From: Bifidobacterium pseudolongum subsp. pseudolongum DSM 20099
Lineage (GTDB): Bacteria > Actinomycetota > Actinomycetes > Actinomycetales > Bifidobacteriaceae
Assembly (NCBI RefSeq): GCF_000771225.1
Contig: NZ_JDTZ01000005.1
Location: 248,001 to 312,000, forward strand
Length of the DNA: 64,000 bases
Reading direction: 5' to 3'
Every line of letters starts with the position of its first letter. Within the stretch, counting starts at the first letter, position 1. Under the pieces are notes generated by a model. It had not been told where the DNA came from and searched no databases. It saw nothing but the letters and a program-made list of their open reading frames with translations. Positions 1-64,000 of this stretch are shown in pieces. A program made the translations under genes and the position numbers.

Positions 1-223
1 TCAACGAACGCGTAGTTGCCATAGTAAGCGCACTGAACGCATGCCAATGACCAAACGCGCGTTTTTCCGGCCCGCATTCCGCAACGCGCGCAACAATCGC
101 CCACGTGCGCACGTTCGCTCACGGCATCAGTGCACTATTGTTCGCAATGGGGCCGGTCATACAATGGTCGCGGCCGCCAAGCGCGCCAATCCCCCTATGC
201 CCGAAATCAGGAAGGAAACCGCC

Positions 224-1477
224 GTGCAACCGATGACCCGTGACACGATCACACCGAAGGATTCATCGGAAGGCGGCGGGCCCAGACGCTCTCATGACCG
301 GCTCATCACGCGCGACATCGCGCTCATCATGGCGGGCACGTTCTTCTACATGACGAGCAGCATGATGGGTACGCCAATCATCGCGGGCTTTTCGCAATCG
401 CTCGGCGCGAACGGCGCGATCATGGGCTTCATCGCCGGCGCGCTCTCGCTCAGCTCGCTCGTGTGCCGCCCGATCGCGGGCAATCTTTCGGACCGCACGA
501 GCAAACGGCGGCTCGCGATCCTCGGCGCATCACTCTTCCTCATCGCGAACCTGTGGTATTACTTCGTGCCGAACACCGGCTGGCTGCTGTGCGCGCGCAT
601 CCTCAACGGCATCGGCTTCGCGTGCATCTCCGTGTGCATGTCCACGTGGCTGTCGATGCTGCTGCCGATTTCGCGCATGGGCGCCGGCATGGGCCTCTAC
701 GGCACGATGAACGCCCTCGCGCAGGCGGTCGGCCCCGACCTCGGCATCCGCGCCTCGCGCGCGATCGGCTACCGGCACACGTTCCTCATCGCCGCCGGAC
801 TCGCCGCGTGCATCATCGTGTGCGTCCTGCTGATCAAGGACGGCGGCGTGCCGGTGCGCGAGCGCCTGAGCGCGCATGCAGGCGGCGGCAGGCACCGCCT
901 CCACCTCGACTCGCTTTTCGAGCCGAAGGTCATTCCGCTCGCGCTGATCTTCATGCTGTTCGCGATCCCGTACTTCGCGAACCAGTCGTTTATCGTCGAA
1001 TACGCGGCGGCGAAGCACGCGCACGTGATCGTCTCGCTGTTCTTCCCGTGCTATGCACTTACGCTGCTCGTCTCGCGCATCCTCCTGCGCAACTGGTTCG
1101 ACACGAAGAGCTTCCTGTTCTTCATGATCACGGGAACGGTATGCCAGGTACTCATGCTCGGTTCGCTCGCCGCGATGGCGAACAACTGGTTCATCGTGTT
1201 CGCGGGCATCGCGACGGTGGGCGCATACGGCATGATGAGCTCCATCACGCAGGCGAAGGCGGTCGTGATCGCGGGCAAGGCGCGCAGTGGCATGGCGAAC
1301 ACCACGTATTACGCGGGCATCGACCTTGGCATGTTCCTGGGGCCGCTCATCGGCGGTTTCCTGTACGGCGGACTGCCAATCAGCTGGTTCTACCCGGCCC
1401 TGCTCGTGACGATGCCGCTCGCATGGGCTGTCTACATCCCGTTCCACCGCATGCACGGCGCGCGCAAAGACATCTGA
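224..1477 (+). CDS. MFS transporter (12-TM drug/sugar exporter type)
   Basis: Predicted proton-driven export or uptake of a small molecule across the cytoplasmic membrane; the substrate is unknown. The 417-residue product has about 12 hydrophobic segments, and the loop after TM2 carries the MFS motif-A pattern GNLSDRTSKRR. I chose the GTG at 224 because a strong Shine-Dalgarno sequence (AGGAAGG, 209-215) sits 8 nt upstream. Longer in-frame starts back to 41 add a basic, non-hydrophobic leader with no ribosome site. The gene stands alone ahead of gdhA. Positions 1-223 show nothing else that I can support. Confidence 0.75.
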   Translation: MQPMTRDTITPKDSSEGGGPRRSHDRLITRDIALIMAGTFFYMTSSMMGTPIIAGFSQSLGANGAIMGFIAGALSLSSLVCRPIAGNLSDRTSKRRLAILGASLFLIANLWYYFVPNTGWLLCARILNGIGFACISVCMSTWLSMLLPISRMGAGMGLYGTMNALAQAVGPDLGIRASRAIGYRHTFLIAAGLAACIIVCVLLIKDGGVPVRERLSAHAGGGRHRLHLDSLFEPKVIPLALIFMLFAIPYFANQSFIVEYAAAKHAHVIVSLFFPCYALTLLVSRILLRNWFDTKSFLFFMITGTVCQVLMLGSLAAMANNWFIVFAGIATVGAYGMMSSITQAKAVVIAGKARSGMANTTYYAGIDLGMFLGPLIGGFLYGGLPISWFYPALLVTMPLAWAVYIPFHRMHGARKDI

Positions 1478-1566
1478 CGAGACCAGTCGGCCGGCGCGAT
1501 GACAGCGTTGGCGAAAAGACCATCCACAAAATGAGTATGTGCTTGTGCGGGTGTTTTCGCTGTCTT

Positions 1567-1572
1567 TAGAAT
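1567..1572 (+). promoter_or_regulatory. Candidate -10 of gdhA promoter
   Basis: TAGAAT lies 40 nt before the gdhA start. TTGTGC at 1543-1548, 18 nt further up, is a possible but poor -35. Confidence 0.4.
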
Positions 1573-1594
1573 GATGCTGTTTTGTCCATTATGA

Positions 1595-2959
<1,365 letters not shown>

Positions 2960-2985
2960 TCCGCGGCGAATCACCAGACGTGAAT

Positions 2986-3014
2986 AGCGCGCTCCCGTCA
3001 GGGGCGCGCTTTTC
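2986..3014 (+). terminator. Terminator of gdhA
   Basis: Stem AGCGCGCTCCC paired with GGGGCGCGCT (one bulged T), loop GTCA, then a short run of T. The alternative upstream start of the next gene (3017) would fall directly on this element, which argues for the later start at 3065. Confidence 0.7.
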
Positions 3015-3052
3015 TTATGGATAAACGCCGCCGCACACCCCACGCGCGTTCT

Positions 3053-3058
3053 TATGCT
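3053..3058 (+). promoter_or_regulatory. -10 hexamer of a leaderless promoter
   Basis: TATGCT ends 6 nt before the ATG at 3065 and there is no Shine-Dalgarno sequence, so the transcript probably begins at the start codon. Confidence 0.5.
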
Positions 3059-3064
3059 GGACGT

Positions 3065-3877
3065 ATGGCAAAGGTGTATTCGAGGGGTCCCCATGCGCAT
3101 ACAACGCGCGTCGTCGGAGCGATCACACGCGCGCGCAAACCACAGAAAGTGGTGACGGCGAAGAAGCTGCGCGAGCAAAAGGCGCGCACGGAGCAGGTCA
3201 AGGAGAGCCGCGCGATGCGCAAGATGCTGCGCGAGAAGCCGAAACTGCGCGGCTGGCTGCACCTCATCGCCTTCCCCTTCTCCGTGGCCACGTCGGTGCT
3301 GCTGATTGTGCTCGCCCCATCCGGCTGGATGAAGGCGGGTGTGAGCGTCTACGGCGCCACGATCATGCTGCTGTTCGGTGTGAGCGCCGCACTGCACTTG
3401 GGGCACGGGCATTTCCCGCGGCTTGTGGATGAGGTGCTGTGCCGCATCGACTATTCGAACATCTTCCTCGTGATCGCCGGCACATGCACACCGTTCCTGT
3501 TCGCGCTCGACAACTGGACGGTGTGCTGGACGTACATCGGCATCATATGGATCACGGCGATTATGGGCACGCTCGTGCATCTCGTCTACCCGGTGGGTTT
3601 GGACTGGCTGTTCACGATCGTGTACATTGTGCTGGGGCTCGCGCCGATCACGATCATCCACCTGTTCTGGAAATCGCCATACATCGGACCGGTCCCCACG
3701 ATTCTCGTGATCGCGGGCGGCGCGTGCTACATCGCCGGCGCGGTCTGCTTCGCGCTACGCAAGCCGAATCCGGTGCCCAAGTGGTTCGGGTTCCATGAAC
3801 TATTCCATTTGGGCACGATCGGCGGGTACGTGTGCCATGTCATCGCCCTGTTCATGACCGTTCTGGCGATGCGCTAG
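3065..3877 (+). CDS. Haemolysin III / PAQR family membrane protein
   Basis: A seven-helix integral membrane protein of the HlyIII/PAQR family. Members are proposed to be metal-dependent membrane hydrolases or regulators, but no firm reaction is known for bacterial ones. It has a basic cytosolic N-terminus of about 60 residues. Family histidines and acidic residues are visible in SAALHLGHGHFP, in DYSNIFLVIAGTCTPF, and near the C-terminus in FHELFHLGTIGGYVCH. The ATG at 3065 is preferred because a TATGCT -10 lies 6 nt upstream. The 3' end overlaps the convergent VanZ-RDD gene by 26 bp. Confidence 0.8.
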   Translation: MAKVYSRGPHAHTTRVVGAITRARKPQKVVTAKKLREQKARTEQVKESRAMRKMLREKPKLRGWLHLIAFPFSVATSVLLIVLAPSGWMKAGVSVYGATIMLLFGVSAALHLGHGHFPRLVDEVLCRIDYSNIFLVIAGTCTPFLFALDNWTVCWTYIGIIWITAIMGTLVHLVYPVGLDWLFTIVYIVLGLAPITIIHLFWKSPYIGPVPTILVIAGGACYIAGAVCFALRKPNPVPKWFGFHELFHLGTIGGYVCHVIALFMTVLAMR

Positions 3878-4934
3878 CGACGGTCGCGGGGATCATGTCC
3901 CACGGCATGCGCTTCGCGACGAGCCAGAAGACCAGCAGCGCGAACGTGAGCCACCAGAACGGCTGGTTCGCGCCGTCCACAAGCAGCAGGTACCACGTAC
4001 CCAGCACCGCGGTGCGCGTCACGTAGAACGCCACGCGGTACGTGCCGGTGCGCGGCGCCGATTCCACGGTCATCTGCGTGTATTGGCAGCCGAGCGTCTG
4101 GCCGCGGTGGCGCCACGGAATCCACACTTCGAACGCGGCGAACGCGCACACGGCCAGCAGGCGCGGCACCCACTCCACGAGCTCGGTGCCCACCTCGAAT
4201 GCGCCGACGTTGAAGCGGCCGTTGTTGAGCGGCACCGCGAGCTTGTAGAACGCGTACATGAATGCGATGGAGATCGTGAACACACAGATCTGCATGAGGA
4301 TCACATCGATGATGAGCGCGACGGCGCGGTGCACGAATCCGGGCCGGGTCACCATGCCGCCCGTCTCGATCTGTTTCTTCGGCCAGACGAGTCCGATCAG
4401 TTTGGCGATGCCGAAGCCGATCACCGCGCCAAGTGTATTCGTGAGCATGTCATCCACGTCGAACTGCCGGTAGGCGCACGGGTAGAGGCCCCAGAAGCCG
4501 GTGAGCTGCGACGTTTCGATGAACACCGAGCAGCCGAACGAAAACGGCAGCGCCACCCAGAAGCGCCAGCCGGCCCAGCGGCACAGCATGAACCCCATCG
4601 GCATGAAGAACACGACGTTCATCACGAGCTGCAGCACGCCGTACAGGCCCGTCTGTGCGTCCTGGATGAATTTGAGCAGGTCGAGCTGGGGGAGCAGGTG
4701 GTGCGTCGCGCAGAACCGCACGGGATCGTCCGGCATCGGGTACAGCGTGAACGCCACCAGACCGAGCGCGTACAGCACCGCCAGATATGCGGACAGTCCG
4801 GCGGCGAGGCGCAAGCGGTGGTCCTTGTGGTACAGCATGGCCAGGATCGGCAATGTGAGCACTGCGGACGCGAACGGCCACAGAATGACCGCGAGCGTGA
4901 ACGAATCGCTGAATAATCCCAAATAACGAAGCAC
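3852..4934 (-). CDS. VanZ-like / RDD-domain fusion membrane protein
   Basis: The 360-residue membrane protein joins an N-terminal VanZ-like domain (about residues 1-185, ending with the family pattern of charged residues in YRQFDVDDMLTNTLGA) to a C-terminal RDD domain. The RDD domain shows FVHRAVALIIDVIL with its Arg and Asp, then WRHRGQTLG. VanZ relatives are linked to glycopeptide tolerance and RDD proteins to transport, but no reaction can be assigned here. The start is a GTG at 4934, because TACACT on this strand (4942-4947) lies 7 nt upstream and no ribosome site is present. The longer ORF from 5048 has a proline/arginine-rich leader unlike a coding region. Confidence 0.75.
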   Translation of the reverse strand: MLRYLGLFSDSFTLAVILWPFASAVLTLPILAMLYHKDHRLRLAAGLSAYLAVLYALGLVAFTLYPMPDDPVRFCATHHLLPQLDLLKFIQDAQTGLYGVLQLVMNVVFFMPMGFMLCRWAGWRFWVALPFSFGCSVFIETSQLTGFWGLYPCAYRQFDVDDMLTNTLGAVIGFGIAKLIGLVWPKKQIETGGMVTRPGFVHRAVALIIDVILMQICVFTISIAFMYAFYKLAVPLNNGRFNVGAFEVGTELVEWVPRLLAVCAFAAFEVWIPWRHRGQTLGCQYTQMTVESAPRTGTYRVAFYVTRTAVLGTWYLLLVDGANQPFWWLTFALLVFWLVAKRMPWDMIPATVASASPERS

Positions 4935-4941
4935 AAAGCCC

Positions 4942-4947
4942 AGTGTA
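4942..4947 (-). promoter_or_regulatory. -10 hexamer of a leaderless promoter
   Basis: TACACT on the minus strand ends 7 nt before the GTG start of the VanZ-RDD gene. Confidence 0.5.
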
Positions 4948-5073
4948 GCGGCCGTGCCCGGTTCCGGTCTGAGCAAAGGGGAGCGTGGGTGCGCGCGGTC
5001 GCGCGGATTGTGGATAACCGGGGCGTCGGTGCACATACGCCTGTGCAAGTTGCGCGGCTGGATTCGGCGCCCG

Positions 5074-5079
5074 TATCCT
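5074..5079 (+). promoter_or_regulatory. -10 hexamer of a leaderless promoter
   Basis: TATCCT ends 7 nt before the ATG at 5087. No Shine-Dalgarno sequence is present. Confidence 0.5.
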
Positions 5080-5086
5080 CACGTGC

Positions 5087-6097
5087 ATGAGAGCACATAC
5101 CCAAGCCGGCGAGCTCATGCGCGCCGCACAACAGCAGCGGCGGTGCGCGTTCGCCACCGACCAGTCCACGTATGCGGCGATGACGCGGCGCACTGCCGCC
5201 GGCGAATACGTCTCGCCGTACCAAGGGCTCTATGCGAACCGCACGCATTGGCAGACACTCACGGAGTGCGAGCGGTCGGCGTACATGGTGCGCGCGCTGC
5301 ACTGCAAAAAGCCGCACTGGGTGTTCACGGGGTACTCCGCGCTTGATGTGCAGGGAATCACGCATTCACGCTCTTCGCATGACGGCGCCGTGTGGATCGC
5401 AGACCACCAGCGCAACGCACACAAGCACAACTCGCCGCGCACGCCGTTGCGCAGAATCCATCTGCCGAGTGACGTGGGCACGCGGATCATCGACGGCATT
5501 CCCGTCACCGCCGGCGCGGTGACCGTGGCCGTCAGCATCGCGCATCTGCCGTTCATGCATGCGCTGCCGCTTGTGGACGACGCCCTGCGCAAAGGCGCCA
5601 CTGTAGAACAGCTTGAGGAATGCTGCCGGCAGTTGCGTGTGCTCACTCCGGCGCTGCGCACACTGCTGCATTGCGGCAATCCGAAGAGCGAGAGCGGGGG
5701 AGAGTCGATCGCCCGCGCGGCGATACGACTGCTCGGGTTCGCCGAGCCGCAGCTGCAGGTGGAGTTCCCCGACCTGCGCAATTCCGGGCATGTGATCAGG
5801 GTCGATATGCTGTGGCGGCTGCCGGATGGGCGCATGATCGTTCTGGAATTCGACGGCGTGCAGAAATACCTCGACCCGACGATGACCAGGCATCGCGATG
5901 TGCGCATTCTTGTGCAGACACAGGGGGAGCGGGATGAGTCGATACGCCGATCGGGTATGACGACAATTGTGCACTGCTTCTACGAAGATGTGGTGAATCT
6001 CCGTGTCTTCGATCGGTTGCTGCGCAACGCGGGAGTGCCGTGGGTAGGTGTGCCCAATGAGTTGCAAGGTGAGCTGCGCATGGCCCTGCAGGCGTAG
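5087..6097 (+). CDS. AbiEi-like / PD-(D/E)XK nuclease-fold (DUF559-type) protein
   Basis: The function is not established. The N-terminal part (about residues 5-75) resembles the winged-helix region of AbiEi-type antitoxins, with an Arg-rich helix then a short 'G.YVSPYQGLYAN' turn. The C-terminal part looks like a Vsr/DUF559 PD-(D/E)XK fold: a Glu in GGESIARAAIRLLGF, an Asp in IRVDMLW, and VLEFDGVQKY, followed by a strand that ends in the conserved VVNLR region. Related proteins are common orphans in bifidobacteria. No toxin or methylase gene is adjacent. The start is fixed by the leaderless-type -10 at 5074-5079. Immediately downstream lies the repeat array at 6197-6373. Confidence 0.6.
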   Translation: MRAHTQAGELMRAAQQQRRCAFATDQSTYAAMTRRTAAGEYVSPYQGLYANRTHWQTLTECERSAYMVRALHCKKPHWVFTGYSALDVQGITHSRSSHDGAVWIADHQRNAHKHNSPRTPLRRIHLPSDVGTRIIDGIPVTAGAVTVAVSIAHLPFMHALPLVDDALRKGATVEQLEECCRQLRVLTPALRTLLHCGNPKSESGGESIARAAIRLLGFAEPQLQVEFPDLRNSGHVIRVDMLWRLPDGRMIVLEFDGVQKYLDPTMTRHRDVRILVQTQGERDESIRRSGMTTIVHCFYEDVVNLRVFDRLLRNAGVPWVGVPNELQGELRMALQA

Positions 6098-6196
6098 CGT
6101 CAGCTGACAACAACCAACAGCGGCCAACAGCCTGACCACCGACCACGGCAACCAGCAACCTCCCACAGACACCACTCGACCACCAACACCACCGAT
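6098..6196. other. CA-rich intergenic stretch
   Basis: A strand-asymmetric stretch, rich in CAAC/CCAC on the plus strand, between the nuclease-fold gene and the repeat array. No gene, promoter or hairpin is evident. Confidence 0.4.
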
Positions 6197-6373
6197 TTGC
6201 GTGCGAATTGTACGCAGAGAACAAGAGCCTGCGTACAATTCGCACGCAATCAGGTCTTGTAGCGCAAGAATTTTACGCAGATGACTCTAGACCGCGTACA
6301 ATTCGTACGATAATCCTTATGCAAGCGCAAGAATTTTACGCAACCTCCCATTTTCTGCGTACAATTCGCGCGC
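6197..6373. repeat. Array of six alternating 17-bp palindrome-like units, 31/32-bp spacing
   Basis: Units start at 6199, 6231, 6262, 6294, 6325 and 6357, spaced 32, 31, 32, 31 and 32 bp. Orientation alternates: units 2, 4 and 6 read GCGTACAATTCGCACGC, GCGTACAATTCGTACGA and GCGTACAATTCGCGCGC. Units 1, 3 and 5 are the same consensus on the other strand; units 3 and 5 are identical, GCGCAAGAATTTTACGC. The overall period is 63 bp. Units 1 and 2 together form a perfect 21-bp inverted repeat (6197-6217 with 6229-6249) around an 11-nt loop. The array resembles a REP/BIME element or a multi-operator region and lies between a gene end and a terminator. Confidence 0.85.
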
Positions 6374-6422
6374 TACCAAGCGAAGAAGATGGCATTGCGC
6401 AGCCACAGCCACGCAGGATATG

Positions 6423-6450
6423 AAAAAGCGCGGGGAGACCCGCGCTTTTT
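6423..6450 (-). terminator. Terminator of the gyrA-DUF3566 transcript (symmetric)
   Basis: Perfect 12-bp stem AAAAAGCGCGGG / CCCGCGCTTTTT around GAGA. The A and T flanks make it work in either direction. It sits 14 nt past the stop of the DUF3566 gene. Confidence 0.85.
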
Positions 6451-6464
6451 CCGGATGGAACGAA

Positions 6465-7022
6465 TCAGTCGTCGCCGAGCGTGATGTGCACGCCGCCGAC
6501 GAGGGCGCTGACCACGTTGTAGAGGAGCGCGAAGATCGTGACGAGGATTGTGATCAGCACGATTTCTGCAATCGAGAAGATCGTGACGCCACTGAGGATG
6601 GTGGGCAGCGAGAAGATGTTCGCCAGATTCACGCCACCGGCGTCGAGGCCGGCGGACGAGACGATCTGCGTCACTTGGTCGAAGACACCCACGACCTTGA
6701 GCAGTGACCACAGCAGGGCCACCGCGATGATCTGGATGAGGGCGCCCGCCACCGAAAGCATGAACGTGACCTTGGCCACCGACCATGCGTCGATGCGCGT
6801 GAGCGAGAGGTTCATGCGGCGCGCACGCGGCTTCTTGCCACGCTGCGTGGGGCGCACGGGCTTGTTTTCGTCCGGGCGGTCCTTGTCTGCGATCAAAGGC
6901 TGGTTCGATGCGGAACGCGCCACGCGCGGTCCATGCGCATCGTGGCCACCGGCCCCGCCCACCATGGAACGGGTCGTGTTTTCCAGCGTATTGCCGGGAG
7001 TGCCGCCGCTATTGTCGCTCAT
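6465..7022 (-). CDS. DUF3566 transmembrane protein
   Basis: A membrane protein of unknown function, found beside gyrA throughout Actinobacteria. Of 185 residues, the first 65 or so are polar and low-complexity, ending in a basic patch (QRGKKPRARR). The DUF3566 core follows, with two hydrophobic segments (around residues 80-105 and 145-170) that flank an amphipathic loop. AAGGAG lies 6 nt before the ATG. The 71-nt gap after gyrA holds no terminator, so it is probably cotranscribed with gyrA. Confidence 0.85.
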   Translation of the reverse strand: MSDNSGGTPGNTLENTTRSMVGGAGGHDAHGPRVARSASNQPLIADKDRPDENKPVRPTQRGKKPRARRMNLSLTRIDAWSVAKVTFMLSVAGALIQIIAVALLWSLLKVVGVFDQVTQIVSSAGLDAGGVNLANIFSLPTILSGVTIFSIAEIVLITILVTIFALLYNVVSALVGGVHITLGDD

Positions 7023-7093
7023 GTGCTGCTCCTTGAAATGGTCTGGCTCACAGTCGAGGGTACCAACGTTCGGGGACGTCGTGGCGCGGCCGC

Positions 7094-9859
7094 TCAGGCC
7101 TCGTCAGACGCCTCGCCACCGCTTTCCTCGGTGCGTTCGATCGCTTCGGAATTCTCTGTGACGAGCGGCATGCCGCTCGCCTCCGCAGTGCTCACTTCGA
7201 ACACGGGCTCGCCCTGCGCCGGCTGGATCGAACTGGCCGAGCCGGAAGACTCGGTCGTCATCGTCTCGCCGTCAGCTTCGTCTTCCGCTTCGGCGTTGCG
7301 CGCGATCGAGATAATCTCGTCGTTCTTCTCTGGCTTCGCGAAGGTCACGCCCTGCGTGGTGCGGCCGGTGCGCTTGACTTCGTTCACGTTGGCGCGAATG
7401 ACCTTGCCGGACGTCATGATCGCCATCACCTGGTCCTCTTCGGAGACCACAAGGGCACCCACAAGGAATCCACGGCCTTCCACGAGCTGCACGGCCTTGA
7501 CGCCGAAGCCGTTGCGGCCCTGCAGTCGGTATTCGCTCAGCGCGGTGCGCTTGGCGAAGCCTTCGTTCGTGACCACGAACAGGTCCTTGTCGCTGTCGCC
7601 CCACACCACGTCCATCGCCAGCAGTTCGTCGCCGTCGCGGAACTTCATGCCCTGCACGCCGGCGGTCTGGCGGCCCATCGGGCGCAGCTGGTCGTCGTCT
7701 GCGCGGAACTTGAGGCTCATGCCATGCTTGGAAACGAGGATGATGTCGTCCTCCGCGTTGCACAGGTTGGCGCCAATCAGTTCGTCGACCGTCTCGCCGT
7801 TCTCGTCGGTCATGAGGCGCACGGCGATCAGGCCGCCCTGGCGCGGCGAATCGTATTCGCTCAGGCGCGTCTTCTTGACCTTGCCGGAACGCGTGGCGAG
7901 CACGAGGTACTTCGCCACCTCGTAGTTCGGGATCGCCAGCACGGCCTGAATCGTCTCGTCGGGCGCGAACTGCAGCAGGTTCGCCACATGTTGCCCCTTC
8001 GAATCGCGTGAGCCCTCGGGCAGCTCGTACGCCTTGCAGCGGTACACGCGGCCCTTGTTGGTGAAGAAGAGCAGCCAGTTGTGCGTGCTCGTCAGGAAGA
8101 AGTGGTCCACCACATCGTCGTCGCGCAGCTTGGCGCCCTTGATGCCCTTGCCGCCGCGGTGCTGTGCGCGGTATTCGTCGGCCTTGGTGCGCTTGATGAA
8201 CCCGGCGTGCGTGACTGTGACCACCACGTTCTCCTCGGCGATCAGGTCCTCCACGTTCATCTCGCCGGAGAACGGCAGGATGCGCGTGCGGCGGTCGTCG
8301 CCGTACTTGGCCACGATCTCGTCGAGCTCGTCGCCCACGATCTTGCGCTGGCGTTCCGGGCGGGCCAGGATGTCGGCGTAGTCGGTGATCCTGCGCATGA
8401 GCTCGTCGTGTTCGTCGAGAATCTTCTGGCGTTCGAGCGCGGCCAGACGGCGCAGCTGCATCGCCAGGATCGCGTCGGCCTGGATCTCGTCCACCGTGAG
8501 CAGGTCCATGAGGCCCGTGCGCGCGACTTCCACTGTGCGCGAGCTGCGGATGAGGTGGATCACCTCGTCGATCATGTCGAGCGCCTTGAGGTAGCCCTGC
8601 AGGATGTGGTCGCGTTCTTCGGCCTCGCGCTTGAGGTACGCGGTGCGGCGCGCGATCACGTCGAGCTGGTGGCTGACCCAGTGGCGGATGAACGCGTCGA
8701 GGCTCAGCGTGCGTGGCACGCCATCGACGAGTGCGAGCATGTTCGCGCCGAATGTTTGCTGCAGTTGCGAATGCTTGTACAGGTTGTTGAGCACGACCTT
8801 CGGCACGGCGTCGCGCTTCAGCACGAGCACGAGGCGCTGGCCGGTGCGGCCCGACGTCTCGTCGCGCATGTCGGCGATGCCCTGGATCTTGCCGTCGCGC
8901 ACAGCCTCGCGGATCGAGACGACGAGGCGGTCCGGATTCACCTGGTACGGCAGTTCCGTGACCACGAGGCACATGCGCCCCTTGATCTCTTCAGTGTTGA
9001 CGACCGCGCGCATCGTGATGAGGCCACGGCCCGTGCGGTACGCCTGCTCGATGCCCTTGTGGCCGAGGATCGTGGCGCCGGTGGGGAAGTCAGGGCCCTT
9101 GATGCGCTCGATCAGTGCGTCAAGCAGTTCCTCGCGCGTGGCTTCGGGGTGGTCGAGCGCCCAATGCACGCCGTCGGCGACTTCACGCATGTTGTGCGGC
9201 GGGATGTTCGTGGCCATGCCGACCGCGATGCCGGACGACCCATTGACGAGCAGGTTCGGGAAGCGCGCGGGCAGTACGGTGGGCTCCTGCGTCTTACCGT
9301 CGTAGTTCGGCACGAAGTCGACGGTGTCTTTGTCGATGTCGCGCACGAGTTCCATCGCGAGCGGGGCCATGCGGCATTCGGTGTAACGCATGGCGGCGGC
9401 CGGGTCGTCGCCGGGGGAGCCGAAGTTGCCCTGGCCGTCCACGAGCAGGTAGCGCATCGACCAATCCTGCGCCATGCGCACCAGGGTGTCGTAGATCGCG
9501 GAATCGCCGTGCGGGTGGTACTTGCCCATCACGTCGCCCACGACGCGCGAGCACTTGTTGTAGCCGCGGTCGGGGCGGTAGCCGCCGTCGTACATCGCAT
9601 AGACCACGCGGCGGTGCACCGGCTTCATGCCGTCGCGCACGTCGGGAAGCGCGCGTTCCACAATCACGGAAAGCGCGTACGAAAGATACGACTGGCGCAT
9701 CTCTTCCTGCAGGTCGACGGGCTGCACGCGGTTGCCCTTGAGCAGGCCATAGTCGGTGTTGTCCGCCTCTTGCGGGCTGAGCGGTTCGAGTGCGCCGGCG
9801 TGCAGCGCGTTCTCGTCGTCGGCGTTGTCTGCGCCGGTGTTGGTGGGTTCGTCTGCCAA
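7094..9859 (-). CDS. gyrA: DNA gyrase subunit A
   Basis: Breakage-reunion subunit of gyrase, which together with GyrB introduces negative supercoils. Catalytic Tyr159 is in AAAMRYTE. The quinolone-resistance region reads [13 protein letters not shown] with Ser120 and Asp124, the drug-sensitive residues at the positions equivalent to E. coli 83 and 87. The C-terminal beta-pinwheel contains a GyrA-box-like QGRNGFG and similar blades, then an acidic tail. The start codon is TTG (plus-strand CAA at 9857-9859) with AAGGA 6 nt upstream. It follows gyrB by 47 nt and is transcribed with it away from oriC. Confidence 0.98.
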
Positions 9860-9906
9860 TTGAAGTCCTTAACCTAGTGTTCCGTTCACATTCCAAAAAC
9901 CGCGCG

Positions 9907-11997
9907 TCAGGCGTCGATCCAGCGGGCGTTGTGCGCGTTGCGCTGGATGAACAGACGGCGGGGCTCCACCTCGTCGCCCATGAGCATCGAGAACGTCTCG
10001 TCGGCCTGCAGCGCGTCTTCGATGTGCACCTGCTTGAGCACGCGGTTGGCCGGGTCCATCGTGGTCTCCCACAGTTCCTGATAGCTCATCTCGCCCAGAC
10101 CCTTGTAGCGCTGGATGCCTTCGCCCTTCGGCAGCGTGCGGCCGTTTGCCTTGCCTTCGGCGAGCACGCGGTCGCGCTCTGCGTCGGTGTACACGAAGTC
10201 GTGCGGGCCCTTGGTCCACTTGAGGCGGTACAGCGGCGGCATGGCCACATACACGTACCCCGCGTTGATCATGGGGCGCATGTACCGGAAGAACAGCGTC
10301 AGGTTCAGCGTGGCGATGTGCGCGCCGTCCACGTCGGCGTCGGCCATGATGATGACCTTGTGGTAGCGCACCTTGTCGATGTCGAAGTCCTCGCCGTAGC
10401 CGCCGCCGATCGCGGTGATGAGCGACTCGATCGTGTCCGACTTCATCATGCGGTCGAGGCTCGCGCGCTCGGTGTTGAGGATCTTGCCGCGCAACGGCAG
10501 GATCGCCTGCGTGATCGGGTTGCGGCCCTGGATGGCCGAGCCGCCTGCCGAATCGCCCTCGACGATGAACAGCTCGCACTCGCTCGGGTCGTTCGACTGG
10601 CAGTCCTTGAGCTTGTCGGGCATGCCGGCGGATTCGAAGATCGACTTGCGGCGCGTGTTCTCGCGCGCCTTCTTGGCGGCGATGCGCGCGCGCGAGGCCT
10701 CGATGGCCTTCTGGATGATGTTCTTGGCCTCGGTGGGGTGCGCATCGAACCAGTCGCCGAGCTTCTCGTTCATCACGCGCTGCACGAAGGTCTTGGCTTC
10801 GGAATTGCCGAGCTTCGTCTTCGTCTGGCCTTCGAACTGCGGGTTCGTCAGCTTCACCGAGATGACCGCGGTCAGGCCTTCGCGCACGTCGTCGCCGGAA
10901 AGGTTGTCATCCTTCTCTTTGAGGATGTTCTTGTCGCGCGCGTAGCGGTTCACCATGCTCGTGAGCGCCGCGCGGAAGCCCTCTTCGTGCGTGCCGCCCT
11001 CGGTCGTGGAGATCGTGTTCGCGAAGGTGTGCACGGACTCGGAGTACGCGGTGGTCCACTGCATGGCGATTTCGGCGGAGATGCCGATCTGCAGGTCCTC
11101 CGACTCGATGTCGATCACATCGGGCTCGATCGGCGTGGCCTTGCGCAGCTTGACCATGTAGTCCACGTAGTCCTTGATGCCGTTCGCGTACTGGTACGTG
11201 ACGGTCTGGTGCAGCTCCTCGGCGGCGTTGTCGCCGTCGCCGGTCACCTCGTCGCCCTGCACCTCGGTTTCGCGCATGTCGGTGAGCGTGATCTTGAGGC
11301 CCTTGTTCAGGAACGCCATCTGCTGGAAGCGGCTGCGCAGCGTCTCGAAGTCGTAGATCGTGGTCTCGAAGATCTTCGGGTCGGGCCAGAACGTGACCGA
11401 GGTGCCGGTCGTCTCGTCGTCGCGCATCGCACGGCCCTGCTTGAGCGGCGCGGTGGGGTGCTGGTTCACGTAGGTCTGCGTCCAGTAATAGCCCTGGCGG
11501 CGCACTTCGATGTCGACGCGCGTCGAGAGCGCGTTGACGACGGAGATGCCCACGCCGTGCAGGCCGCCGGAGACCGCGTAACCGCCGCCGCCGAACTTGC
11601 CGCCGGCATGCAGCTTCGTCATGACCGTCTCCACGCCGGAGACGCCTTCGCCCGGCACTTCGTCGACCGGGATGCCACGGCCGTCGTCGACGACGCGGAT
11701 GCCGTTGTCGGGCAGAATCGTCACCTCGATGTGCGAGGCGTAGCCGGCGAGCGCCTCGTCGACCGAATTGTCGACGATCTCGTACACCAGGTGGTGCAGG
11801 CCGCGCGGGCCGGTGGAGCCGATGTACATGCCCGGGCGGATGCGCACTGCCTCAAGGCCTTCGAGCACGCGCAGATCGCTCGCGTCGTAATGGTCGGGCG
11901 AGAGGGTATCGTCGAGCTGCGCTTCGGTCAGCTGGTCGTTGGCTGGATCGCCGGACTCGGGGGATTCCATCTTCGAATCGTCCGCAAGATCTGTCAC
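9907..11997 (-). CDS. gyrB: DNA gyrase subunit B
   Basis: ATPase subunit of gyrase. The GHKL ATP-binding segment includes [11 protein letters not shown]. The TOPRIM domain shows EGDSAGGSA and [10 protein letters not shown], then DADVDGAH. The 696-residue length is usual. I set the start at the GTG at 11997, 6 nt after AAAGGA. An upstream ATG at 12060 would add 21 residues (MCSRAYRPAHN...) without family similarity. It heads the gyrB-gyrA-DUF3566 unit. On the mRNA side the leader contains a 7-bp hairpin, AAACGCC/GGCGTTT, near 12063-12082. Confidence 0.98.
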
Positions 11998-12170
11998 AGA
12001 GATTCCTTTCTGCGTTCGCCGTGAAGGGTTATGCGCAGGGCGATATGCCCTAGAACACAAATAAAACGCCCTTCTAGGCGTTTAGGTAGTCTACTAAGTA
12101 TTCTACTTGCGCATAGGGACGTCTCCGCACAGCGGGCTCGCTGCGGATTTTCACGCGCATCATCGCCGCA

Positions 12171-12677
12171 TCAACGCTCGCGCGGCGGCCTCATATTGTG
12201 TTGTACGTACAACCGTTTGCGCATGCCCGGCCCATGCGCCTGCGGCCCCACCACGCGCACGTCGTCCACGGTCAGCCCGGTGAGCGTCTTGCGCACTTTC
12301 TCGAGGATCTGCGGCCGCAGGAACTGCACCTGTTGGGTCCATGCGGGCGATTCCGTGCTGATTGTGAGCACGCCGTCGGCGAGCCGCTCCACGCGCGTGT
12401 GCGCGGCGAGCACATCGCCCACGATCGACGCCCAATCCTCGGTCAGCGCGGCGATCTGCATGTGGGGGAGCCAGCCGGCGCGCTGCAGGAATCCGGACAT
12501 CACACCGCCGAACCCGCGCACGTCGCGCCCCGGTTTGCCGAAGTTCTCGCGCGCCTGCTCGCGCTTGATGCGCCGTTCGCGGATCAGCCCGGCGCGGTCG
12601 CTCAGGCGTTTGAACTCCTGCGCGCCGAGTTTGCGTTCGTCGAGGTGGAGCGCCACCGCCACTGGTTCGCGGATCAT
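12171..12677 (-). CDS. DciA/DUF721 family protein (replicative helicase loading)
   Basis: A DUF721 protein of the DciA type, which in bacteria without DnaC assists loading of the DnaB helicase. It has 168 residues: a charged N-terminal half (RERRIKREQARENFG), then the KH-like DUF721 core with EDWASIVGDVLAAHTRVERL and GVLTISTESPAWTQQVQFL. The start overlaps the recF stop in an ATGA arrangement, so the two are translationally coupled. This matches the dnaA-dnaN-recF-DUF721-gyrB order seen across Actinobacteria. Confidence 0.85.
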   Translation of the reverse strand: MIREPVAVALHLDERKLGAQEFKRLSDRAGLIRERRIKREQARENFGKPGRDVRGFGGVMSGFLQRAGWLPHMQIAALTEDWASIVGDVLAAHTRVERLADGVLTISTESPAWTQQVQFLRPQILEKVRKTLTGLTVDDVRVVGPQAHGPGMRKRLYVQHNMRPPRER

Positions 12678-13822
12678 GCGTCCTCCCCGTGTTCCATGCG
12701 GGCGCGCAGATCGTGCACGTCGATCACGTGCGCGCCGGCGATCGGCGGAATGTCGGAAGCTGCGGCCACGGTGATGATCACCTGCCGCTGCGCCTGCGCG
12801 AAGGCGAGGATCTGCGCGCGCCGAGTCTCGTCGAGCTGGGCGAACACGTCATCGAGGACCACCACGGGCTGCGTGCCGTATTCCTGATTGAGCAGCTCGT
12901 AGACGGCCATTTTGAGCGCCAGGCCGAGCGTCCACATCTCGCCGTTCGACGCGAATTCGCGCGCGGGCATGCCGTTGAGCTGCACCACGAGCTCGTCGCG
13001 CTGCGGGCCGATCAGGTTCTGCCCGCGCGCCACTTCGCCCGCATACAGCCGTTGGAAGTGCTGGCTGATCCGCGCCGCCGGATCGTCGCCGTCGAGGACT
13101 TCGGCGAACGACGGCTCATACAGCAGCGACGCCTGTTCGCCGGCACCCGAAAGCCGTGCCACGAGGTCCGCGAAGGGCCGCTGCAGGCGCTCCACGAGGT
13201 CGATGCGCGCACGCGTGATCTGCAGGCCGAGTTCGATGTATTGGCCGGTCCAGATCTCCAGACCGGTCAGCGCGGTGTCGCGGTAGGCGTCGAAGCCGCG
13301 TTCGGCCGCGCCGAGCTGTTTGAGCAGGGCCGCGCGCTGTTTGGCGACGTGCGTGAAGCGCTGCAGCTGATCCGCATAACCGCGCATGAGCATCGCCGCG
13401 GTCTGGTTCATGAACTGCCGGCGCGCGCCCGGATCGCCCGCCACGAGCCGCTGGTCGTCCGGCGTGAACGCGACGAGCGGGATCATGCCGGCGATGTCGC
13501 GCATGTAACGAGACGAACCGCCGTTGATGCGCGCGCGGTTGGCGCCTTTCGCGCGGATCGTGGCCTCGATTGTGGTGGGCGGCTCATCCGGTTCGTCGCT
13601 GACGTTCGCGCGGATCGTGGCCTGCGTGTGGCCGCGCTGCACGAGCGGCAGCGACGACGTGGCGCGGTGGCTCGCCCCCGTGGCGAGCACTTCGAGCGCC
13701 TCCACGATGTTGGTCTTGCCCAGGCCGTTGGCCCCCTGCAGGATGGTGACGCCGGGGGCCAGGTCGAGCAGGCAATGATCCCATGACCGGAAATGGTCGA
13801 GCGCCAAGCGCGAAACAACCAT
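12674..13822 (-). CDS. recF: DNA replication/repair protein RecF
   Basis: An SMC-like ATPase that binds gapped DNA and helps RecO/RecR load RecA. Walker A GANGLGKT is at residues 30-37 and Walker B VVVLDDVFAQLD near residue 325. The 382-residue length fits the family. The ATG at 13822 gives the canonical N-terminus MVVSRLALDHFRSWD and lies 8 nt downstream of the dnaN stop. The longer ORF from 14416 is a shadow of dnaN. Confidence 0.97.
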   Translation of the reverse strand: MVVSRLALDHFRSWDHCLLDLAPGVTILQGANGLGKTNIVEALEVLATGASHRATSSLPLVQRGHTQATIRANVSDEPDEPPTTIEATIRAKGANRARINGGSSRYMRDIAGMIPLVAFTPDDQRLVAGDPGARRQFMNQTAAMLMRGYADQLQRFTHVAKQRAALLKQLGAAERGFDAYRDTALTGLEIWTGQYIELGLQITRARIDLVERLQRPFADLVARLSGAGEQASLLYEPSFAEVLDGDDPAARISQHFQRLYAGEVARGQNLIGPQRDELVVQLNGMPAREFASNGEMWTLGLALKMAVYELLNQEYGTQPVVVLDDVFAQLDETRRAQILAFAQAQRQVIITVAAASDIPPIAGAHVIDVHDLRARMEHGEDA

Positions 13823-13830
13823 GATACGCG

Positions 13831-14955
13831 TCAGTTGCCGAAGCGCATCGGCACGAGCAGGTAGCGGTAGGCGAGCGATTCCTCGGAATCGGCCTCCTGC
13901 TGGCCGTTGAATTCGACCGGCTTGATTGCCGTCGTCATCTTCATGCGTATGAACGGTTCGGCGATGGCGCTCAGGCCTTCGCGCAGGTAGTTCGGGTTGA
14001 ATGCCACGGTGATGTCTTCGCCGTCGAGGTCCACGTCGAGGATCTCGTTCGCGGAGGCCTCGTCCGCGGCGCCGGCCGAGAGCGTGAGCTCCTGGCCGGC
14101 GAACACCATGCGGATGGGGGCGTTGCGTTCGGCCACGAGCGAGACGCGCTTGATCGCGTCGAGCAGCGCCTGCTTGTCGATGACGACGTGGATGGGGTAG
14201 GAGTCGGCATACAGCTTGTCCACGTTGGGGAATTCGCCGTCGATGAGCTGCACGGTGGAGATGCGGCCGGCGTTCTCGATGCCGAGGAGTGAGGGGTTCT
14301 GCGGGTCCAGATAGACGATCACGTTCTGGTGCTCGTCGATGGAACGGGAGATGTCGCGCAGGTGCGAGCCGCCGACGAGCGTGATCGCGCTCAGGTCGTC
14401 GCTCTGCGGCGTCCACTGGAACGTGGAGCGCGAGAGGCGGAAGCGGTCGGTTGAAGACATGGTGACCGAATCGCCTTCGAAGCGCATCTGGATGCCGGTG
14501 AGCACCGGGCGGCTTTCGTCGCGCGCCACGGCCACAGCGGCCTGGTTCACCGACTGCGTGAAGGTCTGCGCGTCCACCTGGCCGAGCTGCGGGGGCAGCT
14601 GCGGCAGGTCCGGATATTCGGTTTCGGGCATGAGCTGCAACGTGAACGTGGACTTGCCCGAGGTGATCTGCAGCGTGGATCCGTTGGTCTGCATGTAGGC
14701 CTTTTCGGAAGGCAGCGACTTGCTGATGTCGGCAAGCAGTTTGCCCGGCACCACCACAGTGCCCTCCTCATCCACACCGGCCTCCACATGGTCGCGGGCG
14801 GAAATCTCATAGGTGAACGCCGAAAGACGCAGCGTCCCCTCCGTTGCTTCCAATTTCACACCGGAAAGGATTGGATTGGTGGGGCGTGCATTGAGCACAC
14901 TCGTGGTCCATGCTACGGCGTCTGCGAACGAGGCGGAATTGACTTCGACTTTCAT
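13831..14955 (-). CDS. dnaN: DNA polymerase III sliding clamp (beta subunit)
   Basis: The dimeric clamp that tethers polymerase III to DNA. The 374 residues contain the three repeated clamp domains. The conserved C-terminal hydrophobic cleft strand YRYLLVPMR is present. GGGAGC lies just ahead of the ATG. It is separated from dnaA by a 498-bp region full of DnaA boxes, so it probably has its own promoter there, and it leads dnaN-recF-dciA. Confidence 0.97.
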   Translation of the reverse strand: MKVEVNSASFADAVAWTTSVLNARPTNPILSGVKLEATEGTLRLSAFTYEISARDHVEAGVDEEGTVVVPGKLLADISKSLPSEKAYMQTNGSTLQITSGKSTFTLQLMPETEYPDLPQLPPQLGQVDAQTFTQSVNQAAVAVARDESRPVLTGIQMRFEGDSVTMSSTDRFRLSRSTFQWTPQSDDLSAITLVGGSHLRDISRSIDEHQNVIVYLDPQNPSLLGIENAGRISTVQLIDGEFPNVDKLYADSYPIHVVIDKQALLDAIKRVSLVAERNAPIRMVFAGQELTLSAGAADEASANEILDVDLDGEDITVAFNPNYLREGLSAIAEPFIRMKMTTAIKPVEFNGQQEADSEESLAYRYLLVPMRFGN

Positions 14956-15453
14956 GTTGCTCCCTGCATTGGTGACTGGTGGTGCTGTCTGAAGTTCATT
15001 CTAGCGAGTCTGCACGCTTGTTCTCTCACTGCTTGGTGTGGATTGCCGCGCGGAGTTATGAAGATGGTGATGGGTCTTAAGTGGGTAAGGAATAATCGTA
15101 ATAATAACGGCTGTGGATTTGTGGATAACCTGCGAAAGCCTTTCCACCATGGGGATTGTGGACAACTTGTGTATGTGGATAACCGCTGCGGATAATGTGG
15201 ATAAATAGCCGAGTTATCCACCATTGCGAGAAGGTGGCTGATGTATCCACATTTTTTGTGAATTCATCCACGGTGCATCCACGCGATCTTGGTAGTTTTC
15301 CACGGGTTATCCCCTGAAGTTACCCACATATGTGGGTAACCATGTGGATAACTTTTTTCGTCGAAGCACACCTGCCGGTGTGTCGCGCCGGCGGAACATC
15401 CACGGCGGCCTGTGGATGGGCACACAAATAACCCAGTATACGGCGCACCCAAG
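14956..15453. other. dnaA-dnaN intergenic region with DnaA boxes (oriC candidate)
   Basis: Perfect TTATCCACA boxes (read on the minus strand) at 15120-15128, 15174-15182, 15196-15204 and 15343-15351. One-mismatch boxes lie at 15214-15222 (TTATCCACC), 15243-15251 (GTATCCACA), 15320-15328 (TTACCCACA) and 15331-15339 (its inverted partner). An AT-rich stretch (15090-15120, AATAATCGTAATAATAACG) could act as an unwinding element. This box density and the position next to dnaA are typical of an actinobacterial oriC. Confidence 0.8.
15319..15340. repeat. Perfect 22-bp palindrome made of two DnaA-like boxes
   Basis: Half-site GTTACCCACAT followed directly by its exact reverse complement. Each half holds a TTACCCACA box, so two DnaA monomers could bind head to head with no spacer. 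A perfect DnaA box follows 3 nt later. Confidence 0.7.
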
Positions 15454-17031
15454 CTATTCGCTGATGCGCTGGCGCAGCTGCAGCGTCAGCTCGGTGACGT
15501 ATGTGTAGATTTGCGGGTTGTCTTTCATGCCTTCCGAGATCGTCTTGCAGTTGTGCATGACCGTGGTATGGTCGCGCCCGCCGAACACCTGGCCGATGTT
15601 CACGAGGCTCATGCTCGTCAGGTCGCGCGTCAGGTACATGGCGATCTGGCGTGCGATCGTCACGTTCTTGGTGCGGGTGGGGCCCACGAGGTCGTCGAAC
15701 GTGAGGTGGAAATACTTCGCCACACGGCCGATGATGTCGGTCGGCTTGAGCTCGATGTCAGTCGAGAAGAAGTCCTGCAGCGTCTGCTCGGCGAGGATGC
15801 GCGTGACCGGCTGGTTGTTGAGCGAGGCGAGCGCCGTCACACGGTTCAGCGCGCCTTCGAGCTCGCGGATGTTGTCGGTGAACCGCTCGGCGATCAGGTC
15901 GAGCACGTCGTTGGGCACATACGTGCCGTTCGTGGAGACGAGCATGCGCAGAATCGCGATGCGCGTCTCGAGGTCCGGCGGCTTGACGTCGACGGTCAGG
16001 CCCTGCTCGAAGCGCGAGATGAGTCGTGCTTCGAAGCCCTTGAGGTTCTTCGGTGGTACGTCGGACGCGATGACGATGCGCTTGTTGTTCTGGTAGAGCG
16101 AGTTGAACGTGTGGAAGAACTGCTCGAGCGTCGACTCCTTGTCTCCCAGGAACTGGATGTCGTCGATGAGCAGCACGTCGATCTCGCGGTATTTGCGGTT
16201 GAACTCGTTGATGCGGCTTTCCCCGCTCGCCTTGTCGGCGCGCAGCGAGTCGATGAACTCGTTGGTGAACTCCTCGCTCGTCACATAGCGCACGCGCGTG
16301 CCGGGCTGCTTGAGCAGCGCGTAGTTGCCGATCGCGTTGAGCAGATGGGTCTTGCCCAGGCCCGATCCGCCGTAGATACACAAGGGGTTGAAGTCCTGGC
16401 CCGAGCCTTCCGCCACGGCGAGCGCCACGGTGCGCGCGAAGCGGTTCGAATCGCCGGGCACGAAGGTGTCGAACGTGTCGTTGCGGTTGAGGTGCGTCTC
16501 CGGGTCGAGTGACGGCTTGCGCTGGCGGTCCTTCATCGGCACCTGCGGGAACGAGCCGGTGGATGCGGGCATGTCGAAGTTCGTGCCGGGCATGATGTCT
16601 TCGAAGGTCTGTACCACGGCCTCGTCGTAATGCGTGGCGGGCTTGGCCGGGGCGGCGGACCCGCGCGGCGCCGCTTCGGCCGCGGCCGGTTTCGCACGGC
16701 TCGGCGCGCGTTCGGCCTCGACCTGCGCCCCGGGCGGCGTGGCGCGCGTGGAGGACTGCAGGATCTTGAACGCGGGGAACAGTTCGATGCCGCCGTTGGC
16801 CACCTTGAGCGCCTGCAGCAGCACGGAGTTGAGGTCGGTCTGCAGCATGCGCTGGGTTTCGTTGTTCTCCACGGCCAAAATGATCGTGGTGCCGTAGATC
16901 GCCTCGGGCAGCACGCCTTCGAACCACCCCTTCTGCCGGGCGGACAGTGTCGCGTTGCCGCGTAGAAGGGTAAGCGCGTTCGACCAGATCAGGGCTGATT
17001 GGGTGCCCGGATCGAGATTGTCTCCGCTCAT
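15454..17031 (-). CDS. dnaA: Chromosomal replication initiator DnaA
   Basis: An AAA+ initiator that binds DnaA boxes and opens oriC. It has 525 residues: domain I (1-90), a long proline/alanine-rich linker (95-175), then domain III with Walker A GGSGLGKT at 221-228 and Walker B VLLIDDIQFLGD. Domain IV carries the DnaA signature FGGRDHTTVMHNC. GGAGA lies 7 nt before the ATG. DnaA boxes on both flanks suggest autoregulation. It is transcribed leftward, divergent from rpmH. Confidence 0.98.
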   Translation of the reverse strand: MSGDNLDPGTQSALIWSNALTLLRGNATLSARQKGWFEGVLPEAIYGTTIILAVENNETQRMLQTDLNSVLLQALKVANGGIELFPAFKILQSSTRATPPGAQVEAERAPSRAKPAAAEAAPRGSAAPAKPATHYDEAVVQTFEDIMPGTNFDMPASTGSFPQVPMKDRQRKPSLDPETHLNRNDTFDTFVPGDSNRFARTVALAVAEGSGQDFNPLCIYGGSGLGKTHLLNAIGNYALLKQPGTRVRYVTSEEFTNEFIDSLRADKASGESRINEFNRKYREIDVLLIDDIQFLGDKESTLEQFFHTFNSLYQNNKRIVIASDVPPKNLKGFEARLISRFEQGLTVDVKPPDLETRIAILRMLVSTNGTYVPNDVLDLIAERFTDNIRELEGALNRVTALASLNNQPVTRILAEQTLQDFFSTDIELKPTDIIGRVAKYFHLTFDDLVGPTRTKNVTIARQIAMYLTRDLTSMSLVNIGQVFGGRDHTTVMHNCKTISEGMKDNPQIYTYVTELTLQLRQRISE

Positions 17032-17359
17032 AGCTGCATCTCCACTGTCATCAGAAAAAACCTAACAGCATATGTTTACTCCGACTGAAGGAAGTTATCC
17101 ACATGCTTGCGTGTTGAAAACACTGGATTTGTGAATAACATTGGTGTAGTTTGTGGATAAGTCCCTGTGAGTTTCCCCATAGATTGCAACGATTCTGTGG
17201 ATTTTCCGCCCCGCGTATCCACTGCGGTTGCGGCTGTGCCGTAGGCTGACTTGGAGCCGCCCTCCCCGCGGGGTAGGGGTATCGGTAGATTAGTAGGGAT
17301 TGTGTCAAGAAGCGCCATGCGTGAAACATGGCGCGTACGTTTTAACGGGAGCATCAACC
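17032..17359. other. dnaA-rpmH intergenic region with DnaA boxes
   Basis: Consensus boxes at 17095-17103 (TTATCCACA), 17130-17138 (TTATTCACA on the minus strand) and 17152-17160 (TTATCCACA on the minus strand). An A/T-rich segment (17055-17090) lies upstream of dnaA. The right half, 17200-17359, should hold the rpmH promoter and leader; I cannot fix a -10 with confidence. Confidence 0.7.
17312..17334 (+). other. Stem-loop in the rpmH leader
   Basis: GCGCCATG (17312-17319), loop CGTGAAA, CATGGCGC (17327-17334). It lies 25 nt before the rpmH start. No T-run follows, so it is more likely a leader structure than a terminator. Confidence 0.5.
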
Positions 17360-17494
17360 ATGAAGAGGACCTTCCAGCCGAACAACCGCCGCCGTCACAT
17401 GAAGCACGGCTTCCGCGCCCGCATGCGCACCCGCGCCGGCCGCGCCATCATCAATCGTCGTCGTTCCAAGGGCCGCAAGACCCTCTCCGCCTGA
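17360..17494 (+). CDS. rpmH: 50S ribosomal protein L34
   Basis: The smallest large-subunit ribosomal protein. It has 44 residues beginning [12 protein letters not shown] and continuing [15 protein letters not shown], ending SKGRKTLSA, the complete family signature. GGGAG lies 9 nt upstream of the ATG. The longer in-frame reading from 17300 is leader sequence. It is followed 17 nt later by rnpA, the usual pairing. Confidence 0.98.
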
Positions 17495-17511
17495 TTCCAT
17501 CTGACGGCGAA

Positions 17512-17886
17512 GTGGAACGGCTCAAGAGCCACCGCGAATTCGTAGCCGTCCTGCGCCACCGCCGCCGCGTGTCAAGCCACGACATCGTGTTGCATTACCG
17601 CATGCGCGCCGCAGGTGAGCGTGCCCACGGCAACGTGGGGTCGGACGTGCGCGTCGGCCTGGCCGTTTCCAAGGCAGTGGGCAACGCGGTCACGCGCAAC
17701 GCGGTCAAACGCCGCTTTCGCGTGCTCGCCCGGCGGTACGAACATGAGCTGCCCGGGCAATGCGACATCGTATTGCGCGCCAAGCCGAGTGCGGCGGGCG
17801 CGCAGTTCGCGTCACTCGACGCGCAGATGGCGCAGCTGTTCCGCGCGGTGCATACGAAGACGGATCAGTCGGCAGGCCAATCGTGA
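17512..17886 (+). CDS. rnpA: Ribonuclease P protein component
   Basis: The protein subunit that binds the RNase P RNA and helps mature tRNA 5' ends. The GTG start at 17512 gives 124 residues beginning [10 protein letters not shown], the normal family N-terminus. The RNA-binding 'RNR' helix reads [18 protein letters not shown]. The ribosome site is weak and the gap after rpmH is only 17 nt, so translation is probably coupled. Readings that start earlier simply run through rpmH in another frame. Confidence 0.95.
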
Positions 17887-17906
17887 CATTACATGCAGGG
17901 CAGGTG

Positions 17907-18191
17907 ATGATTCGCTGCATCCGCTGGTACCAACGGCGGATTTCGGCGAATACCCCGCCCTCATGTCGTTATTACCCCTCATGTTCCAACTACGCGCTCC
18001 AGGCCATCGGCCGGTACGGGGCGTTCCGTGGCGGCCTGCTCGCCGCACTGCGCCTGCTGCGCTGCCGTCCGTGGAGTGCGGGCGGCATCGATGACGTGCC
18101 GCAGCGGTTCTCATTGTTCTACAGATTTTCCTGGTCACGCGCGCACGAAGAGCCGCGGCTGACCCCATTGCCTCACGACGAGAAGGAGTGA
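17907..18191 (+). CDS. yidD: Membrane protein insertion efficiency factor YidD
   Basis: A small, membrane-associated protein that assists YidC-dependent insertion. The 94 residues hold the DUF37 signature CRYYPSCSNYALQAI and then RPWSAGGIDDVP. AGGG lies 6 nt before the ATG at 17907. A GTG at 17883, which overlaps the rnpA stop, would add 8 residues and is the alternative start. It lies between rnpA and yidC as in most bacteria. Confidence 0.92.
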   Translation: MIRCIRWYQRRISANTPPSCRYYPSCSNYALQAIGRYGAFRGGLLAALRLLRCRPWSAGGIDDVPQRFSLFYRFSWSRAHEEPRLTPLPHDEKE

Positions 18192-18201
18192 ACGGCCAGA
18201 T

Positions 18202-19206
18202 ATGTCGGATAATTTTCTTTTGGATAGCGGATTCTGGGGGTGGCTGTACAAGCTGCTGACCCCGGTGGAGTGGCTCATGACGCAGGTCATGTACTGGTTC
18301 CACAAATTGCTCACGCTCATCGGCATGCCGGCCGTGGGCCTTTCCTGGGTGCTCTCGATCATCTTCCTCGTGATCGTGGTGCAGGCCTGCGTCTTCCCGC
18401 TGTTCTACAAGCAGATGAAGTCGATGCGCGGCATGCAGGCGATCCAGCCGAAGATGATGAAGATCCAGAACAAATACAAGGGCAAGAACGATCCCGCGAG
18501 CAGAGAGGCGATGCAGCGCGAGATGATGAAGCTCTACAAGGACAACAACGCCAATCCGGCGGGGTCGTGCCTTCCGATGCTCATCCAGGGCCCGGTCTTC
18601 ATGTGCATGTTCTACGTGCTTTCGGCCATTCCGTACATCGCCCGCGGCAAGCGCGCGCCACTGGGCGCCTTTGACGTGGCCACCGCGCAGGAGTTCTCCT
18701 CGACTACGTTCTTCGGCACCAAGGTCTCCGACACGTTCACCACCGCCGGCACAAGCGGCAAGATCGTCATCGGCATCTTCGTGTTCGCCATGTGTGCGTG
18801 CCTGTGGTACATGCAGTGGAACACGATGCGCCGCAACACCGCGCCCGCCTCGATGAACAAGCAGACCGAACGCATGCAGAAGATGATGCTGTGGGTGTTC
18901 CCCGTCATGTATATCTTCTCCGGTGTGGCCATGCCGTTCGCCGTGCTCGTCTACTGGCTCGCCAACAACATCTGCAACCTGCTGCGTTCGTTCTGGCAGC
19001 TGCACGAGTTCCCGACCCCGGGTTCGCCCGCCGCGGAGGACAAAGAGAAGCGCGACCACGACAACGAGAACAAGCGCCGCGCCGCCAAGGGCTTGCCGTC
19101 GATCGAGGAGGAGAAGCTCATCGAGGCCAAGCAGGAGGCCGAGCGCAAGGCCTCGCAGGGCCACCAGCGCCAGCAGCCGCAGCGCAAGAACCGCCGCAAG
19201 AAATAA
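18202..19206 (+). CDS. yidC: Membrane protein insertase YidC/Oxa1
   Basis: Inserts and folds inner-membrane proteins, alone or with SecYEG. The 334 residues show five hydrophobic segments. The first lies near residues 30-50, and a pair follows the charged loop KQMKSMRGMQAIQPKMMKI. The C-terminal tail is very basic (QPQRKNRRKK) and likely contacts ribosomes. AAGGAG lies upstream of the ATG. A strong terminator follows at 19234-19270. Confidence 0.96.
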   Translation: MSDNFLLDSGFWGWLYKLLTPVEWLMTQVMYWFHKLLTLIGMPAVGLSWVLSIIFLVIVVQACVFPLFYKQMKSMRGMQAIQPKMMKIQNKYKGKNDPASREAMQREMMKLYKDNNANPAGSCLPMLIQGPVFMCMFYVLSAIPYIARGKRAPLGAFDVATAQEFSSTTFFGTKVSDTFTTAGTSGKIVIGIFVFAMCACLWYMQWNTMRRNTAPASMNKQTERMQKMMLWVFPVMYIFSGVAMPFAVLVYWLANNICNLLRSFWQLHEFPTPGSPAAEDKEKRDHDNENKRRAAKGLPSIEEEKLIEAKQEAERKASQGHQRQQPQRKNRRKK

Positions 19207-19233
19207 GCGCTGCGCCACTGCGAATCCATGCAT

Positions 19234-19270
19234 ATCCCCGCGCCCCTCACCCGAAGGGCGCGGGGATTTT
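19234..19270 (+). terminator. Terminator after yidC
   Basis: 12-bp stem ATCCCCGCGCCC / GGGCGCGGGGAT, a 10-nt loop, then TTT. It ends the rpmH-rnpA-yidD-yidC transcript. Confidence 0.8.
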
Positions 19271-19402
19271 CGATACCGATGCGTGTTGTTCCATACCGTT
19301 GTTTTACACTTGGGAACGACCTGTGTAAGTACGGGCGCCCGCGCACATCGCCCCGGGCGCGCCTGAAGGCCCCATGCCCGGGCTATGAACGAAGGAGCAG
19401 TT

Positions 19403-19948
19403 ATGGTGCAGGACGACGAGAAGACAATCGAACAACTCAATGAAGAGGCGGACATCGCCGCCGACTACCTCGAGGGTCTGCTCGACGTGGCCGATTACGA
19501 AGGCGACATCGAGATGGGTGTGCGCAACAACCGCCCGATGGTGCAGATCGTGGCCGACGATGACACCGACATCAAGCACCTGATCGGCCGCAATGGCGAA
19601 GTGGTCGACGCGCTCCAGCAGCTGTGCCGCCTGGCCGTGCAACAGCAGACCGGCGAACGTTCGCACCTGATCGTGGACGTGGACGGCTTTTTGAAGCGCC
19701 GCCGCCAGATCCTGCGCGACATGGCGCTCGACGCGGTCGACGACGTGCGCGAGACCGGCGAGCCGGTGGATTTGAATCCGATGAACTCGTTCGAACGCAA
19801 GATCATCCACGATGTGGTGCGCGATGAGGGCCTGCGTTCGCGTTCGCACGGCGAGGAACCGAAGCGTTACGTGACCGTCTACCTCAAGCACGAGGCCGTG
19901 GACGACGACGAGTTCGAAGACGACGAGGAGTACATCGTCGAGGACTGA
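19403..19948 (+). CDS. jag: Jag/KhpB-type KH-R3H RNA-binding protein
   Basis: An RNA-binding protein of the Jag (KhpB/SpoIIIJ-associated) family. Firmicute relatives influence cell division and sRNA metabolism. The 181 residues hold a KH domain with its GxxG loop in HLIGRNGEVVDAL and an R3H domain in NSFERKIIHDVV...RSRSHGEEPKRYV. The Jag-N domain of Gram-positive relatives is missing, replaced by a short acidic N-terminus. The acidic C-terminal tail is unusual. AAGGAG lies 5-6 nt before the ATG at 19403. It is separated from yidC by a terminator, so it has its own promoter. Confidence 0.9.
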   Translation: MVQDDEKTIEQLNEEADIAADYLEGLLDVADYEGDIEMGVRNNRPMVQIVADDDTDIKHLIGRNGEVVDALQQLCRLAVQQQTGERSHLIVDVDGFLKRRRQILRDMALDAVDDVRETGEPVDLNPMNSFERKIIHDVVRDEGLRSRSHGEEPKRYVTVYLKHEAVDDDEFEDDEEYIVED

Positions 19949-20034
19949 CAATTCCGGTTTCACGCAAGGCGCCCCGGTGCATCTGTGCCGTGGCGCCTTG
20001 CTCCGTTGAGCGCGCCGGTGGTGCGCCGCGCGAT

Positions 20035-20040
20035 AGGATG
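20035..20040 (+). promoter_or_regulatory. -10 hexamer of a leaderless promoter (rsmG)
   Basis: TAGGAT ends 7 nt before the rsmG ATG. No Shine-Dalgarno sequence is present. Confidence 0.5.
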
Positions 20041-20047
20041 GTGCATT

Positions 20048-20782
20048 ATGAGTGTCGAGATCCATACCGACGAGCAGCTCGCCGATTCGCCTGTGTTGCA
20101 GGCCGTGTTCGGTGAGGCGCTGCCGAAAATCGAGGTGTTTCACGGGAAACTGCAGGCCGAAGGCGAGGAGCGTGGCTTGATCGGCCCGCGTGACGTGGAC
20201 ATCATCTGGGAGCGCCACCTGCTCAATTCCGCCGCGATTGTGCCATTTGTGGCGGAAAAGACCGAAGGCCGCCAATTCAAGACCGTGGCCGACCTGGGCA
20301 GTGGCGGGGGATTCCCAGGGCTTGTGATCGCCGCGATGCTGCCCGACCGCCTGGTCACCTTGATCGAACCGATGGAGCGGCGCATCGAATGGCTCAACGA
20401 ATGCGTGGACGCCATGGAATTGGCCAACGTGAAGGTCGTGCGTGGCCGCGCCGAAGAGGCGATCGCCTCGCTGCGCATGCACAACGGCCAGGGCCGTGGC
20501 AAAGTTGCGGTGACCGATGACCTGTACCAGGCGGTCACGCACCCGTTCGCCGTGGTGACATGCCGCGCAGTGGCGCCGATGACGAAGCTCGCCGGATGGG
20601 CGTTGCCGCTCGTGGAGCCGAAGGGCGCGCTTGTGGCGCTCAAAGGCCGGTCCGCGCAGGCCGAGATCGACAAGGCGAAGCCGATGATCAAGCGCTTCGG
20701 CGGCATCAAACCCCGTGTGGTGACCGCGCCGGTTGCCGATGGCTTCGAATCGACGCAAGTGGTGATCGTCGATAAGCGCTGA
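20048..20782 (+). CDS. rsmG: 16S rRNA (guanine527-N7)-methyltransferase RsmG
   Basis: Methylates G527 of 16S rRNA using S-adenosylmethionine; loss confers low-level streptomycin resistance in other bacteria. The 244 residues carry the SAM-binding motif [15 protein letters not shown] near residue 80. [17 protein letters not shown] later matches the family. The leaderless-type -10 supports the ATG at 20048. A parS-like site lies within the coding sequence (20136-20151). Confidence 0.95.
20136..20151. other. parS-like ParB-binding site
   Basis: TGTTTCACGGGAAACT matches the bacterial parS consensus TGTTTCACGTGAAACA at 14 of 16 positions. It lies inside rsmG, about 0.9 kb from parA, a normal place for an origin-proximal centromere. 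Confidence 0.65.
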
Positions 20783-21075
20783 GTGGAGCGCCAGTGGCGT
20801 TAATGGTATGGCTTCACGTGAGTTGTCCACAGGTTTTGTGTAGCCGAAAAAGTTATCCACAATCGGTGGGTGGTGGAGTTAAAGTGCCCACAATCCATTG
20901 AAATCATTATGGTTTCACCCACCGTGCAATATACGGGTCACGCCGTATATTGCACACATCATCCACAGTTATCCACACCCAATCCACACCGGTGTGAAAC
21001 CGTGAAATACCCGTGAATCTGTCCATACGAATGAAGAGACTGTAACGTATTGCGACTTAGAGGAGGTCCGTCTTC
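20783..21075. other. rsmG-parA intergenic region with DnaA boxes
   Basis: TTATCCACA at 20853-20861 and 20969-20977, TTGTCCACA at 20823-20831. A palindrome CACACCGGTGTG lies at 20985-20996. GGTTTCAC (20911-20918) and its inverse GTGAAACC bracket the inverted repeat at 20924-20955. It probably holds the parAB promoter and a subsidiary DnaA-binding cluster. Confidence 0.65.
20924..20955. repeat. 13-bp perfect inverted repeat between DnaA boxes
   Basis: GTGCAATATACGG (20924-20936), 6-nt spacer, CCGTATATTGCAC (20943-20955). It is AT-rich in a GC-rich genome and has no T-run. It could be a repressor operator or a strand-opening element upstream of parA. Confidence 0.6.
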
Positions 21076-22047
21076 GTGACTCAGCAAGGGAACACCCCCG
21101 GCATGGAAAGCGCAACCGAAACCATCGCACGCATCTTCTCCGACGACCAGTCCGGTGTCGGTTCGGAGATCGCCGGGCTTTCGGCGCGCTACGAGCGCAT
21201 CAACGAAGCCGTGTTCGACCCGCCGGCGCAGACGCGCCGCATCGCCGTGGCGAACCAGAAGGGCGGTGTGGGCAAGACGAGTACCGCGGTGAACATGGCT
21301 GCGGCACTGGCCCTCGCCGGCATGCGCGTGCTCGTGGTGGACATGGATCCGCAAGGCAACGCCTCCACCGCGCTCGGCGCCAAGCACAACTCGGGCGACC
21401 CGTCCGTCTACGACGTGATCGAAGGCCGCGCCACGGTCGCCGACGTGATGCAGACGTGCCCCGAATTCGAAACACTGCAGGTGGTGCCGGCCTCGATCGA
21501 CCTGTCCGGCGCCGACCTTGAGCTCGCCGACATGCCTGACCGCAACAACCTGATGCGCAAGGCGCTCGACGCGTTCCTGGCCGAAACGCCCGTGCATTAC
21601 GACTACGTGTTCGTCGACTGCCCGCCGAGCCTCGGCCTGCTCGTGATCAACGCGATGTGCGCGGTCAACGAGATGCTCATCCCGATCCAGGCGGAATACT
21701 ACGCGCTCGAAGGGCTGGGCCAACTCATCAACACGATCGGCCTCGTGCAGTCGAACTTCAACCCCGAACTGCTCGTCTCCACGATGCTCGTGACGATGTT
21801 CGACCGCCGCACGTTGCTCAGCCGCGAAGTGTACGAGGAAGTCAAAACGCACTACCCGAGCATCGTGCTCGACACAACGATCCCGCGCACGGTCAAGATC
21901 TCGGAAGCGCCGAGCTTCGGCCAGAGCGTGATCTCGTACGACCCGCGCGGCAAAGGCGCGGTCTCGTACCGCGAAGCCGCGTACGAGCTCAACAGCCGGT
22001 CCACGGTGGTCCTGGAAACCCTTGCGTCGAGGAGAAACGAGAACTGA
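21076..22047 (+). CDS. parA: Chromosome partitioning ATPase ParA (Soj)
   Basis: A deviant-Walker ATPase that moves ParB-parS complexes to segregate newly replicated origins. The 323 residues hold KGGVGKTST at 62-70 (signature Lys plus Lys67), then VVDMDPQGNAS and YDYVFVDCPPSLG. About 50 extra N-terminal residues precede the ATPase core, as in other Actinobacteria. The start is GTG, 9 nt after GAGGAGG. It lies 2 nt ahead of parB, so the two form one operon. Confidence 0.96.
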   Translation: MTQQGNTPGMESATETIARIFSDDQSGVGSEIAGLSARYERINEAVFDPPAQTRRIAVANQKGGVGKTSTAVNMAAALALAGMRVLVVDMDPQGNASTALGAKHNSGDPSVYDVIEGRATVADVMQTCPEFETLQVVPASIDLSGADLELADMPDRNNLMRKALDAFLAETPVHYDYVFVDCPPSLGLLVINAMCAVNEMLIPIQAEYYALEGLGQLINTIGLVQSNFNPELLVSTMLVTMFDRRTLLSREVYEEVKTHYPSIVLDTTIPRTVKISEAPSFGQSVISYDPRGKGAVSYREAAYELNSRSTVVLETLASRRNEN

Positions 22048-22049
22048 TT

Positions 22050-23414
22050 ATGGCATCGAAATCACGTTTGGGCCGAGGGCTCGGTGCGCTGTTTCCGTCA
22101 CTGCCAGGCGAAGAGCCGGCCAAGCCGGCCGTCGAACCGGAAGAGCCTGCGCCGGCACCACAGCCGGTACGCAAGCGTGCGGCCGCCGGGCGCCCCACGC
22201 GCACACGCAAAGCGCAGCCCGCGGCGCCCGCCGAAACCGCCATGCCGGCAGGCCCGATCTCGCCCCTCGAATCGACGATTCCGTCGATGGGTGAGATGAC
22301 GCGCCATGCGGAGACCGTCTCGAAGCTCGCGGCGCCGATGACGCTGCAGCCGGAAGCCGCCGAGCACAAGCCGGTGGCGCAGGCGCCCGCCAAGCCGCAG
22401 GCCAAGGCGCCGGCAGCCAAGTCCGCGAAGCGCGCCGCGATGCCGGCGATCAGCGACATGGCCCACCCGAGCGACATGTTCTTCGACGGCACGCCGATTG
22501 CGCCGAAGGCGGGCGTGGATGCGAAGCCGGCGGCCGAACCGCGGCTCAAGCCGGTCGAAGGCGGCTATCTTGTGGAACTCGAGACCGCGCAGATCGGGCC
22601 GAACCTGCACCAGCCGCGCACGGTGTTCAATGACGACGAACTGCGCGAACTCGCCGAATCGATCAAGGAAGTCGGTGTACTGCAGCCGATCGTGGTGCGC
22701 AAACGCCCGGCGGAGCAGATCCGCGCGGCGCATGCCCAGCCGCAGCAGGAGGGCGGCGACCGGTTCGCCGACCGCATGGACAGCGAATACGAGCTGATCA
22801 TGGGCGAGCGCCGCTGGCGCGCGTCACAGCTCGCCGGACTCGCGACGATCCCCGCGATCGTCAAGACGACCGCCGACGACTACATGCTGCGCGACGCGCT
22901 GCTCGAGAACCTGCACCGCGTGGCGCTCAACCCGCTCGAAGAGGCGGCCGCGTACCAGCAGATGATCGACGAGTTCGGCCTCACGCAGCTGCAGCTCGCG
23001 AAGTCGGTCTCGAAGTCACGCCCGCAGATCGCGAACACGCTGCGCCTGATGAACCTGCCGGCGAGCGTGCAGAAGCGCGTGGTGGCGGGGCAGATCTCGG
23101 CGGGCCATGCGCGCGCGCTGCTCGGTCTGCCGAGCGACGCGGCCATGGAGAAGCTCGCGCAGCGCATCGTGGACGAGGGGCTTTCCGTGCGCAGCGTCGA
23201 GGAGATCGTCTCCATGCAGACGGCCGACCAGCCGAAGAAACCGAAGGCGAACAAGCACAATCCATGGGCGGGGTCGCCGATCCAGCTCAATCTGGAGAAG
23301 CGCTTCGACACCAAAGTCTCCATCAAGGGCTCCGAGCAGCATGGGCGCATCGAGATCGTGTTCTCGTCGCCGGAGGAGATGGACCGCATCATCGCCCTCC
23401 TCGACCCGCAGTAA
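22050..23414 (+). CDS. parB: Chromosome partitioning protein ParB (Spo0J)
   Basis: A parS-binding CTPase that spreads around the origin and recruits SMC. The 454 residues begin MASKSRLGRGLGALFP, the ParA-contact peptide. A long Ala/Pro-rich linker (to about residue 170) follows, then the ParB/Srx domain with GERRWRASQLAG, an HTH region (LAKSVSKSRPQIANTLRLM) and a dimerisation tail. An insertion (PAEQIRAAHAQPQQEGGDR) sits before the GERR motif. The start follows the parA stop by 2 nt. Confidence 0.95.
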   Translation: MASKSRLGRGLGALFPSLPGEEPAKPAVEPEEPAPAPQPVRKRAAAGRPTRTRKAQPAAPAETAMPAGPISPLESTIPSMGEMTRHAETVSKLAAPMTLQPEAAEHKPVAQAPAKPQAKAPAAKSAKRAAMPAISDMAHPSDMFFDGTPIAPKAGVDAKPAAEPRLKPVEGGYLVELETAQIGPNLHQPRTVFNDDELRELAESIKEVGVLQPIVVRKRPAEQIRAAHAQPQQEGGDRFADRMDSEYELIMGERRWRASQLAGLATIPAIVKTTADDYMLRDALLENLHRVALNPLEEAAAYQQMIDEFGLTQLQLAKSVSKSRPQIANTLRLMNLPASVQKRVVAGQISAGHARALLGLPSDAAMEKLAQRIVDEGLSVRSVEEIVSMQTADQPKKPKANKHNPWAGSPIQLNLEKRFDTKVSIKGSEQHGRIEIVFSSPEEMDRIIALLDPQ

Positions 23415-23437
23415 GCGGCTGCTGGAGGCATGCCTTG

Positions 23438-24487
23438 ATGCATTCCGCGTGGTTGACGCCGCCATACGTGTTCCTTTGGGTCCCGCAGCTGTGCGCGCTT
23501 GCGTTCCTCGCGCTCATCGTGCGGTTCGACCGCCGCTCGCTGTGGTCGGGATTCGCGCTGTTCGTGCTCATCATGACGGTCGGCGTGACCGCGGCGTGCC
23601 TCTTCGTCGACACGATGGACCTTGTGCCAAGCCAGTGGATCCGCACGGTGATGCTGTGGATCGGGCTGCTCGCGGCCGCCGTCATCGCCGCCTTCCCCGT
23701 GCTCCTGGGCGTGTTCCTGACCGCGGAGGGCTGCCGTCTGCTGCGCAGGGAGGGTGTGTCGCCCGCCAATTGCCTTTCGCTTGCGGCCGGCCTCTTTGTG
23801 CTGTTGGACCTGACGCTCATCCCGTATCTTGCGTCGCTCGTGCGCAATGCGGCGGTCACGTGGCTGTTCGCGCTCGCGTCCGCGTGTGTGCTGTTCTTCT
23901 CCGCGCAGCTCGCGATCTACTGCCTGTCGGCGTTCGTCAATCTGGTGCATGTGGGCAAGCCGAGGGGACTCAGGCAGATCGTGGTGCTGGGCTCGGGCAT
24001 CTTCGGGACGGCTGTGCCGCCGCTGCTGGGCAACCGCATCCGCAAAGGCATCCAGCTGCAGCATGATGCCCCGCACGCCGTGCTCATCCTTTCCGGCGGC
24101 CAAGGGCCCGGCGAAGACATCCCCGAAGGGCGCGCGATGATGGCGTGGGCGCTGGAGCACGGGGCGGACCCGTCGCGGACGATCGCGGAAGAACGCTCGC
24201 GCAGCACCGAGGAGAACCTTGCATACTCGGCACGGCTGTTCCCCGACCCCACCGGAAAGACGGCAATCGTCTCGACACGGTACCACGTGCTGCGCGCGCT
24301 GTTCATCTCCAAACGGCTGCATATGGACGCCGTCGGCTACGGCTCGGCGGCCACATGGTATTTCTCGCTCAACGCGATGCTGCGCGAGTTTATCGCGTTC
24401 GTCGTCATGACGCGCAAGCGGCAGGTGGTCGTGCTGTGTGCGCTGCTCGCACCGCTCTGGCTCACGGCGCTCGCCGACGTGGCATAG
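23438..24487 (+). CDS. YdcF/DUF218 family membrane protein
   Basis: A membrane protein with a cytosolic-fold DUF218 (YdcF/SanA/ElyC) domain. Relatives affect envelope integrity; the substrate is unknown. About five hydrophobic segments fill residues 8-170. DUF218 follows with IVVLGSGI, ILSGGQGPGEDIPEG, EERSRSTEENLAYS and STRYHVLRAL, the usual conserved Gly, Glu-Asn and His residues. A last TM helix is at the end. GGAGG lies 9 nt before the ATG. The 23-nt gap after parB suggests readthrough from parAB. Confidence 0.8.
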   Translation: MHSAWLTPPYVFLWVPQLCALAFLALIVRFDRRSLWSGFALFVLIMTVGVTAACLFVDTMDLVPSQWIRTVMLWIGLLAAAVIAAFPVLLGVFLTAEGCRLLRREGVSPANCLSLAAGLFVLLDLTLIPYLASLVRNAAVTWLFALASACVLFFSAQLAIYCLSAFVNLVHVGKPRGLRQIVVLGSGIFGTAVPPLLGNRIRKGIQLQHDAPHAVLILSGGQGPGEDIPEGRAMMAWALEHGADPSRTIAEERSRSTEENLAYSARLFPDPTGKTAIVSTRYHVLRALFISKRLHMDAVGYGSAATWYFSLNAMLREFIAFVVMTRKRQVVVLCALLAPLWLTALADVA

Positions 24488-24526
24488 TGGATCGCGCCGG
24501 CGAGCTGAGCCACGCCGGCGCGAGCC

Positions 24527-25480
24527 CTACGCCTCCGCGGCCTCGGCCACAAGCGACTCGAGGTACGCCTGCACGTCGAGCGCGGCTCGGCAGCCGGTGC
24601 CCGCGGCGCTGATCGCCTGCTGGTAGACCGGGTCGGCGCAGTCGCCGGCTGCGAACACGCCCGGCACATTGGTGCGCGTGGAGGCGCCTTCGACGACGAT
24701 GTACCCGTGGTCGTCGAGTTCGACTGCGCGGCCAAGGAAGGCGGTCTGCGGCACCTGGCCGGCGGCGATGAACACGCCGTTCGCGGGCAGTTCGCCCGTC
24801 TCCCCGCTGACGACGTTGCGGATGCTCACCGAGGTGACGCCCTTGCCGTCGCCGTTGATGCGCTCCACCACCGTGTTCATCATCACGTCGATCGCCGGGT
24901 TCTCGAGCGTGCGGTCGACCATGATCTGCGAGGCGCGGAACTGGTCGCGCCGGTGCAGCAGCGTGACCGACGACCCGAAGCGGCTGAGGAACCCGGCCTC
25001 CTCCATCGCGGAGTCGCCGCCGCCGACCACGACGATCGGCTTGCCACGGAAGAAGAAGCCGTCGCATGTGGCGCAGAACGAGACGCCCTTGCCGGAGTAT
25101 TCCTCTTCGCCGGGCACATCGAGGTGCCGGTAGTACGAGCCGGTGGCGATGATCACGGCGCGCGCCTGGTAGACGTCGCCGCCCGAACAGGTGACCGTCT
25201 TGACCGTCTCGTCGAGCCGCGTGGATTCGACGTCGTCGAACACGATCTCGGCATTGAAGCGTTCGGCCTGGCGCTGCATGTTCTCCATGAGATCGGGGCC
25301 CATGATGCCGTCGGGGAAGCCGGGGAAGTTCTCCACTTCGGTTGTGTTGACGAGCTGGCCTCCCGGGGTGAGTGCGCCCGCCACGACGAGCGGCTTGAGG
25401 CCTGCACGGCCCAGGTAGATGGCTGCGGTGTATCCGGCGGGGCCGGATCCGATGATGATGACGTCGCGAATTTCACTCAT
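24527..25480 (-). CDS. trxB: Thioredoxin-disulfide reductase
   Basis: A flavoenzyme that reduces thioredoxin with NADPH. The 317 residues show the FAD motif GSGPAGYTAAIY, the redox-active CATC in SFCATCDGFF, and the NADPH motif VVVGGGDSAMEEA. The ATG at 25480 gives the normal N-terminus (MSEIRDVIIIG). The -10 TATTGT (minus strand) sits 6 nt upstream. No trxA follows, unlike the trxB-trxA pair usual at this locus in other Actinobacteria. Confidence 0.95.
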   Translation of the reverse strand: MSEIRDVIIIGSGPAGYTAAIYLGRAGLKPLVVAGALTPGGQLVNTTEVENFPGFPDGIMGPDLMENMQRQAERFNAEIVFDDVESTRLDETVKTVTCSGGDVYQARAVIIATGSYYRHLDVPGEEEYSGKGVSFCATCDGFFFRGKPIVVVGGGDSAMEEAGFLSRFGSSVTLLHRRDQFRASQIMVDRTLENPAIDVMMNTVVERINGDGKGVTSVSIRNVVSGETGELPANGVFIAAGQVPQTAFLGRAVELDDHGYIVVEGASTRTNVPGVFAAGDCADPVYQQAISAAGTGCRAALDVQAYLESLVAEAAEA

Positions 25481-25486
25481 GCTCCC

Positions 25487-25492
25487 ACAATA
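25487..25492 (-). promoter_or_regulatory. -10 hexamer of a leaderless promoter (trxB)
   Basis: TATTGT on the minus strand ends 6 nt before the trxB ATG. Confidence 0.5.
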
Positions 25493-25546
25493 GGCGCATC
25501 GGCATGGGTATTCCGCGGTTCCACTCATAGCTCATGCGCCGTTCCC

Positions 25547-25552
25547 TATAAT
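25547..25552 (+). promoter_or_regulatory. -10 of the lacI-type regulator gene
   Basis: Consensus TATAAT. The predicted start of transcription is about 35 nt before the regulator's ATG. No clear -35 is visible. It is divergent from the trxB promoter, 55 bp away. Confidence 0.55.
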
Positions 25553-25593
25553 GTGGGTATGGCTGCACACACCGCGCGGCGGAAGGAGGAGCC

Positions 25594-26631
25594 ATGGCGC
25601 ATCGCACGACCCTGCGCGACATCGCGCACGAAGTGGGCGTTTCGGTCACCACCGTCTCGCTTGTGCTCAACAACCGGCTGGCGCGCGTCTCCGACGAGAC
25701 CCGCGCGCAGATCTTCGAAACCGCCAAACGGCTGCGGTATGTGCCCAACCAGAACGCGCGCAGCCTGCTCACCAAGCGCACGATGCTCATCGCGCTCATC
25801 GTGCCCGACATCGAGAACCTGTTCTTCGCCGCGCTCGCGCGCTGCCTCGAGGAATCATGCCAGGCGGCCGGCTACGAGCTTGTCATCGCGAATTCGAACG
25901 ACCGGCGCGCGGTGGAGCGCGACCTGCTGCAGCATGTGGTGGCGCGCGGTGTGGACGGCTTGTTCCTGATTCCCGCGCGCGAATCATACGCCGACGAGGT
26001 GGGACTGCGCGAAGACGTGCGCCGTGTGCCGTGCCCGGTGACGCTGATCGATCGTCTGGTGTCCGCACAGTGGTGCGACGGCGCGGGGTTCGACAATGTG
26101 CTCGGCGGTGCCCTGGCCGCGCGCAGGCTGCTTGAGGCCGGACATACGCGCATTGGGTGCATTTCTGGCGATGGGCGCGAAGGCAGCGCCAACCGCCGCC
26201 GGCGCGGGTTCGCCAACGTGCTCGAGCAGGCCGGCGTGCCGCTTGAACCGGCGCTCGACGTGGCCGGCGACTACCGCTTTGACGGCGGGTACGCCGCCAC
26301 GGCCGCCATGGTGGACAACGGCGCCACGGCGGTGTTCTGCTGCAACGACCTGATGGCGATGGGCCTGCTGCGCGGTCTGCGCGAACGCGGGCTTTCTGTG
26401 CCCGCGGACATGTCGGTGATCGGCTACGACAACATCATGGAACGCTTCGGCATGCAGATCGAGGTGACAACGGTCGAGCAGGATGTGGCACAGCTTGCGC
26501 GCGCCGCATGGGAGCTGCTCTCGGCGCGCATCGGGGCGCCCGGCGAGGGCCACCCGTGGCTCGCCGAGCCGCGCACCCGGGTGCTTGCGCCGTGTCTTGT
26601 GGACAAAGGCAGTGTGCGCGACCTGAGCTGA
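25594..26631 (+). CDS. LacI-family transcriptional regulator (nucleoside cassette)
   Basis: A DNA-binding repressor with a periplasmic-binding-protein-like sensor domain. The N-terminal HTH reads TLRDIAHEVGVSVTTVSLVLN, then the hinge helix region RLRYVPNQNARSLLTKRT. The sensor domain runs to residue 345. AAGGAGGAG lies just before the ATG. It stands ahead of a nucleoside hydrolase, permease and ribokinase. A LacI-type 20-bp palindrome lies at the hydrolase promoter (26741-26760), so it most likely represses that cassette in response to ribose or a nucleoside. It resembles RbsR-type regulators; the ligand is inferred. Confidence 0.85.
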   Translation: MAHRTTLRDIAHEVGVSVTTVSLVLNNRLARVSDETRAQIFETAKRLRYVPNQNARSLLTKRTMLIALIVPDIENLFFAALARCLEESCQAAGYELVIANSNDRRAVERDLLQHVVARGVDGLFLIPARESYADEVGLREDVRRVPCPVTLIDRLVSAQWCDGAGFDNVLGGALAARRLLEAGHTRIGCISGDGREGSANRRRRGFANVLEQAGVPLEPALDVAGDYRFDGGYAATAAMVDNGATAVFCCNDLMAMGLLRGLRERGLSVPADMSVIGYDNIMERFGMQIEVTTVEQDVAQLARAAWELLSARIGAPGEGHPWLAEPRTRVLAPCLVDKGSVRDLS

Positions 26632-26700
26632 CCTTTGTATGGCGTGTGTAGCGCATGGCTGTGCCGGTGGGGTGCGCGACACGCTGACAGCTGACGGATT

Positions 26701-26728
26701 TTGACGGGCCCCGTGAAAGGGATATGAT
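26701..26728 (+). promoter_or_regulatory. Promoter of the nucleoside cassette
   Basis: TTGACG (26701-26706), 16-bp spacer, TATGAT (26723-26728). Transcription should begin near 26735, just before the operator. Confidence 0.65.
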
Positions 26729-26740
26729 GAAGTCAACACA

Positions 26741-26760
26741 GTGATAAAACGTTTTATCAC
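26741..26760. promoter_or_regulatory. LacI-type operator
   Basis: GTGATAAAACGTTTTATCAC is a perfect 20-bp palindrome with the central CG typical of LacI-family operators. It lies a few bases downstream of the predicted transcription start, where a bound repressor would block transcription. Confidence 0.8.
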
Positions 26761-26806
26761 TCGGACCGGCTCAGCCGGATCCACTTCAATGAGGAAGGAC
26801 GGACCC

Positions 26807-27763
26807 ATGAAGAAGATGATTCTTGATCTGGACACCGGCGTCGATGATGCGCTTGCCATCTCGTACGCGCTCGGCAGTCCGGAAGTGGAACTCATTGGCA
26901 TCACCGGCACCTACGGCAATGTGCTGATGGAGCAGGGTGTGCGCAACGCGCTCGCGATCACCGAACTGCTCGGCCACCCCGAAGTCAAGGTGTACCGCGG
27001 ACTTGACCACTCGAGCACCACGGATTCGTTCCAGGTGCTCGAGATCTCGAGCTTCATCCACGGCCAGAACGGCATCGGGGAAGCGGTGATCGCGGACTCC
27101 ACGCGCGACGCGGAGGATACCCCGGCGGTGGACTTCATCATCGACGCCGTGAAGACCTACGGCAAGGACCTCGTGTACGTGCCGACCGGCCCGCTGACGA
27201 ACCTCGACGCTGCAATCGCCCGTGCCCCCGAAATCGTCGATGAGATCGGACGCGTGGTACTGATGGGCGGCGCGCTCACCGTGCCCGGCAATGTGAATGC
27301 CTGGACCGAGGCGAACATCTCGCAGGACCCGGACGCCGCCAACCGCGTGTTCCGCTCGGGCATCCCCGCCACTATGGTGGGCCTCGACGTGACGCTGCAG
27401 ACGCTGCTCACCTACAAGGAGACGCAGCGCTGGCGCGACCTGGGCACCCCGGCGGGCGCATTCCTGGCCGACATGACCGATTTCTACATCAAGGCCTACG
27501 AGACGACCGCCCCGCATCTGGGCGGCTGCGGCCTGCACGACCCGCTCGCCGTGGGCGTGGCCGTCGACCCGACGCTCGTGACCACGCTGCCGATCAACAT
27601 GAAGGTGGACGTGGAAGGCCCCACCCGCGGGCGCACAATCGGTGACGAGACCCGCCTCAACGACCCCGTCAAGACGATGGACGCCGCCGTCGGTGTCGAC
27701 GTGCCGCGCTTCCTCGACGAATTCATGACCCGCATCTCCACGTTGGCCGCCAACGCCGCCTGA
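26807..27763 (+). CDS. Nucleoside hydrolase (inosine/uridine-preferring family)
   Basis: Hydrolyses the N-glycosidic bond of ribonucleosides to give a free base plus ribose. The 318 residues start MKKMILDLDTGVDDALA, the Asp-rich Ca2+ and ribose site of the IunH/RihA-C family, and contain VPTGPLTNLDAAI and VLMGGA. A conserved His and Asp occur near the end (GLHDPLAVGVAVD). A GGAAGG Shine-Dalgarno sequence lies ahead of the ATG at 26807. The preceding in-frame codons from 26741 are operator and leader. Base preference cannot be read from sequence. Confidence 0.9.
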   Translation: MKKMILDLDTGVDDALAISYALGSPEVELIGITGTYGNVLMEQGVRNALAITELLGHPEVKVYRGLDHSSTTDSFQVLEISSFIHGQNGIGEAVIADSTRDAEDTPAVDFIIDAVKTYGKDLVYVPTGPLTNLDAAIARAPEIVDEIGRVVLMGGALTVPGNVNAWTEANISQDPDAANRVFRSGIPATMVGLDVTLQTLLTYKETQRWRDLGTPAGAFLADMTDFYIKAYETTAPHLGGCGLHDPLAVGVAVDPTLVTTLPINMKVDVEGPTRGRTIGDETRLNDPVKTMDAAVGVDVPRFLDEFMTRISTLAANAA

Positions 27764-27775
27764 AAGGACAGTACG

Positions 27776-29224
27776 ATGACCACCGCAACCACCAAGGGTG
27801 CCATCGACCCGTATGCCGATCCGGGCACCGCGAGCCGCACCGCCGTCAAGGCGCTCATCATGCTGCTCATCACGTTCATCATGGGCACGTTGTGCCTGCA
27901 GGGGTTCAACCTCGTCTTCGTGCAGATCGGCGCCGACGTGGGCGCCGCCGATCAGGCGTCGTTGATCACCGCCATCCCGAGCATCGTGCTCGGCATCGTC
28001 TCGTTCATCTACGGGTCGCTCAGCGATTTCGTCTCATTGCGCCGCATGGTCGTGTTCGGGGTGCTCACGCTGTTCGTGGGTTCCGTCTTCGGCTTCGTGG
28101 CCTCGTACTTCATCAACGGTGGCCTGTGGGTCGTCATCATCGCCCGCATGCTGCAGACAATCGGCGGCCAGGTGGCCGGCTCGGTGTACCTCGTCATGGC
28201 CACCAAGTACCTCGCCACGCACCTCAAGGTGATCTTCTTCGGCCTGTTCACCGCCGGATACCAGCTGTCCGCGGCCATCGGCGTGTTCGCCGCCGGCCTG
28301 CTCAGCTCGGTGGCATGGCAGTACCTGTTCCTGATCCCCGCCGTCTCGATCGTGTTCCTGCCGTTCCTGATGAAGTGGCTGCCCGGCCATGGCACGAGCG
28401 GCGACCGCATCGACTGGGTCGGCTTCACCGTCTTCGGCGTGGCCGTGGCGTTCCTGACGCTCTTCTTCTCGTACATGAGCTGGTGGATGCTCATTGTGGC
28501 CGCGGTGCTGTTCATCGCGTTCGGCATCTACATCGCCAAGGCCCGCAACCCGTTCATCACGCCGTCGTTCTTCAAGAACGTGCGTTGGCTCCTCGCGATC
28601 AGCCTGATCCTGCTGTTCTACTTCACGAACTACTGCATCTCGCCGATCTTCAATGCGATCGGTGCGGACGTGTACGGCATGAGCACCGGCCAGGTCTCCG
28701 CGTACATCGTGTGGGCCTTCATCGTGGCCACCGTCATGGGCACGAGCTCGGGCGCCATCGTCGGCCGTATCGGCCAGACCGCCTCGATCGTGATCGCCGC
28801 GTGCCTCATGATCGCCGGGTTCGTCGGCTCCGCGTTCGCCGTCAACGCCGGATTCTGGGTGCTCACGCTGTGCGCATGCGTCTACTACGCCGGCTGCGGC
28901 CTCATGTATTCGCCGCTCGTGGCCACCGTGCTCGACACCCTGCCGGTCGACCAGTCCGGCCGTGGTGTGGGCATGAATGACCTCGTGATGAACGTGACCG
29001 CCTCAATCGGCATCGCCATCTTCGGTGGACTCATGACCACGCAGGCGCTCGCCGGCTCCTCGTTCACCGGCGCCTCCGGCTCGTCCGCCGGCTACGCCAA
29101 CCTGCTGCTCATCGGCGGCATCGTGATCGCCGCCGGCCTCGTGGTCTTCCTGCTGATCCGCCGCAAGGTCTACGCAGGTGAGACGAAGGCCGAAGAGCAC
29201 GAGCCCGGTCCGGTCGAGGCCTGA
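27776..29224 (+). CDS. MFS permease (probable nucleoside or ribose uptake)
   Basis: The 482-residue transporter has about 14 hydrophobic segments, the DHA2-like topology. The loop after TM2 is motif-A-like (YGSLSDFVSLRRMVVFG). RMLQTIGGQVAGSVYLV and VGMNDLVMNVTASIGIAI are typical of the family. By family alone it could be a drug exporter. Its position 12 nt after the nucleoside hydrolase and before ribokinase, in the same operon, makes uptake of a nucleoside more likely. This is inference from context. Confidence 0.75.
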   Translation: MTTATTKGAIDPYADPGTASRTAVKALIMLLITFIMGTLCLQGFNLVFVQIGADVGAADQASLITAIPSIVLGIVSFIYGSLSDFVSLRRMVVFGVLTLFVGSVFGFVASYFINGGLWVVIIARMLQTIGGQVAGSVYLVMATKYLATHLKVIFFGLFTAGYQLSAAIGVFAAGLLSSVAWQYLFLIPAVSIVFLPFLMKWLPGHGTSGDRIDWVGFTVFGVAVAFLTLFFSYMSWWMLIVAAVLFIAFGIYIAKARNPFITPSFFKNVRWLLAISLILLFYFTNYCISPIFNAIGADVYGMSTGQVSAYIVWAFIVATVMGTSSGAIVGRIGQTASIVIAACLMIAGFVGSAFAVNAGFWVLTLCACVYYAGCGLMYSPLVATVLDTLPVDQSGRGVGMNDLVMNVTASIGIAIFGGLMTTQALAGSSFTGASGSSAGYANLLLIGGIVIAAGLVVFLLIRRKVYAGETKAEEHEPGPVEA

Positions 29225-29230
29225 CCCCAC

Positions 29231-29264
29231 GGGCCCGCGCGGCACCTGCTGCCGACGCGGGCCC
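29231..29264 (+). terminator. Hairpin between the permease and ribokinase genes
   Basis: GGGCCCGCG (29231-29239) pairs with CGCGGGCCC (29256-29264), with a smaller GGCA/TGCC stem inside, followed by ACTCATTTT. It is a weak or partial terminator that could lower ribokinase expression. Confidence 0.5.
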
Positions 29265-29324
29265 ACTCATTTTCCGCGACAATCGCACCTGTTCATCCGC
29301 CCCACCCGAAAGGACGCGCCCACC

Positions 29325-30305
29325 ATGGACACCACATCATTCCCTTTGCAACTCCTCGAACACATGCACGGCACCGTCGCCGTGGTCGGCTCCATGAACG
29401 TGGACTACACGATTACCACCGCACGTCTGCCCGAACCCGGCGAAACGGTCAACGGCGGCCCGCTCGTGCTGCTGCCCGGCGGCAAATCCGGCAATCAGGC
29501 CGCGGCCGCCGCGCTGCTCGGCGCCGACGTGCGCATGTTCGGCGCCGTCGGCTCGGACAGCAATGCCGACTTCCTGCTCGGGCACCTCGCCGCCGCCGGC
29601 GTCGACACGTCGCATGTGCGGCATGTCGACGGCCCGAGCGGCCTGACCGTGATCACCGTCGACGACACGGCCGAAAACACGATCGTCTATTCCGCTGGCT
29701 CGAACGCGCAGGTGAGCGTGGACTACGTGGAATCGAAAATCGGCGAACTGACCGGCGCCGACGTGCTCGGCCTGTGCCTGGAAAGCCCGATCGAGACCGT
29801 GACGGCGTGCGCGCGCATGTGCCATGAGGCCGGCGTGCGCGTGCTGCTCAACGATTCGCCGTTCACCGCAGACCTGCCCGCGGAGTTGATCGAGCACACC
29901 GACATCCTGCTCGTCAACGAGATCGAGATGGCGCAGCTGCTCGACCTGCAGGCGCCCGCGGACGACGACTGGTCCGCGTTCGACTGGCCGCTCGCGCTCG
30001 AACGCCTTGAGGCGATCGGCATCCGGCAGGCCGTCGTGACGCTCGGCGCCGACGGTTCGGTCGTGCTCGACGCCACCGCCGACGAACACGTGACGCGCAT
30101 CGCTCCGGTGCGCGTGGACGCCGTCGACACGACCGGCTGCGGTGACTCGTTCATGGGCACCGTGCTCGCCGGGCTCGCGTCCGGATGGTCGCTCGCGGCC
30201 TCCGCGCGCGCCGCCGCCTACGTCTCCGCCTATGCGGCCACCGGCCGCGGTGCGCAGGCCTCGTATGGCACGCCGGCGCAGATCCGTGCCAGGTTCGAAG
30301 CCTAG
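29325..30305 (+). CDS. rbsK: Ribokinase (PfkB family)
   Basis: Phosphorylates ribose to ribose 5-phosphate, feeding the product of nucleoside hydrolysis into pentose metabolism. It has 326 residues. The substrate-binding motif is MNVDYTITTARLPEPGET, then LLPGGKSGNQAAAAALLGA. The C-terminal PfkB signature DTTGCGDSFMGTVLAGL holds the catalytic Asp. GAAAGGA lies upstream of the ATG at 29325. It belongs to the LacI-controlled cassette. Its TAG stop overlaps the stop codon of convergent murJ in one CTAG. Confidence 0.88.
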   Translation: MDTTSFPLQLLEHMHGTVAVVGSMNVDYTITTARLPEPGETVNGGPLVLLPGGKSGNQAAAAALLGADVRMFGAVGSDSNADFLLGHLAAAGVDTSHVRHVDGPSGLTVITVDDTAENTIVYSAGSNAQVSVDYVESKIGELTGADVLGLCLESPIETVTACARMCHEAGVRVLLNDSPFTADLPAELIEHTDILLVNEIEMAQLLDLQAPADDDWSAFDWPLALERLEAIGIRQAVVTLGADGSVVLDATADEHVTRIAPVRVDAVDTTGCGDSFMGTVLAGLASGWSLAASARAAAYVSAYAATGRGAQASYGTPAQIRARFEA

Positions 30306-33300
30306 AAGGCCTGCACCGAATCGATGAACAGCTGGTTGCCAGGCAGGCTGTCCATCGGCACCCACATCACAATGTCCTGCGTGTCGACCGGCTTGGTGAA
30401 CTTCACCTCGGTCGTGCCGCCGTCGGCGAATGTGAACTCGGCCACCTGTTCGCCGGCGGTCGGGTCGCCGGCCGTGTTGACACGCACATACCCCTTGCCC
30501 CCGGAGGAGCGGATCTTCACGACGATGCGCGAGACATCCTCCTTCTTCTCGAGGTGCAGGTAGTAGCCGTAGCCCTGCTGGCCGTTGGGGCGGTCCAGGA
30601 AGGTCTGGTTCGCCACCGGGTACGCCGTGGTGTTCTCCGGCTTCGGCGTCTCCGTTTTCGTCTCGGTGGGCTCGGGGGCCGCGTTGTTCTGCGGCGAGGC
30701 CACATCATCGCCCTTGCGCTGGCCGAAGGGCACGTCGTCGAGGTCCATGTTGGGCCAGTAGTTCTGCTGCTGGCGGTTGATGCCGAACAGCGAGCCGGTC
30801 GTGGCGATGCTGTGCACGGCGAAGCCGAGCGCCGCGAGCACCGCCACAATGCAGACGATGATGGCCGCCTTCTTCGTCTTCGATGACCTGCGCTCCTCGA
30901 ACGCCGCCTTGTCGGCGGCCGTCGGCTCACGGTTGTCTTGCGGCGCGAAGCTCGGCGGCAGCGCCGGCGCGCCCATCACATATGTGGCGTCGATATCGGC
31001 ATGTTCCTGCTCGAGCGCACGCTGCGAGGCCGATCCGTCAGGCACCTCGTTGCCATAGCTGTCGATGATCGGGATGCGCCCGGTCGCGCCCACGCCGTCG
31101 GTCGGGTCGGACGACCCGTCGCGCAGCTTCGACACGTCAATCGGCACGGTCATGCGCTGCGGCTGCAGCGGCGGTTCCAACGGGTTGTTCGGGTCGAAGG
31201 CCGAGAACATCTCGGTGGCGTCTTCGGGCTGCAGTTCGGGGATCTGGCTCGAGGCGCCCGTGTAGTCCTCGCCTTCCATGAGCGCCTTGCTGTGGCTCCA
31301 CAGTGCTTTGAGCGAGCCGGCGTTGAGCGCCTGCGTCTGCGCGCCGAGCTCCTCGTCCTCAATGTCTTCCTCTTCGGCCACGTCCATATGCGCGAACGGG
31401 ATCGTGGGCAGCGTCTGCGACGAGGCGAGCGATTCAGGGATCGGCAGAATGTCGGCAGGCAGCGCGGGGCTGACCATCGCGCGCACGATCGAGCACGCGC
31501 CCTCCACGCCCGTCAAACGCAAGTCGTGGCGCGTCAGTACCGGGAACTGCTTGACCGGCCCGAGCAGCATCTCGAGCTCGGCGAGCGTGACGAGCGGCAC
31601 CGCAGGCGCGCCGTCTTCGGGCAGTTCGAGCCCGCGTTTGACGATGACGCGCAGCTCGGTGGGTGTGTCCGCCGGCAGCGCGTCGAGCGAGAAGCGCGGG
31701 TTCATCGTGGACGGCGTGCGCGTGAGCATGCCATACAGCACGCCCGCGAGCTGGCGGATCGCGCGGCGTGCGGGATTGTCGCCCGGCTGCGCGTTCGACG
31801 TGTCGGCGAGCGCCTCGCTCACCGGCGTATCCGCGAGCTGCACGCCGCTGCGTGTGAGGCGCACGGTGTCGGTCGACAGGGCGTGGTGCGTGAGGCTGTC
31901 GGCCTGCAGGGCTTTGACGGCGGCCGCGGCTTCGGCGATGATCGTGCGCATGGCCTCGTAGCTCAGCGGGGACTGTCCGTGCATGTATTCGGTCAGTGAG
32001 ACGCCTGCGTCGAGCTGCGTGAGCACCACGGCGACCTGGCCGTCGTGCTGCAGTTGGATGACGGGGGTGAACCGCGCGTCCTTCGACGAGGCAAGTGTGC
32101 CGGCGAGCGCGTTCGTGCTTTCGAGCACGGCCTTGTTGCTGACGATGAAGAGCTGGCAGTCGCGTGAGAGCACGCGGTCGTTGGCTTTCCATGCCTGCAG
32201 ACCCGCCTCCTCACGCAACGGCGACACCAGCGTGTACCTGTTGAGAACGGTATCTCCTAAATGCGGCCTCATAGTTTCCCCTGGTATGTATGGCATGGAC
32301 GGTGCTCCCGTCATTCTACCGACCGCACTGGTCGTGCGCGGTGCTGTGCCGGTGTCGTCGCCGGTGAGCGCAATCGGCGCGGCGGCGAGCTCGCTCGGCA
32401 CGGGCGGATCGAGCTGTTCGAGTTCGTCAATCGGCTGGGGCAGCGGGATGACGCGGGTCTCGTCGGGGTCGTCCACGCCGGCTACGGCTGCGGCGATTGG
32501 CGCGATGACGCGCGTCTCGTCCGGGTCCCCGGCCGGCGCGGTCTCGCCTGCGGGCGTGCGGTGCAGACGGCGCTTGAACGTGTCGACGATCTGCAGCAGT
32601 TCCTGTGAACGCACGATCCACAGTGTGGCGATGTACGCGATGAGGATCAGCACGCCCAGGATGACCGCGGCGAGCACGTTGCGCAACCATGCGGCGATGC
32701 CCGACTGTCCAGGGTCGGTCACGTGCAGCCATGCGTAGACGGGGATGCGCGCGCCGAGGCCGACGACGACCGCCACCACGGTGGCGAGGACCGCCTTCGC
32801 GTAGGTGGCGGCGATGCGTTTGCCGTCGAGCGAGCCGTCGAACCGCCGGCGCAGCATGCGCACGAGCGGGATGAACGAGATCAGGTAGGCGGCCGAGACG
32901 CACACGGCGATCATGCCGGCCCACTGCGTGGGCGGCAACAGGTGAGTGCCGGTGAGGATCAGTCCGAGCTGCAGCATGTACATGATGAGCATGAACGTGA
33001 ACGGCGAGCGCCCGTCTTCGAACGCGTAGAACGTGCGTTGGATGATCAGGTACGCGCTCGCGAGCGGCAGGCAGACGCTCAGGCCCATCAATGGACCGCA
33101 CATGAGGATTGCTTGCGGCACGGCCACCGTCGGCAGCAGCGAGCGCGTGATCGCGAGCGGCATGATGATGAACGCGGCGGTGAAGAAGCACATGATCGTG
33201 CCCACGGTGCGCAGCGCGCGGCTCAGGTCGTCGCGCGCGCCGGCCATGTCGCGGTTCGCGAGCGCCTGCGAGATCTGCGGGAAGATCGCCGTGGCCACCG

Positions 33301-34210
33301 AGACGGCGATGAGTGAATACGGCAGCATGTAGATCGTGTACGCGTTCTGGTAGGTGGCGTTGCCGGCCACGTCGAACTGGTCGAGGTGCATCGTGCGTTC
33401 GGCGAGCGAGGGCGCGCCGGTCAGCACGCGCGTCGTGATGATGTTGGCGATCTGATCGATCACGACGATCCCGAGGCTCCATGCGGCGATCGGGCCCATC
33501 GTGCGCAGGCCGATGCCGCGCACGCCGAATTTCCAGTGGAACCGGAACCCGAGTCTGAACAGCGGGATGAACAGGATAATCGCCTGGAACGCCACGCCGA
33601 GCGTCCATGCGCCTGCGGTCAGCGCGATCTTCGGCGTGGTCCACTGGCCCGCCGACGACTGTGCGTGGTCGCCGAAGATCACGATGAACGCGGTGAAGCC
33701 GATGCAGCTGATCACATTGGCCCCCACCGAGCTCCATGCGTAGGCGCCGAAGCGGTTCTTGACGGCTAGGATCTGCCCGAGCACGGTGTACAGGCCGTAG
33801 AAGAAGATCTGCGGCGTGCACCACAGCGTGAACGCGCACGTGAGCGAAATCAGCTCGGGGCTGCCGTTCACGTACAGCCGTGTGATCCACGGCGTCAGCA
33901 CGCCCATCAGCACGGTCACGGCGGCCAGCAGCGTCACGGCGAAGGTGACGATCTTGTTGAGCTGCTCTTCGGCGTTGTCGGCTTTGAGCGTACGCACGAT
34001 GTGCGGTACGAGCACCGCGTTGAAGATGCCGCCTGAGACGAGCGTGTAGATGACCTGGGGGATCATCGAACCCGCCTGGTACGCGTTGGCGGCCATGCCG
34101 GTCGTACCGATCGCCGCCGCGAGCAGGATCGTGCGGATCTGCCCGGTGATGCGCGACGCGGCGGTGCCCGACGCCATGATGAGCGAATTGCGGCCTACGG
34201 AAGAACTCAT
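30302..34210 (-). CDS. murJ: MurJ lipid II flippase with pseudokinase and extracellular domains (MviN type)
   Basis: Moves lipid II across the membrane for peptidoglycan synthesis. The 1302 residues comprise a 14-TM MurJ region (about 1-535), a Ser/Thr-rich linker, a protein-kinase-like domain (about 655-885), a single TM (about 1113-1138), and an extracytoplasmic beta-rich domain (about 1190-1302). The kinase-like part lacks the HRD and DFG motifs (HHALSTDTV and LADTPV stand in), so it is a pseudokinase, as in mycobacterial MviN, whose phosphorylated form binds FhaA. The start overlaps the DUF6049 stop (ATGA). Confidence 0.93.
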   Translation of the reverse strand: MSSSVGRNSLIMASGTAASRITGQIRTILLAAAIGTTGMAANAYQAGSMIPQVIYTLVSGGIFNAVLVPHIVRTLKADNAEEQLNKIVTFAVTLLAAVTVLMGVLTPWITRLYVNGSPELISLTCAFTLWCTPQIFFYGLYTVLGQILAVKNRFGAYAWSSVGANVISCIGFTAFIVIFGDHAQSSAGQWTTPKIALTAGAWTLGVAFQAIILFIPLFRLGFRFHWKFGVRGIGLRTMGPIAAWSLGIVVIDQIANIITTRVLTGAPSLAERTMHLDQFDVAGNATYQNAYTIYMLPYSLIAVSVATAIFPQISQALANRDMAGARDDLSRALRTVGTIMCFFTAAFIIMPLAITRSLLPTVAVPQAILMCGPLMGLSVCLPLASAYLIIQRTFYAFEDGRSPFTFMLIMYMLQLGLILTGTHLLPPTQWAGMIAVCVSAAYLISFIPLVRMLRRRFDGSLDGKRIAATYAKAVLATVVAVVVGLGARIPVYAWLHVTDPGQSGIAAWLRNVLAAVILGVLILIAYIATLWIVRSQELLQIVDTFKRRLHRTPAGETAPAGDPDETRVIAPIAAAVAGVDDPDETRVIPLPQPIDELEQLDPPVPSELAAAPIALTGDDTGTAPRTTSAVGRMTGAPSMPYIPGETMRPHLGDTVLNRYTLVSPLREEAGLQAWKANDRVLSRDCQLFIVSNKAVLESTNALAGTLASSKDARFTPVIQLQHDGQVAVVLTQLDAGVSLTEYMHGQSPLSYEAMRTIIAEAAAAVKALQADSLTHHALSTDTVRLTRSGVQLADTPVSEALADTSNAQPGDNPARRAIRQLAGVLYGMLTRTPSTMNPRFSLDALPADTPTELRVIVKRGLELPEDGAPAVPLVTLAELEMLLGPVKQFPVLTRHDLRLTGVEGACSIVRAMVSPALPADILPIPESLASSQTLPTIPFAHMDVAEEEDIEDEELGAQTQALNAGSLKALWSHSKALMEGEDYTGASSQIPELQPEDATEMFSAFDPNNPLEPPLQPQRMTVPIDVSKLRDGSSDPTDGVGATGRIPIIDSYGNEVPDGSASQRALEQEHADIDATYVMGAPALPPSFAPQDNREPTAADKAAFEERRSSKTKKAAIIVCIVAVLAALGFAVHSIATTGSLFGINRQQQNYWPNMDLDDVPFGQRKGDDVASPQNNAAPEPTETKTETPKPENTTAYPVANQTFLDRPNGQQGYGYYLHLEKKEDVSRIVVKIRSSGGKGYVRVNTAGDPTAGEQVAEFTFADGGTTEVKFTKPVDTQDIVMWVPMDSLPGNQLFIDSVQAF

Positions 34211-36438
34211 TCGTCAGGATCCTTCTTGCGGTGGAACTGGCGCCACAGGCCCAGCAACCCAAGCACGACCGCGAGCGCGATGATCGCGATGCCGCTTTTG
34301 TCGCTCAGCTGTAGCGAACTGGTGATGGTGGTCTGCTGTACCGCGCCGAACGGCTGGTCGTGCCGGTCGAGCAGTTGTTCGCGCGCCACCGTGGTGCCGG
34401 ACGTGGAGACCCGCACGACGAACGACGTCTGGGCCTCGCTGTTGGGACCCACGTCCACATCGCTCAACCGCGATGTGACGATCTCCATCGAATCGGTGAG
34501 TGACGAGACGCGCACACTGATCGGGTAGGGCAGTTTGTTGCTCACCGTGACGGGCATCGACGCCGTTTCGGAGACGACGTTGAGGCTGCCCGAAGGCACG
34601 AGCGTGATGCGGCTCAGCAGCGCGTCGGCGAAGCGTTGCGCGCCGTCCACCATCGCCGTGCGCGCCGAGGCGTGCGGCGAGAGCGCGGGCAGTGCGAACG
34701 CGTCATGCGCCTGCAGCAGGTACTGCGCCCACGCGTCCGCGCTGAGTCGGGCGTCGGGTTGCGCGGATGCGGAAGGGGTAGCGGATGGCGACGCCTTCGC
34801 GCCCGCCGTGCCGGACTCCTGCACAGCAGCGGACGGGCTCGACCCATCGGCCGCCTGCGCGGGCTGGCCCGTGACGAGGATCGACGTGTTGAACCGCTCG
34901 ATGTCGTCGCGGCTGCGGGCCAGCGCGTTGAGCGCCTCCAGCGCGCTCGAGACGGCCGGCATCTGCTGGCCGACGTATTGATTGATCAGGCCGGGCATCT
35001 GGCTGGGCTCGATTGCGGATTCGGCGGTCGCGAGCTCGTCGATCGAGGCGAGATGGACCCAGCTCGCGCTGCCGAGCGCGGTCATGAGCGAAGTGACGAA
35101 CGCGCTGTTCGCGGATTCTCCGAAGCAGACGAGCAACGAACGTGACTCGTACGGCTGCTCCATCTGGTAGAACGCGCTCTGTGCGATCAGCCGTTGCAGG
35201 CGCCCCGCATCGGTCTGTTCGGCGCTCGCCTGCGCGCTTGTGGGCCGCTGTTGCGCAAGCGCGGAGAGCGTGGATTGCGCGGTCAGCACCGTCACTTCGC
35301 CATGGTCGGTGGGCACGTGATAGGTCTCCGTCGTGGCCGTTGCGTCGTCCTGCAGCGCGAAGTCACGCGTGGCCACAACGGTCTCGTAGCCTTGTGCGCG
35401 CGCGGTGTTGAGCGCTTGCATCGTCCAGCTGCCTTCGCCCTGCCAGGCGATGACGCGTGCCTGGGCACGTTCGTCGCCGAGGGCCGAGCGCAGCAGGTTG
35501 ACGCCGGTTTCGGCGTGCCAAGCCTGGTCGTTGATGCCGGCGCGCGTGTAGGCGCCGGCATCGCCCATGCGCGCGTACGTCGTCACATCGAACATGCCCG
35601 GTTGGCTGATCGCCTGCACATGCGGCGTGCCGATCGCGCGCAATACGAGCGGGTCGCCCACGATCTGCAGGTGTTCGAAGCGCGCGGCCAGCTCGTCTTT
35701 CGCCTTCAGCGCGCGCACATCGTCGGCGCCGAGCGTCACCGCGTCGCTTGGGCGCACGCTGCCCGAGCCAGAGGAGAGCAGTTCGTCGGTCACGGCGGTG
35801 TTCGCCCGCCAACCATGCGACGTCAGCGGCATCGCCACAGTCAGGTTGATCGCGGGCGTGCGCTCGCCGTGCAGGCCTGCTTGGCTGCGCGTCAGGAACG
35901 TCTGCAGGGGGGTTGTGCCGGGCAGCGGACCGCCGTCCTCGCCGATGAGTTCGAGCGCGAGCGGGCGCGGGCCCCACGCGGTCAGCGCCCGCAACTGCGC
36001 GGCGTCCGCGTGCAGTTCGCCGTGCACGGTGCGCGCCCCATCCGTCTCGACCGTGCCCACGTCGATCGTGAGCAGTTCGTCCGGGGTGGGGATCACCGTG
36101 GTGCCTTCTGCCCACGCCTGCACGTCGGAGCGCGAGACGAAATTGTATTGGGCGTTCGTGCGCACGGCGAGACGCGCGTGCTCGATGGCGGCCGCGCCAT
36201 GGTTCTCTATGGTGACGCGCACGGCGAATCCCGAAGAATCGGTGACGACGGGCGTGATTTCCTCGATCTGCAGCGCCACAGGGGAGGCGCTTGGCTGCGT
36301 GACGCCGTCGGTGGGCTCCTGTGCCCACGCGGGCGCGGCGCCGAGCGGCGCGAACAACGTGAGCAGCACCGCGAGCAGCACCGCAATGGTGCACCCGACA
36401 CCGCCGTAGATGCGTCCAGTGGTGTGCGGATGGTTCAC
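34207..36438 (-). CDS. DUF6049 secreted/membrane-anchored protein
   Basis: A large cell-surface protein of unknown role, always beside murJ in Actinobacteria (the Rv3909 position). The 743 residues have an N-terminal signal segment (IAVLLAVLLTLFAPLGAAPAWA), beta-rich extracellular domains, and a C-terminal TM (IAIIALAVVLGLLGLW) with a short basic tail. I prefer the GTG at 36438: it follows the Nudix stop by 2 nt and has AGGCAGGG 6 nt upstream. An ATG at 36477 would overlap the Nudix gene by 37 bp. It probably works with MurJ in envelope assembly; that is inference. Confidence 0.8.
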   Translation of the reverse strand: MNHPHTTGRIYGGVGCTIAVLLAVLLTLFAPLGAAPAWAQEPTDGVTQPSASPVALQIEEITPVVTDSSGFAVRVTIENHGAAAIEHARLAVRTNAQYNFVSRSDVQAWAEGTTVIPTPDELLTIDVGTVETDGARTVHGELHADAAQLRALTAWGPRPLALELIGEDGGPLPGTTPLQTFLTRSQAGLHGERTPAINLTVAMPLTSHGWRANTAVTDELLSSGSGSVRPSDAVTLGADDVRALKAKDELAARFEHLQIVGDPLVLRAIGTPHVQAISQPGMFDVTTYARMGDAGAYTRAGINDQAWHAETGVNLLRSALGDERAQARVIAWQGEGSWTMQALNTARAQGYETVVATRDFALQDDATATTETYHVPTDHGEVTVLTAQSTLSALAQQRPTSAQASAEQTDAGRLQRLIAQSAFYQMEQPYESRSLLVCFGESANSAFVTSLMTALGSASWVHLASIDELATAESAIEPSQMPGLINQYVGQQMPAVSSALEALNALARSRDDIERFNTSILVTGQPAQAADGSSPSAAVQESGTAGAKASPSATPSASAQPDARLSADAWAQYLLQAHDAFALPALSPHASARTAMVDGAQRFADALLSRITLVPSGSLNVVSETASMPVTVSNKLPYPISVRVSSLTDSMEIVTSRLSDVDVGPNSEAQTSFVVRVSTSGTTVAREQLLDRHDQPFGAVQQTTITSSLQLSDKSGIAIIALAVVLGLLGLWRQFHRKKDPDE

Positions 36439-36440
36439 GG

Positions 36441-37190
36441 TCAGCCCTGCCTGTTCAGTTTCCTTGCGTACAGCCATGCAATCTTACGCTCATTGGGGTA
36501 ACTGAGCACGTCGTCGAGGTCGGCGAAGTCCACCCAGATGGCGTCTTCGGCCTCATGGTCGGGGTCGCCTTCCACCGTGAGCTCGCCGCCGATCTGCCGC
36601 AGAGCGAAGTGATGCACGAGTTTGTGCACGCGCTGGCTGGTTCCAGTGAACCAATAGTCTATCGTGGCGATCGAATCGACCACCTCGCCCAGGATGCCCG
36701 TCTCCTCGTGCACTTCGCGCACGGCGGTCTGCTGCGGCGTCTCGCCCTTTTCGATGTGCCCCTTCGGCAGGCACCATTCCAAGTGGCCGCTGCGCGAATG
36801 GCGCGCGATGATCGCCACACGGCCGTGGTCGTCGAACACGAGGCCGCCAGCCGAGTATTCGCGCACCACGGGCAGTTCCTGCGCGTCGAGCGAGGCGAAT
36901 GTGGCAGGGCGGTCGCTTGTGCGCCTGCGCGGCATCATCGCCGGCGTCGGCGTGGCGTCGGCCTGCTCGTGCGGGCTCGGCGCGGCCGGTTTCGCGTGTG
37001 CGGCCGCGGCCAAGCGCTCACGCAACTGCGCGGGCGTGGGAATCGGGTTGCCCAAGGATTCGCCCTGTGGCAGCCCCGTCGACTGCGAGGTGTACAGCAG
37101 CTCGTCCGGCTCGAGCGGATCGGCCGCGTTCAGGGTATGGTGAACCGCAGCGTTGGCATGCATGCGTGCAACGTCTGCGGGTGTAATCAT
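36441..37190 (-). CDS. Nudix hydrolase
   Basis: Hydrolyses a nucleoside-diphosphate-linked substrate; identity unknown (MutT4-like position beside murJ). The Nudix box GHIEKGETPQQTAVREVHEETG is complete. Of 249 residues, about the first 110 form a polar N-terminal extension before the domain begins at REYSAGGLVFDDHG. The ATG at 37190 has AAGGTGGAG upstream. An ATG at 37208 would add six residues. It leads the Nudix-DUF6049-murJ operon, divergent from pcnA with promoters in under 60 bp. Confidence 0.85.
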   Translation of the reverse strand: MITPADVARMHANAAVHHTLNAADPLEPDELLYTSQSTGLPQGESLGNPIPTPAQLRERLAAAAHAKPAAPSPHEQADATPTPAMMPRRRTSDRPATFASLDAQELPVVREYSAGGLVFDDHGRVAIIARHSRSGHLEWCLPKGHIEKGETPQQTAVREVHEETGILGEVVDSIATIDYWFTGTSQRVHKLVHHFALRQIGGELTVEGDPDHEAEDAIWVDFADLDDVLSYPNERKIAWLYARKLNRQG

Positions 37191-37232
37191 GTACTCCACC
37201 TTACTCATGTTTTTATGCAGATGGGGTAACGG

Positions 37233-37238
37233 TATGCT
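37233..37238 (+). promoter_or_regulatory. Candidate -10 of pcnA
   Basis: TATGCT between the divergent Nudix and pcnA genes, 59 nt before the preferred GTG start of pcnA. Confidence 0.4.
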
Positions 37239-37297
37239 TGAAGGGCAGAAAAGCAGCGCGGCACGCGTGTGTGATGCGAGAGCACGAAAGGGAAACC

Positions 37298-38713
37298 GTG
37301 GATTTCGAAGTGTGGCCAGAAGCCATTGAGCTGGGAGAGATGTTCGCCGAGGAAGGCTACGAACTGGCACTCGTGGGCGGGCCGGTGCGCGACCTGCTGC
37401 TGCGCCGCCCTTCGCACGACCTCGACTTTTGCACATCGGCACGCCCCGAGCAGTTCGAACCGATCCTGCGGCGCTGGGGGCACGACGGCTTCTGGGACAT
37501 GGGCCGCAAATTCGGTACACTGGGCGCCATGCGCCGTCGCCCCGACGGCACCGAAGTGCAGGTGGAGATCACCACATACCGCAGTGACGAATACGACCCG
37601 GACTCTCGCAAGCCCGAGGTGAGCTACGGCGATTCGCTCGAAGGCGACCTGTCGCGCCGCGACTTCACGGTGAACGCGATGGCGTTGCGCGTGCCCGGCC
37701 TTGAATTCGTCGATCCTTTCGGCGGCGCGAACGACCTGTCGAAGCGCGTGCTGCGCACACCGGTCGACCCGCGCCAGTCCTTCGACGACGACCCGTTGCG
37801 CATGATGCGCGCCGTGCGCTTTGTAGCGCAGCTCGGCTTCCGCATCGAACCCGAGACCGCCGAGGCGATCTGCGCGATGGCCGACCGCCTTGGCATCGTC
37901 TCCGCCGAACGCGTGCGCGACGAACTCGTGAAACTGCTGTTGAGCGACCGCCCGCGCGCGGGCATCGAGGCATTCGTCGACTCCGGCCTCGCCGACGTGG
38001 TGTTCCCCGAGATCCCCGCGCTGCAGCTCGAGATCGACGAACACCACCGCCACAAAGACGTGTTCGAACACACGATGATCGTGATCGATCGCGCGGTGGC
38101 GCTCGAAACCGGCCCCGACGGCCCGGTGCCGGCTCCGGACCTGACGTTGCGCCTCGCCGCGTTGATGCACGACATCGGCAAGCCGAAGACGCGCCGCTTC
38201 GAGGCCGGCGGCAAGGTCAGCTTCCACCACCACGACGCCGTCGGCGCCAAAATGACGCGCAAACGCCTCAAGGCGCTGCGCTTCGACCACCATGTGGTCG
38301 ACGACGTGAGCGAACTGGTGAACCTGCATCTGCGCTTCCACGGCTATGTGGATGAACCCTGGACCGACGCCGCGGTGCGCCGCTATGTCAAGGACGCCGG
38401 TCCGCTGTATGAGCGGCTCAACCGCCTGACACGCGCCGACGCCACCACACAGAACCGGCGCAAGGCGCTCGTGTTCAAGACCGCGATGGACGAGATGGAG
38501 GAGCGCGTGCGCGCGCTCAAGGAGCAGGAGGACTTCAACGCGATCCGCCCCGACCTCAACGGCAACGAGATCATGCAGGAACTCGGGCTCGAACCCGGCC
38601 CGCAGGTGGGCGCCGCGTACCGCCACATGCTCGACTACCGGCTCGACAACGGGCCGGTGGGGCGTGAGGAGGCGCTCGCCGAGCTGCACCGCTGGTACGA
38701 CGCCCAGCGGTAA
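37298..38713 (+). CDS. pcnA: CCA tRNA nucleotidyltransferase
   Basis: Adds or repairs the 3' CCA end of tRNA. The 471 residues have the nucleotidyltransferase motif LVGGPVRDLLLRRPSHDLDF, then RRDFTVNAMAL and DPLRMMRAVRF. A C-terminal HD domain follows with LMHDIGKPKTR and the HH pair in VSFHHHD. AAAGGGA lies just before the GTG at 37298. An ATG at 37274 (eight more residues) is possible but has no ribosome site. This matches Rv3907c, which is likewise divergent from the murJ block in mycobacteria. Confidence 0.93.
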   Translation: MDFEVWPEAIELGEMFAEEGYELALVGGPVRDLLLRRPSHDLDFCTSARPEQFEPILRRWGHDGFWDMGRKFGTLGAMRRRPDGTEVQVEITTYRSDEYDPDSRKPEVSYGDSLEGDLSRRDFTVNAMALRVPGLEFVDPFGGANDLSKRVLRTPVDPRQSFDDDPLRMMRAVRFVAQLGFRIEPETAEAICAMADRLGIVSAERVRDELVKLLLSDRPRAGIEAFVDSGLADVVFPEIPALQLEIDEHHRHKDVFEHTMIVIDRAVALETGPDGPVPAPDLTLRLAALMHDIGKPKTRRFEAGGKVSFHHHDAVGAKMTRKRLKALRFDHHVVDDVSELVNLHLRFHGYVDEPWTDAAVRRYVKDAGPLYERLNRLTRADATTQNRRKALVFKTAMDEMEERVRALKEQEDFNAIRPDLNGNEIMQELGLEPGPQVGAAYRHMLDYRLDNGPVGREEALAELHRWYDAQR

Positions 38714-38728
38714 GCGGCAAGCTACAGC

Positions 38729-39355
38729 TCAGCCGACCGGTGTGTGCTCCGGTGCCTTCGGCACGTCGGTGAGCTTGTCGGCCGCCTTGCAGCCTTCCAT
38801 GTTCGAGATCTCCGAACCGGTCTTCGGCAGCTGGTCGGTCTCTTCGAGGTCCTTGAACGTGGCGCCGAGGATGATGTCGACAAGCTTGTCCTCACGGTCG
38901 TCCATCACCAGTTGCGCGTCTGGGAAATTGCTCGCGATCGTGTACGCCTGCACAATCGCGTTCTTGCCGAAGACGATCTGCGTGCGCTCCACCTTCGCGC
39001 TGTCGTAATTGTCGACGCCCTGCACCACGAACTCGCGGTTCTCGAGCGCCTGGCCCACGGCCTGCGCGAAGCCCGTGAACTTCGTGCCGTTGAGCACGCG
39101 CACCGTGACCGCGCGGTTCTCCGGGTATTTCGGCTTCGATCCATCCGCCGCCGGCGAGACGCACGGCGCCGTACGCCCGTAGTTCGCTTCCACGGCAGCC
39201 GATTTGACCTCGCCCAAACCGCCCACATGGAAGAACACGAGCAGAGCCGCCACGAGCGCCGCCACCAGGACGACGCCGCAGATGCCGAAAACGATTGTCT
39301 GACGTTTGCGCACATAGCGTTTGCGTGCCTCACGCACCTCGTTGTTCTGGGCCAT
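38729..39355 (-). CDS. LytR_C-domain membrane protein
   Basis: A single-pass protein of 208 residues: a short basic cytoplasmic start, a TM at about 22-44 (IVFGICGVVLVAALVAALLV), then an extracellular LytR/CpsA/Psr C-terminal domain with VRVLNGTKFTGFAQAVGQAL and ASNFPDAQLVMDD. It lacks the catalytic LCP domain, so it is not itself a wall-polymer ligase. AAGGA lies before the ATG. It is convergent with pcnA, only 15 bp apart. Confidence 0.8.
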   Translation of the reverse strand: MAQNNEVREARKRYVRKRQTIVFGICGVVLVAALVAALLVFFHVGGLGEVKSAAVEANYGRTAPCVSPAADGSKPKYPENRAVTVRVLNGTKFTGFAQAVGQALENREFVVQGVDNYDSAKVERTQIVFGKNAIVQAYTIASNFPDAQLVMDDREDKLVDIILGATFKDLEETDQLPKTGSEISNMEGCKAADKLTDVPKAPEHTPVG

Positions 39356-39458
39356 ACCTGTTCCTTGTTCGCGAGCTGACTAGAGACGAGCATAACCCAT
39401 GTGGCTGACGCTCGGCCCCTGTTTTCCGCCGCTGAAGCACCCCGCGCGAGGCGGTGCA

Positions 39459-40346
39459 TCAGGCCGCTTCTACGCGCACGACCGGCCGCGCCGGGGCGTC
39501 GGCGAAGTAGATGCGGTCCACCGCGTCCGCCTGCAACCATGCGCGCTGCACGGCCTGCGCCGCCGGCTCATTTGGCACGAACGCGATGACCGAGGGGCCG
39601 GAGCCCGACACGAACGCGGTGCTCGCACCGGCGCCGAGCGCCGCGTCAATCGCCACGCCACTGCGCGGGTGCAGCGAGATGGCCGCCTGCTGCAGGTCAT
39701 TGGGGCCTCCTGCGGCACCGAGCACGTCGAACGCCGCATAGACCTCGGGCGTGCTCAGCTGGGCGCGGTAGGCGCCCACGAGCACGCTGCCCGTGCAGCC
39801 ACCGGCGCGCAGGGAGAGCACGCGCGTGTCGTCTTCGGCGAGCGGCTCGACGCGCTCGCCGAAGCCCGTGCCGAGCGCGTAGCCGCCGCGCAGGCAGAAC
39901 GGCATGTCGGCGCCGAGCGTCGCGGCGATCGGGCTCAGCCGCTCCACCGGCCAATGCAGGCCCCACAGCTCGTTGAGCGCGAGCAGTGTGCCGGCGGCGT
40001 CGACCGACCCGCCGCCGAGACCCGCGCCAACGGGGATGTTCTTTTCGATGCGGATGCCGGCGTCCGGCTCCACGCCCGCCGCCTGCGCGAGCGCGAACAG
40101 CGCGCGCACGGCGTGGTTGCGGCGCATGTCGCTCGCCGACGAGGCGAGGTCGCCCAGATGCTGCCCGGCGAGTTCGAGCGAAAAGCCGGCGCCGGGGCGT
40201 TTGCCGGTCACGATGACCATGTCGTAGAGCCCAATCGCGCAATACACTGTTTCGAGCGCATGGCGGCCGCCCCACTCCTCGTGGCGCGCGCCCACATGCA
40301 GCGTCAGGTTCGTTTTGGCAGGGCACTGCACCTGCACCGTGGTCAT
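39459..40346 (-). CDS. ispE: 4-(cytidine 5'-diphospho)-2-C-methyl-D-erythritol kinase
   Basis: A GHMP kinase of the MEP isoprenoid pathway that phosphorylates CDP-methylerythritol. The 295 residues begin VQVQCPAKTNLTLHVG. The ATP motif IPVGAGLGGGSVDAAGTL is present, and the C-terminal GSGPSVIAF closes the active site. The start overlaps the ksgA stop (ATGA at 40343-40346) and GGGGAGG lies just upstream. It is third in the rpf-ksgA-ispE operon, the same order as in mycobacteria. Confidence 0.94.
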   Translation of the reverse strand: MTTVQVQCPAKTNLTLHVGARHEEWGGRHALETVYCAIGLYDMVIVTGKRPGAGFSLELAGQHLGDLASSASDMRRNHAVRALFALAQAAGVEPDAGIRIEKNIPVGAGLGGGSVDAAGTLLALNELWGLHWPVERLSPIAATLGADMPFCLRGGYALGTGFGERVEPLAEDDTRVLSLRAGGCTGSVLVGAYRAQLSTPEVYAAFDVLGAAGGPNDLQQAAISLHPRSGVAIDAALGAGASTAFVSGSGPSVIAFVPNEPAAQAVQRAWLQADAVDRIYFADAPARPVVRVEAA

Positions 40347-41260
40347 GCTCGCGCCTCCCCGAGTGCGGCGGCGAGCTGCACGAACTCGTCGATCGACAGT
40401 GTCTCGCCGCGGCGCGTGGCGTCGATGCCGGCGCGATCGTACGCTTCGGGCGGCACAATCTTCTTGAGCGCCGCGTGCAGTGTCTTGCGGCGCTGGCCGA
40501 ACGCGGCGTCGACCAGGCGGAACACCGTCTCGCGGCTCACACCAGCACGATCGGCCGGCGCGGCGCCCGCCGGGTAGCGGCGGAACAGCACAAGCGCGGA
40601 GTCCACGTTCGGCGCGGGCCAGAACACGTTGCGGCCGATTGCGCCCACGGTCTGCGCGGTGCCGTACCACGCCAGTTTGACGCTTGGGGTGCCGTAGATC
40701 TTGGTGCCGGGCTGGGCGGCCAGGCGGTCCGCCACCTCTTTCTGCACCATCACCAGGAACGTATCGAGGTTCGCAAAGCGTTCGAGCAGCGTCAGCACAA
40801 TCGGCGTGGCCACGTTGTACGGCAGGTTGGCCACGAGCACAAAGCGGTCGTCACCGTTGAAATCGGGCAGCGACTGCGGCGTGAGCGTCAACGCGTCCGC
40901 GTTGACGACACGCAGGCGGTCCGCGGCGTCGGGCATGAATTCGGCGACCGTGCGCGGCAGGCGTTCGGCCACCGGCGGGTCGATCTCGACGGCCGTCATG
41001 CGTGCGCCGGTTTCCAAGATCGCCAGCGTGAGCGAGCCGAGGCCCGGGCCCACTTCGAGCACATGGTCGGTGGGCTGCACACCGGCCTCGCGCACGATGC
41101 GCCGCACGGTGCCCGGGTCGATCACGAAGTTCTGGCCGAATTTCTTGGTGGGGCTGATGCCGGCGTCGGCGGCGATGCGGCGGATGTCGGCCGCGCCGAG
41201 CAGCCTGCCGGTGGCTGGGGTGGGCGTGGGCGATTCAGGTGCGGATGCGGGGTCGGTCAT
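40343..41260 (-). CDS. rsmA: 16S rRNA (adenine1518/1519-N6)-dimethyltransferase
   Basis: KsgA/RsmA dimethylates two adjacent adenines near the 3' end of 16S rRNA. The 305 residues show PTKKFGQNFVIDPGTV, the SAM motif EVGPGLGSLTLAIL, and the catalytic NLPYNV. AAGGA lies 6 nt before the ATG at 41260. An ATG at 41290 would add ten Pro/Thr-rich residues without a ribosome site. It follows the Rpf-like gene by 60 bp. Confidence 0.94.
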   Translation of the reverse strand: MTDPASAPESPTPTPATGRLLGAADIRRIAADAGISPTKKFGQNFVIDPGTVRRIVREAGVQPTDHVLEVGPGLGSLTLAILETGARMTAVEIDPPVAERLPRTVAEFMPDAADRLRVVNADALTLTPQSLPDFNGDDRFVLVANLPYNVATPIVLTLLERFANLDTFLVMVQKEVADRLAAQPGTKIYGTPSVKLAWYGTAQTVGAIGRNVFWPAPNVDSALVLFRRYPAGAAPADRAGVSRETVFRLVDAAFGQRRKTLHAALKKIVPPEAYDRAGIDATRRGETLSIDEFVQLAAALGEARA

Positions 41261-41320
41261 GGTCGGTCCTTGTGGTGGGTCTGTAGGCATGCGGGGCGGT
41301 TGCGGTGTGGGAGCGGTGGT

Positions 41321-42847
41321 TTAGTACCAGCCGTGCTTTTCCGAGTGTTCCCAAGCCTTGGTGGGTGAACCGTATCGGCCGGCGATGTAGCTCAGGCCCC
41401 AATCGATCTGCGCGGCGGCGTCGTCGCGGTAATTGGCGCCGAACGCGGCCATTTTGCTCGGCGGCAGCGATTGCGGGATGCCATAGGCTCCCGACCAGGG
41501 GTTCTCCGCGTTCCAACGCCAACCTGATTCACGGTTCCACAGGCTCACCAGGTTCTGCCAATCCTTGCCCGTCCAGCCGTACTGGGCGGCGGCGCCGGCC
41601 GCGTATGCCTGCGCGGCGGCTGCCGTCGGCCGGTAGAGGCGGCTGCCTGCGGCCGGATCCGACGGTTGCTGCGTCGGCTGTTGTGTCGGCTTCTGTGTCG
41701 GCTTCTGTGTCGGCTTCTGTGTCGGCGCTGACGTTGGCTTTTGGGTGGGGGTCTGCGCTGGCGTTGGCTGTTGCGTGGGGGTTTGAACGGGCTGCTGTGT
41801 GGGGGTCTGGGTCGGCTGCTGTGTGGGGTCGCTCGTGCTCGGCTCCGGCTCCGGTTCGGTGGTCTGCGGCGCACTCGGTTCAGGGCTGCTTGTGTCCGCT
41901 GTGGAATCGTCGTCATTGCCATCTGCAGTGCCGCCAGCTGCGTTGTCATCGCTGTCGTTGGCGCCGGTATCCTCGCCCTCGTCGGTCTTCGCGGGGGCCT
42001 CGGGCCCGACCGCGATCACTTCGTCGAGCGCCACTTTCGTCACCGTCTCATCGGTCTGTTCGCGCGTCTGCGCCTTGCCGTCCACATATGTCACGCGGTA
42101 GGTGATCTTCTTCTCGCCGTTGACTCCCACCTGTTCCACGCGCGTCTCGCCCGGCGCGAGCGAGGCGTCGGTCACGAAGCGCGTGAGGTATGGGATCGAT
42201 TCGGTCGCGGTCTCGTCACCGTAGGTCACGCGTTCCACGCGCAGAATCGTCTTGCCGCCGTCTTTCTCGACGCTCACGCGGTCATCTTTGCCCAGCACGA
42301 TGCTCTTGGAGTCCAGGATCGACGCGGCGGGCAGTTTGCCGTTCGGCGCCACCGAGGTCTTGCCGTCGGCCACCACGGTCACCGGTCCGTCCGCGTTGAT
42401 CATGAACCCGCCGGTGAGCTGGTTGTAGACGTTCTTGATGTCCACGCGCACACGCGACGCGGCCACCTCGTTCTGTTCGAAGAAGTCCAGCAGTTGTTCG
42501 GCGCTGTCTGCCACGGTCCAGAACGGCACGTCCTGGCCGTCGATGCTGATCGTGGTCTGGTAGGCGCTTTTCACCGTGACCACATCATGGTCGGTCAGCG
42601 CGCCGGCGGACGTGGATTGCACCAGATCGTGCGTCTTGACGTCAACGCCCTGTTCGCGCAGCAGGCCGGTCACCGTGGTGGCGTAGGTCGTCACATGCCG
42701 TGTCTCGCCGTTCACGCTCAGGGCCACGGCCTTGCGCGTGGTGCACAGGAAGAACGTGGCGCACAGCGCGAACGTGGCAAGCGCGCAGATCACCACGCGG
42801 AGCCGCCGCAATGCAGTGAACCGTTGCGGTGTCCATCGTCTGGCCAT
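41321..42847 (-). CDS. Resuscitation-promoting-factor-like cell-wall lytic protein (DUF348-G5-transglycosylase)
   Basis: A secreted or anchored muralytic protein. The 508 residues have an N-terminal TM/signal (residues 19-40), DUF348 repeats with VTTYATTVTGLLREQGV, a G5 domain (EKKITYRVTYVDGKA), and a Thr/Pro/Gln/Lys-rich linker (about 325-400). A lysozyme-like transglycosylase domain follows with its catalytic Glu in WNRESGW and AYGIPQSLP. The RpfB-ksgA-ispE order supports the call. The lytic domain is SLT-like rather than the classic Rpf sequence. AAAGGGGAA lies before the ATG. Confidence 0.85.
   Translation of the reverse strand: MARRWTPQRFTALRRLRVVICALATFALCATFFLCTTRKAVALSVNGETRHVTTYATTVTGLLREQGVDVKTHDLVQSTSAGALTDHDVVTVKSAYQTTISIDGQDVPFWTVADSAEQLLDFFEQNEVAASRVRVDIKNVYNQLTGGFMINADGPVTVVADGKTSVAPNGKLPAASILDSKSIVLGKDDRVSVEKDGGKTILRVERVTYGDETATESIPYLTRFVTDASLAPGETRVEQVGVNGEKKITYRVTYVDGKAQTREQTDETVTKVALDEVIAVGPEAPAKTDEGEDTGANDSDDNAAGGTADGNDDDSTADTSSPEPSAPQTTEPEPEPSTSDPTQQPTQTPTQQPVQTPTQQPTPAQTPTQKPTSAPTQKPTQKPTQKPTQQPTQQPSDPAAGSRLYRPTAAAAQAYAAGAAAQYGWTGKDWQNLVSLWNRESGWRWNAENPWSGAYGIPQSLPPSKMAAFGANYRDDAAAQIDWGLSYIAGRYGSPTKAWEHSEKHGWY
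41683..41718. repeat. Three perfect 12-bp tandem repeats in the linker-coding region
   Basis: GTGTCGGCTTCT three times, followed by a partial copy. On the coding strand it encodes a TQKP-type repeat of the wall-spanning linker. The number of units could vary between strains by slippage without shifting frame. Confidence 0.8.
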
Positions 42848-43202
42848 GGTTCCCCTTTGGGTTGTGCGAACAAAACAACTGTCCTTAGATTGTACGCAAG
42901 CGCTGCGTCATCCGGTCCCCGATGCTCACCCTCGCTTAGGGATGCGCAAGACGATGCAAAGTAGCGGGGGAGGTATTTTGGGCAATGACGGAAAAGAGAA
43001 GGGGTGGGGGCGAGAGAGAAGGGGATGTTCTCGCCCCCGGCGGGAGGAAGCTGGTTGGGGGGATGCTTCGTCCCGCACCAGAAGGCTTAAGTTGGGGGAG
43101 CCCTCTGGATTTACTTACTCAGAGGTAAGAATTATATTGCTGTTGAATTATCAACCATGCACCGCAGATAGTGTACACGGAGAATCGAGTCAACGCAAAT
43201 CG
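42848..43202. other. Non-coding region between the Rpf-like gene and tRNA-Thr
   Basis: TACAAT on the minus strand (42889-42894) is a good -10 for the Rpf-like gene, 42 nt from its start. The rest is purine-rich on the plus strand. It has a perfect 10-bp stem, GGGGGCGAGA (43006-43015) with TCTCGCCCCC (43029-43038), and a 6-bp stem CCTCTG/CAGAGG (43102-43107, 43120-43125). I see no convincing gene. Confidence 0.5.
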
Positions 43203-43276
43203 AGCCTCCTGTCGGGATCGAACCGACGACCTGCCGCTTACAAGGCGGCCGCTCTGGCCATCTGAGCTAAGGAGGC
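43203..43276 (-). tRNA. tRNA-Thr (anticodon TGT)
   Basis: A full cloverleaf on the minus strand: acceptor GCCTCCT/AGGAGGC, D arm with TTAGCTCAGA, anticodon stem GCCGC/GCGGC around CTTGTAA (anticodon TGT, threonine), and T arm GTCGG.TTCGATC.CCGAC. It is 74 nt with no encoded CCA. It stands alone between two protein genes on the same strand. Confidence 0.93.
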
Positions 43277-43401
43277 GGTAGCTTGTGTTGCTTCGGCCTG
43301 CTGTGTGCAGACGAAAGAACAGCATAGCAGCATATGTGGAATGGTCAAGGCGAACCACGGAAAATGTTCGGTTTTTCCGCGGTTCGCCACCCGCGGCCAT
43401 G

Positions 43402-44364
43402 CTATTTGGTGATTGGCTTGCCTTCGGCGCCGATGGACGGCAGGTCTCCCTTCACGCCCACCTGATCGGGCTTGAGGCCGATCGCATTGAGCAGCGCGTC
43501 GAACATCGTGCTGCTGCCGCCCGCCGAGTTCATGTCCCAACGGTGGCCGTTGATCGTCACGGTCGGCGTGGACATCTGCCCTTCGGAGTTCTGCAGGTTC
43601 TCCTGATGCGGCGTGTAGCCGAACACCGCGTTGAGCCAATCGTCGTAGCTGCGCGTGGCGGCCTTGCCTGCCACTTCCTCGGGCACGCCGGCGTTGGTGA
43701 GCTGTTCCTTGATCTGGTCGTCGCTCACCGGCTCGTACGCACTGCCCTCCTGCGGCTGGAAGTCTTCGGCGTACAGGTTTTGCACGGCGTGCAGCAGGTG
43801 GTCCGGATTGCTGTCGTGGTCGCTCACATACAGAATCGCGTTCGCCGCGCGCGACGAGTAGTCGTCGGTGGAGAAGCGGTCCATGAACGCCATGAAGTGC
43901 AGGTCGAGGTTGATCTGCCCGGCGTCCACAAGTTTCGTCAGCTTGGCGTCGAGCTGACGGTTTACGCTGCCGCAGCCCGGGCAGATGAAGTCCATGTAGA
44001 TGCCGATCGTCGGCACGTTCTCCACGGCCTTGCCATAGCCGTCCTTCGAGATGAGGATGCCGCCTTCGTCGTCGGCGTGCGTGGGGCGTGAATCGAGCGT
44101 CTTGAGCTGTTCGTGCGCCTGCTCGACCGTCAGGTCGGCGCCGGACGATTCGCCGCCCGACGTCTGCGGGTGTAGGCTGCGGTAGACCGCCACGCCCGCC
44201 ACCGCGAGCAGGACGACCACGACGGCGATCACGATGACGCCGATGATCGTCTGCTGTTTGCGCTCCTTCGCCTGTTGTTCGGCGCGCGCCTGCGCCTTCG
44301 CCCGCTGTTCGGCGCGGCGCTCGGCGTGCGTCTGCCTGTGCGGCTCCTGCAGTTTGTTTGCCAT
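43402..44364 (-). CDS. DsbA-family membrane-anchored thiol-disulfide oxidoreductase
   Basis: The 320-residue protein has a charged cytosolic start (RRAEQRAKAQARAEQQ), one TM (about 40-62), and an extracytoplasmic thioredoxin-like DsbA domain with active-site CPGC in MDFICPGCGSVNRQL. It presumably forms or exchanges disulfides in exported proteins. The cis-Pro region STPTVTINGHRW is present. AAAGGAG lies 4 nt before the ATG at 44364. The closest known type is the actinobacterial DsbA/MtbDsbA group. Confidence 0.85.
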   Translation of the reverse strand: MANKLQEPHRQTHAERRAEQRAKAQARAEQQAKERKQQTIIGVIVIAVVVVLLAVAGVAVYRSLHPQTSGGESSGADLTVEQAHEQLKTLDSRPTHADDEGGILISKDGYGKAVENVPTIGIYMDFICPGCGSVNRQLDAKLTKLVDAGQINLDLHFMAFMDRFSTDDYSSRAANAILYVSDHDSNPDHLLHAVQNLYAEDFQPQEGSAYEPVSDDQIKEQLTNAGVPEEVAGKAATRSYDDWLNAVFGYTPHQENLQNSEGQMSTPTVTINGHRWDMNSAGGSSTMFDALLNAIGLKPDQVGVKGDLPSIGAEGKPITK

Positions 44365-44448
44365 CGGGCTCCTTTCCCAAATCCTGTTAGGCAGTGTATG
44401 CGCCCGCCGGGTCATTGGCATCCGTACGCGCGAACATTCACGCAATGC

Positions 44449-46446
44449 TCACCATGTGGGCAGCGGGAACCAGTCCATGACCGGCGCCACCTCAATATTG
44501 ACGGCCGCGGCGAGCGCGCACGCCACCTCCGCGGCGAGCCAGACGTACTGGCGTCGGTTCGTGCGCGCAAGGCCGCCCATTTCGCTGTTCTGGCGCCGCG
44601 TCAGGCCAATCGCCCAACCGGCGCCCAACCGCAGCTGCTGCGACTTCGGCCCGAGCGCGCCCGCGAGCCACGCCAACGCCATGGCCACCGCGCAGGCCGC
44701 GCCCGACGCCGACTGCGGCACGTCGTAGGGCACCTGCACCTGTACCGTCCAATCCCACAGCGCCACCGCGACGCCGGTGGTCGGCAGGCCACCGCCAAGC
44801 GTGGCGAGCGCGAGCATGAGCGCATAGGCGAGCCACATCGCCAATATGCGTGGCAGTGCGAACGCGGCCGCTTTGAGCACGTGCCACGGCAAGGTCAGTA
44901 CGCGCAGCGCCCCGTCCGATGTACGCGTCCGGCCAGCGCGGCGCAATACGCGCGTGGTCTGCGCGCTCGCGTCGAGACCGAAGGCGATGAGCATCCACGT
45001 GAGCATCGACGCGGCGATCAATGCGATGACCGGCATCGACGCCGCGCACAACGCGAGCGGCACCGCGAGCAGTGCGCAGGCGAGCCGTCCGCGCTCGGTG
45101 AGGCGCGGGCACGGGTCGAGGGGCATGGAAGCGGCGGCTGGCGGGTCGGGCGGCGCTGCGGTGATGGCTTGCGCGGCAGGGAGCGGTTGCACGGCGGCCG
45201 GCATAGCCGCAACGGGCATCGGTGCCGCGCCTGCCGTGCCATAGTGCGGCTGCGGTCGCTGCAGCGGGGGCGCGAAGACCTGTGTGCGTTCTTCGGGCCG
45301 CTCCTGCGGCAGGGCTGTCGTGCGGGCGGCGGTGGGTGCTGTGCGCGTGCCCTGCGGCAGCGCCTGCGTGGCGGCCTCGGCCGGTTGCGCCGGCGGCGCT
45401 GGCACGGCCATCGTCGGCGCAGGGTCCTCTTCTTCCGGCTGCGTGCGCGCGGAGGCGTGCAGGTCGGCCGGGTCGTAGCTGATCATCGCCGTCGGCATCG
45501 ATTGCGCGCGCCACAAGCGGCGCGGATTGTCCACATACTGGTTTTTCCTCAGCGCCGCTCCGCTCATGGGAGCGGGGGAATCAAAAGGGGGCATCGGCTC
45601 CGGTGTCTGCCATGCGTCCGATTGGATGGCTTCGAGCAGTTGCGCCGGCGTGCACCGCTGGCGCGGATTCGGGTGGAGCGCCGCTCGGAACGCCTGCAAT
45701 GTGCGCGGAGGCAGGCCCTGCAGATTCGCGTTGCCGGAGGCCTCGCGCTGCAGCACCGCCATCATCGGCTGCGTGCCGAACACCGGTGCGCCGGTCGCGG
45801 CGAACGCGAGCACAGATGCTGTGGACCACCAGTCGGTCGCATCGTTCGCCTCCACGCCTTCGATGATCTCGGGCGCGATGAACCCCGGCGTGCCCATCAC
45901 AAGCCCCGTGCTCGTCACATGGCTCTCGCCCTCGCCCATCGCGATGCCGAAATCGACGAGCACCGGCCCCGTCACCGAGATCATCACATTGGTCGGTTTG
46001 ATGTCGCGGTGCACAATGCCCGCCGCGTGCACCGCGCGCACGGCGTCGATGAGCTTCGAGGCGAGCCGTTCCAGATCCTCGCCCACATACCGGCCGTTCT
46101 GCATCACGTCTTCGCGTAGGTTCTTGCCTTCAATCAGCTCGGTCACAATGAACGCGAGCGCGTCGTCGATCTCCATGTCGACGATGCTGCACACGCCCGG
46201 GTCCTTGATGCGTTTGAGCGCCATCGCCTCGCGGCGCAGGCGCTCGCGGGCGGTGGTCTGCGCGCGTTGCGCGGTGGCGTCCTCGTCGTCGAGCGAGTCG
46301 CGCAGGATCTTCATCGCGTAGCTCGTGCCGCCGCCGTCCACGACGCGCCACACCGATCCCATCGCGCCCGTGCCAAGGCGTGAGACGAGCGTGTATCCAC
46401 CGACGATGTCGCCGGGCTCCAGATTCAACGCGTGCAAATCACTCAT
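44449..46446 (-). CDS. Ser/Thr protein kinase with C-terminal membrane domain
   Basis: A eukaryote-type kinase. The glycine loop GTGAMGSVW, ATP-site Lys46 (AMKILRD), catalytic HRDIKPTN (146-153) and DFG (165-167) are all present, so it should be active. Of 665 residues, the kinase domain ends near 275. A Pro/Ala-rich linker (about 280-435) follows, then several hydrophobic segments to the end. It lacks the PASTA sensor of PknB, and the multi-span tail is unusual. A TACGAT hexamer 8 nt before the ATG (46455-46460) suggests a leaderless start. The substrate is unknown. Confidence 0.85.
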   Translation of the reverse strand: MSDLHALNLEPGDIVGGYTLVSRLGTGAMGSVWRVVDGGGTSYAMKILRDSLDDEDATAQRAQTTARERLRREAMALKRIKDPGVCSIVDMEIDDALAFIVTELIEGKNLREDVMQNGRYVGEDLERLASKLIDAVRAVHAAGIVHRDIKPTNVMISVTGPVLVDFGIAMGEGESHVTSTGLVMGTPGFIAPEIIEGVEANDATDWWSTASVLAFAATGAPVFGTQPMMAVLQREASGNANLQGLPPRTLQAFRAALHPNPRQRCTPAQLLEAIQSDAWQTPEPMPPFDSPAPMSGAALRKNQYVDNPRRLWRAQSMPTAMISYDPADLHASARTQPEEEDPAPTMAVPAPPAQPAEAATQALPQGTRTAPTAARTTALPQERPEERTQVFAPPLQRPQPHYGTAGAAPMPVAAMPAAVQPLPAAQAITAAPPDPPAAASMPLDPCPRLTERGRLACALLAVPLALCAASMPVIALIAASMLTWMLIAFGLDASAQTTRVLRRAGRTRTSDGALRVLTLPWHVLKAAAFALPRILAMWLAYALMLALATLGGGLPTTGVAVALWDWTVQVQVPYDVPQSASGAACAVAMALAWLAGALGPKSQQLRLGAGWAIGLTRRQNSEMGGLARTNRRQYVWLAAEVACALAAAVNIEVAPVMDWFPLPTW

Positions 46447-46500
46447 AATGTTCTATCGTACGATTTGCGCGCACAATTGCGCGGATTGTTCACGGTGCGT

Positions 46501-47403
46501 TCACTGATCCTGGTCTGTGGCGGTGTTCGTGGCCGTGCCTGCGGTGGCCTGCGGTGGCGTTGGGGTGTCGAGCGAGGGGTCGAGTTCGTCGAGCGGCGTG
46601 GTGCGCACCGACGAAAGGCCGTCGTGGTGCGTCAGCTTGTGGATGTGGTGTTTCTTCGTGGTGATGCGGTGCGTGCGCTTGAGCTCGGCGTTGAGTTGGC
46701 TCACCGAGTCCGCCAGACGCAGCATTTCGGCGCGTATGAGGCGCATCTCCGCGCCGTTGAGCGACGACGAGGATGTGGAATCGTCGTTTGGTTTCTTCGT
46801 CACGTTGACTTGGTCGATGATCCACGACGAGATCATGGCGCTCACGATACCGATGAGGGCGATGCCGGTGAGCATCAGCCCCACGGCCACGATCTTTCCG
46901 ATGTCGGTCACGGGGTAGACGTCGCCGTAGCCCACTGTCGTCACCGTCACGAACGCCCACCACAGCGAAAGGGGGAATGTCGTGATCGTGGCGTTCGGCG
47001 CCAGGTGCTCGGCGGAGTATTCGGCGAGCGCGCCCACATAGATGAGCATGAGGATGGCGCTCGTGGCGTAGAGCGTGATGCGCCCGCGGGTCATGGCGCC
47101 GGCGCTGCGGTTGAAGATGTGCAGCATCGGGATCAGGCGCAGCATGCGCAGCGGACGGAATATCGGCAGCGCGAGCGTGAGCAGCAGCAGGATGTTCCTG
47201 CGGAACCACAGCCATTTGTCCTGCGCCAGGAACAGCTCCACCAGATAGTCGATGCCGTATACGGCCCACACCGTGTTGATCGCGATGAGGCAGCCCTGCT
47301 GATGGGTCTGTGCGAGGATCTGCCATGAGTATGCGAACAGGAACACCGCCGACAGGATGAACAGCGGTATGTTCGTGATCCGTTCCCATTTCTCCAGAGT
47401 CAT
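46501..47403 (-). CDS. Voltage-gated-type potassium channel
   Basis: A six-TM cation channel subunit. The 300 residues contain an S1-S4-like region with repeated Arg (RPLRMLRLIPMLHIFNR) and the K+ selectivity filter TVGYGD (about 156-161) before the last TM. The C-terminal cytosolic region has a probable short coiled coil (LRLADSVSQLNAELKRTHR) that would aid tetramerisation. The ATG at 47403 has a perfect-spaced TACAAT 7 nt upstream, so the transcript is likely leaderless. It ends 54 bp before the kinase gene on the same strand. Confidence 0.9.
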   Translation of the reverse strand: MTLEKWERITNIPLFILSAVFLFAYSWQILAQTHQQGCLIAINTVWAVYGIDYLVELFLAQDKWLWFRRNILLLLTLALPIFRPLRMLRLIPMLHIFNRSAGAMTRGRITLYATSAILMLIYVGALAEYSAEHLAPNATITTFPLSLWWAFVTVTTVGYGDVYPVTDIGKIVAVGLMLTGIALIGIVSAMISSWIIDQVNVTKKPNDDSTSSSSLNGAEMRLIRAEMLRLADSVSQLNAELKRTHRITTKKHHIHKLTHHDGLSSVRTTPLDELDPSLDTPTPPQATAGTATNTATDQDQ

Positions 47404-47410
47404 ACTGTCG

Positions 47411-47416
47411 ATTGTA
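47411..47416 (-). promoter_or_regulatory. -10 hexamer of a leaderless promoter (K+ channel)
   Basis: TACAAT on the minus strand ends 7 nt before the ATG. Confidence 0.55.
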
Positions 47417-47491
47417 CGGGCGGAGAGGCGGCCGCGGCGCGGAATCGGGCACGGGTGAACAGGGCCGTGGCCGGGCGAAACTCCCGGATGA

Positions 47492-47519
47492 TTGACAAGT
47501 TCGGCCCCTCGTGTAAACT
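47492..47519 (+). promoter_or_regulatory. Promoter of the sugar ABC ATPase gene
   Basis: TTGACA (47492-47497), 16-bp spacer, TAAACT (47514-47519): the best sigma-70-like promoter I see in the window. It leaves a leader of about 150 nt with no strong hairpin recognised. Confidence 0.7.
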
Positions 47520-47675
47520 AAACCAACAGTTCGTCATGGTAATTCATGATGGGCGAATGTAGAAGTTTGTTGCCGCGTCGATGTCGACGGCTGCAGATGG
47601 AAACGCCATAACAAATAAGTAATCCCCTCACAACGGATCGTTCGGCACGTACCTGCCGATGAAAGGATGAACAAA

Positions 47676-48803
<1,128 letters not shown>

Positions 48804-48873
48804 TCTTGACGGGGATTGCTGTGCCCCGCCAATGAACAACACAAGGTCCTTTCTCTCTCTTGTCGCCTTGTGA

Positions 48874-48903
48874 CCGAAGCCCCGCGTTGCAGCGGGGCTT
48901 CGG
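48874..48903 (+). terminator. Hairpin after the sugar ATPase gene
   Basis: Perfect 12-bp stem CCGAAGCCCCGC / GCGGGGCTTCGG with loop GTTGCA. No T-run follows (CGTATAT), so termination would be imperfect or the hairpin protects the mRNA end. Confidence 0.6.
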
Positions 48904-48965
48904 CGTATATGCAGCCAATGGTTCCAAGGATTCGGGGACGTGCGCACCGCGCGCGCATAGTGAGG

Positions 48966-48971
48966 TAGAGT
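48966..48971 (+). promoter_or_regulatory. -10 hexamer of a leaderless promoter
   Basis: TAGAGT ends 7 nt before the ATG of the DUF4032 gene. Confidence 0.5.
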
Positions 48972-48978
48972 AGCGACT

Positions 48979-50400
48979 ATGAGTTTGAGCGACAACAACG
49001 GCCACCTGGACCCCCGTGCGTTGAAAGCCACGTCGGTCAAAGCCACCGACCCCGCATCGCCGGCGGACGAACCCGCTTCGCTGAAGATCACGTCCGCGAG
49101 CGCCGACCCCAAGATGTTCATGCTTCCATGGGAAAAGCCGCTCGCCACATGGCCGGCCGACCTGCTCGTCAACCTGCCGCGAGGCATCTCCCGCCACATC
49201 GTGCGCTTTGTGCGCGTGGGCGACCAGGTGTACGCGATGAAGGAGATCACGCGCAGTGTCGCCGAACGCGAATACGAGCTGCTGCGCCAGCTGCAGAAGC
49301 TCAACCTGCCCACCGTGCAGCCGATCGCCGTGGTGACCGGCCGCCACGACGACCAGGGTGAGCCGCTCGAGGCGATCCTCGTGACGAAGCACCTGCGCTT
49401 CTCGATGCCGTACCGTGCGCTGTTCGCACGCACGCTGCGGCCCGACACCGCCGAAAAGCTCATCGACGCCCTGGCCGTGCTCATGGTGCGCCTGCACCTC
49501 GCCGGCTTCTACTGGGGCGATGTCTCCCTTTCGAACGTGCTGTTCCTCAAGGACGCCGACGCGTTCTCCGCGTTCCTTGTGGACGCCGAGACCGGCGAAC
49601 TGCAGATCAACCTGACCGAGGGCCAGCGTGAATACGACATCGACCTGGCGCGCACCAACATCATCGGCGAACTCATGGATCTGAGCTCGGGCCAGCTGCT
49701 GCCTCCCGATGTGGACGAGATCGAGGTGGGCAACCGGCTCGTCGACCGCTACCATTCGCTGTGGAGCGCGCTCACCGACACTGACAACCTCAACCCGAAC
49801 GAGATGTGGAAGATCGAGAAGCGTGTCAACCGCCTCAACGAACTCGGTTTCGACGTCGATGAGCTCGAGATGAACACGACCGACGACGGCAAGCGTGTGC
49901 TTGTGCGCCCGCGCGTCGTGGACGCCGGCTATGCGAACCGCAAACTGCTGCGCCTGACCGGCCTCGACGTGCAGGAGAATCAGGCGCGCCGCCTGCTCAA
50001 CGATCTGGATGCCTACCGTGCTTCCACATGGCGTGACGGCGAGGATCTGGAGATTGTGGCGACCGACTGGATGCGCGAAGTGTTCGAGCCCACGGTGCGC
50101 ATGATTCCGCCGGAATACCGTACGCAGATCGATCCGGCCCAGTTCTTCCACGAAGTGCTCGACCACCGCTGGTACATGGCGGAGAAAGCCGGACACGATG
50201 TGCCGATGCCAGTCGCGGTGGAAAGCTATGTGCGAGACATCCTGCCCACGCAGAAGCTCGATTCCAAGGAACTCGACGAGCTCAACGCCGAAGCCGACTC
50301 CGGCGTGATCGACGAGCGTTCGACGTATGGCGACGACGCCGGGCACGATGACGATTACAATCCCGAATACGATCAGGACGCCGCCGTCTGGGCGCAGTGA
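48979..50400 (+). CDS. DUF4032 / LPS-kinase-like protein
   Basis: A protein with a kinase-like N-terminal half related to Kdo/WaaP-type kinases, plus the actinobacterial DUF4032 domain. Function unknown. The kinase-like region has YAMKEITRSVAEREYELL, resembling the ATP-site Lys and Glu, and GFYWGDVSLSNVLF, resembling a catalytic loop (GDxxxxN), then FLVDAETGEL. DUF4032 covers about 215-385. The tail is acidic and disordered. It has 473 residues and a leaderless-type start. It shares a bidirectional terminator with rlmB. Confidence 0.8.
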   Translation: MSLSDNNGHLDPRALKATSVKATDPASPADEPASLKITSASADPKMFMLPWEKPLATWPADLLVNLPRGISRHIVRFVRVGDQVYAMKEITRSVAEREYELLRQLQKLNLPTVQPIAVVTGRHDDQGEPLEAILVTKHLRFSMPYRALFARTLRPDTAEKLIDALAVLMVRLHLAGFYWGDVSLSNVLFLKDADAFSAFLVDAETGELQINLTEGQREYDIDLARTNIIGELMDLSSGQLLPPDVDEIEVGNRLVDRYHSLWSALTDTDNLNPNEMWKIEKRVNRLNELGFDVDELEMNTTDDGKRVLVRPRVVDAGYANRKLLRLTGLDVQENQARRLLNDLDAYRASTWRDGEDLEIVATDWMREVFEPTVRMIPPEYRTQIDPAQFFHEVLDHRWYMAEKAGHDVPMPVAVESYVRDILPTQKLDSKELDELNAEADSGVIDERSTYGDDAGHDDDYNPEYDQDAAVWAQ

Positions 50401-50417
50401 TTCCGCCCGCATATGCG

Positions 50418-50454
50418 AATGGCCGTCCGCACTGGTGCAGTGCGGACGGCCATT
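50418..50454. terminator. Bidirectional terminator between the DUF4032 and rlmB genes
   Basis: A perfect 16-bp stem (50418-50433 with 50439-50454; arm begins AATGGCCGTCCGCACT) and loop GGTGC. AT on each flank makes it symmetric for the two convergent genes. Confidence 0.75.
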
Positions 50455-50474
50455 TCGTTATCTGCGCGCGTACC

Positions 50475-51467
50475 TCACTCGCTTGCCGCGGCTTCGCGGC
50501 GCGCGCGGTCCGCTGCGTACATCGCGATGCCGGCGGCGACCGACGCGTTGAGGGACTCCACCGCGTTCGACATGGGGATGCCGGCGATGCAGTCGCACGC
50601 CTCGCGCGTGAGGCGGCTCAGGCCCTTGCCTTCCGACCCGAGCACAATGACGAGCGGGTCGGTCTCGAAGCCGGTTTCGCCGACGAGCGCGCTGCCGCCG
50701 CCATCGAGCCCAACGCTGTAGTAGCCGCGCTCCTTAAGCGCCTCGATCGCCTTCGTCAGATTGACGACGCGTGCCACCGGCATGTGTGCGGCGGCGCCCG
50801 CGGACACCTTCCACGCGGTCGCGTTGACCGAGGCGGAACGGCGTTCGGGCAGGATCACGCCATTCGCGCCGAATGCGGCGGCCGAACGGATGACCGCGCC
50901 GAGGTTCTGCGGGTCGGTGATGCCGTCGAGCGCGATGAACAGCGGGCGTGCGGCGATGCGCGCGGCCGCCGAGTTCGCCGCCTCCATCGCCTTCGCCTTG
51001 CGTTCGGCGCGTTCGGCGAGTTCGATGAGTGACGAATACTGGAAGGGCTGAGCCTTCATGATCACGCCCTGATGGTTCGTGGAGCGCGCGATGCGGTCCA
51101 TCTCCAAGCGGTCCGCCTCGAGCAGGTTCAGGCCGTTCGTGCCGGCCAGACGTACGATCTCGCGCGTGCGGTCGTCATGCTCGAGCCGCGACGCCACATA
51201 CAGCGTGCTCGCCGGCACGCCGACGCGCAACGCCTCGAGCACGGCGTTGCGGCCGATGACCAGATCGTCGGAATCCGACGTGAACTTCGCCACGCGGCGG
51301 CGGGCCGCCAGACGCGGGTCGGAACGCTGGCGCTTTTCCGCCTGCCTCTTGGCCTTGAACGCCTTGTGGTACACGCGGTCCTCGGCCTTGGGAGTGGGGC
51401 CCTTGCCCTTGAGTTTGTTACGATGCTTGCCGCCCGACCCCTTGGTCGGTCCTTTCTTGCTAACCAT
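50475..51467 (-). CDS. rlmB: 23S rRNA (guanosine-2'-O-)-methyltransferase RlmB/TrmH family
   Basis: A SPOUT-fold 2'-O-methyltransferase. The 330 residues have a very basic N-terminal extension (about 1-65), a substrate-binding domain with LVIGRNAVLEALR, and the SPOUT core: ALDGITDPQNLGAVIRSA, VLGSEGKGL and PMSNAVESLNASVAAGI, which form the knotted SAM site. I call RlmB by best fit to motifs; another TrmH-group target is possible. The ATG at 51467 lacks a strong ribosome site (GGA 3 nt upstream). Confidence 0.85.
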   Translation of the reverse strand: MVSKKGPTKGSGGKHRNKLKGKGPTPKAEDRVYHKAFKAKRQAEKRQRSDPRLAARRRVAKFTSDSDDLVIGRNAVLEALRVGVPASTLYVASRLEHDDRTREIVRLAGTNGLNLLEADRLEMDRIARSTNHQGVIMKAQPFQYSSLIELAERAERKAKAMEAANSAAARIAARPLFIALDGITDPQNLGAVIRSAAAFGANGVILPERRSASVNATAWKVSAGAAAHMPVARVVNLTKAIEALKERGYYSVGLDGGGSALVGETGFETDPLVIVLGSEGKGLSRLTREACDCIAGIPMSNAVESLNASVAAGIAMYAADRARREAAASE

Positions 51468-51720
51468 GCGTCCAATTCTTTCAGCACCCCGCGCCAAAAA
51501 CGCCGCCATCCACGCACGCAATGGCGCAGATTGTGCATATAGAGTATAGGATGCGGCCGTGTCCGCCTGTAGACAAACGGCTATGGAATAATGGCAACCG
51601 AATGCGGCACCGCGGTTGCGGGGCCGTGCCAATAACCGCGCAGTCCTGTAGCGGCCACCGGCTTGTGTTGCGCCGACAACTCGACTGACTACTCCGCGGC
51701 TGACCGAGGAGAATACCATT

Positions 51721-54708
51721 ATGGATGATCGCATCATAGATCCATCTGCTCTTTCGCGCGAACCCCACGTGGAACCAGAGGATGCCAAGGAAACCCAGGA
51801 GGTGAAAGCGCAGCAGGCTCTGCTGAACGACGTCGATCCGTCGCTCACCGACGCCGACCAGGTGGCGCAGGCGCTCAATGTAGACCCGCGCACCGGCCTG
51901 AGCTCCGAAGAAGCCAAGCGCCGACTCGACAAGTTCGGCCCCAATGAGCTGGCCAGCGCACCGCCGGTCCCCAAGTGGAAGAAGTTCCTGCAGCAGTTCC
52001 AGGACCCGCTCGTCTACCTGCTGCTCGCCGCCACCGCCATCTCGCTTGTGGCGTGGATCATCGAAAAGGTGAACGCGGCGCCGGGCGCCGAAGGCGAGGC
52101 GCTGCCGTTCGACTCCATCGTGATCGTGCTGATCCTGATCGTCAACGCCGTGCTGGGCTATATGCAGGAAGCGAAGGCGGAAGAGGCCGTCAACGCGCTT
52201 TCCGAAATGACCGCACCCACGTCCAACGTGCTGCGCAACGGCCGTGTGGAACGCATCAACACGACCGACATCGTGCCCGGTGACATCCTGGTGCTTGGCG
52301 AAGGCGACACCGTGCCGGCCGACGGCCGACTGCTCGCCGCGGCGAGCCTGCGCATCGCCGAGGCGTCGCTCACCGGCGAATCGGTGCCGGTGAGCAAGAA
52401 GCCCGCCACGCTCGACAGCGCGAAGGCGCTCGGCGACCGCGCGAACATGGTGTTCAACGGCACGTCCGTGACGCAGGGCACCGGCCGCGCCATCGTGACC
52501 GGCACCGGCATGAACACGCAGGTGGGCAAGATCGCCGACCTGCTCCAGTCCACCGAAGACGAGGCCACGCCGCTGCAGAAGGAGATGAACCACGTCTCCA
52601 AGATCCTGGGCATCGCCGTGTGCATCATCGCCGTGGTCGTGCTGCTCGCGCTCGCGGTCCTCGAAGGCTTCCACAGCGTGCACGACGTGATTGATTCGCT
52701 GCTGCTCGCCGTGTCGCTCGCCGTCGCGGCCGTGCCTGAAGGCCTCGCCGCGATCCTGACCGTGGTGCTCGCGCTCGGCGTGCAGCGCATGGCCGCGCAC
52801 CACGCGATCGTCAAGAAGCTGCACTCGGTGGAGACGCTGGGCTCCGCTTCGGTGATCTGCTCTGACAAGACCGGTACGCTCACGCGCAACGAGATGACCG
52901 TCGAGCGCGTGGTCGTGCCGTCGGGCGAAGTCGAACTGACCGGCACCGGCTATGCGCCGGAAGGTGACATGGTCTCCATCGACGGCTCCGCGGTCCCCGA
53001 GAACATCGCGAACGAAGTCCTCGCCACGCTCGGCGCGGGCACACTCGCGAACGACGGCGAACTGCGCGAGGGCGAGAAGCCCGGCACCTGGGAGATCGTG
53101 GGCGATCCGACCGAGGTCTCGCTCGTCGTGGCCGCCCGCAAGACGCACGCGGACAAGAAGTTCGCGCACTTCGACCGCGTGGCCGAAATCCCGTTCACGT
53201 CCGAACGCAAGCGCATGTCCGTCATCGCGCGCAACGCGACCGACGCTGGCAAGCTCACCGTCTTCGCGAAGGGCGCGCCGGACGTGCTGCTGAGCTACTG
53301 CGACCGCATCTACGTGAACGGCGCGATCCGCAAGCTCACCGAAGGCGACCGCCAGGACATCCTCGACACCGTCGAGCGCCTGTCGCGTGAGGCGTACCGT
53401 ACGCTCGGGGAGGCGTTCCGCCCGCTCGAGACCGATTCGCTCGCACAGATTCCGGGCATCCGCACGAACTCCGCCGGTGAGATCTCCGACATCTCCGAAC
53501 AGGCCGAGGCGATCGAACAGCACCTTATCTGGAACGGCATGGTCGGCATCATCGACCCGCCGCGCACCGAAGTGCGCGACGCGGTCGCCGAAGCGCACCG
53601 CGCGGGCATCCGCACGGTCATGATCACCGGCGACCACCCGCTCACCGCCGCGCGCATCGCCTCCGACCTCGGCATCATCGCCAAGGACGGCAAGGCGCTC
53701 ACCGGCGACGAACTCGACACGATGGATGAGGCGCAACTCGACAAGGCGACCTCCGAAGTCTCCGTGTATGCGCGTGTGGCGCCCGAGCACAAGCTCAAGA
53801 TCGTCGAATCGCTGCAGCGCCAAGGCAACATCGCGGCCATGACTGGCGACGGCGTCAACGACGCCCCGGCCGTCAAGTCCGCGGACATCGGTGTGGCTAT
53901 GGGCATCACCGGTACCGAGGTGACGAAGCAGTCGGCGAAGATGATCCTGGCCGACGACAACTTCTCCACCATCGTGGCCGCCGTGCGCGAAGGCCGCGGC
54001 ATCTTCGACAACATCCGCAAGTTCCTGCGCTACCTGCTCAGCTCGAACGTGGGCGAGGTCTTCACTGTGTTCTTCGGCGTCGTGCTCGCAGGCTGGCTCG
54101 GCATCAAGAACCCGGAGTCCGTGGGTGTGACCGTACCGCTGCTCGCCACGCAGCTGCTGTGGATCAACCTGCTCACCGACGCTGCCCCGGCGCTCGCGAT
54201 GGGCGTCGACCCGATGACCGAAGACGTGATGAACCGCAAGCCGCGCAAGCTCACCGACCGTGTGATCGACGGCGCGATGTGGGGAGACATCATCTACATC
54301 GGCATCATCATGGCGATCGTGACGCTCATCGGCATGGACATGCACCTGACGGGTGGCTTGTTCACCGATCGCTCCGTGGACGCGATGGGCCATGACGCGC
54401 AGATGGTGGAGGCCCGCACGATGGGCTTCACGATCCTCGTGTTCGCCCAGCTGTTCAACGCGATCGCCTCGCGCAGCCACCTGCAGAGCGCCTTCGTGGG
54501 TCTGTTCTCAAACAAGTGGCTGTGGGGTGCGATTGGCCTGTCGATTGTGCTGCAGCTGTTCGTGATCTACGTGCCGTTCCTCAACACCGCGTTCGGCACC
54601 ACGCCGCTGCCGCCGATGGCATGGCTCGAGTGCATCGGCCTGGCGTTCTTCGTGCTCGTCGCCTCGGAGGTCCGCAAGGTCTTCCTGCGCATGCGTGCGA
54701 AGAAGTGA
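51721..54708 (+). CDS. Cation-transporting P-type ATPase (P2A Ca2+ type)
   Basis: Pumps a divalent cation, most likely Ca2+, out of the cell. The 995 residues are full length. Actuator TGES is in EASLTGESVPV, phosphorylation Asp382 in CSDKTGTLT, and the hinge GDGVNDAPAV is intact. TM4 has the Ca-site motif VAAVPEGLAA and TM6 LLWINLLTDAAPALAMG, both as in SERCA/PMR1-type pumps rather than Na,K or H+ ATPases. It is monocistronic, with a terminator at 54730-54766. The 253 bp upstream hold AT-rich stretches near 51535 and 51590 but no promoter I can fix. Confidence 0.92.
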   Translation: MDDRIIDPSALSREPHVEPEDAKETQEVKAQQALLNDVDPSLTDADQVAQALNVDPRTGLSSEEAKRRLDKFGPNELASAPPVPKWKKFLQQFQDPLVYLLLAATAISLVAWIIEKVNAAPGAEGEALPFDSIVIVLILIVNAVLGYMQEAKAEEAVNALSEMTAPTSNVLRNGRVERINTTDIVPGDILVLGEGDTVPADGRLLAAASLRIAEASLTGESVPVSKKPATLDSAKALGDRANMVFNGTSVTQGTGRAIVTGTGMNTQVGKIADLLQSTEDEATPLQKEMNHVSKILGIAVCIIAVVVLLALAVLEGFHSVHDVIDSLLLAVSLAVAAVPEGLAAILTVVLALGVQRMAAHHAIVKKLHSVETLGSASVICSDKTGTLTRNEMTVERVVVPSGEVELTGTGYAPEGDMVSIDGSAVPENIANEVLATLGAGTLANDGELREGEKPGTWEIVGDPTEVSLVVAARKTHADKKFAHFDRVAEIPFTSERKRMSVIARNATDAGKLTVFAKGAPDVLLSYCDRIYVNGAIRKLTEGDRQDILDTVERLSREAYRTLGEAFRPLETDSLAQIPGIRTNSAGEISDISEQAEAIEQHLIWNGMVGIIDPPRTEVRDAVAEAHRAGIRTVMITGDHPLTAARIASDLGIIAKDGKALTGDELDTMDEAQLDKATSEVSVYARVAPEHKLKIVESLQRQGNIAAMTGDGVNDAPAVKSADIGVAMGITGTEVTKQSAKMILADDNFSTIVAAVREGRGIFDNIRKFLRYLLSSNVGEVFTVFFGVVLAGWLGIKNPESVGVTVPLLATQLLWINLLTDAAPALAMGVDPMTEDVMNRKPRKLTDRVIDGAMWGDIIYIGIIMAIVTLIGMDMHLTGGLFTDRSVDAMGHDAQMVEARTMGFTILVFAQLFNAIASRSHLQSAFVGLFSNKWLWGAIGLSIVLQLFVIYVPFLNTAFGTTPLPPMAWLECIGLAFFVLVASEVRKVFLRMRAKK

Positions 54709-54729
54709 TTCAGTCACACTGAATGACAG

Positions 54730-54766
54730 TGGGGTTCGGTTCAGCGTGAATCGGACCCCATTTTTT
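54730..54766 (+). terminator. Terminator of the P-type ATPase gene
   Basis: A 14-bp stem TGGGGTTCGGTTCA / TGAATCGGACCCCA (two G-U pairs), loop GCG, then TTTTTT. It is the clearest intrinsic terminator in the window. Confidence 0.9.
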
Positions 54767-54803
54767 GTGCCCGCAACAGAGAAGCCGCCACCATTTGAGG
54801 ATT

Positions 54804-54894
54804 TTCGCCGTTTTCGTCGCCGTTTTCGCTGTTATCGTCATCTTTCCAGCTAAAAAGTGACGATAACAGCGAAAACGGCGACGAAAACGGCGAA
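54804..54894. repeat. Perfect 37-bp inverted repeat with 17-nt loop
   Basis: The left arm 54804-54840 (begins TTCGCCGTTTTCGTCGCCG) is the exact reverse complement of 54858-54894. GGA/TCC beyond a 2-nt bulge extends pairing. Each arm contains a short internal repeat of GTTTTCG. It lies after the ATPase terminator and before the convergent esterase gene's stop. It is not a normal terminator. Confidence 0.9.
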
Positions 54895-54946
54895 TCCAAA
54901 GAGGTGCCGGCGGTGAGGGGTGCCGTTCGTGGATGAGCAGTGCCGC

Positions 54947-55717
54947 CTACATCATGCCGGAGGCGATGTTGTGGTCGAGGAGCCACTGGCGCAGGTCGGC
55001 GAACTCGTCGAGGCTCACCGAATGGTCGAGGCCGCGGTAGGCGTGCGCGCTGAGCCACGTGTGCTCTTCGAGCCATGCCAAGGTTTCATTCACCAAGAAC
55101 CGGGGGACCACGGTGTCGCCCGTGCCGTATCCGTAGAAGACGGGGATGTCGAGTGCGGCGAGACGCTCGTCGGCCGGGTGCGTGCCCGGCACAATGCCCG
55201 GCGCCACGAAACCGGAGAGGCAGATCGAGGCACGGTACCGTTCGGGATGCACGCGCAACAGTTGTATGGCCAACAATCCGCCCTGAGAGAATCCGATCGG
55301 CACCACGTCGCGTTCTGTTGGCACATTGTCCGCGACCCATGTGTCAATCGCCCGCGCGGCGGCATAGGCGTCGTAATCCAGGTCCTCACCGCCCGGCACG
55401 GCGTCGTGCAGCCACGAATACGCGCCCGGCTGCGCGAAGAATCCGCCGTTGGACGGCTCCTGCAACGTGATCGGCGCGCGCAGCGACACGAAGTCGTTGT
55501 ATGGCGCCACATATTGCATCATGCCGGCCAGATCGTCCTCGTTCGACCCCCAACCGTGCAGGCATACAAACAGCGGCCGGTTCGGTTGCGCCGTGGTATC
55601 CCCGCGTGACATACGCGTCCGCGTGACTTCGAGCGGTTCGCCGAACCTGCCCGGCACGACGGACGAAGGGCGGCCCACCAATGGTTCCGGTTGCATTGCC
55701 TGTGCATCGTTGTTCAT
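54947..55717 (-). CDS. Carboxylesterase/phospholipase-type alpha/beta hydrolase
   Basis: An abhydrolase_2 family serine hydrolase. Oxyanion-region [17 protein letters not shown], nucleophile Ser in GFSQGGLLA, the acid in [10 protein letters not shown] and the His in RGLDHSVSL make a complete triad. It has 256 residues. No signal peptide is visible, so it is cytosolic. The ATG at 55717 is 6 nt from TATGGT on this strand and GGAGG falls too close to it, so a leaderless start is possible. The substrate is unknown. Confidence 0.85.
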
Positions 55718-55723
55718 GCCTCC

Positions 55724-55729
55724 ACCATA
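55724..55729 (-). promoter_or_regulatory. -10 hexamer of a possible leaderless promoter
   Basis: TATGGT on the minus strand ends 6 nt before the esterase ATG. Confidence 0.4.
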
Positions 55730-55850
55730 CACGCGCGCGGGGCGCCGCACACCCCATGCGCGCACGCTCGTGCCGCCCTGTGGCTACACTGGAACCGAAC
55801 TGTTGTCGTTGCCGGGCCTCACGGGCGCCGGTGCTAGGAGATGCTTGCCG

Positions 55851-56432
55851 ATGCTGCTGTCCGACCGCGATATTCTGGCCGCTCAGGCCGAGGGCCATAT
55901 TTCGCTCGAACCGTGGACTCCCGAAATGGTCCAGCCGGCTTCCATCGACGTGCGCCTCGACCGCTTTTTCCGGCTCTTCAACAACCACGCATATACGTAC
56001 GTCGACCCTGCGGAGAACCAAGGGGAGCTGACCGAGCAGTTCGAGGTCGCCCCCGACGAACCGTGGATCCTGCATCCGGGTGAATTCGCGCTCGGCTCCA
56101 CATGGGAGTATGTCAGGCTCGATGCGACGCTCGCCGCCCGTCTGGAAGGCAAGAGCTCACTCGGCCGACTCGGCATCCTCACGCATTCGACCGCCGGGTT
56201 CATCGACCCGGGTTTTGAAGGGCATATCACGCTCGAACTGTCGAATGTCTCCACGCTGCCGGTCAAACTCTGGCCGGGCATGAAAATCGGGCAGATGTGC
56301 TTCTTCCAGCTGAGCTCGCCGGCCGAGCACCCGTATGGATCCGCTGGCACCGGATCGCATTACCAAGGTCAGCGAGGCCCGACGCCGTCGCGGTCGTATG
56401 AACGCTTCTACCGCGCGCACATCGACGACTGA
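55851..56432 (+). CDS. dcd: dCTP deaminase, dUMP-forming (bifunctional type)
   Basis: Converts dCTP to deoxyuridine nucleotide for thymidylate synthesis. The sequence follows the bifunctional deaminase-diphosphatase of mycobacteria: [43 protein letters not shown], then [15 protein letters not shown] with the catalytic Glu, and [14 protein letters not shown] at the end. This predicts direct dUMP formation without release of dUTP. It has 193 residues. GGAG lies 9 nt before the ATG. Confidence 0.93.
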
Positions 56433-56468
56433 CGCACCGCGGGCCATTGGCGAAGGGGAGGGGAAAAG

Positions 56469-57953
56469 ATGAGCCACATCAATGAATCGGACCTACAGTT
56501 TCCGGACACCGGAAATGACGGCGCACACGACGAACATCCGGATGACCTGACGTCGTTCGACAGTTCGACGCTGATGTTTCCGTCGGTCGGCGACGCCGAC
56601 GAGCCGCGGCAGACACCGCCCGCACAGCCGCCGCAACCACCGGCGAAACAGCGCCGAAAGGCGAAATCGGCTGTGGTGACGCCTGACGAGCCGGCGGCGC
56701 AGACCGGGCGGACAGCGCAGCCCACGCAAACCGGGCACACCGAAACCGGCGACGGCTTCGACCTGCCGGTGTGGGGTGCGGGCGTCGGCACAGCCGACGA
56801 CGAACCGACACAACTATTCACGCCGGCCGAGGCCGCACAGCGCGCGACGACGGCAATGCCCGCGATCGGCGGCACCACCGCCGAGCGCACGCAAATCCTC
56901 GCGCAGGGCCGACCCGCGCGCACTGCGGCCAATACCGTCAACGAAACGCATACGGCAGCGCCGGAACCCAACGCTCCGGTGGCGTTTGCGCTGATGGACG
57001 GGGGCGATGGTGGGGACGACGACGGCACGCCTGAACACGCCGCTTCGGATGGCGGCAACGGCAAGCGCAAGAAGATCATCATCGGATCGGTCGCTGCGGT
57101 CGCTGTGATCGCACTCGCGGCCGGCAGCGCGGCGCTGTGGCAGCGCAACCGCTCCACGCAGGAGGAGAACGCGAAAAACGCCGCAGTCGAAAGCTGCGAG
57201 CGCGCACGCACCGCGCTGCAGACCGCGTACACGGCGCTCGACAAGCAGGTGGCGCAATCCAAGCCGCTCACGCAGACGGAGGAGTCCGCCGTGGCCGACG
57301 CCGCCACGCTGCAGGCGTTCCAGAAGTCGAACAAGGCGGCCACCAATCTGCAGCAGAAGCAGAGCGAGACCTTGGTCGAGTGCAAGACGTCGGATTCACG
57401 CGAACAGCTCGATCGGAACGCGCAGACCATGGATGAGCAGCTCGACAGGGTGGAGAGCGCAACGAAACAGCTCAAGGCCGACGCCAACGCGCTGACCGCC
57501 TCGCGTGACGCGAAGAGCACAAAGAGCCTCAAGGACGACCTGGCCAAGGCGATCGCTGACGCGCAGGCCACCTATGACGCATCCGCGAATGCGGTCGCCG
57601 ACGAGCAGACGCGTACGGCGCTGCAGCAGGCGATCGGTGAAGCGCAGACGCTTGCCGACAAGCCGTCGCTCGACAAGGCCGCGGTCGATGCGGCCAAGGA
57701 GAAGCTGACCAACGCGGTGAACGCGGTGGTCGAGTCCGAAAACGCGCTCGCCGAAGCGAACGCCGCCGCCGCGCAGGAGGCCTTGCGTCAGCAGCAGCTG
57801 CAACAGGAACAGGCGCAGCAGGAAGCGTTACAACAGCAACAGGAAGCTCTGCGTCAGCAACAAGAGGAGGCCTTGCGTCAGCAGCAAGCGCTTCAACAGC
57901 AACAGCAGCAGCCGGCGTCCACAAATCCTTCGGACTCTCCACAACAGCAATAG
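56469..57953 (+). CDS. Membrane-anchored protein with coiled-coil, Gln-rich C-terminus
   Basis: I do not recognise a family. The 494 residues have an acidic/polar disordered N-terminus (1-195; several Pro-rich runs), one TM (about 200-223, IIIGSVAAVAVIALAAGSAALW) after a basic KRKK, and a long Ala/Glu/Lys-rich helical region (225-435) likely to form coiled coils. The tail (from about 434) has repeats of LRQQQ and EALQQQQ. The charge pattern puts the N-terminus inside and the coiled coil outside the cell. AGGGGAGGGG precedes the ATG, 36 bp after dcd. A surface or envelope-spacer role is only a guess. Confidence 0.7.
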   Translation: MSHINESDLQFPDTGNDGAHDEHPDDLTSFDSSTLMFPSVGDADEPRQTPPAQPPQPPAKQRRKAKSAVVTPDEPAAQTGRTAQPTQTGHTETGDGFDLPVWGAGVGTADDEPTQLFTPAEAAQRATTAMPAIGGTTAERTQILAQGRPARTAANTVNETHTAAPEPNAPVAFALMDGGDGGDDDGTPEHAASDGGNGKRKKIIIGSVAAVAVIALAAGSAALWQRNRSTQEENAKNAAVESCERARTALQTAYTALDKQVAQSKPLTQTEESAVADAATLQAFQKSNKAATNLQQKQSETLVECKTSDSREQLDRNAQTMDEQLDRVESATKQLKADANALTASRDAKSTKSLKDDLAKAIADAQATYDASANAVADEQTRTALQQAIGEAQTLADKPSLDKAAVDAAKEKLTNAVNAVVESENALAEANAAAAQEALRQQQLQQEQAQQEALQQQQEALRQQQEEALRQQQALQQQQQQPASTNPSDSPQQQ

Positions 57954-58020
57954 TAAGGTTGGGTGTGCGCCTTTCGGCTGGTCCTCATATCAACACGCAG
58001 CAAAGTCGGAGTGATTAGAG

Positions 58021-58055
58021 GTGTGGGTGCGGCTTCTTTCAGGGCGCACCCACAC
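58021..58055. terminator. Hairpin between the Q-rich protein and antiporter genes
   Basis: 11-bp stem GTGTGGGTGCG / CGCACCCACAC with a 13-nt loop, between convergent genes. No strong T-run on either side. Confidence 0.5.
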
Positions 58056-58061
58056 GCATAT

Positions 58062-60134
58062 TCAGATGCTCGAATCGGCGGCCACGCTCATCACATACAC
58101 GTTCTTGCGCAGCTGGCGGGATTGCGCGCGCGTGATGTCGTCGGCTTCGAGCATATCCTGGATCACGCTGAGCTCGATGCCGTAGCTTTCGCGTTTGATC
58201 TCCTCGATCTGCGTGATCATCTCGGTTGTGGCGCCCATATTCGGGCGCGCCTTGAGTGTCGCCTCCGCGCGGCGGTAGTCGAGCAGCAGCGCCGAGCAAT
58301 ACTCGGTGTTGTACCTCGATTTGCCCATCTCGTCGTACAGGTGGTCGATCACATTGTCGATCGCCGCCGTCTGCACGGTGCGCATGTGCGCGTAGATCTG
58401 GTGTTCGCTCAGCATCGGCGTGTTCTTGCGGATCAGGTTGTTCACGCGGCTCGACAGGATCTTGATGCGACGCTGCAGCGACCGCATGCGACCCTTGATC
58501 TGCCAGATCGCGTGCGCGGAGTCGTGGTCGGTGACCGCGTGGCGCAGCGATGTCATGATCTGGTCGAGCAGACGCTCGCATGCCTCGATCTCGAGGTCGC
58601 GGTCCACGGATTGTTCGCCGGTCTGCGCTTTCGTGGCCGCGAGCCGGCCCTTCACATAGTCCTTCTCCCACTCGAGCGCCGCAATCTGCAGTTCCGAGAA
58701 TCCGATTGGGTCGATCGCGCCCAGACGGTGCTTGAGGCGTGTGATGCGCTTGGTGTACGAGTCGATGACGGCCATGACGGCGCGGCGGTTGTCGGGCGTC
58801 ACACGTTCGGCGAGCTCCTCGACCGTACGGCGCAGCACTTCGATCGAGGCCTCGGTGATCGCGCGCGAATCATCGGTGCTCTTCTTCGGCGCCACCACGG
58901 GCAGCAGGAAGTTCGCGAGCAGCAGCGTGACGACGATCACGCCGCCGGCGATGAAGATGAGCTCGTCGCGCATCGGGAACCATTCGCCGTCTGCAAGCGT
59001 GTAGGGGATCGTGAACATCAGCGAAAGCGTGATCGTGCCCTTCGGGCCGCCGAAGGTCATGACGGCGGCCGAACGCCAGCGTTCCTTGGTCATGCGCCGG
59101 CGTTCGCGCGTCACCTCGTGGCGCGTGATGCGCAGCATGGCGGCCACCCACGCGAACCGCATGCCCACAACAACCGTGGCCACAATCAGGATCGTGGCGA
59201 GCAGGGTGAGATTGCTGATCTGCTGGTCGTTCCAACTCGCCTCCATCGCGTCGGGCAGCAGCATGCCGAGCAGGATGAACACCGCGCCGTTCAACGCGAA
59301 CGAGAGCACCGACCACACGCTGGATGCGACGATGTTCGTGCGCGCCACATTCGGCCCCACGCCGGAACGGTCGAAGCGGATGATCAGGCCGGCCGCCACA
59401 ACCGAAAGAATGCCGGAGACATGGATCGCCTCGGCGCCCAAGTACAGCAGGAACGGCAGGAACAGCTCCATCAACACGCGCGTTGTGGTCGTCTCCCAGC
59501 CGAGCGAGCGCACCGTTTCGAACAGCCAGTTGATGATCAGGCCGAGCACCACGCCCACGATTGCGCCGCCGAAAAACGAGATGAAGACCTCGCCGATCGC
59601 CTCGCCCACCTCGAATGTGCCGGTGACGGCGGCGGCGATCGCAAATTGGAACCCGACGATGCCCGACGCGTCGTTGAGCAACGATTCGCCTTTCAGCACG
59701 CCCACCTGACGTTGCGAAAGCGATGCCTCATGACTCAGCGAGCTCACCGCGACCGCATCGGTCGGCCCAAGTGCCGCGCCGAGCGCAAGCGCGGCGGCGA
59801 GCGGCACGGCCGGCCATGCCGCGTGCAGCGTGAACCCCACGCCCACCATTGTCGCGATGGCCAGGCCCACGGCCAGTGAGAGCGAGAGTTTCAACGATTT
59901 GAGCAGCGAGCCCTTGTCTATCTCATGCGCCTCCAAATACAGCAGCGGCGCGATGAACAGCACCATGAACAGTTCTGGGTCGAGTTCGGTGTCGGGAAAG
60001 AACGGCAGCTGCGAGGCGAGCACACCGAGTGCGATCTGCACAAGCGGTGTGGAGACCTTGGGGATGAACCGGCTGAGGAACGAGGACAGCACGACCGCAG
60101 CAATGATGCACAGAATCAGTTCGAATGTGGGCAC
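58062..60134 (-). CDS. Na+/H+ antiporter (CPA1/NhaP family)
   Basis: Exchanges cytoplasmic Na+ (or K+) for protons. The 690 residues have about 12 TM segments (1-420) with the CPA1 ion-site motifs LGPTDAVAVSSL and LNDASGIVGFQFAIA (the ND pair). A cytosolic C-terminal tail of about 260 residues, rich in charged helices (RTVEELAERVTPDNRRAV, KRITRLKHRL), probably regulates it. No ribosome site was weighed against other starts. TadA is divergent to the right. Confidence 0.88.
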   Translation of the reverse strand: MPTFELILCIIAAVVLSSFLSRFIPKVSTPLVQIALGVLASQLPFFPDTELDPELFMVLFIAPLLYLEAHEIDKGSLLKSLKLSLSLAVGLAIATMVGVGFTLHAAWPAVPLAAALALGAALGPTDAVAVSSLSHEASLSQRQVGVLKGESLLNDASGIVGFQFAIAAAVTGTFEVGEAIGEVFISFFGGAIVGVVLGLIINWLFETVRSLGWETTTTRVLMELFLPFLLYLGAEAIHVSGILSVVAAGLIIRFDRSGVGPNVARTNIVASSVWSVLSFALNGAVFILLGMLLPDAMEASWNDQQISNLTLLATILIVATVVVGMRFAWVAAMLRITRHEVTRERRRMTKERWRSAAVMTFGGPKGTITLSLMFTIPYTLADGEWFPMRDELIFIAGGVIVVTLLLANFLLPVVAPKKSTDDSRAITEASIEVLRRTVEELAERVTPDNRRAVMAVIDSYTKRITRLKHRLGAIDPIGFSELQIAALEWEKDYVKGRLAATKAQTGEQSVDRDLEIEACERLLDQIMTSLRHAVTDHDSAHAIWQIKGRMRSLQRRIKILSSRVNNLIRKNTPMLSEHQIYAHMRTVQTAAIDNVIDHLYDEMGKSRYNTEYCSALLLDYRRAEATLKARPNMGATTEMITQIEEIKRESYGIELSVIQDMLEADDITRAQSRQLRKNVYVMSVAADSSI

Positions 60135-60250
60135 AACCGTCCTCCTCGCTCACCAAGCATCTCAGGGAACCAGAATATCAAGTGAGTGGTCACCATATGG
60201 AAACCATGTCAGCCGGAGGAATACGCCACGGGTGGTGCCACAATGAGCCC

Positions 60251-60745
60251 ATGGCCAATTCCGTGAATCCCGCACTGCCGCCGCTCGACCCGCTGACGCT
60301 CGACGAGGCGATGGCGGCGGCCCTCGAACAGGGCGCGTTGGCGGCGCTCGCTGGCGATGTGCCGGTCGGCGCCGTCGTGCTCGACGAACAGGGCCGGCTC
60401 ATCGGGGCGGGTCGCAATCTGCGCGAACGCGACGGCGACCCGCTCGCGCACGCCGAAGTGGAGGCGATGCGCGCGGCCGCCCGCACGCGCGGCGACTGGA
60501 ATCTGGAGGGCTGCACGCTCGTCGTCACGTTGGAACCGTGCCCGATGTGCGCGGGGGCGTGCCTGCAGACGCGCATCGGGCGCATCGTGTTCGGTGCGTG
60601 GGATGCGAAGCTCGGCGCGTGCGGCTCGGTGTGGGACCTGCCGCGCGACCCGCATGTGGGCCACGAGCCGCAGGTCTTTGGCGGCGTGCGCGAAGAGGAG
60701 TGCGCGCGCGTGCTCACCGACTTCTTCCGCACGCGCCGCGCATAA
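60251..60745 (+). CDS. tadA: tRNA-specific adenosine-34 deaminase
   Basis: Deaminates A34 to inosine in tRNA-Arg(ACG). The 164 residues have the zinc and catalytic motif HAEVEAM and the second zinc site PCPMCAGAC, with the family's GAWDAKLGACGSVWDL. The ATG at 60251 lacks a Shine-Dalgarno sequence. CACAAT ends 6 nt upstream, a weak match to the leaderless pattern seen elsewhere. It is divergent from the antiporter gene. Confidence 0.92.
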   Translation: MANSVNPALPPLDPLTLDEAMAAALEQGALAALAGDVPVGAVVLDEQGRLIGAGRNLRERDGDPLAHAEVEAMRAAARTRGDWNLEGCTLVVTLEPCPMCAGACLQTRIGRIVFGAWDAKLGACGSVWDLPRDPHVGHEPQVFGGVREEECARVLTDFFRTRRA

Positions 60746-60864
60746 TTTTCTTGCGCGCTGCGGGGAACACTCCGAATCGTGGCAAGGAATCCGCGAATCC
60801 GTAGGATGGTCGCGAGATCGCATCAACTGGTGCAATGACGCATCCATACAGGGAGGGCAGGAAA

Positions 60865-63090
60865 ATGGCAATCATGGATTTCCATGGGAGTTCGAGCCGT
60901 GGCGAAGATATCCACGTCGTGTATGTCGAGCAGCGGGACGCGCGGTCCGCGTTCGCATTCGCGATTGTGGATCGCGAGCTGCCGCGCATTGTGCATTGGG
61001 GCCGGCCGCTCTCCGACCCGCGCACACTCGTCGCAGCGGTCGATGCGCTGCGCCCGCAGCGTGTCTCCGGCGCGCTCGACGAGACGGCCTGGCCGAGCAT
61101 CCTGCCCACGCAGGCCGAAGCATGGACCGGCGCGCCGCGCTTCGTCGTGCGCGCCGGCGGCGTGGAGCTGTTCTGCCGCTTCACCGTGGCCGATGTGCGC
61201 ATCGACGATGGCGGCGCAACGGTCAGCGCCGAGGACGCCGAGCAGGGCGTGCGCGTCCTGTGGCGGTGCGAACTGCGTGAAAGCGGCCTCGTGCGCCAAC
61301 GCATGTCGGTTGTCAACATGCGCGCCGAGGACCTGGAAATCGGCACGGTGGAGCTCGCATTCCCCGTGCCCGCGGACATGACCGAGATCCTCACGACGAC
61401 CGGCCACCACCTGCGCGAACGCTCGCCGCAGCGCCAGCCGTTCACAATCGGCCGGTTCCAGAAGGCGAGCCTCGTCGGACGCCCCGATTTCGATTCGTCG
61501 CTGCTGCTGAACGTGGGCCGCCCCGGCTTCGGTTTCACGCACGGCGACGTCTACTCCGTGCATGTGGCCTGGAGCGGCAACTCACTCATGGCCGCGGAAC
61601 GTCTGCCGTACACCTCCGGCCTGATCGGCGGCGCGGAAGCGCTTTCCGGCGGGGAAGTGACGTTGTGTGCGGACGGGGACGATAACCGCTACACGACACC
61701 ATGGCTGTACGGCTCGTACGGCGAAGGGTTCAACGAGGTCGCATCACGCTTCCACAACGAACTGCGCGCGACGCACGCGCAGTGGCGCGCCGAACTCGGT
61801 GTGGCCGAAAAACCGCGCCCCGTGATCCTCAACACATGGGAGGCGGTCTATTTCCAGCATGATTTCGACACGTTGAAGGCGCTCGCCGACAAGGCCGCCG
61901 CAAGCGGCGTCGAACGCTTCGTCGTGGACGACGGGTGGTTCGGCGCCCGGCGCGACGATACCGCAGGGCTGGGCGACTGGCACATCGCACAGGACGTCTG
62001 GCCGGACGGCGACCATTCACTCAAGGCGCTCGCCGACTACGTGCACGCCAAAGGCATGGAGTTCGGCTTGTGGTTCGAGCCGGAGATGGTCAATCCCGAT
62101 TCGGACATGTACCGAGAGCACCCCGACTGGGTGCTGCGCCCCACGGCGCATCGCCTGCCGATGCAGGGCCGCAACCAGCAGGTCGTCGACCTGACGAACC
62201 CGCAGGCCTACGGCTATGTGTACGGCTGCATGGATGCGCTTGTCAGCGAACTCGGCATCGACTACATCAAGTGGGACCACAACAAATACGTGACCGAAGC
62301 GGTGTCGCCGCGCACCGGCCGACCGGCCGTGCATGGGCAGACACTCGCCGTCTACCGCATCTTCCGCGACCTCAAAACCGCGCACCCCGGCCTGGAGATC
62401 GAAAGCTGCTCGTCCGGCGGCGGCCGCGTCGACCTCGCGATCCTCTCGCTCGCCGACCGCATCTGGGCGTCGGATTGCGTCGATCCGGTCGAACGCGCGG
62501 ACATCCAGCGCTACACGTCGCTTCTCGTGCCGCCGGAGATGATCGGCGAACATGTGGGCGCGAGCCCCGCGCATTCCACCCACCGTGCGACGAGCCAGCA
62601 GATGCGCATGGCGATGGCGTTCTTCGGGCATCTGGGCATCGAATGGAACCTGCTCAAGGAACCACAGTCGGCGCTCGACGAACTCGGTGTGTGGGTCGAC
62701 GCGTACAAGCGGCACCGCGCGGACTTCGCGCACGGCACCGTGGTCCACGGCGATGCGGCCGATCCCGCAGTGCGCGTCGATGGCGTCGTCAGCGCCAGCG
62801 GCGAACGCGCCGTCTACCGCTTCACGCAATTGACGACATCGCAGACCTACCCGGCGGCACCGGTGCGCCTGCCGGGACTCGCCCCGGACGTCGACTATCT
62901 GATCCAGCCGCTCGCATGCAATCTCGCCAGCGGCGAGCCGTTCACACAAATCGGTAACGGGCAGAGCGAACTCGGCTGGTGGAACAGCCAAGGCGTGGTC
63001 ATGAACGGCGGTGCGCTCGACGCGTTCGGCCTGCGCCCGCCGTGCATCCACCCGGCGAACGCCGTGCTGTTCAGCGCCACGCGCGTGTGA
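60865..63090 (+). CDS. Alpha-galactosidase (GH36)
   Basis: Releases galactose from raffinose-family oligosaccharides and melibiose, a typical bifidobacterial sugar-use step. The 741 residues comprise an N-terminal beta-supersandwich, a (beta/alpha)8 core and a small C-terminal beta domain. The nucleophile is Asp471 in YIKWDHNK; the acid/base is Asp537 in WASDCVDP. VVDDGWFGARRDD and SCSSGGGRVDLA are family hallmarks. The ATG at 60865 has GGGAGGGCAGGA just upstream; an ATG at 60835 has none. There is no signal peptide, so it acts in the cytosol. It ends 6 bp from the convergent ROK gene. Confidence 0.93.
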   Translation: MAIMDFHGSSSRGEDIHVVYVEQRDARSAFAFAIVDRELPRIVHWGRPLSDPRTLVAAVDALRPQRVSGALDETAWPSILPTQAEAWTGAPRFVVRAGGVELFCRFTVADVRIDDGGATVSAEDAEQGVRVLWRCELRESGLVRQRMSVVNMRAEDLEIGTVELAFPVPADMTEILTTTGHHLRERSPQRQPFTIGRFQKASLVGRPDFDSSLLLNVGRPGFGFTHGDVYSVHVAWSGNSLMAAERLPYTSGLIGGAEALSGGEVTLCADGDDNRYTTPWLYGSYGEGFNEVASRFHNELRATHAQWRAELGVAEKPRPVILNTWEAVYFQHDFDTLKALADKAAASGVERFVVDDGWFGARRDDTAGLGDWHIAQDVWPDGDHSLKALADYVHAKGMEFGLWFEPEMVNPDSDMYREHPDWVLRPTAHRLPMQGRNQQVVDLTNPQAYGYVYGCMDALVSELGIDYIKWDHNKYVTEAVSPRTGRPAVHGQTLAVYRIFRDLKTAHPGLEIESCSSGGGRVDLAILSLADRIWASDCVDPVERADIQRYTSLLVPPEMIGEHVGASPAHSTHRATSQQMRMAMAFFGHLGIEWNLLKEPQSALDELGVWVDAYKRHRADFAHGTVVHGDAADPAVRVDGVVSASGERAVYRFTQLTTSQTYPAAPVRLPGLAPDVDYLIQPLACNLASGEPFTQIGNGQSELGWWNSQGVVMNGGALDAFGLRPPCIHPANAVLFSATRV

Positions 63091-63096
63091 GCGCGG

Positions 63097-64000
63097 TCAG
63101 CTGATGAACGTGGAGATCGCGCGTGCGGCCGCTGAATCCGACCACAGGCGCCAGCTGAAATCCGGGATTGAGAACGAGACCGGCGCGGCCTGGCTGTGCC
63201 GGTAGGTATCGATGCCTTTGCGGATGAACTCGCGGTTCTTCTTGGCGATGAACGAGCTTTCGCCGCTGATGAGCACCGTCGTGGGCATGGCGAGGTTGGA
63301 GACGGTCGCGACGAGCACGCCAAGGCGGAAGCAAGTGCGCTCGCCCAAGCGCCGTGCTTGTGGCACGTTCGCGTGAAGGTCGCGCGCGAACTCCTCGAAC
63401 GTGGTCACACGGCCGACGATCGCCGAGTACTCCTCGGCGATCGAATCCGACGTGAGGCACTGCGAACAGCCCACATGGCCCGACGAGCAGCGCGGGCCCT
63501 CCGGGTCGATCAGCACATGGCCGGCCAGGCCGTAGCTTTTGTCTGGATTGTCGATGGGATTGCCGCGGTCGGACAGCGAATAGCCCACGCCGGCGCCCAT
63601 CGTGATGACGGCGAAGCGGGGGACACCGATCGCGTCACCGAACCAGCATTCGTACAGCAGGATCGAATCGAGATCGTTGAACACGCGCGTGGGGATGCCG
63701 GTCGCCCGCTGCACGAGGGCGCCCAAGTCCACGACCGAATCCCAATACAGGAACGGCGCGAAGGTCACAAAACGGTCGTCGACGATATGCCCGCCGAGCG
63801 AAAGCCCGATCGCCGTCGGCACCGGCGCGTCGGGGGAGGTGGTGCCATGCACCATGCGCGCGATCTGCGCGACAATCGTGCTGGGCGAACGGTCGGTGAT
63901 GTCTTCGGTGCGCTCGCTGCCGATCGGGCGGCACATCGCATTGACTTCGGAGACGGTGATCGCCCCGTCGTGGATGTTGATGCCGATGAAGGTGTGGGAA
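63097..64000 (-). CDS. ROK-family protein, partial (runs off the right edge)
   Basis: The C-terminal 300 residues of a ROK protein: a sugar kinase or, more often beside glycosidase genes, a NagC/XylR-type repressor. The reading frame stays open to the window edge, and the HTH region, if any, lies beyond it. AIGLSLGGHIVDD, VFNDLDSILLYE and ITMGAGVGYSL are ROK motifs. The zinc site GPRCSSGHVGCSQCL is present with Cys substitutions slightly unlike the usual CxCGxxGC spacing. The codons from 63937 to 64000 continue the fold (FIGINIHDGAITVSEVNA). Confidence 0.8.
   Translation of the reverse strand, partial: SHTFIGINIHDGAITVSEVNAMCRPIGSERTEDITDRSPSTIVAQIARMVHGTTSPDAPVPTAIGLSLGGHIVDDRFVTFAPFLYWDSVVDLGALVQRATGIPTRVFNDLDSILLYECWFGDAIGVPRFAVITMGAGVGYSLSDRGNPIDNPDKSYGLAGHVLIDPEGPRCSSGHVGCSQCLTSDSIAEEYSAIVGRVTTFEEFARDLHANVPQARRLGERTCFRLGVLVATVSNLAMPTTVLISGESSFIAKKNREFIRKGIDTYRHSQAAPVSFSIPDFSWRLWSDSAAARAISTFIS

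Follow-up and report, generated by a model that had tools for sequence, protein, structure and literature searches.

The perfect 37-bp palindrome in the window of Bifidobacterium pseudolongum DNA (the whole 64-kb stretch that was analysed) is a member of a dispersed intergenic family, each element of which carries four phased 12-bp half-sites. We propose that these palindromes are operator-like candidate binding sites of a linked, solitary AbiEi-like protein and that their perfection is maintained by template switching; we give this reading a probability of roughly 0.58. The AbiEi-like protein would contact half-sites in both orientations, as AbiEi does at its own promoter repeats, and the palindromes would act as AbiEi-type operators of this protein. 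A single template-switch event would account both for the perfection of the window copy and for the inversion of its centre.

Structure and Position of the Palindrome

The two arms were found to be complementary at 37/37 positions, with a 17-bp centre between them (Table 1), and the initial annotation was correct in describing a perfect 37-bp inverted repeat. A wider stem comprises 42 nt at 95% complementarity. When spacers of up to 40 bp were scanned, this was the longest perfect inverted repeat of the whole window; the longest arms measured 13, 10, and 11 when the window was resampled three times under a first-order Markov model. The RNA folding of the region gave z = -12.7, and 0 of 200 shuffles were equally good. 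The palindrome occupies the convergent gap between a P-type ATPase gene and an esterase gene. The initial annotation had also held that the true terminator of the upstream gene is separate and that the palindrome lies outside any terminator. Both points were upheld for terminators of the usual kind, as terminator calling flagged only the plus-strand hairpin that follows the ATPase gene, and no T-run was present outside either arm of the palindrome. The Rfam scan of the palindrome returned only sub-gathering matches, mostly to generic hairpins. Elsewhere in the window, at 47615-47674 (+), Rfam identified an msiK RNA with 63 bits.

Table 1. Positions of the palindrome, its half-sites, the neighbouring features and the AbiEi-like genes. 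Coordinates are those of the window unless a contig (C) or stretch (L) is named.
Feature	Position	Strand	Basis
Left arm, 37 bp	54804..54840	+	inverted-repeat comparison
Right arm, 37 bp, exact reverse complement of the left arm	54858..54894	-	inverted-repeat comparison
Asymmetric centre, 17 bp; inverted relative to orthologs in G058 and G073	54841..54857	.	ortholog comparison
Outer half-site, consensus TTTYGCYGTTWT	54803..54814	+	position derived from sequence and family spacing
Inner half-site, 21 bp from the + outer half-site	54824..54835	+	family spacing
Inverted inner half-site; start 39 bp from that of the + inner half-site	54863..54874	-	
Outer half-site, inverted	54884..54895	-	
Separate terminator-like hairpin with T-run, upstream ATPase gene	54728..54762	+	terminator calling
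P-type cation ATPase, upstream neighbour	51721..54708	+	
Abhydrolase_2 esterase, convergent neighbour; start codon uncertain	54947..55765	-	
Window paralog, 34% identity to the 344-aa AbiEi-like protein	5087..6097	+	
Different array 3' of the window paralog: 3 palindromes, GAATTNTACGCA half-sites, 25/38-bp alternation, 63-bp period	6199..6373	.	
344-aa gene with both flanking palindromes	C19:152847-154182		
Sites S10, S11; orthologs in L035, L093	L049 4848-4944, 6088-6184		

A Dispersed and Old Family of Palindromes

The arms recur elsewhere, both in the same genome and, as orthologs, in sister genomes. In the window's own genome (G000, 1.90 Mb), the DNA search gave 20 matches, and pattern and covariance-model searches resolved 13 palindromes. 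The covariance model (R1), which was built on 24 copies (alignment A2), was run against 112 Bifidobacterium genomes and matched 7 of them. There were 13 copies in G000, 13 and 12 in two B. pseudolongum genomes (G058 and G073, respectively), one in G042, and many in G006, which represents another species; the single weak matches in G083 and G031 were judged by eye to be unrelated hairpins. A stricter exact pattern matched four of 189 genomes of the family Bifidobacteriaceae, all in Bifidobacterium. Another pattern search, of named genomes, matched two records of B. pseudolongum subsp. globosum, LMG 11569 and 2093B. Phage and plasmid records contained no match to the element. The single exact pattern match in IMG/VR (L125) is AT-rich, lacks a comparable hairpin, and was taken as chance. 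The literature searched, mostly outside subscription papers, contained no description of such repeats in Bifidobacterium.

All of the aligned copies (24/24) fit a single gap-free frame of 97 bp. It consists of two 12-bp half-sites (TTTYGCYGTTWT) 21 bp apart, the centre, with the consensus TCACTTTTTNGCTGGATTNATGA when its edges are included, and a second, inverted pair of half-sites. The same half-site occurs in G006, where it is combined with a slightly different spacer and forms strict arrays (F+21 F+40 R+21 R+20, period 102 bp), with up to about five tandem palindromes in the 13 stretches examined (L078-L090).

The flanks of the copies in G000, G058, and G073 align as orthologous regions, and we tabulated the 13 sites that are present in at least two of these genomes. 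Judged by this orthology, the palindrome family predates the split of the three genomes, and the recent origin that the initial annotation had suggested for the window copy is therefore disfavoured; most sites are common to all three genomes, whose flanks are mostly ~86-96% identical. An assembly artefact is very unlikely because orthologous palindromes exist in other assemblies. G042 is without the element at the window site, where 143 bp separate the two gene matches versus 246 bp in G000. Another site has an intact palindrome in G058, of which a deletion has left a remnant in G000. As a separate observation, a stretch of ~105-130 bp beside site S5 (L045 4919-5024) matches places in G042 and G073, several of them near contig starts, and it is probably another repeat or an insertion-sequence remnant.

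An AbiEi-Like Gene Accompanied by Palindromes

A 344-aa ORF (C19:153041-154072 in G000) is bracketed by two members of the family: S10 is located 98 bp ahead of it and S11 ~12 bp behind it. The neighbouring genes code for proteins of 484 aa and 735 aa, neither of which resembles AbiEii by eye. The 344-aa protein matched the PADLOC model of AbiEi weakly (E = 0.0045), its G006 relative and the window paralog gave still weaker matches, and the G058 copy and a protein of Collinsella aerofaciens gave none to this model. A five-sequence alignment (A3) compared with a Tsukamurella protein, which is a clear AbiEi (6.6e-16), reached an hhalign probability of 98.6 over 242 columns. Searches of Pfam and NCBIfam returned no significant match for the AbiEi-like proteins, and PDB sequence searches returned nothing meaningful. 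The C-terminus (VDFLW...ALEYDG) shows a D...ExD pattern, which we take to be that of DUF559 / PD-(D/E)XK proteins; the Collinsella protein matched DUF559 at E = 0.022, below the cut-off. The predicted structure of the window paralog had a pLDDT of 35 and was not usable.

The reading of the palindromes as AbiEi sites is supported by their position beside related genes in four settings: S10 and S11, G006, the window paralog, and Collinsella. The G006 homolog (54% identity) is frameshifted, stands in a different gene neighbourhood, and has arrays on both sides; the persistence of these arrays despite the frameshift counts against the AbiEi-site reading. An array of a different type begins ~100 bp after the window paralog (Table 1), and this type recurs at C19:161035-161197 (L142 2035-2197) and in G058 (L029 775-937). 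In Collinsella aerofaciens, the homolog (28-30% identity) is flanked by palindromes that alternate at 41 and 39/40 bp, four of them to one side and two to the other, and two more three-palindrome arrays lie within ~8 kb of the gene. In NZ_OY725717.1 406237-421290 (L139), four arrays with a total of 12 palindromes occur within 15 kb of the AbiEi-like gene, versus a single stray half-site in four other 50-kb samples of the same record. The Collinsella record has 14 places similar to one of its palindromes, and no other plasmid record has any. No array accompanies the gene of the Tsukamurella homolog, which is the clearest AbiEi; this result speaks against a strict rule. No relative of the 344-aa protein was found among those encoded in IMG/VR, and in the literature searched, mostly without subscription papers, no AbiEi/DUF559 genes with palindrome arrays were described.

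According to the accessible text of the report on Streptococcus agalactiae, AbiEi represses its own promoter, where it binds a pair of 11-bp inverted repeats; the site is TGTTGCTTTTA-N27-TAAAAGCAACA, with a separation of 27 bp and thus 38 bp from centre to centre (PMC3985639). The inverted half-sites of the palindromes are spaced at 39 bp in the B. pseudolongum group, 40 bp in G006, 41 bp in Collinsella, and 38 bp in the array of the window paralog, where this value is the R to F distance and F to R is 25. We favour the operator reading because this range of 38-41 bp agrees with the 38 bp of the known site. Inverted half-sites ~38 bp apart with an adjacent AbiEi-family gene, as in an AbiEi operator, were found at the palindromes that flank the 344-aa gene; the window copy lies ~149 kb from it, and the distances of other sites reach hundreds of kilobases. 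Autoregulation of the 344-aa gene is likely on this analogy, and its combination with a genome-wide or cis-spreading role of the chromosomal sites would be the most likely arrangement.

The distribution of the sites is uneven. G000 has three close pairs of palindromes on C19 (51.0/52.9, 152.9/154.1, and 195.1/197.6 kb; gaps <2.7 kb), and 0.24 were expected. Together, the contig with the gene and the adjoining contig make up 22% of the genome and carry 7 of the 11 other sites (p = 0.003), a value that is too optimistic, as the choice of contigs was post hoc, the close pairs are included, and the adjacency is inferred from the order in G058. The window contains the C-terminal domain of dnaA at 15538-15741 (-); the replication origin is probably near dnaA, ~39 kb from the window palindrome. 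Clustering around the 344-aa gene fits the counts, which are made dependent by the close pairs, as well as clustering around the origin.

The palindromes could instead be the ends of a transposable element with the 344-aa gene inside, the solitary copies being non-autonomous, as in the MITE or REPIN scheme but with a new enzyme. There is overlap with our reading, since such an enzyme would bind the sites too. The gene and its flanking palindromes occur with a similar layout in different neighbourhoods in B. pseudolongum and G006, the copies differ between species, and the D...ExD pattern and the DUF559 match of the Collinsella protein would suit an enzyme. Against this, most sites are orthologous and old, and the paralog prediction offers no catalytic fold. 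No precise empty site or target-site duplication was found, the empty sites compared being too diverged or deletions. We consider such a mobile cassette rather unlikely. What the initial annotation had called a miniature element did prove to be a dispersed family, but one for which neither a Y1_Tnp transposase nor a target-site duplication was found.

Joint Change of the Arms and Inversion of the Centre

The palindromes as candidate AbiEi-type sites have arms that change together. In alignment A2, 90.4% of cells are paired, and 15 of the 40 pairs change on both sides; the double-changed cells number 80, as compared to 39.8 +/- 4.5 in shuffles. The 9-bp spacers of G000, G058, and G073 pair at 76-83% within a copy versus 61-67% between arms of different copies, in a test from which shortened copies drop out and in which one G000 row is an off-register duplicate. 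The G006 spacers showed no such excess (44% within versus 41% between copies). Across the 13 sites, both sides had changed in 73 of 1258 pair comparisons, and 40 of these are paired in both genomes; by our own arithmetic, ~23 would be expected with independent change of the two sides.

Orthologs carry the centre in opposite orientations at 5 of the 13 sites (the window site, S6, S10, S11, and S12). At the window site, the G000 centre agrees with the consensus at 10 of 21 positions in the forward and 19 in the reverse orientation, and the ortholog centres agree at 18 forward and 9 reverse and at 19 forward and 9 reverse. The arms of this copy pair at 36 and 33 positions in the orthologs. Within one genome, the S10 and S11 centres are alike when one of them is inverted, with 15, 14, and 17 matches over 17 positions (G000, G058, and G073, respectively). 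The S10 centres of different genomes, compared without inversion, agree at 6 to 11. The neighbouring copies may therefore exchange sequence, as if converting each other.

Template switching between the arms of an inverted repeat is reported, in the accessible text, to yield arm homogenisation and spacer inversion (PMC8604942, PMC8794818), and its products have been recorded at quasipalindromes of Escherichia coli (PMC7202029). In the aligned copies, the joint change of the arms and the flipped centres match what template switching during replication predicts. Of the origins offered in the initial annotation, active maintenance by correction is thus supported by both the co-varying arms and the inverted centre. 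Through paired arm changes and flipped centres at known sites, the orthologous copies record how template switching has acted naturally in a bacterium.

Template switching between the arms could also be all that keeps an old, functionless family of interspersed repeats perfect. Both of its recorded products are present (PMC8604942, PMC7202029), and G000 has lost one site to a deletion that left a remnant. However, the element is conserved above its flanks. The mean ungapped identity between orthologs was 84% for the element versus 62% for the 55-bp flanks, and of the 24 comparisons, made at 10 sites, 22 showed the element to be better conserved; the test left out S4, S7, and S9, which are truncated in at least one genome, and some bias remains in it as the sites were found via the element. 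The constraint is, moreover, specific to position: variable columns made up 26/320 in the motif versus 40/180 in the spacer (p = 1.5e-5), with motif positions 1, 4, 7, and 11 classed apart and position 12 kept as motif though variable. The spacing is rigid over species, and the arrays adjoin related genes. An inert palindrome is, in our view, unlikely.

A Site in DNA or in RNA

Constraint of this kind raises the question of whether DNA or RNA is under selection. On the presumed transcript strand, taken as that of the flanking genes, we counted 17 G.U versus 26 A.C in 22 copies at 8 tandem sites. The lack of preference for G.U argues mildly against selection at the RNA level; the initial annotation had held that transcribed RNA would be an RNase III substrate. 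The sequence comparisons point to a DNA-level site as more likely than an RNA hairpin because the constraint is position-specific, the orientation of the centre is free, and G.U pairs are not in excess. According to a custom codon-usage gene caller, 4 of the 13 sites of G000 are in convergent gaps, 8 in tandem gaps, and 1 in a divergent gap; of the gaps in the local background, 19 are convergent, 69 are tandem, and 19 are divergent, so the palindromes show no clear preference. A transcribed, REP/ERIC-like hairpin that terminates or stabilises the flanking mRNAs would suit the very stable fold and the intergenic position with a divergent gap at only 1/13 sites, but it is very unlikely given the absence of a T-run or terminator call, the G.U counts, the flips of the centre relative to the genes, the G006 spacers that pair no better within than between copies, and a gap context not clearly different from the background.

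Comparison with Known Systems

The S. agalactiae operator likewise has inverted half-sites, 38 bp from centre to centre, beside the gene of the AbiEi protein that binds them (PMC3985639, accessible text). It comprises two half-sites at one promoter, whereas here there are two to four half-sites per element, arrays, and many chromosomal copies. The abiE type IV toxin-antitoxin system also differs in that no AbiEii gene was recognised by eye beside the 344-aa gene and in the C-terminal extension of the protein described here.

Template-switch-corrected quasipalindromes share arm homogenisation and spacer inversion with the family, as far as the accessible text describes them (PMC8604942, PMC8794818). 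This is a likeness of process and not of element, as here the palindromes form a dispersed bacterial intergenic family with arms of ~37-40 bp. BIMEs share the regular spacing and alternating orientation (PMC2817692, in part), seen here in the G006 arrays (F F R R at 21/40/21/20 bp), but their unit differs by eye in sequence and size from these elements.

REPIN/REP sequences with their RAYT partner resemble the family as intergenic, dispersed inverted doublets with compensatory arm changes, tandem clusters, and a cognate gene flanked by repeats (PMC3116915, PMC3733652, accessible parts). The family is REP/REPIN-like in layout, yet the features that define REP fail. A search for Y1_Tnp (RAYT) was positive in 0 of 5 genomes, with the control search positive in 5 of 14 known genomes. 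The REP/REPIN unit is 20-40 bp long with the end tag GTAG or CGTC, whereas the present element has 97 bp and, by eye, CGTC inside the arms. The linked protein is AbiEi-like instead of a RAYT, and the best reading of its pairing with the palindromes is a REP/RAYT-like system with a protein unrelated to RAYT.

We tentatively suggest, with the odds somewhat against it, that the Actinomycetota contain an undescribed class of two-component elements, in which solitary AbiEi-like proteins with a nuclease-like C-terminus would be paired with their own helically phased palindromic arrays that flank the gene, are spread over the chromosome, and are maintained by template switching. If true, bacterial palindrome families would not be solely a matter of RAYT, and a widespread antitoxin-type DNA-binding family would own dispersed sites, which would give a concrete protein-site pair in gut bacteria that are harmless. 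Such a class would form a counterpart to the RAYT/REP system, independent of it.
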